DNA of 14,130 nucleotides from Candidatus Delongbacteria bacterium (lineage in GTDB: Bacteria > UBA4055), in NCBI GenBank assembly GCA_016937995.1, contig JAFGVM010000062.1:1-14130 (forward strand), written 5' to 3'. The notes beneath the pieces were generated by a model. The model was not told the DNA's origin. It saw only the letters and a program-made list of their open reading frames with translations, and made no database searches. How positions within the stretch are numbered: position 1 is the stretch's first letter; every line of letters starts with the position of its first letter. Positions 1 to 14,130 of the stretch are shown piece by piece. The position numbers and the translations under genes are program-made.

Positions 1-8
1 CACACATA

Positions 9-92
9 CCCATAACATTGGCAAAACATCAATGGGTTACTTGGATATTTGACTCGCTTAACACCACTGCTTTTTGCCATGACCGTTGTGGG
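9..92 (+). repeat. Hairpin element, copy 1 (attC-like module boundary)
   Basis: Imperfect palindrome of 84 nt. The outer arm CCCATAAC (9-16) pairs with GTTGTGGG (85-92), with one T-G wobble. A 2-nt bulge (AT, 17-18) faces a 5-nt bulge (TGACC, 80-84). The inner arm TGGCAAAA (19-26) pairs with TTTTGCCA (72-79). The central loop (27-71) differs completely from copies 2 and 3, while the arms and bulges are conserved. Flanks ACACAT (2-7) and ATGTGT (95-100) extend the palindrome. The layout of two box pairs separated by an asymmetric spacer recalls integron attC sites, but the outer box does not fit GTTRRRY exactly and no integrase is present. It could instead be a MITE or REP-like repeat. Confidence 0.75.
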
Positions 93-130
93 CAATGTGT
101 AATTTGGAAAAACTGATAATACCGGCATAT
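93..130 (+). repeat. Left terminal inverted repeat of block A
   Basis: This 38-nt stretch directly right of hairpin 1 recurs inverted directly left of hairpin 2 (3959-3998). TGTGTAATTT (96-105) matches AAATTACACA at 3985-3994, and the 15-mer ATAATACCGGCATAT (116-130) matches its reverse complement at 3959-3973. The 10-12 nt between the two conserved pieces is diverged. The pair brackets about 3.8 kb of leftward genes. Confidence 0.7.
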
Positions 131-175
131 TAAACAGAATAATTAGAAATATAGTCAAATGTAAATTTTATACAT

Positions 176-685
176 TTATTTTTTTTCTACAATAAGTTTC
201 TTGTGCTTATATACAATTCTGATAAATTCTTTTAATTCTTCTGATTGAGAATCTTTAAAGAATTTCTCTATACTCTTATTGGGTAAATAGATATAAGCTT
301 TTGCAAAATCTAACTCATATAAACTAATCCCATCTAAAATGAATTTAAATCTTAGATCTACATCATCGGTTTTCTCAAATCCTTTTTTATAGTACTTATT
401 CAGATAAAACATTTCTATCTCGGATTGAGCTATTTCTTTTAATTGCTCAAACATATCTGAATATGTATTCTTAAAGATAATCTTTAAATCTTCATCACAA
501 TTGAACTTAGTTTTTTTCAAAATAGAGAATTTGTTATCTCTATCTGAATTTGCGATCATTATTTCTCCACTCAATCCTTTTAATTCTTTTGAATCATACT
601 TGCCTTTAACAGATAAAAATACGAATACCGTATTGAACAACGATTTGTGATAAAGAATCCTGTATTGGTCTCTTTTATTTGCCAT
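176..685 (-). CDS. Hypothetical 169-aa protein, last gene of block A operon
   Basis: I do not recognise this protein. It is a soluble-looking, lysine- and aromatic-rich polypeptide with no signal peptide, membrane segment or obvious catalytic motif. The middle (about residues 60-100) is predicted helical and charged. The ATG (683-685) overlaps the last 11 nt of the upstream amidase continuation frame. It is preceded at good spacing by GAGG (692-695 on the complement), so translational coupling to the upstream gene is likely. It lies last in a leftward operon and is more AT-rich than the block B envelope genes. Its stop codon sits within a 7-bp AT-only inverted repeat (157-177). A role linked to the amidase is only suggested by position. 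Confidence 0.7.
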   Translation of the reverse strand: MANKRDQYRILYHKSLFNTVFVFLSVKGKYDSKELKGLSGEIMIANSDRDNKFSILKKTKFNCDEDLKIIFKNTYSDMFEQLKEIAQSEIEMFYLNKYYKKGFEKTDDVDLRFKFILDGISLYELDFAKAYIYLPNKSIEKFFKDSQSEELKEFIRIVYKHKKLIVEKK

Positions 686-1832
686 TTACTACCTCACTTT
701 TTTTAATTATTTCTTTCGAACTATTTATGCCTACGACATAATAGAATTTTTTATTTTGTGTTATTGTTGATGTCCAAGTCGTGTCATTAAAGCTACCACT
801 TGTATCCAATGTGAAATTATTGTACGGGTCATCTGAAGAATATACCTGATAACTATCTGCTCCAGTCACAGAGTTCCAAACCAGTGTAGTACTCTCAGCT
901 AAATGTTCAATTGAAATTATATTGGGTGCAGACATGTCATCCGATAATATTATAGGATTTCCCGTACTTACAACCTCAGGCTCAAATCCATACAAAATTG
1001 CATTTGCTTTATTATCAAGTATAATTTCGGCATTCCCTTCATATCCAGTTGATGTCTGCATTGCTTTTATATGTAAAGTATTCCCACTTGTCCAGCTTGT
1101 TACGAAATTCCCAAGATTTGCGATTATTACCATTTTTCCGTCAATAATTTCAAGCTTTGAATCTGAATTCGAATCTTTCGATTGAATCTCATCGGGTCTG
1201 CTCTTTATATAGACATCAAATTCTATATCATTTGTATCAATCAGTTCTGTACTGTCATTCGCCTGTAAATGACATATGACTTTTCTAGGAGTATTCAAAG
1301 CTGAAACACTTGATTTTACTTTCTGTAGCTGTTCTTTCTGTTTTGAGTAAATATTATTATCAGGTGGCCACATTTGATCCTGATCAACATTCACCATATA
1401 GGCATTTGCAACATAGGTATTGTAAACATTATTCCATGATGTACTGTAATCCGAAATATCAAATGATTGGTTTGTTGAATTCCATGTAATTACAGAATCA
1501 CATCCTTGAATACTATCCCCTATTATTTCAGTTGTTGAAAAGTGCGGTTTATTGAATGGCAGCATAACAAGATTCATTCCTGTTTTCAGGCTAAATACAG
1601 CTTGTTCTTCGATATAACCCAATGAAACAAATGAAAAAGAACTATCAGCATTTATAAGATAAGGTTTACTTTCGTCTATATAGAAATTGTCAATATTTCC
1701 AATTTCTGTTAGTGAACTTGTTACCCATATTTTCTCTATATTATCCCAGTAACTTACAGATTCTATCTCTGAATATTTACTAATTAAATCACCTGCCTGT
1801 GTTAAATCTTCGCCTGAACATAAATTTACTGC
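675..1832 (-). pseudogene. In-frame C-terminal continuation of the amidase gene, beyond a TAA stop
   Basis: Reading on from the amidase stop (complement of 1833-1835) in the same frame gives 385 sense codons before the next stop at 675-677. The first 70 codons (1623-1832) have no start with a ribosome site. The longest annotatable ORF here (675-1622) would need a TTG start without a Shine-Dalgarno. The stop falls inside a domain: GINWLAVPS before it and GMNLVMLPF about 85 residues later begin two tandem copies of one roughly 75-residue module, each with a later SV.xW and P/AY.xN pattern. A second Fn3-like domain follows (about 1.0-0.69 kb), with YQVYSSDDP mirroring YNLYSSDNP in the upstream half. 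Most likely this is the 3' part of a gene with a nonsense mutation; a sequencing error or stop readthrough would also fit. Confidence 0.75.
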
Positions 1833-2780
1833 TTAAGAAGGTACAGCTAGCCAATTTATTCCTTCCAAACAATCATATTTAATTATAGTAACTATATCGC
1901 TATAAGTTGTGTCTGCATTAACAATTTCTTGGAGTTTATAAAATTTTCTTGAGGAGGTTACGGATGTACTCCAATTTGTATTGGAACCACTATATTCAAG
2001 AGTCCAGCTACTAAAATCCTGTTCGGGATTATCTGAACTATATAAATTATAGGATGAAGATTTGGCTACACTTGAATAATCGAAATGAAAATCTACATTA
2101 CTTCCATTTTCCTCAGGGCTTAAAGAAGTTTTTCGTACAGTTGAATAATTATTGTCGAAGAACTTTGTCAATCCGTTATTTATATAAGTGGCTACCTGTT
2201 GCGAACCGATAATTCCTCCTCCGAAAACCATCTGATTCCATCCGTCAATTTCACTTATATAATATGGCTCTACTAAACATACTGGTATATTTTTACTAGG
2301 ATCGACAGAGTTCAATACCTCTAAACCTCCTCTCTGACTTATTCCGAAATTAGTAAACCCAATTTTCAATAACTCATGATGTATTGCATATGCTAAACTA
2401 TAACTAATCCACGGTCGGTAATAAATTGTTTTAGTTCCCTGAACCCATGCCCAACTGTTGCTATTAAAATGAATACTAACTGCTGCATCTGGCTCATATG
2501 TATTAATCATTATAGCTCTGTCTCCGTTATCAACATGAGCATCAGTAGTTCTAGTCATTATTACAGTAGCAAGTAAGCTGAGTAAATTAGTTCGTAGCGT
2601 TAAGCCTACCTGTAAATTGATATCTGCTTCATCTGGGTATTCTGTTCCATTTCTACCTAATGCACCTCGGTTTCCAGGTCCTCCATGTCCAGGGTCTATC
2701 AGAATTGTCTGAAACATAACACCCTGAGAAAAAATCAACCCAGTAACAAAAAATACGAGTATGAAAATATAATTCTTCAT
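1833..2780 (-). CDS. Secreted N-acetylmuramoyl-L-alanine amidase (Amidase_3), C-terminally interrupted
   Basis: This is a zinc amidase predicted to cleave the MurNAc-L-Ala bond of peptidoglycan in the periplasm or outside the cell. A signal peptide occupies residues 1-19 (hydrophobic core, then FSQG). The Amidase_3 fold spans about 24-205 and keeps all key residues: H32 in DPGHGG, E51 in DEADINL and H104 in SIHFN as zinc ligands, and E171 in CLVEP as the catalytic glutamate. TRTTD (76-80) is also typical. An Fn3-like domain follows (about 220-300). The protein ends at LAVPS, in the middle of a repeated C-terminal module that continues in frame after the stop. The catalytic part should be intact, but the wall- or surface-binding tail is lost unless the stop is read through. 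GGGAG at good spacing supports the ATG. It starts 20 bp after the propeller lipoprotein gene, so they are co-transcribed. Confidence 0.9.
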   Translation of the reverse strand: MKNYIFILVFFVTGLIFSQGVMFQTILIDPGHGGPGNRGALGRNGTEYPDEADINLQVGLTLRTNLLSLLATVIMTRTTDAHVDNGDRAIMINTYEPDAAVSIHFNSNSWAWVQGTKTIYYRPWISYSLAYAIHHELLKIGFTNFGISQRGGLEVLNSVDPSKNIPVCLVEPYYISEIDGWNQMVFGGGIIGSQQVATYINNGLTKFFDNNYSTVRKTSLSPEENGSNVDFHFDYSSVAKSSSYNLYSSDNPEQDFSSWTLEYSGSNTNWSTSVTSSRKFYKLQEIVNADTTYSDIVTIIKYDCLEGINWLAVPS

Positions 2781-2799
2781 TTTACTGCTCCCATTACTT

Positions 2800-3780
2800 T
2801 CATAACTTAATCAAATAAATATTCCCGTCATTCATTTCGTAGTACAAAATCATTTTATTATTTGGTGACAGAGTTGGTGAGTATTCAAGTTTGTCACTTG
2901 TATTTGTTATCTGCTTGAACTTTTTTGAATTAATATCAAATATTGCTATATCGTAGTTTTCAATACTATAATGATTATCTTCTTCCAAACAGAAAATAAT
3001 TTTAGTATCATCAAAGCTCCAAGTTGGATTACTACAACTTAATTTCTCATCAAATGGGTGTTTATATTCGCTTTTAATTTTTTTCTCAATATCCCAAAAA
3101 CATATTTGATTATAATCTTTGAAAACAATATTATTTTTATTGTATGAAATTTTCGCTGTTACTAGGCTTAATTTAATTTCATCACGAATTTCTCCATTCT
3201 CATCAATATATTTATCTCCATCAGGTGTTAGTGATACAACAATTCGGTTTTTTTCTTTATTATTCAGTAAATGTGAGTATTCACTATTAATTGGTAATAT
3301 TTTTGATTCGTATTTATAGTTTTTTCTATCAAAAGCTGCAATATACTGCCCCGTTTCAGAATACATCCAAATTGGACTTGTTAACCAATCAGATTGAAAA
3401 AGTCTTTCAATTGAATAATCTTCAATATTTATGACTGAAATTGATGAAGTCTTTATTCCTTCAATTCTATCTCTAGCAAGAAAAGCAATGTATTTACTGT
3501 CTACAGACCATGTAACAGAATTATAAGTTGTTGCAATATTTAAATTACCAATTTTCTTAAATGCTTTGCCTTTCATATCAGATATATAGATAGAGCCATT
3601 TCTTATATACGAGATATATTTACCGTCAGGTGAAAATTTTGGATGTTGGTATGGGTTTTCTTGCGTTCCATCTTTTGTTAATTGGATACTGCTATATTTT
3701 TTAGTATTTACCCCACAACCAGTTATAATTATGCTGATAATTATTGCAAACAGATATAATTTTTTTAAAATTCTAAGCAT
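2800..3780 (-). CDS. PD40/TolB-like beta-propeller lipoprotein
   Basis: This is a predicted envelope lipoprotein of 326 residues. The N-terminus has a hydrophobic signal ending in a lipobox, IITGC, with C22 as the lipidated cysteine. The rest reads as a series of WD40-like PD40 blades with the hallmark (P/V)xWSxDxxxIxF: PKFSPDGKYISYI, VTWSVDSKYIAFL, PTWSFDDTKIIF and PTLSPNNKMILYY. This arrangement resembles the propeller of TolB and related proteins, but the TolB N-terminal domain is absent and the protein is shorter, so it is not TolB itself. Propellers of this kind bind protein or carbohydrate partners; the partner is not evident. It is the first gene of a leftward operon with the amidase, and AAGGGG lies only 2 nt before the ATG. 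A sigma70-like promoter lies 46 bp upstream. Confidence 0.85.
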   Translation of the reverse strand: MLRILKKLYLFAIIISIIITGCGVNTKKYSSIQLTKDGTQENPYQHPKFSPDGKYISYIRNGSIYISDMKGKAFKKIGNLNIATTYNSVTWSVDSKYIAFLARDRIEGIKTSSISVINIEDYSIERLFQSDWLTSPIWMYSETGQYIAAFDRKNYKYESKILPINSEYSHLLNNKEKNRIVVSLTPDGDKYIDENGEIRDEIKLSLVTAKISYNKNNIVFKDYNQICFWDIEKKIKSEYKHPFDEKLSCSNPTWSFDDTKIIFCLEEDNHYSIENYDIAIFDINSKKFKQITNTSDKLEYSPTLSPNNKMILYYEMNDGNIYLIKL

Positions 3781-3825
3781 AGCCCCTTTTTTATTGCTTC
3801 TTTATCATGAAAATTACAATAAAAC

Positions 3826-3854
3826 AATATACTGAATATTTTCTTTTTAGTCAA
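3826..3854 (-). promoter_or_regulatory. Sigma70-like promoter of the block A operon
   Basis: On the minus strand a -35 box TTGACT (complement of 3849-3854) is followed after exactly 17 nt by a -10 box TATATT (complement of 3826-3831). Transcription would begin near 3819, giving a leader of about 40 nt before the propeller lipoprotein ATG. No comparable promoter fits in the 20-bp gap before the amidase, so the three leftward genes probably share this one. The remainder of the 3781-4262 intergenic region holds the block ends and hairpin 2; I see no gene in it. Confidence 0.6.
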
Positions 3855-3958
3855 TATTTCAAAAATAAATAATTATATGATTTGACCTGTATTCTTTGCT
3901 TGAATAAAGGAACAGAATTTCATATTATTAGGTATGTTATCGATTAATATAAAAATAG

Positions 3959-3998
3959 ATATGCCGGTATTATGAGAAACAGAGAAATTACACACAGA
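3959..3998 (+). repeat. Right terminal inverted repeat of block A
   Basis: This is the inverted partner of 93-130. ATATGCCGGTATTAT (3959-3973) and AAATTACACA (3985-3994) are exact reverse complements of the left-end segments, with nearly the same spacing, and the repeat abuts hairpin copy 2. Together they bracket the leftward operon. Confidence 0.7.
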
Positions 3999-4070
3999 CC
4001 CACAACATGGGAAAAATGACACGGCGAGGGGAATGTTATTTGCCGCTCTTTTTTCCCTATCCGTTGTGGG
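3999..4070 (+). repeat. Hairpin element, copy 2, joining blocks A and B
   Basis: This 72-nt imperfect palindrome differs from copy 3 at about five positions. The outer arm CCCACAAC (3999-4006) pairs perfectly with GTTGTGGG (4063-4070). The 2-nt AT bulge faces a 5-nt bulge (TATCC, 4058-4062). The inner arm GGGAAAAA (4009-4016) pairs with TTTTTCCC (4050-4057). The G-C pair at its base replaces the T-A pair of copies 1 and 3, a compensatory change. A further CGGC/GCCG stem (4022-4025 with 4042-4045) caps it. Unlike copies 1 and 3, its outer flanks do not pair, because a type-A end lies left and a type-B end right. It sits between divergent promoters, so a simple terminator role is unlikely. Confidence 0.8.
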
Positions 4071-4107
4071 AAATAGTAATCAGGAATTCTTGTGGGGGGG
4101 GGGAGTC
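4071..4107 (+). repeat. Left terminal inverted repeat of block B, with G10 tract
   Basis: TAGTAATCAG (4074-4083) and a run of ten G followed by AGTC (4094-4107) recur inverted, at nearly the same spacing, at 13960-13991. The first 23 nt are also repeated directly after hairpin 3 (14068-14090, one mismatch), so hairpin plus end forms a direct repeat of about 95 nt lying 9997 bp apart. The G10 tract is exceptional in this AT-rich sequence and could vary in length by slippage. Confidence 0.7.
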
Positions 4108-4156
4108 ATCTAGAAAAATATGGGATTAATGGTAAATAGAAACATAATAATTTCGT

Positions 4157-4184
4157 TTGAAAAGGTTAAATTAGGGATTATCTT
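4157..4184 (+). promoter_or_regulatory. Possible promoter of the envelope operon
   Basis: TTGAAA (4157-4162) is followed after 16 nt by TATCTT (4179-4184), a mediocre sigma70-like pair about 80 nt upstream of the LPP20/FlgT-like gene. It is the best candidate I see between the G10 tract and the gene, but the match is weak. The leader would carry GGAG at 4255-4258. Confidence 0.3.
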
Positions 4185-4265
4185 TCTGCAATAGGTCAAT
4201 TCGAAATAAAAATGAGTTTTTATGGAGTTTAGATCAGGTTTTAAATTAAAATATGGAGTTGTGTG

Positions 4266-5108
4266 ATGAATCGTATTTTATACTTGTTTGTTCTTGTTTG
4301 TTTCACTTTTGGTTATTCAAAAACAATCTACGGTGAATATACTTACACCTACGGAGATGACGAAACTCTGACGACCGCAAAGCAAAAATGCCAAACTTTA
4401 GCCAAAAGAGACGCCGTCGAAAAATTCGCAACTTATATCACAAGTGAAACTGTCATCAGAAATTATCAGACGGAAAGCGACGAAATAATAGCTAACACAG
4501 AAGCTATGATAACAGATGTAAAAACTGTCGAAGAACGAATAGACAAGTCAAATACCACCATTTATTACAAAGTAAGCGCGGAAGTTGACGAAGAAAAGAT
4601 CCTCGCGGTGTATAATGAAAGAGAGCGTATAAGGCTCGAGAAGATCGAAGCAGAAAGAAAACTGCAGGCAGACAAACTCGAAGCTGAAAGGAAAGCAGAA
4701 GCCGCCAGAATAGAAGCCGAGAGAAAGGCGCAGGAATTAAAACTTAAAGCCGAAAAGGAAGCTCTGGAAGCCAAACTAAAACATGAAAAAGAAATGGCTT
4801 CAATAGAACAGGAAACTGAAAAACTTAAACTTTCGCGAGAAATAAATGAGAAGGACAGAAGATTCTGGAAAACTCAAAAATGGATTGCGCTCGGAGCATT
4901 TGCAGGATCAGCAGCCCTCGGTACCTATTTCAATTTTCAGGGCTCGTCAAATTACGACGACTATAAATCTGCAACAACGACAGCATCGGCGGATGACCTT
5001 TATGATAAAGCTGAAAGCAATTATCTTTACCGGGATGTAACATTCAGCGTATCCGTTCTACCGCTCGGATATTTTTTCTACGCATGGTATAAAGAAAGTC
5101 AGTATTAA
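4266..5108 (+). CDS. Exported LPP20/FlgT-N-like protein with coiled coil and membrane segment
   Basis: I chose ATG 4266 (280 aa) over the in-frame GTG one codon earlier because GGAG (4255-4258) is better spaced to it. Residues 1-19 form a signal peptide. Residues about 20-115 resemble the LPP20/FlgT N-terminal fold: a conserved AKxxCxxLAKRDAVEKFATYI helix, a V.xRN segment, then a strand ending YYKVSAEVD. A long, highly charged Ala/Glu/Lys coiled coil follows (about 115-200; repeated EAERKAEAARIEAERK type units, TolA-like). A hydrophobic segment comes next (about 203-222), then SSNYDDYKSA...ADDLYDKAE and a second hydrophobic stretch near the C-terminus. It is probably anchored in the envelope with the coiled coil spanning the periplasm. 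The next gene starts 18 bp downstream, so the two form an operon. The function of the pair is unknown. Confidence 0.75.
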   Translation: MNRILYLFVLVCFTFGYSKTIYGEYTYTYGDDETLTTAKQKCQTLAKRDAVEKFATYITSETVIRNYQTESDEIIANTEAMITDVKTVEERIDKSNTTIYYKVSAEVDEEKILAVYNERERIRLEKIEAERKLQADKLEAERKAEAARIEAERKAQELKLKAEKEALEAKLKHEKEMASIEQETEKLKLSREINEKDRRFWKTQKWIALGAFAGSAALGTYFNFQGSSNYDDYKSATTTASADDLYDKAESNYLYRDVTFSVSVLPLGYFFYAWYKESQY

Positions 5109-5126
5109 AAGGAAAGGAAAAGTAAA

Positions 5127-8100
5127 ATGAAAAAATTCTTAGGACTAATAACAATAATAACAGCATTCATAATAATCTGGGCATGCTCAGACCTTGAACA
5201 TTCTAATCCATTTGATTCAAGCTACGGCGATCCGGCTCAGTTAACAAAGCTTGACCTTACGATAGAAAAAATAGACCGCATAAAGCTCGTCTGGGATGAT
5301 GATTACTACAGCAAAGATTCAAATTACACTTTCCAGATCGACAGAAAAGTCGGCGAATCCGGCACATGGCAGGAAAAGTATAAAATATTCAAAAGCAATA
5401 CTACTTTTTTCACAGACTCGGCAGCAGGCATTAATCAGATGAATTACTACAGAGTAAAAGTGGCTTACGATGAAAATATATCAGAACCGATTGAGGCCGG
5501 AGTGAACAACCCGTTTAATCCGCCGTCAAATATTATAACAAATCGCAAAGACATTCGTACGATTCAGATAAGTTGGGCTGACAATTCAAACGGAGAAGAT
5601 GGCTTCAGGATAGACAGATTTTCTGCAGGTGTCTGGCATGACGGATTTAAGACTGTAGGTCAGAACATAGCATCATGGACTGATTCTTCAGCCGTTCTTA
5701 ACGACAGCATCAGATATAGAGTATGCGGATTTAGAAAAACTTATTCATCTCTTTCAGTCGCAACCCAACTGATAGATAATTTAGTTCCGGCGCCTTCTAA
5801 TCTTACAATAAAGCAGAACGATGTCAGCACTTTTGAATTGAACTGGGCAGACAACAGCATAGGCGAAGAAGGCTTTATCATTCAGAGGAGCATTGACGGA
5901 GGCGCATACAGTCAGATAGCGTCTTTACAGGCTAATACAACTACCTATACAGATAATTCGGTCAGCAAGAACAAAAGCCTGAGCGATGTCAGCTACAGAG
6001 TTATGTCTTTTTATGGTACATATCAATCCGATTATGCTGAAACGGCATCAGAAATTGATTTTCCAGCACCGGGTTCGATATCGTATGAAAAACTTTCAAT
6101 TTCATCTATAAAGCTGAACTGGTCGGATAACAGCCTTGCAGAAACAGGTTTCAAGATCGAAAAGAAGATCGGGGCCGGCAGCTGGGCTGAGTATGCGACC
6201 GTCGGGGCGAACATAACGACTTGGACTGATACGGCAGCCGAGATAAATCAGAATCTGCAGTACAGGATCTATGGCTATAAAGGAACGAATACATCTCCGG
6301 TAACTGAAAGCTCTGTGATAGATAATGCTTTTCCTGCTCCGTCATCTATAACATATACGAAGATCTCCATTTCTTCGTTAAAAATTGACTGGCTCGACAA
6401 TTCAGTCGGTGAAGACGGCTTTAAGATAGACAGATCTGTTGACGGTACATGGACTACTGCTTATGCAACCGTTGCAGGCAATATAAAAACTTATACAGAC
6501 AGCAACGCTCCGATCAATAAAACCGTTATTTACCGTGTTTACGCATACAAATCATCAAGTGTGTCGGCTTCTGTTTCCACTTTGTCGATAAACAATACTT
6601 TTCCGGCACCTACAAATCCTATTATAACACAGCTTGCTGTCAATTCAGTAAAAATTGACTGGACAGATAATTCTACAGGCGAAGACGGGTTTAAGATTGA
6701 TAAAAAGAGCACTACAGGTGTCTGGACTACGGCTTTTGCTTCTGTCGGTGCGAGTATCACAACTTATACAGATACCGCAGCTGCAATCTCAGACAGCCTG
6801 CAATACAGAATTTACGGTTATAAAGGAACAACATATTCAACTTACGCTTATACAAGCGCATCCGACCTTACATTTCCGCCGCCGACAAATGTAACAGACA
6901 GCAGCGTGAGCATTATTTCAATAAAATTGAACTGGGCTGATAACAGCACAGGCGAAACAGGTTTTAAAATTGACAGGTCGGTTGACGGTGGTGCGTGGGG
7001 AATCGCCTATGGTACAGTCGGCGAGAATGTCGTTACATGGACTGATGCCAACGCTCCGATAAATAAAAATATTCAGTACAGAATTTACGGTTATACTGCA
7101 ACTGACGCATCAAGCTATGCTTACTCAAATACGATCGCCAATACTTTTCCGGCTCCGGTTCTAAATACTGTTACTCAACAAACAGTAAGCTCTTTCAAGC
7201 TTGACTGGTCGGACAATTCAACCGGCGAGGAAGGATTCAAAATCGAGAGAAAAATTGATGATGGTACTTATGCTCAGATAGCTTCTGTCGGGGCGAATGT
7301 AATTACATATACCGACAGCTCGATTAATAAAAAAGGCTACACTACTGTTTACTACAGGATTAGAGCGTTCAAAGGAACTGATTATTCAGTTTACAGTGAA
7401 AAGACGCAGTTAATTTCTTTTCCTGCACCGACGAATATAAATTATACAAAAACAAGCATCAGTTCTATAACCGTAACTTGGGCTGACAATTCAAACGGCG
7501 AAGACGGTTTCAAGATAGATAAAAAAGTAGGATCTTCTGAATGGATATTAACCTACGGTACCGCATCTGCAAATGCAGTATCTTGGCTTGATTCAAATGC
7601 TGAGCCGAACACATCAATTCAATATAGAGTATATGCCTACAAAGGCAGCAACTCATCAACTGCAAACTACAGCGCAACAATTGACAATACATTCCCTGCT
7701 CCGCTGAATATTTCAACCGAAAAGCTGACAATATCGTCTATCAAGGTCAATTGGACAGACAATTCAACAGGCGAAACAGGCTTCATAGTTGACAGAAAAA
7801 TAGGCGTTGACAGCTGGGCAGCTTACGATACAACCGCGGCAAACGCAGTAACATGGACTGACAATAACGCAGTTATAAATGTAAATTTACAATACAGGAT
7901 CAAAGGTTATAAAGACAGCTACTATTCTAATTATCTTGAATCATCTCAGATAAGCAATATCTTCCCGGCTCCCACTAACCTTACACTGACTCAGGTAAAA
8001 TCCAAAACAAAAGCCACTTCAATAAAACTGGACTGGACTGATAATTCCAATGGAGAAGACGGGTTCAAAATCTCAAAAAAAGACGAAGTAGGCAACTGGA

Positions 8101-9863
8101 ATGATCTTTATACTGTCGGAAGCAACATAAAAACATGGACTGATACGAACGCAACGATAAGCGATAGCCTTGCTTACCGAGTAAAAGGATATAAAGGAAC
8201 ATACTCATCCGGTTACACAACAGCCGATGTAAGCGCTCTAACCTTTCCGCCGCCATCGAATCTCACCTTCACGAAAATAGACTTGAACTCGATAAGGCTA
8301 AATTGGACTGATAACTCAACCGGCGAAGACGGCTTCAAAATTGACAAAAAAATCGGTGACGCAGCTTGGACAGTAGCTTATGGAACAGTAGCTGTAAACG
8401 CAGTAACTTGGACAGACGACAATGCAGATGTAAACCAAAATCTGCAATATAGAGTTTATAGCTATTCAGGACCATTCGTATCCAATTTTGTAGAAACAAC
8501 TCTAATTGACAATACTTTCCCTGCTCCGACAAACCTAACAACAACTCAAGCTAGCATAACTACGGCAACAATCGCATGGACTGACAACAGCACCGGAGAA
8601 GAAAAATTCGAGATCGAAAGAAAATTATCAGCCGATGCAACATATCTAAAAGTAGGCGAAGTGATCGGCAGTGCCACGACGACAAAAACATATTCAGATA
8701 CTACCGTCGTTCCAACAAATACATACGATTACAGAGTAAAAGGAGTATTAGGAACAAATTCATCAGCTTACATAACGAAAACAGGATATGAAAACATTTT
8801 CCCAGCTCCTACGAATCTCGCAGCTACTGTCGAATCCGAAACCTCAATAAAACTCGCTTGGACTGACAATTCTATAGGAGAAGAAGGTTTTAAAATTGAC
8901 AGAAAAGTCGGCAGTGCAGGCACATGGACGACTGATTATGCAACAGTAGGATCAAATGAAATTGAATTTACTGACACTGGGCTCACAGCAGGAATAATAT
9001 ATTATTACAAAGTAAGAGGGTACTGTATTTCAACTTACAGCTATTATACTAACGAAGCGACCAAATTTATTCCTGATATGTCAGGATTTGTTTTAATACC
9101 TATTGGTAATTTTAATATGGGTCAATCGGGGATTGCTAGCGCTGAACCTGAACATATTGTAAATATTACAAAAGAATATTATTTATCCAAGACCGAATTA
9201 ACTCAAAAAGAATGGGCTGATATTATGGGTACTAATCCAGCGAGTGGTTATGGTATTGGTGATAATTTCCCAGTCTATTCAGTCAGCTGGTATTCGGCAC
9301 TTGTATATTGCAATAAAAGAAGCATCGCTGATGGGCTTTCACCATGTTATAGTATTAGTGGATCAACTGATCCAGCAACTTGGGGTTCAATTCCCGCTAG
9401 CTGGAATACAACTTGGAACGCTGTTGTTTGTGATTTCGATGCTAAAGGATATCGTATCCCTACTGAAGCGGAATGGGAATATGCTGCACAGCACAATGAT
9501 AACAGAACATTCCCATGGGGAGAAACTGAGCCTACAAACAGTTACTGCAATTTTAGTAATTATGTCGGAGAAACTACTATTGTTGGTAATTATCCAAGTG
9601 GAAATAATAGCCTTGGCCTTTCCGACATGGCAGGAAATGTAGAAGAATGGGTGTGGGATTGGTATAACTATCCGTACCCAAGCTCAGAACAAATTGATCC
9701 AACAGGACCAGTCGAACCGATAGTTGAACAAGAAGTTAAAATCGCACGTGGCGGAAATTGGGGTGCGAGCCCAAGCCTTGTTGTCAAATGCGCACAAAGA
9801 AGAACGCTTGATCCTTTCTTTGCATCAATAGACACGGGACTGAGAATTGCGAGGACGAAATAA
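5127..9863 (+). CDS. Giant lipoprotein: 14 Fn3-like repeats plus FGE/SUMF1 domain
   Basis: This 1578-residue protein has a lipoprotein signal (IIWAC, C20) followed by SNPFDSSYG. Residues about 37-1313 are 14 Fn3-like repeats of roughly 91 residues. Most start FPAPTN or a variant and carry (L/I)xWxDNS.GE(D/E)GFKI and YR(V/I)xGYKG. The C-terminus (about 1316-1578) is an FGE-sulfatase (SUMF1) domain: FVLIPIGNFNMG, RIPTEAEWEYAA, FPWGE, MAGNVEEWVWDW, ARGGNW and TGLRIAR. Compared with human FGE from memory, C1555 matches Cys341, but Ser1550 sits where Cys336 should be. Classical formylglycine-forming activity is therefore doubtful; a structural or ligand-binding role, as in many bacterial SUMF1 proteins, is likelier. 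AAGGAAAGG precedes the ATG. The repeat array probably projects the SUMF1 head from the outer membrane; this is inference. Confidence 0.9.
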   Translation: MKKFLGLITIITAFIIIWACSDLEHSNPFDSSYGDPAQLTKLDLTIEKIDRIKLVWDDDYYSKDSNYTFQIDRKVGESGTWQEKYKIFKSNTTFFTDSAAGINQMNYYRVKVAYDENISEPIEAGVNNPFNPPSNIITNRKDIRTIQISWADNSNGEDGFRIDRFSAGVWHDGFKTVGQNIASWTDSSAVLNDSIRYRVCGFRKTYSSLSVATQLIDNLVPAPSNLTIKQNDVSTFELNWADNSIGEEGFIIQRSIDGGAYSQIASLQANTTTYTDNSVSKNKSLSDVSYRVMSFYGTYQSDYAETASEIDFPAPGSISYEKLSISSIKLNWSDNSLAETGFKIEKKIGAGSWAEYATVGANITTWTDTAAEINQNLQYRIYGYKGTNTSPVTESSVIDNAFPAPSSITYTKISISSLKIDWLDNSVGEDGFKIDRSVDGTWTTAYATVAGNIKTYTDSNAPINKTVIYRVYAYKSSSVSASVSTLSINNTFPAPTNPIITQLAVNSVKIDWTDNSTGEDGFKIDKKSTTGVWTTAFASVGASITTYTDTAAAISDSLQYRIYGYKGTTYSTYAYTSASDLTFPPPTNVTDSSVSIISIKLNWADNSTGETGFKIDRSVDGGAWGIAYGTVGENVVTWTDANAPINKNIQYRIYGYTATDASSYAYSNTIANTFPAPVLNTVTQQTVSSFKLDWSDNSTGEEGFKIERKIDDGTYAQIASVGANVITYTDSSINKKGYTTVYYRIRAFKGTDYSVYSEKTQLISFPAPTNINYTKTSISSITVTWADNSNGEDGFKIDKKVGSSEWILTYGTASANAVSWLDSNAEPNTSIQYRVYAYKGSNSSTANYSATIDNTFPAPLNISTEKLTISSIKVNWTDNSTGETGFIVDRKIGVDSWAAYDTTAANAVTWTDNNAVINVNLQYRIKGYKDSYYSNYLESSQISNIFPAPTNLTLTQVKSKTKATSIKLDWTDNSNGEDGFKISKKDEVGNWNDLYTVGSNIKTWTDTNATISDSLAYRVKGYKGTYSSGYTTADVSALTFPPPSNLTFTKIDLNSIRLNWTDNSTGEDGFKIDKKIGDAAWTVAYGTVAVNAVTWTDDNADVNQNLQYRVYSYSGPFVSNFVETTLIDNTFPAPTNLTTTQASITTATIAWTDNSTGEEKFEIERKLSADATYLKVGEVIGSATTTKTYSDTTVVPTNTYDYRVKGVLGTNSSAYITKTGYENIFPAPTNLAATVESETSIKLAWTDNSIGEEGFKIDRKVGSAGTWTTDYATVGSNEIEFTDTGLTAGIIYYYKVRGYCISTYSYYTNEATKFIPDMSGFVLIPIGNFNMGQSGIASAEPEHIVNITKEYYLSKTELTQKEWADIMGTNPASGYGIGDNFPVYSVSWYSALVYCNKRSIADGLSPCYSISGSTDPATWGSIPASWNTTWNAVVCDFDAKGYRIPTEAEWEYAAQHNDNRTFPWGETEPTNSYCNFSNYVGETTIVGNYPSGNNSLGLSDMAGNVEEWVWDWYNYPYPSSEQIDPTGPVEPIVEQEVKIARGGNWGASPSLVVKCAQRRTLDPFFASIDTGLRIARTK
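5236..9066 (+). repeat. Array of 14 tandem Fn3-coding repeats (about 274 bp each)
   Basis: Tandem, diverged repeats lie inside the giant lipoprotein gene with a period close to 274 bp. Each has a short conserved core coding for DNS(T/N)GEDGFKI and a linker coding for FPAPTN. The first (before 5510) and last units are the most diverged; the middle ones (about 6060-8530) are most alike. Unit 11 (near 7970-8240) carries a short insert (KSKTKAT) before the core. Such arrays change length by recombination and are prone to misassembly. Confidence 0.85.
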
Positions 9864-9909
9864 TACATAGAAGATAAATAATTTCTGTAAATTAAATTAT
9901 AAGGAATAT

Positions 9910-10803
9910 ATGGAATTTCCTAAAAGAGTCGAACAACATATAACTGAAACCAGCAGTTTCAAAATATTCAATAGTGCGATCCCTAATTCTTGGATTGTAA
10001 GAGAAATTTCTGAAAGAGATTATGGTATTGATTGCTATATTGAATTAGTTGATTCAAACAATCAAGTTACTGGAGAATTAATTTCAATTCAATTAAAAGG
10101 GATGCAATCAATTACTTGGACTAAGGAAAACTATTATACTCTATCGGGAATTAAGCTTTCGACAACAAATTACTGGCGATTTTTTCCAATACCAGTGTTT
10201 ATTTGTTTAGTTGATCTAAACTCTAAAGAAATATTTTTTAATGCTGCTAAGGAATCGATCAGAAGAGATTTTTTAACATATTCAAACCAAGATGTTTTTT
10301 CTTATAAAATTGAGAAAAAGTGCAAATTATCAATAAGTAATATTCCCAATTTCATACACTCATACTATAAGGAAAAACTTCATAATGAGCTACAAATAAA
10401 TATCATAACATTTATTTCTCATTATCACAAATATCGCAATTTTATTGAAGAGAATATCGGGAACGATTGTTTCATGGGGATCGAAAAAAGTAGGTTGTTT
10501 TATATGAAACACTTATATAATAATACAGAATTTCTTTGTAAATATTTTCAAATTCCGTGGGATCTCAAATGCTTTGATGAATATATTAAAATCAGTCAAT
10601 CAAGGTATGGCAATAATTATTGTTTATATGAAGAACAATTCGAAGAAATATCTTTAAAATTAAATGAATTATTAGCTCCTGTAATTCTAAGAATTAAAAA
10701 TCATATAACGGTAGAGGAAAAAGAATATTGGGCAAAAAATGATTTTGATTTATATAATTATTTGTTCTTAGTTAAGTCAAACGGAGAAATAGATGCATGG
10801 TAA
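9910..10803 (+). CDS. DUF4365-like protein, putative PD-(D/E)xK nuclease fold
   Basis: The 297-residue protein opens with a DUF4365-like domain (about 1-150): SERDYGIDCYIELVD, then TGELISIQLKG. D41, E45/E56 and the QLK motif (Q61, K63) fit the degenerate PD-(D/E)xK active site proposed for this family, whose members often occur as accessory or defence-linked putative nucleases. The C-terminal half (about 150-297) is helical, rich in aromatic and charged residues, and I do not recognise it. There is no signal peptide, so it acts in the cytoplasm. AAGG lies 5 nt before ATG 9910. The gene starts 46 bp after the giant lipoprotein gene but is far more AT-rich, suggesting a different origin. DNA cleavage is an inference; no substrate is evident. 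Confidence 0.75.
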   Translation: MEFPKRVEQHITETSSFKIFNSAIPNSWIVREISERDYGIDCYIELVDSNNQVTGELISIQLKGMQSITWTKENYYTLSGIKLSTTNYWRFFPIPVFICLVDLNSKEIFFNAAKESIRRDFLTYSNQDVFSYKIEKKCKLSISNIPNFIHSYYKEKLHNELQINIITFISHYHKYRNFIEENIGNDCFMGIEKSRLFYMKHLYNNTEFLCKYFQIPWDLKCFDEYIKISQSRYGNNYCLYEEQFEEISLKLNELLAPVILRIKNHITVEEKEYWAKNDFDLYNYLFLVKSNGEIDAW

Positions 10804-10831
10804 CTGATAAAAAGATTTTTTTAGAATGATT

Positions 10832-10840
10832 TGCTATAAT
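10832..10840 (+). promoter_or_regulatory. Extended -10 promoter before the second nuclease-like gene
   Basis: TGCTATAAT (10832-10840) is a perfect extended -10 element (TGnTATAAT) 45 nt before ATG 10886. No strong -35 box lies 17 nt upstream, which is normal for this promoter type. It implies that the second nuclease-like gene can be expressed separately from the DUF4365 gene. Confidence 0.5.
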
Positions 10841-10885
10841 ATGATATTCTACCAATATTCCATAATAGTATAAGGAAGGAGTAAT

Positions 10886-11896
10886 ATGAATGATGTTGAA
10901 AAATTGGTAGCTTTCAATAATGTTAGAAGTTACTTGAATCAAGAAGACCAAAAATATTTATTATCAAAGCTTTCTATCGATCAGACTAATTTAACTCATC
11001 GACTTAGGGGGCTTAATGTACAAAATGAATTCTTCACAATCCAACATTTGCTTGGATCTTGTAATGATATTCTTTCGTTTGATGAAAGTACTTCTGTCTT
11101 GACTAAATCATATTCGCCTGATTCTTGTTTGGTTCTCAAAAACAATCAGAAAATGTTTGTTGAAATTAAGAGCAAAGATGAATTTGAATTTAAAATAAGT
11201 GGAGGGAATCTTCAAAAACGAATTGATTTTGCAAATAATTTTGGGTATAAGCTTTATTTTGCTGTTAAACTTAAAAGTTTTTGGGGGCTATATTCGAGCG
11301 AATATTTGAAATCAAAGAACGGTAAATTAAAATTTCCAGAGGACTATTTAAATTCTGAATTTGAAACAATGTTTGGTAGCAAATTAATAATATTACCAAA
11401 AGGTATTAAAGTTAAAAGTTTTTACTCTAAAACAGAAGATAGTTTAATGCAAATTAGGCACGAAAATTTTGGCAATCTTTACAAGTATCAATTTTTTTTC
11501 AATGACAATTTAATCTTTGATATAAATAAATCTAATGAAAATGAAGCAGCCATTAGTATAATTTTAGAAGCTCTACACAATGAAATGTCAAATCAATCAC
11601 AAAACATCGAAGATTTGGGCAATGGAGAGACCTTAATAACTGAAATGTTAACGGACAATACTTTTTTCTACGATTATAGTTTTCTGTTAGCTCCCATAAA
11701 TCACGCTCAATCTGATTTGGGATTTATTATGGACAATACATCTTTTTTTAAATATATCGTTCAACAAAAAGGAAAGTCACCTGTAACGAAAGATTCACTT
11801 TATAGGATATTGGATTTTTTGCATAAAAAAGGCATAACGATAATTATATCTAAATTAATCGAACAAAAAGGGGACTTTGTTGAAAAAATATTATAA
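10886..11896 (+). CDS. Putative PD-(D/E)xK nuclease-like protein, 336 aa
   Basis: I do not recognise the family, but residues 45-130 show the order of a PD-(D/E)xK nuclease core: E48 in a helix (VQNEFFTIQHLL), P78-D79 (SYSPDS), then E93-I94-K95 (MFVEIKSK) on the following strand. A helix (NLQKRIDFANNF) and strand (KLYFAVKL) come next. The spacing is right for a restriction- or resolvase-like core. The C-terminal 200 residues are unassigned, mixed then helical, with a possible winged-helix-like end (VTKDSLYRILDFLHKKGITIII). A strong GGAAGGAG site lies just before the ATG. Base composition is as AT-rich as the DUF4365 gene, 82 bp upstream. Two nuclease-like genes side by side suggest a restriction or defence function, but this is inference. 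Confidence 0.65.
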   Translation: MNDVEKLVAFNNVRSYLNQEDQKYLLSKLSIDQTNLTHRLRGLNVQNEFFTIQHLLGSCNDILSFDESTSVLTKSYSPDSCLVLKNNQKMFVEIKSKDEFEFKISGGNLQKRIDFANNFGYKLYFAVKLKSFWGLYSSEYLKSKNGKLKFPEDYLNSEFETMFGSKLIILPKGIKVKSFYSKTEDSLMQIRHENFGNLYKYQFFFNDNLIFDINKSNENEAAISIILEALHNEMSNQSQNIEDLGNGETLITEMLTDNTFFYDYSFLLAPINHAQSDLGFIMDNTSFFKYIVQQKGKSPVTKDSLYRILDFLHKKGITIIISKLIEQKGDFVEKIL

Positions 11897-12052
11897 ATAC
11901 AAAGTATTTCTTCCATAAAATAGATATCATTTCACTCAATTTAAATTAATTTTGAAATACATGAAAAAAACAAACTCAATAATCCTTTTCAAACAGAAAC
12001 TCAAAACAGAGGCGTACGAAAAAATCGTACATCTGAATATTACAAAGTATTT
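11895..12052 (+). promoter_or_regulatory. Three small palindromes in the gap before the AlbA_2 gene
   Basis: The 215-bp gap between 11896 and 12112 holds three small dyads. AAATAC-AAA-GTATTT (11895-11909) overlaps the stop of the upstream gene. GTACGA-A5-TCGTAC lies at 12014-12030. A second copy of TACAAAGTATTT lies at 12041-12052, an exact 12-bp repeat of 11898-11909. They could be operator sites for the downstream regulator-like protein. The first might also act as a weak terminator, but its stem is short and AT-only. I see no convincing promoter or small gene in the gap. Confidence 0.3.
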
Positions 12053-12111
12053 TTATATGAACAAAATTTAAGTATTCAAATAGAATTAGAAAACTAACAT
12101 CGGAATTTATT

Positions 12112-13761
12112 ATGCCAGATCAGAATTTGCACGAATTATTGACCGACCTCATCCAAACATGGGAAAACGAGGTTATTGAGTTTAAGGAAGTGAATGATAA
12201 CTTTCCGACTTCGGATATCGGGAAGTATTTTTCCGCTTTATCGAATGAAGCGAACTTGAGAGATAAAGAGCATGCTTGGCTTGTATTCGGCGTTAATAAT
12301 AAAATGAGGAAAATTGTCGGTACTGATTACAGAAATGAGGCTGACAGACTTCAAAGCTTGAAAATGCAGATCTCACAGAATACTGAACCGAGTATTACAT
12401 TTAGAAATATTCACGAAGTGACTGTTGAAGGTCACAGAGTGGTTTTATTAGAAATTCCTTCCGCACCGGTTGGTATTCCTATCTCTTGGAACGGACATTA
12501 CTATTCCCGTTCAGGTGAAAGTTTGGTTTCTCTCGGATTAGACAAGCTTGATGAGATCAGGAATCAGACTTCGGCATCTGACTGGACGGCTAAAGTTATT
12601 GATGAAGCTACGCTTGAGCATCTTGATCCGGAAGCGATTGAAAAAGCACGGGAGGCTTATGCGAAAAAGTATTCGAACCGTTTTACTGATTCCGAGATTA
12701 AAAAATGGTCTGTTCCCGTTTTTCTCGACAGAGCAAGATTAACTTTATCCGGTAAGATCACGAGAAGCACTTTAATACTTCTCGGTAAAAAAGAATCCTC
12801 TCATTTACTTCTACCTTATCCTGCTCAGATTACTTGGAAGCTCGTGGATAAAGTCAAAGCTTATGAACATTTCGCACCGCCTTTTTTATTGAGTACTTCT
12901 GAGCTTTATCTGAAGATAAGAAACTATCAGATCAGAATTCTGCCGGAAAATAGCCTAATTCCCGTAGAAGTTTCAAAATATGACAGAAAAGTCGTCCTCG
13001 AAGCTCTTCATAACTGCATCGCGCATCAGGATTATACAAAGAATGCCCGAATCCTTGTAACTGAGCATCAGGATAAGTTAACATTTGAGAACGACGGCGG
13101 ATTCTATGAGGGTAGTCCGGATGATTACATAACAGGCGATAAAACACCTCGCCATTACCGCAATTCATTTCTCGCTCAAGCTATGTCAGAACTGAATATG
13201 ATAGACACAATGGGATACGGTATTCACCAAATGAACACTGTTCAGGCGAAAAGATATTTCCCTTTACCCGATTACGATCTTTCAGAAAAAGGTGTTGTTA
13301 AATTAACCATTCACGGCAAAGTATTTGATCCGGAATACAGTAAACTGCTCATACAGAATCAGGATCTTTCTTTAGAGGATATTATTGCTTTGGACAGAGT
13401 ACAGAAACTGCTTCCTTTGACTGATGAAATGATTAAAAGGTTGAGAAAGGCACAGCTTATTGAAGGCAGAAAGCCGAATTTTCACATATCGTTGAAAGTA
13501 GCTACGGTGGCAGACAGAAAAGCTGAATATATAAAAACTAAAGGTTTTGATGACGCTTATTGTAAAGACCTGATCCTTGAGTACATAAGAAAGTGGGGAG
13601 AAATATCACGCAAACAGGCAGAGGATTTACTTTGGGATAAGCTACCTGACATACTTGATGACAAAGCTAAATTCGTTAAGGTTACAAACCTGTTGCAAAG
13701 CCTAAAAAAAGAAGGTAAGATAGTATTGGGTAAAGCAAAAAAATGGAAATTGAATTTATGA
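12112..13761 (+). CDS. Schlafen AlbA_2 / COG2865 ATP-binding regulator-like protein
   Basis: The 549-residue protein has the layout of COG2865 (AlbA_2 plus GHKL-like ATPase plus winged helix). An N-terminal Schlafen AlbA_2 nucleic-acid-binding domain spans about 12-150 (ENEVIEFKE, then WLVFGVNN, then YYSRSGES). A linker and middle domain run to about 290. The GHKL-type ATP-binding part includes EALHNCIAHQDY (about 297-308), LTFENDGGF (about 323-331) and RNSFLAQAM plus MGYGIHQM (about 349-375). Charged, winged-helix-like sequence fills the C-terminal 120 residues. Family members are annotated as transcriptional regulators and are common in accessory and defence regions; the exact role is unknown. 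The protein is cytoplasmic. GGAA precedes the ATG (12112). Its composition is closer to the envelope operon than to the AT-rich nuclease-like genes. Confidence 0.85.
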   Translation: MPDQNLHELLTDLIQTWENEVIEFKEVNDNFPTSDIGKYFSALSNEANLRDKEHAWLVFGVNNKMRKIVGTDYRNEADRLQSLKMQISQNTEPSITFRNIHEVTVEGHRVVLLEIPSAPVGIPISWNGHYYSRSGESLVSLGLDKLDEIRNQTSASDWTAKVIDEATLEHLDPEAIEKAREAYAKKYSNRFTDSEIKKWSVPVFLDRARLTLSGKITRSTLILLGKKESSHLLLPYPAQITWKLVDKVKAYEHFAPPFLLSTSELYLKIRNYQIRILPENSLIPVEVSKYDRKVVLEALHNCIAHQDYTKNARILVTEHQDKLTFENDGGFYEGSPDDYITGDKTPRHYRNSFLAQAMSELNMIDTMGYGIHQMNTVQAKRYFPLPDYDLSEKGVVKLTIHGKVFDPEYSKLLIQNQDLSLEDIIALDRVQKLLPLTDEMIKRLRKAQLIEGRKPNFHISLKVATVADRKAEYIKTKGFDDAYCKDLILEYIRKWGEISRKQAEDLLWDKLPDILDDKAKFVKVTNLLQSLKKEGKIVLGKAKKWKLNL

Positions 13762-13842
13762 GAACTTATGAGAACTCTTATGCGTACTACTTCACATTTT
13801 GTAGCTAAAAATTATGAGAACTTTATGAGAACTTATGAGAAG
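13756..13842 (+). repeat. Clustered decamer TTATGAGAAC repeats at the AlbA_2 gene 3' end
   Basis: The 10-mer TTATGAGAAC occurs at 13756-13765, 13766-13775, 13812-13821 and 13823-13832, with a one-mismatch fifth copy at 13833-13842. The first overlaps the TGA stop of the AlbA_2 gene (ATGA, 13758-13761). Because the period is 10, successive copies shift reading frame, encoding MRT then YEN in turn. Slippage here would move the C-terminal frame of the regulator or of the small downstream ORF. Confidence 0.7.
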
Positions 13843-13956
13843 TATGAAAGAATCGTACAACTGCAGAAAGATAATCCCAAAATAAAACTCGAACCATTGG
13901 AGCGCGAATTAAATAAAGCTAAAAAGTGTATAAAGTACTCGGAGATAAGTAAATGA
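13768..13956 (+). CDS. Small ORF (62 aa) after the AlbA_2 gene, doubtful
   Basis: This is a charged polypeptide starting MRTLMRTTSH, with YENFMRTYEKYERIV encoded by the decamer repeats, then a lysine/glutamate-rich helical tail (LERELNKAKKCIK). It starts 6 nt after the AlbA_2 stop, without a clear Shine-Dalgarno, so it would rely on translational coupling. It may be a real short protein, or the frameshifted remnant of a longer AlbA_2 protein tail produced by slippage in the decamer repeats. Its end lies directly before the block B right end. Confidence 0.35.
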   Translation: MRTLMRTTSHFVAKNYENFMRTYEKYERIVQLQKDNPKIKLEPLERELNKAKKCIKYSEISK

Positions 13957-13959
13957 GAA

Positions 13960-13995
13960 GACTCCCCCCCCCATATAGTGACTGATTACTACTAT
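13960..13995 (+). repeat. Right terminal inverted repeat of block B, with C9 tract
   Basis: GACT followed by nine C (13960-13972) and CTGATTACTA (13982-13991) are the reverse complement of the G10-AGTC tract and TAGTAATCAG at 4074-4107, with almost the same internal spacing. It abuts hairpin copy 3. The pair brackets about 9.85 kb containing all the rightward genes. Confidence 0.7.
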
Positions 13996-14067
13996 CCCAC
14001 AACATTGGAAAAATGACACGGCGAGGGGAATGTTATTTGCCGCGCTTTTTTCCATGACCGTTGTGGG
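13996..14067 (+). repeat. Hairpin element, copy 3 (end of block B)
   Basis: This 72-nt palindrome is nearly identical to copy 2. CCCACAAC (13996-14003) pairs with GTTGTGGG (14060-14067). An AT bulge faces TGACC (14055-14059). TGGAAAAA (14006-14013) pairs with TTTTTCCA (14047-14054). A CGGC/GCCG stem lies inside. Flanks CTGATTACTA and TAGTAATCAG pair with each other and lengthen the outer stem. It could also end rightward transcription from block B, having a stable stem, but no T-run follows. Confidence 0.8.
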
Positions 14068-14090
14068 AAATAGTAATCAGTAATTCTTGT
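14068..14090 (+). repeat. Start of a third block: type-B left end
   Basis: These 23 nt match 4071-4093 with one mismatch (TAGTAATCAG then AATTCTTGT), directly after hairpin 3 as in block B, but they are followed by a short GGG rather than a G10 tract. They indicate that another block with a type-B end begins here. Nothing further is recognisable to the end of the window. Confidence 0.55.
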
Positions 14091-14130
14091 AGGGTTTATT
14101 GAGCTTTCTTTATAATTCTGCCACCGGCGG

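Follow-up and report, generated by a model that had tools for sequence, protein, structure and literature searches.

What kind of element sets three hairpins of one design, all in the same orientation, at the edges of large gene blocks? The question is raised by the window, the whole stretch of DNA analysed (14,130 nucleotides), which makes up all of contig C7 in a genome of a Candidatus Delongbacteria family. Two cassettes, both complete and of unusual size, lie within it. Taken as a whole, the window is best explained as an integron-like array of cassettes able to exist as circles, cut at G^TT by a XerA-like tyrosine recombinase that is sister to IntI and lacks the IntI-specific insert (hereafter X), a reading to which a probability of about 0.8 is given.

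The three attC-like sites, all on the + strand and each recognised by folding and by a covariance model, are located at 9-92 (closing the cassette that precedes the window, with the GTT at 85 opening cassette 1), 3999-4070 (end of cassette 1 and start of cassette 2) and 13996-14067 (end of cassette 2 and start of the next one). The motif CCCAYAAC occurs seven times in the window, compared to 0.34 expected, a count reached by none of 200 shuffles, and six of the seven are the paired arms 9-16/85-92, 3999-4006/4063-4070 and 13996-14003/14060-14067. In the whole genome, the pattern CCCAYAAC-N40-70-GTTRTGGG matches only these three places, and the reversed control pattern has no match. The hairpins fold as the preliminary description had it, with a 2-nt/5-nt asymmetric bulge in one orientation in all three predicted folds and the inner stems TGGC/GCCA, GGGA/TCCC and TGGA/TCCA in copies 1, 2 and 3, respectively; the inner stem has no bulged base of the kind seen as extrahelical bases in the integron L-stem. 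Likewise, the proposed covariation of the inner arm became stronger in a larger alignment of 120 sites from the Delongbacteria family, where pairing in this stem reaches 95.9% and five of eight pairs have changed on both sides. Over the whole structure, 157 cells are changed on both sides, a number that no shuffle among 500 attained (mean 76.8), and shifting the partner by one column lowers the pairing from 87% to 43-44%. This count was taken on the named structure in place of an RNAalifold prediction, as RNAalifold returned no pairs from the 120-row alignment, probably due to unequal loops and N-masked sites. Regarding the R box, only GTTR and YAAC are conserved, position 5 being mostly T and position 7 mixed; thus, the RYYYAAC/GTTRRRY consensus is not kept beyond GTTR in the family sites, in agreement with the departure noted earlier.

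Such arrays recur across a bacterial phylum that is little known. At E<=0.01, the covariance model detected sites in 12 of the 13 genomes of the family, and a set of 373 other genomes yielded no hit; plain DNA similarity in the genome of origin recovered only copies 2 and 3, so the covariance model was needed. The copies do not fall at random sites, forming instead co-oriented arrays that separate cassettes, and 30 of the 120 sites, where 7.6 would be expected by chance, have a contig end no more than 250 nt away, an excess to be expected if cells carry different arrays. One cassette (L095, 4815-5971) is 91% identical to a cassette in another genus and alike over its whole length, and the alignment ends at most 10 nt from the cassette boundary on one side and, on the other, where the contig of the other genus stops. 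The core pattern has no match in viral contigs. Blocks of 4-10 kb are indeed large, but the family median of about 1.3 kb places them in the tail of the distribution, and large size is not a rule; cassette 2 is the longest among 50 cassettes measured.

The decisive feature, overlooked in the preliminary description, is the complementarity between the two ends of each block, as each start in the window is complementary, beyond the hairpin, to its own end and not to that of its neighbour. In cassette 1 (86-4063, + strand, 3978 bp, the cut being placed at G^TT), the private outer stem is formed by TGTGTAATTT (96-105) and AAATTACACA (3985-3994), followed by a distal arm, CTGATAATACCGGCATAT (113-130), which is 94% complementary to 3959-3976. 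In cassette 2 (4064-14060, + strand, 9997 bp), TAGTAATCAG (4074-4083) pairs with CTGATTACTA (13982-13991), and the distal arms GGGGGGGGGGAGTC (4094-4107) and GACTCCCCCCCCC (13960-13972) pair in the circular fold; all these arms are given on the + strand. Both cassettes are delimited by this own-end complementarity and by the circular fold, which is predicted at -40.1 kcal/mol for cassette 1 (-21.2 when arrayed) and at -43.2 for cassette 2 (-28.3 when arrayed). The same was seen for 50 cassettes from related genomes, with a flank pairing beyond the box of 12.2 for own ends against 6.3 for mismatched pairs and a maximum of 7.62 in 5000 permutations, while the two sides of one site, belonging to neighbouring cassettes, pair at the background level (6.4). 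DNA folding gave -24.3 kcal/mol for the own circle compared to -12.3 for the arrayed form, being lower in 49 of the 50, and 3.88 of five variable box positions pair between a cassette start and its own attC R'' box, relative to 2.11 with others. In 19 class 1 integron cassettes used as a control, no private-stem pairing was found (own 5.74, other 5.50). The private stem allows cassette boundaries to be found from sequence alone, with neither an integrase nor an attC model.

Both window cassettes are multigenic. All genes of cassette 1 are on the - strand, opposite to the attC direction: a lipoprotein-like beta-propeller gene with PD40 repeats (2800-3780), a gene with Amidase_3 and a C-terminal region (675-2780), broken by a single in-frame stop at codon 316 of 701, and a 169-aa gene with no family match (176-685). 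Cassette 2 carries, on the + strand, a 281-aa gene with no Pfam match (4263-5108), a gene for a 1578-aa fn3-repeat protein with a C-terminal FGE-sulfatase domain (5127-9863), a DUF4365 protein gene (9910-10803), a gene with a weak match to an Hjc-like nuclease (10886-11896) and a Schlafen AlbA_2/HATPase_c_4 protein gene (12112-13761). No immunity domains were found among the window genes.

Three lines of evidence, namely the family-wide covariance model, the own-end test and the junctions at the platforms, support the attC-like, structure-conserved character of co-oriented block boundaries; the accompanying claim that no integrase is present is true only of contig C7, as X is encoded elsewhere in the same genome. 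On the IntI model, for which the cut-off is 265, X reaches 214 bits, and the match leaves the insert uncovered, about 42 residues being missing in the alignment. Among NCBIfam models, recomb_XerA_Arch comes closest to X (217.7 bits, cut-off 220). In the tree, X and IntI form one clade (100/100), apart from XerC/D of the same genomes, and X itself is not resolved as a single clade (51/52). The new sites adjoin the X loci, and cassette arrays extend from the 3' end of the gene. At six family X loci (C16, G003:C51, G002:C23, C110, C76 and G001:C146), the gene is followed by palindromes and then by a GTTR cassette start, the first cassette beginning exactly at GTT, a layout that recurs in unrelated genomes; contig G006:C80 ends exactly at CGCACGTT. 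The first cassette at C16 pairs with its own end (GTTAGCTGAAATACCACACA/GTTAGCTGCAAGTACCACACA) and terminates in attC. At E<=1e-50, X was not found in six of the 12 attC-bearing genomes (G005, G007, G008, G009, G011 and G012), where something else possibly acts in trans on the sites. Orphan arrays are common in integrons. Most of these six genomes are fragmented assemblies. Five relatives of X on viral contigs have no visible attI or cassettes.

From these sequence features, we read the locus as a platform of the integron type that does not depend on canonical IntI and whose cassettes carry private outer stems and are presumed to recombine. Each block would be a cassette able to exist as a circle, in which the site at its end would pair with its own start, giving a long single-stranded hairpin, the likely substrate of X. 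On one side, this hairpin would have an 8-bp outer box ending in AAC/GTTR, the 2/5-nt bulge and an inner AT-rich stem, and on the other a 3-5-nt loop followed by the 8-15-bp cassette-private outer stem. X would then cut at G^TT and insert the circle at a palindrome-bearing attI just beyond its own 3' end, which would leave one arm of the private stem at each end of the cassette. The stem may favour recognition of the free circle over arrayed sites, and recombination between adjacent folded sites could excise the cassette again. Counting against this reading are the six attC-bearing genomes in which X was not found, the failure of the tree to recover X as one clade, and published work that regards the insert as essential for integron recombination (PMC9668308; PMC8138268), whereas the array is probably run by a recombinase that lacks it.

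An orphan attC cluster of a canonical IntI, with the gene absent from the assembly or acting from elsewhere, is an unlikely alternative explanation. True IntI above the curated cut-off does occur in two family genomes that also hold the new sites, G005 (C68, 400 bits) and G008 (C155, 336 bits), but in none of the 11 others, including the window's own genome at 97% completeness. Canonical IntI was set aside as the driver for the following reason: by inspection, the IntI gene of both G005 and G008 is accompanied, 5' of it, by an attC-like hairpin of another, GC-rich type (e.g., at about 11670-11735 in L107), and the R2 model detects no new-type sites in these two contigs; the adjacency to X, the arrays running from its 3' end and the reduced R box also argue against it.

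Very improbable is a reading of the blocks as transposons or composite elements bounded by terminal inverted repeats, whose hairpins would be REP/MITE palindromic ends moved by a Y1 transposase. The block ends are inverted repeats, as this would require, but private to each block and not common to a family; moreover, each unit has its hairpin placed asymmetrically, at one end, consecutive units join directly in one orientation, and cassettes begin at a fixed base beside a recombinase. The genome-wide search proposed earlier recovered the XerA-like tyrosine recombinase and a single Y1_Tnp gene (C56); the Y1_Tnp gene is not adjacent or linked to the sites, and the TnpA/Y1 idea was dropped. Even less probable are repeated terminators or structured regulatory elements that take no part in mobility; these would account for stable hairpins between genes (the window has no Rfam match, which speaks neither way) but leave no place for the pairing of block ends kilobases apart, the attI junctions or the two-genus cassette with its edge at a site. 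A chimeric contig, suggested by both contig ends lying at hairpins, is the least credible, because 12 genomes show this arrangement and the platform design recurs in complete plasmids and in one complete genome.

Insert-less recombinase loci resembling those of the family are also present in other phyla: in the complete genome G272, a Rufibacter plasmid, Bacteroidales rAID clusters and plasmids with tet(X3) or blaVEB-3. In the unrelated G272, X is accompanied by a double-palindrome attI and by two cassettes whose own pairing scores 20 and 18; the maximum in 150 random starts was 14. The greedy cassette chains of Rufibacter, G065 and G338 are only suggestive after this control, their own-pair scores of 11-14 being singly within the reach of chance. 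Of the 17 unrelated genomes with relatives of X, many have them in the company of other genes, in some cases adjoining a transposase-like reading frame; hence, an X-type sequence alone is no proof of a platform.

Joining these observations into one class of integrons across several phyla, run by insert-less sisters of IntI and combining a circle-only stem signal, rAID gene acquisition and tet(X3)/blaVEB-3 capture, is tentative, its chances falling somewhat short of even. Under it, the stem, intact only in the free circle, would serve as a built-in insertion mark of free cassettes and could stabilise cassettes once arrayed, and tet(X3) and blaVEB-3 would have been captured before reaching clinical plasmids. 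Surveys recognise integrons by the domain specific to IntI; thus, platforms driven by insert-less relatives would go uncounted and the proposed class would be missed, which suggests that a whole branch of gene-capture systems escapes current surveys. Confirmation of the role of X would mean that a system can work as an integron does without the insert, IntI and X together would show how integrons originated from Xer-like recombinases, and there would be a testable mechanism for the collection of immunity genes by rAID clusters, as well as a pointer to where tet(X3) and blaVEB-3 were mobilised.

Compared to IntI integrons, both class 1 and chromosomal, the platform shares folded attC-like sites in co-oriented arrays, a putative G^TT cut, an attI beside the integrase and joined to the first cassette, and box pairing between cassette start and end. 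It differs in that X lacks the insert of about 42 aa, the array is on the 3' side of the integrase, the attI bears palindromes and the R box is reduced to GTTR; the private outer stem is absent from the 19 class 1 cassettes. With XerA/Xer and dif or pdif it shares the nearest recombinase model, but its sites are long hairpins in arrays and XerC/D of the same genomes belong to a separate clade. The rAID clusters of Bacteroidales, with a tyrosine recombinase, co-oriented short genes and conserved intergenic motifs, have a gene-acquisition mechanism that the published account left open (PMC12247911). Their recombinase belongs to the same insert-less group (47% identical on a Parabacteroides plasmid), and attC-like hairpins lie between their co-oriented genes; this layout is also present at the family X loci and arrays, while the window cassettes are long and multigenic, with reversed genes in cassette 1. 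Finally, rAID clusters carry T6SS immunity genes and ATTR/GTTR boxes, whereas the genes of Delongbacteria cassettes are varied.

Regarding the cassette reading, its key prediction is that the start of a block pairs with its own end and not with that of its neighbour. Block 1 (86-4063) starts with GTTGTGGG-CAA-TGTGTAATTT...CTGATAATACCGGCATAT and ends with ATATGCCGGTATTATGAG...AAATTACACA-CAGA-CCCACAAC, and block 2 (4064-14060) starts with GTTGTGGG-AAA-TAGTAATCAG...GGGGGGGGGGAGTC and ends with GACTCCCCCCCCC...CTGATTACTA-CTAT-CCCACAAC. Past the 8-nt box, the own-end flanks scored 12.5 (block 1) and 16.5 (block 2), compared to 5.0 and 5.5 when the partners were swapped and to a mean of 6.0 among random window pairs, where 12.5 was reached by 62 of 39694 and 16.5 by 3. 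When the two ends of a block were joined, the DNA was predicted to fold at -40.1 (block 1) and -43.2 kcal/mol (block 2), versus -21.2 and -28.3 for the arrayed sites. Thus, the cassette-like nature of the blocks claimed in the preliminary description was borne out, as were the positions and folds of its three hairpins (9-92, 3999-4070 and 13996-14067, + strand), whose pattern had no further matches in the genome. The window (14130 bases) is the complete contig C7 of a 2.75 Mb genome in 99 contigs, each end of which falls at a hairpin, and each block appears to be a single cassette, as a second covariance model, built from 67 sites, found no site inside either of them.

A single 701-codon frame at 675-2780 (-), with Amidase_3 and a C-terminal region, has one in-frame stop at codon 316, being either a pseudogene or a sequencing error. 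At 5127-9863 (+), a giant cassette-borne protein possesses more than 10 fibronectin III-like repeats and a C-terminal FGE-sulfatase fold, which is a frequent target in diversity-generating retroelements. In addition, DUF4365, Hjc-like nuclease and Schlafen AlbA_2/HATPase genes share one cassette (9910-13761, +), possibly as defence cargo, with weak PADLOC matches.

A covariance model of the three copies revealed sites in 12 of 13 genomes of the same family, with up to 43 per MAG; the second model gave 120 matches over 81 loci, and 373 genomes from other families yielded none at E<=0.01. Successive sites of the same orientation delimit 50 cassettes, ranging from 179 to 9997 bp with a median of about 1.3 kb, a few lengths being possible overestimates if a degenerate site was missed; hence, the large block size described previously holds for the window but is not typical of the family. 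Beyond the box, pairing with the own end averaged 12.2 versus 6.3 for other pairings (5000 permutations, all <=7.62), the own end was the best-scoring partner in 30/50, and own-circle folding was lower than the arrayed one in 49/50. Meanwhile, the two sides of one site, belonging to neighbouring cassettes, scored 6.4, at background level. The cassette at L095, 4815-5971, shares 91% identity with one from a different genus; one end of the alignment falls no more than 10 nt from the cassette edge, and the other where that contig stops. Exact core-site matches were also seen at L056 and L057, in MAGs labelled Bacilli and Spirochaetales, reflecting either misbinned contigs or cross-phylum cassette transfer. 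In one cassette subfamily, a further conserved end motif, resembling GGGTTTATTGAGCT, lies roughly 35 nt inward from the boundary (cassette starts at L161, L160, L106 and L118, and window 14068-14110, where a cassette starts at the right edge).

The preliminary description reported no integrase, which holds for this contig only: elsewhere, the genome encodes IntI relatives, which the integron integrase model scores at 214 bits, below its cut-off of 265, and the XerA model at 217.7, below its cut-off of 220. This XerA-like tyrosine recombinase, here X, lacks the IntI-specific insert of about 42 residues in the alignment with IntI1. In a tree, it forms one clade with IntI (100/100), to the exclusion of the XerC/D proteins that these genomes encode; within it, IntI is a single group (100/99) and X is not resolved as one (51/52). 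In contig C16, the X stop codon is followed by CGCCATATGGCG palindromes and by GCAC^GTTAGCTG, where a cassette begins; this cassette ends in an attC with a left flank complementary to the cassette start. Five more family X loci show palindromes and a cassette beginning with GTTR at the same place, and contig G006:C80 terminates precisely at CGCACGTT. Many X genes lie close to or right at the end of a contig, their 3' side facing outward, and 30 of the 120 sites are no more than 250 nt from a contig end, against 7.6 expected, as would be the case if cells carry different cassettes. One X relative (L088, 9319-10437; 372 aa) has an extra N-terminal domain of ~95 aa, its contig stopping 60 nt past the stop codon and thus showing no attI.

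Canonical IntI could instead drive the new sites, since true IntI occurs in two family genomes, G005 and G008; however, by inspection it adjoins a different, GC-rich attC-like hairpin on its 5' side, and the covariance model found no new sites on the two contigs that bear it, which argues against IntI as the driver. This IntI-hairpin pair (L107, 10900-11740; L112, 1200-2570) has similar neighbouring genes in two Delongbacteria genera, and G005:C62 holds a broken IntI copy. X was not detected (E<=1e-50) in G005, G007, G008, G009, G011 and G012, all bearing new sites, probably because of missing contigs or orphan arrays.

Outside the family, X relatives (E<=1e-50) are present in 17/373 genomes, and a double palindrome followed by GTT lies immediately behind X at L201, L202, L203, L204 and L216. 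Two cassettes follow X in the complete genome G272, with own-pair scores of 20 and 18 (150 random starts, <=14), and those of G098 scored 23 and 15. In a Rufibacter plasmid, X precedes seven cassettes with hairpins, their starts matching their ends over about 14-16 nt by eye. A Parabacteroides plasmid carries X followed by co-oriented immunity genes with hairpins between them, fitting the rAID definition (PMC12247911); the Bacteroidales rAID cluster (L194, 5716-12809) has a recombinase of the same group and attC-like hairpins between immunity genes, its cassettes starting with ATTR or GTTR. Acinetobacter plasmids bear, in this order, a truncated X, a ATACGCCATTTGGCGTAT palindrome and tet(X3), which starts at GTTATGTG and has TAAC and a broken hairpin at its end, and blaVEB-3 is the first gene behind an X in a Klebsiella plasmid; as cassettes, both are suggestive only. 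At L174 (3632-5117) and L192 (6744-7754), respectively, tet(X3) and blaVEB-3 are each the first gene downstream of X, with an attI-like sequence in between, these recombinases being annotated as xerD, TnpF or tyrosine recombinase.

Besides the observed architecture, with its arrays, private outer stems, attI junctions and one shared cassette, X may cut the folded strand at G^TT, preferring the circular form, in which the private stem is intact; insertion would split this stem and weaken the site, favouring capture over loss. Among open-access papers, none was found linking recombinases without the insert to arrays of cassettes that bear private stems. Compared to known systems (PMC2426708), the new one would work likewise to the canonical integron, but lacks two defining features of it, the IntI insert and the full R box, the latter in agreement with the deviation from GTTRRRY noticed earlier. 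In class 1 integrons, 19 cassettes keep the 8-nt box but lack an outer stem (5.74 for own versus 5.50 for other pairings, same procedure), except for the blaGES-6 cassette, which pairs over 13 nt; the outer stem is therefore a distinguishing feature of the new system.
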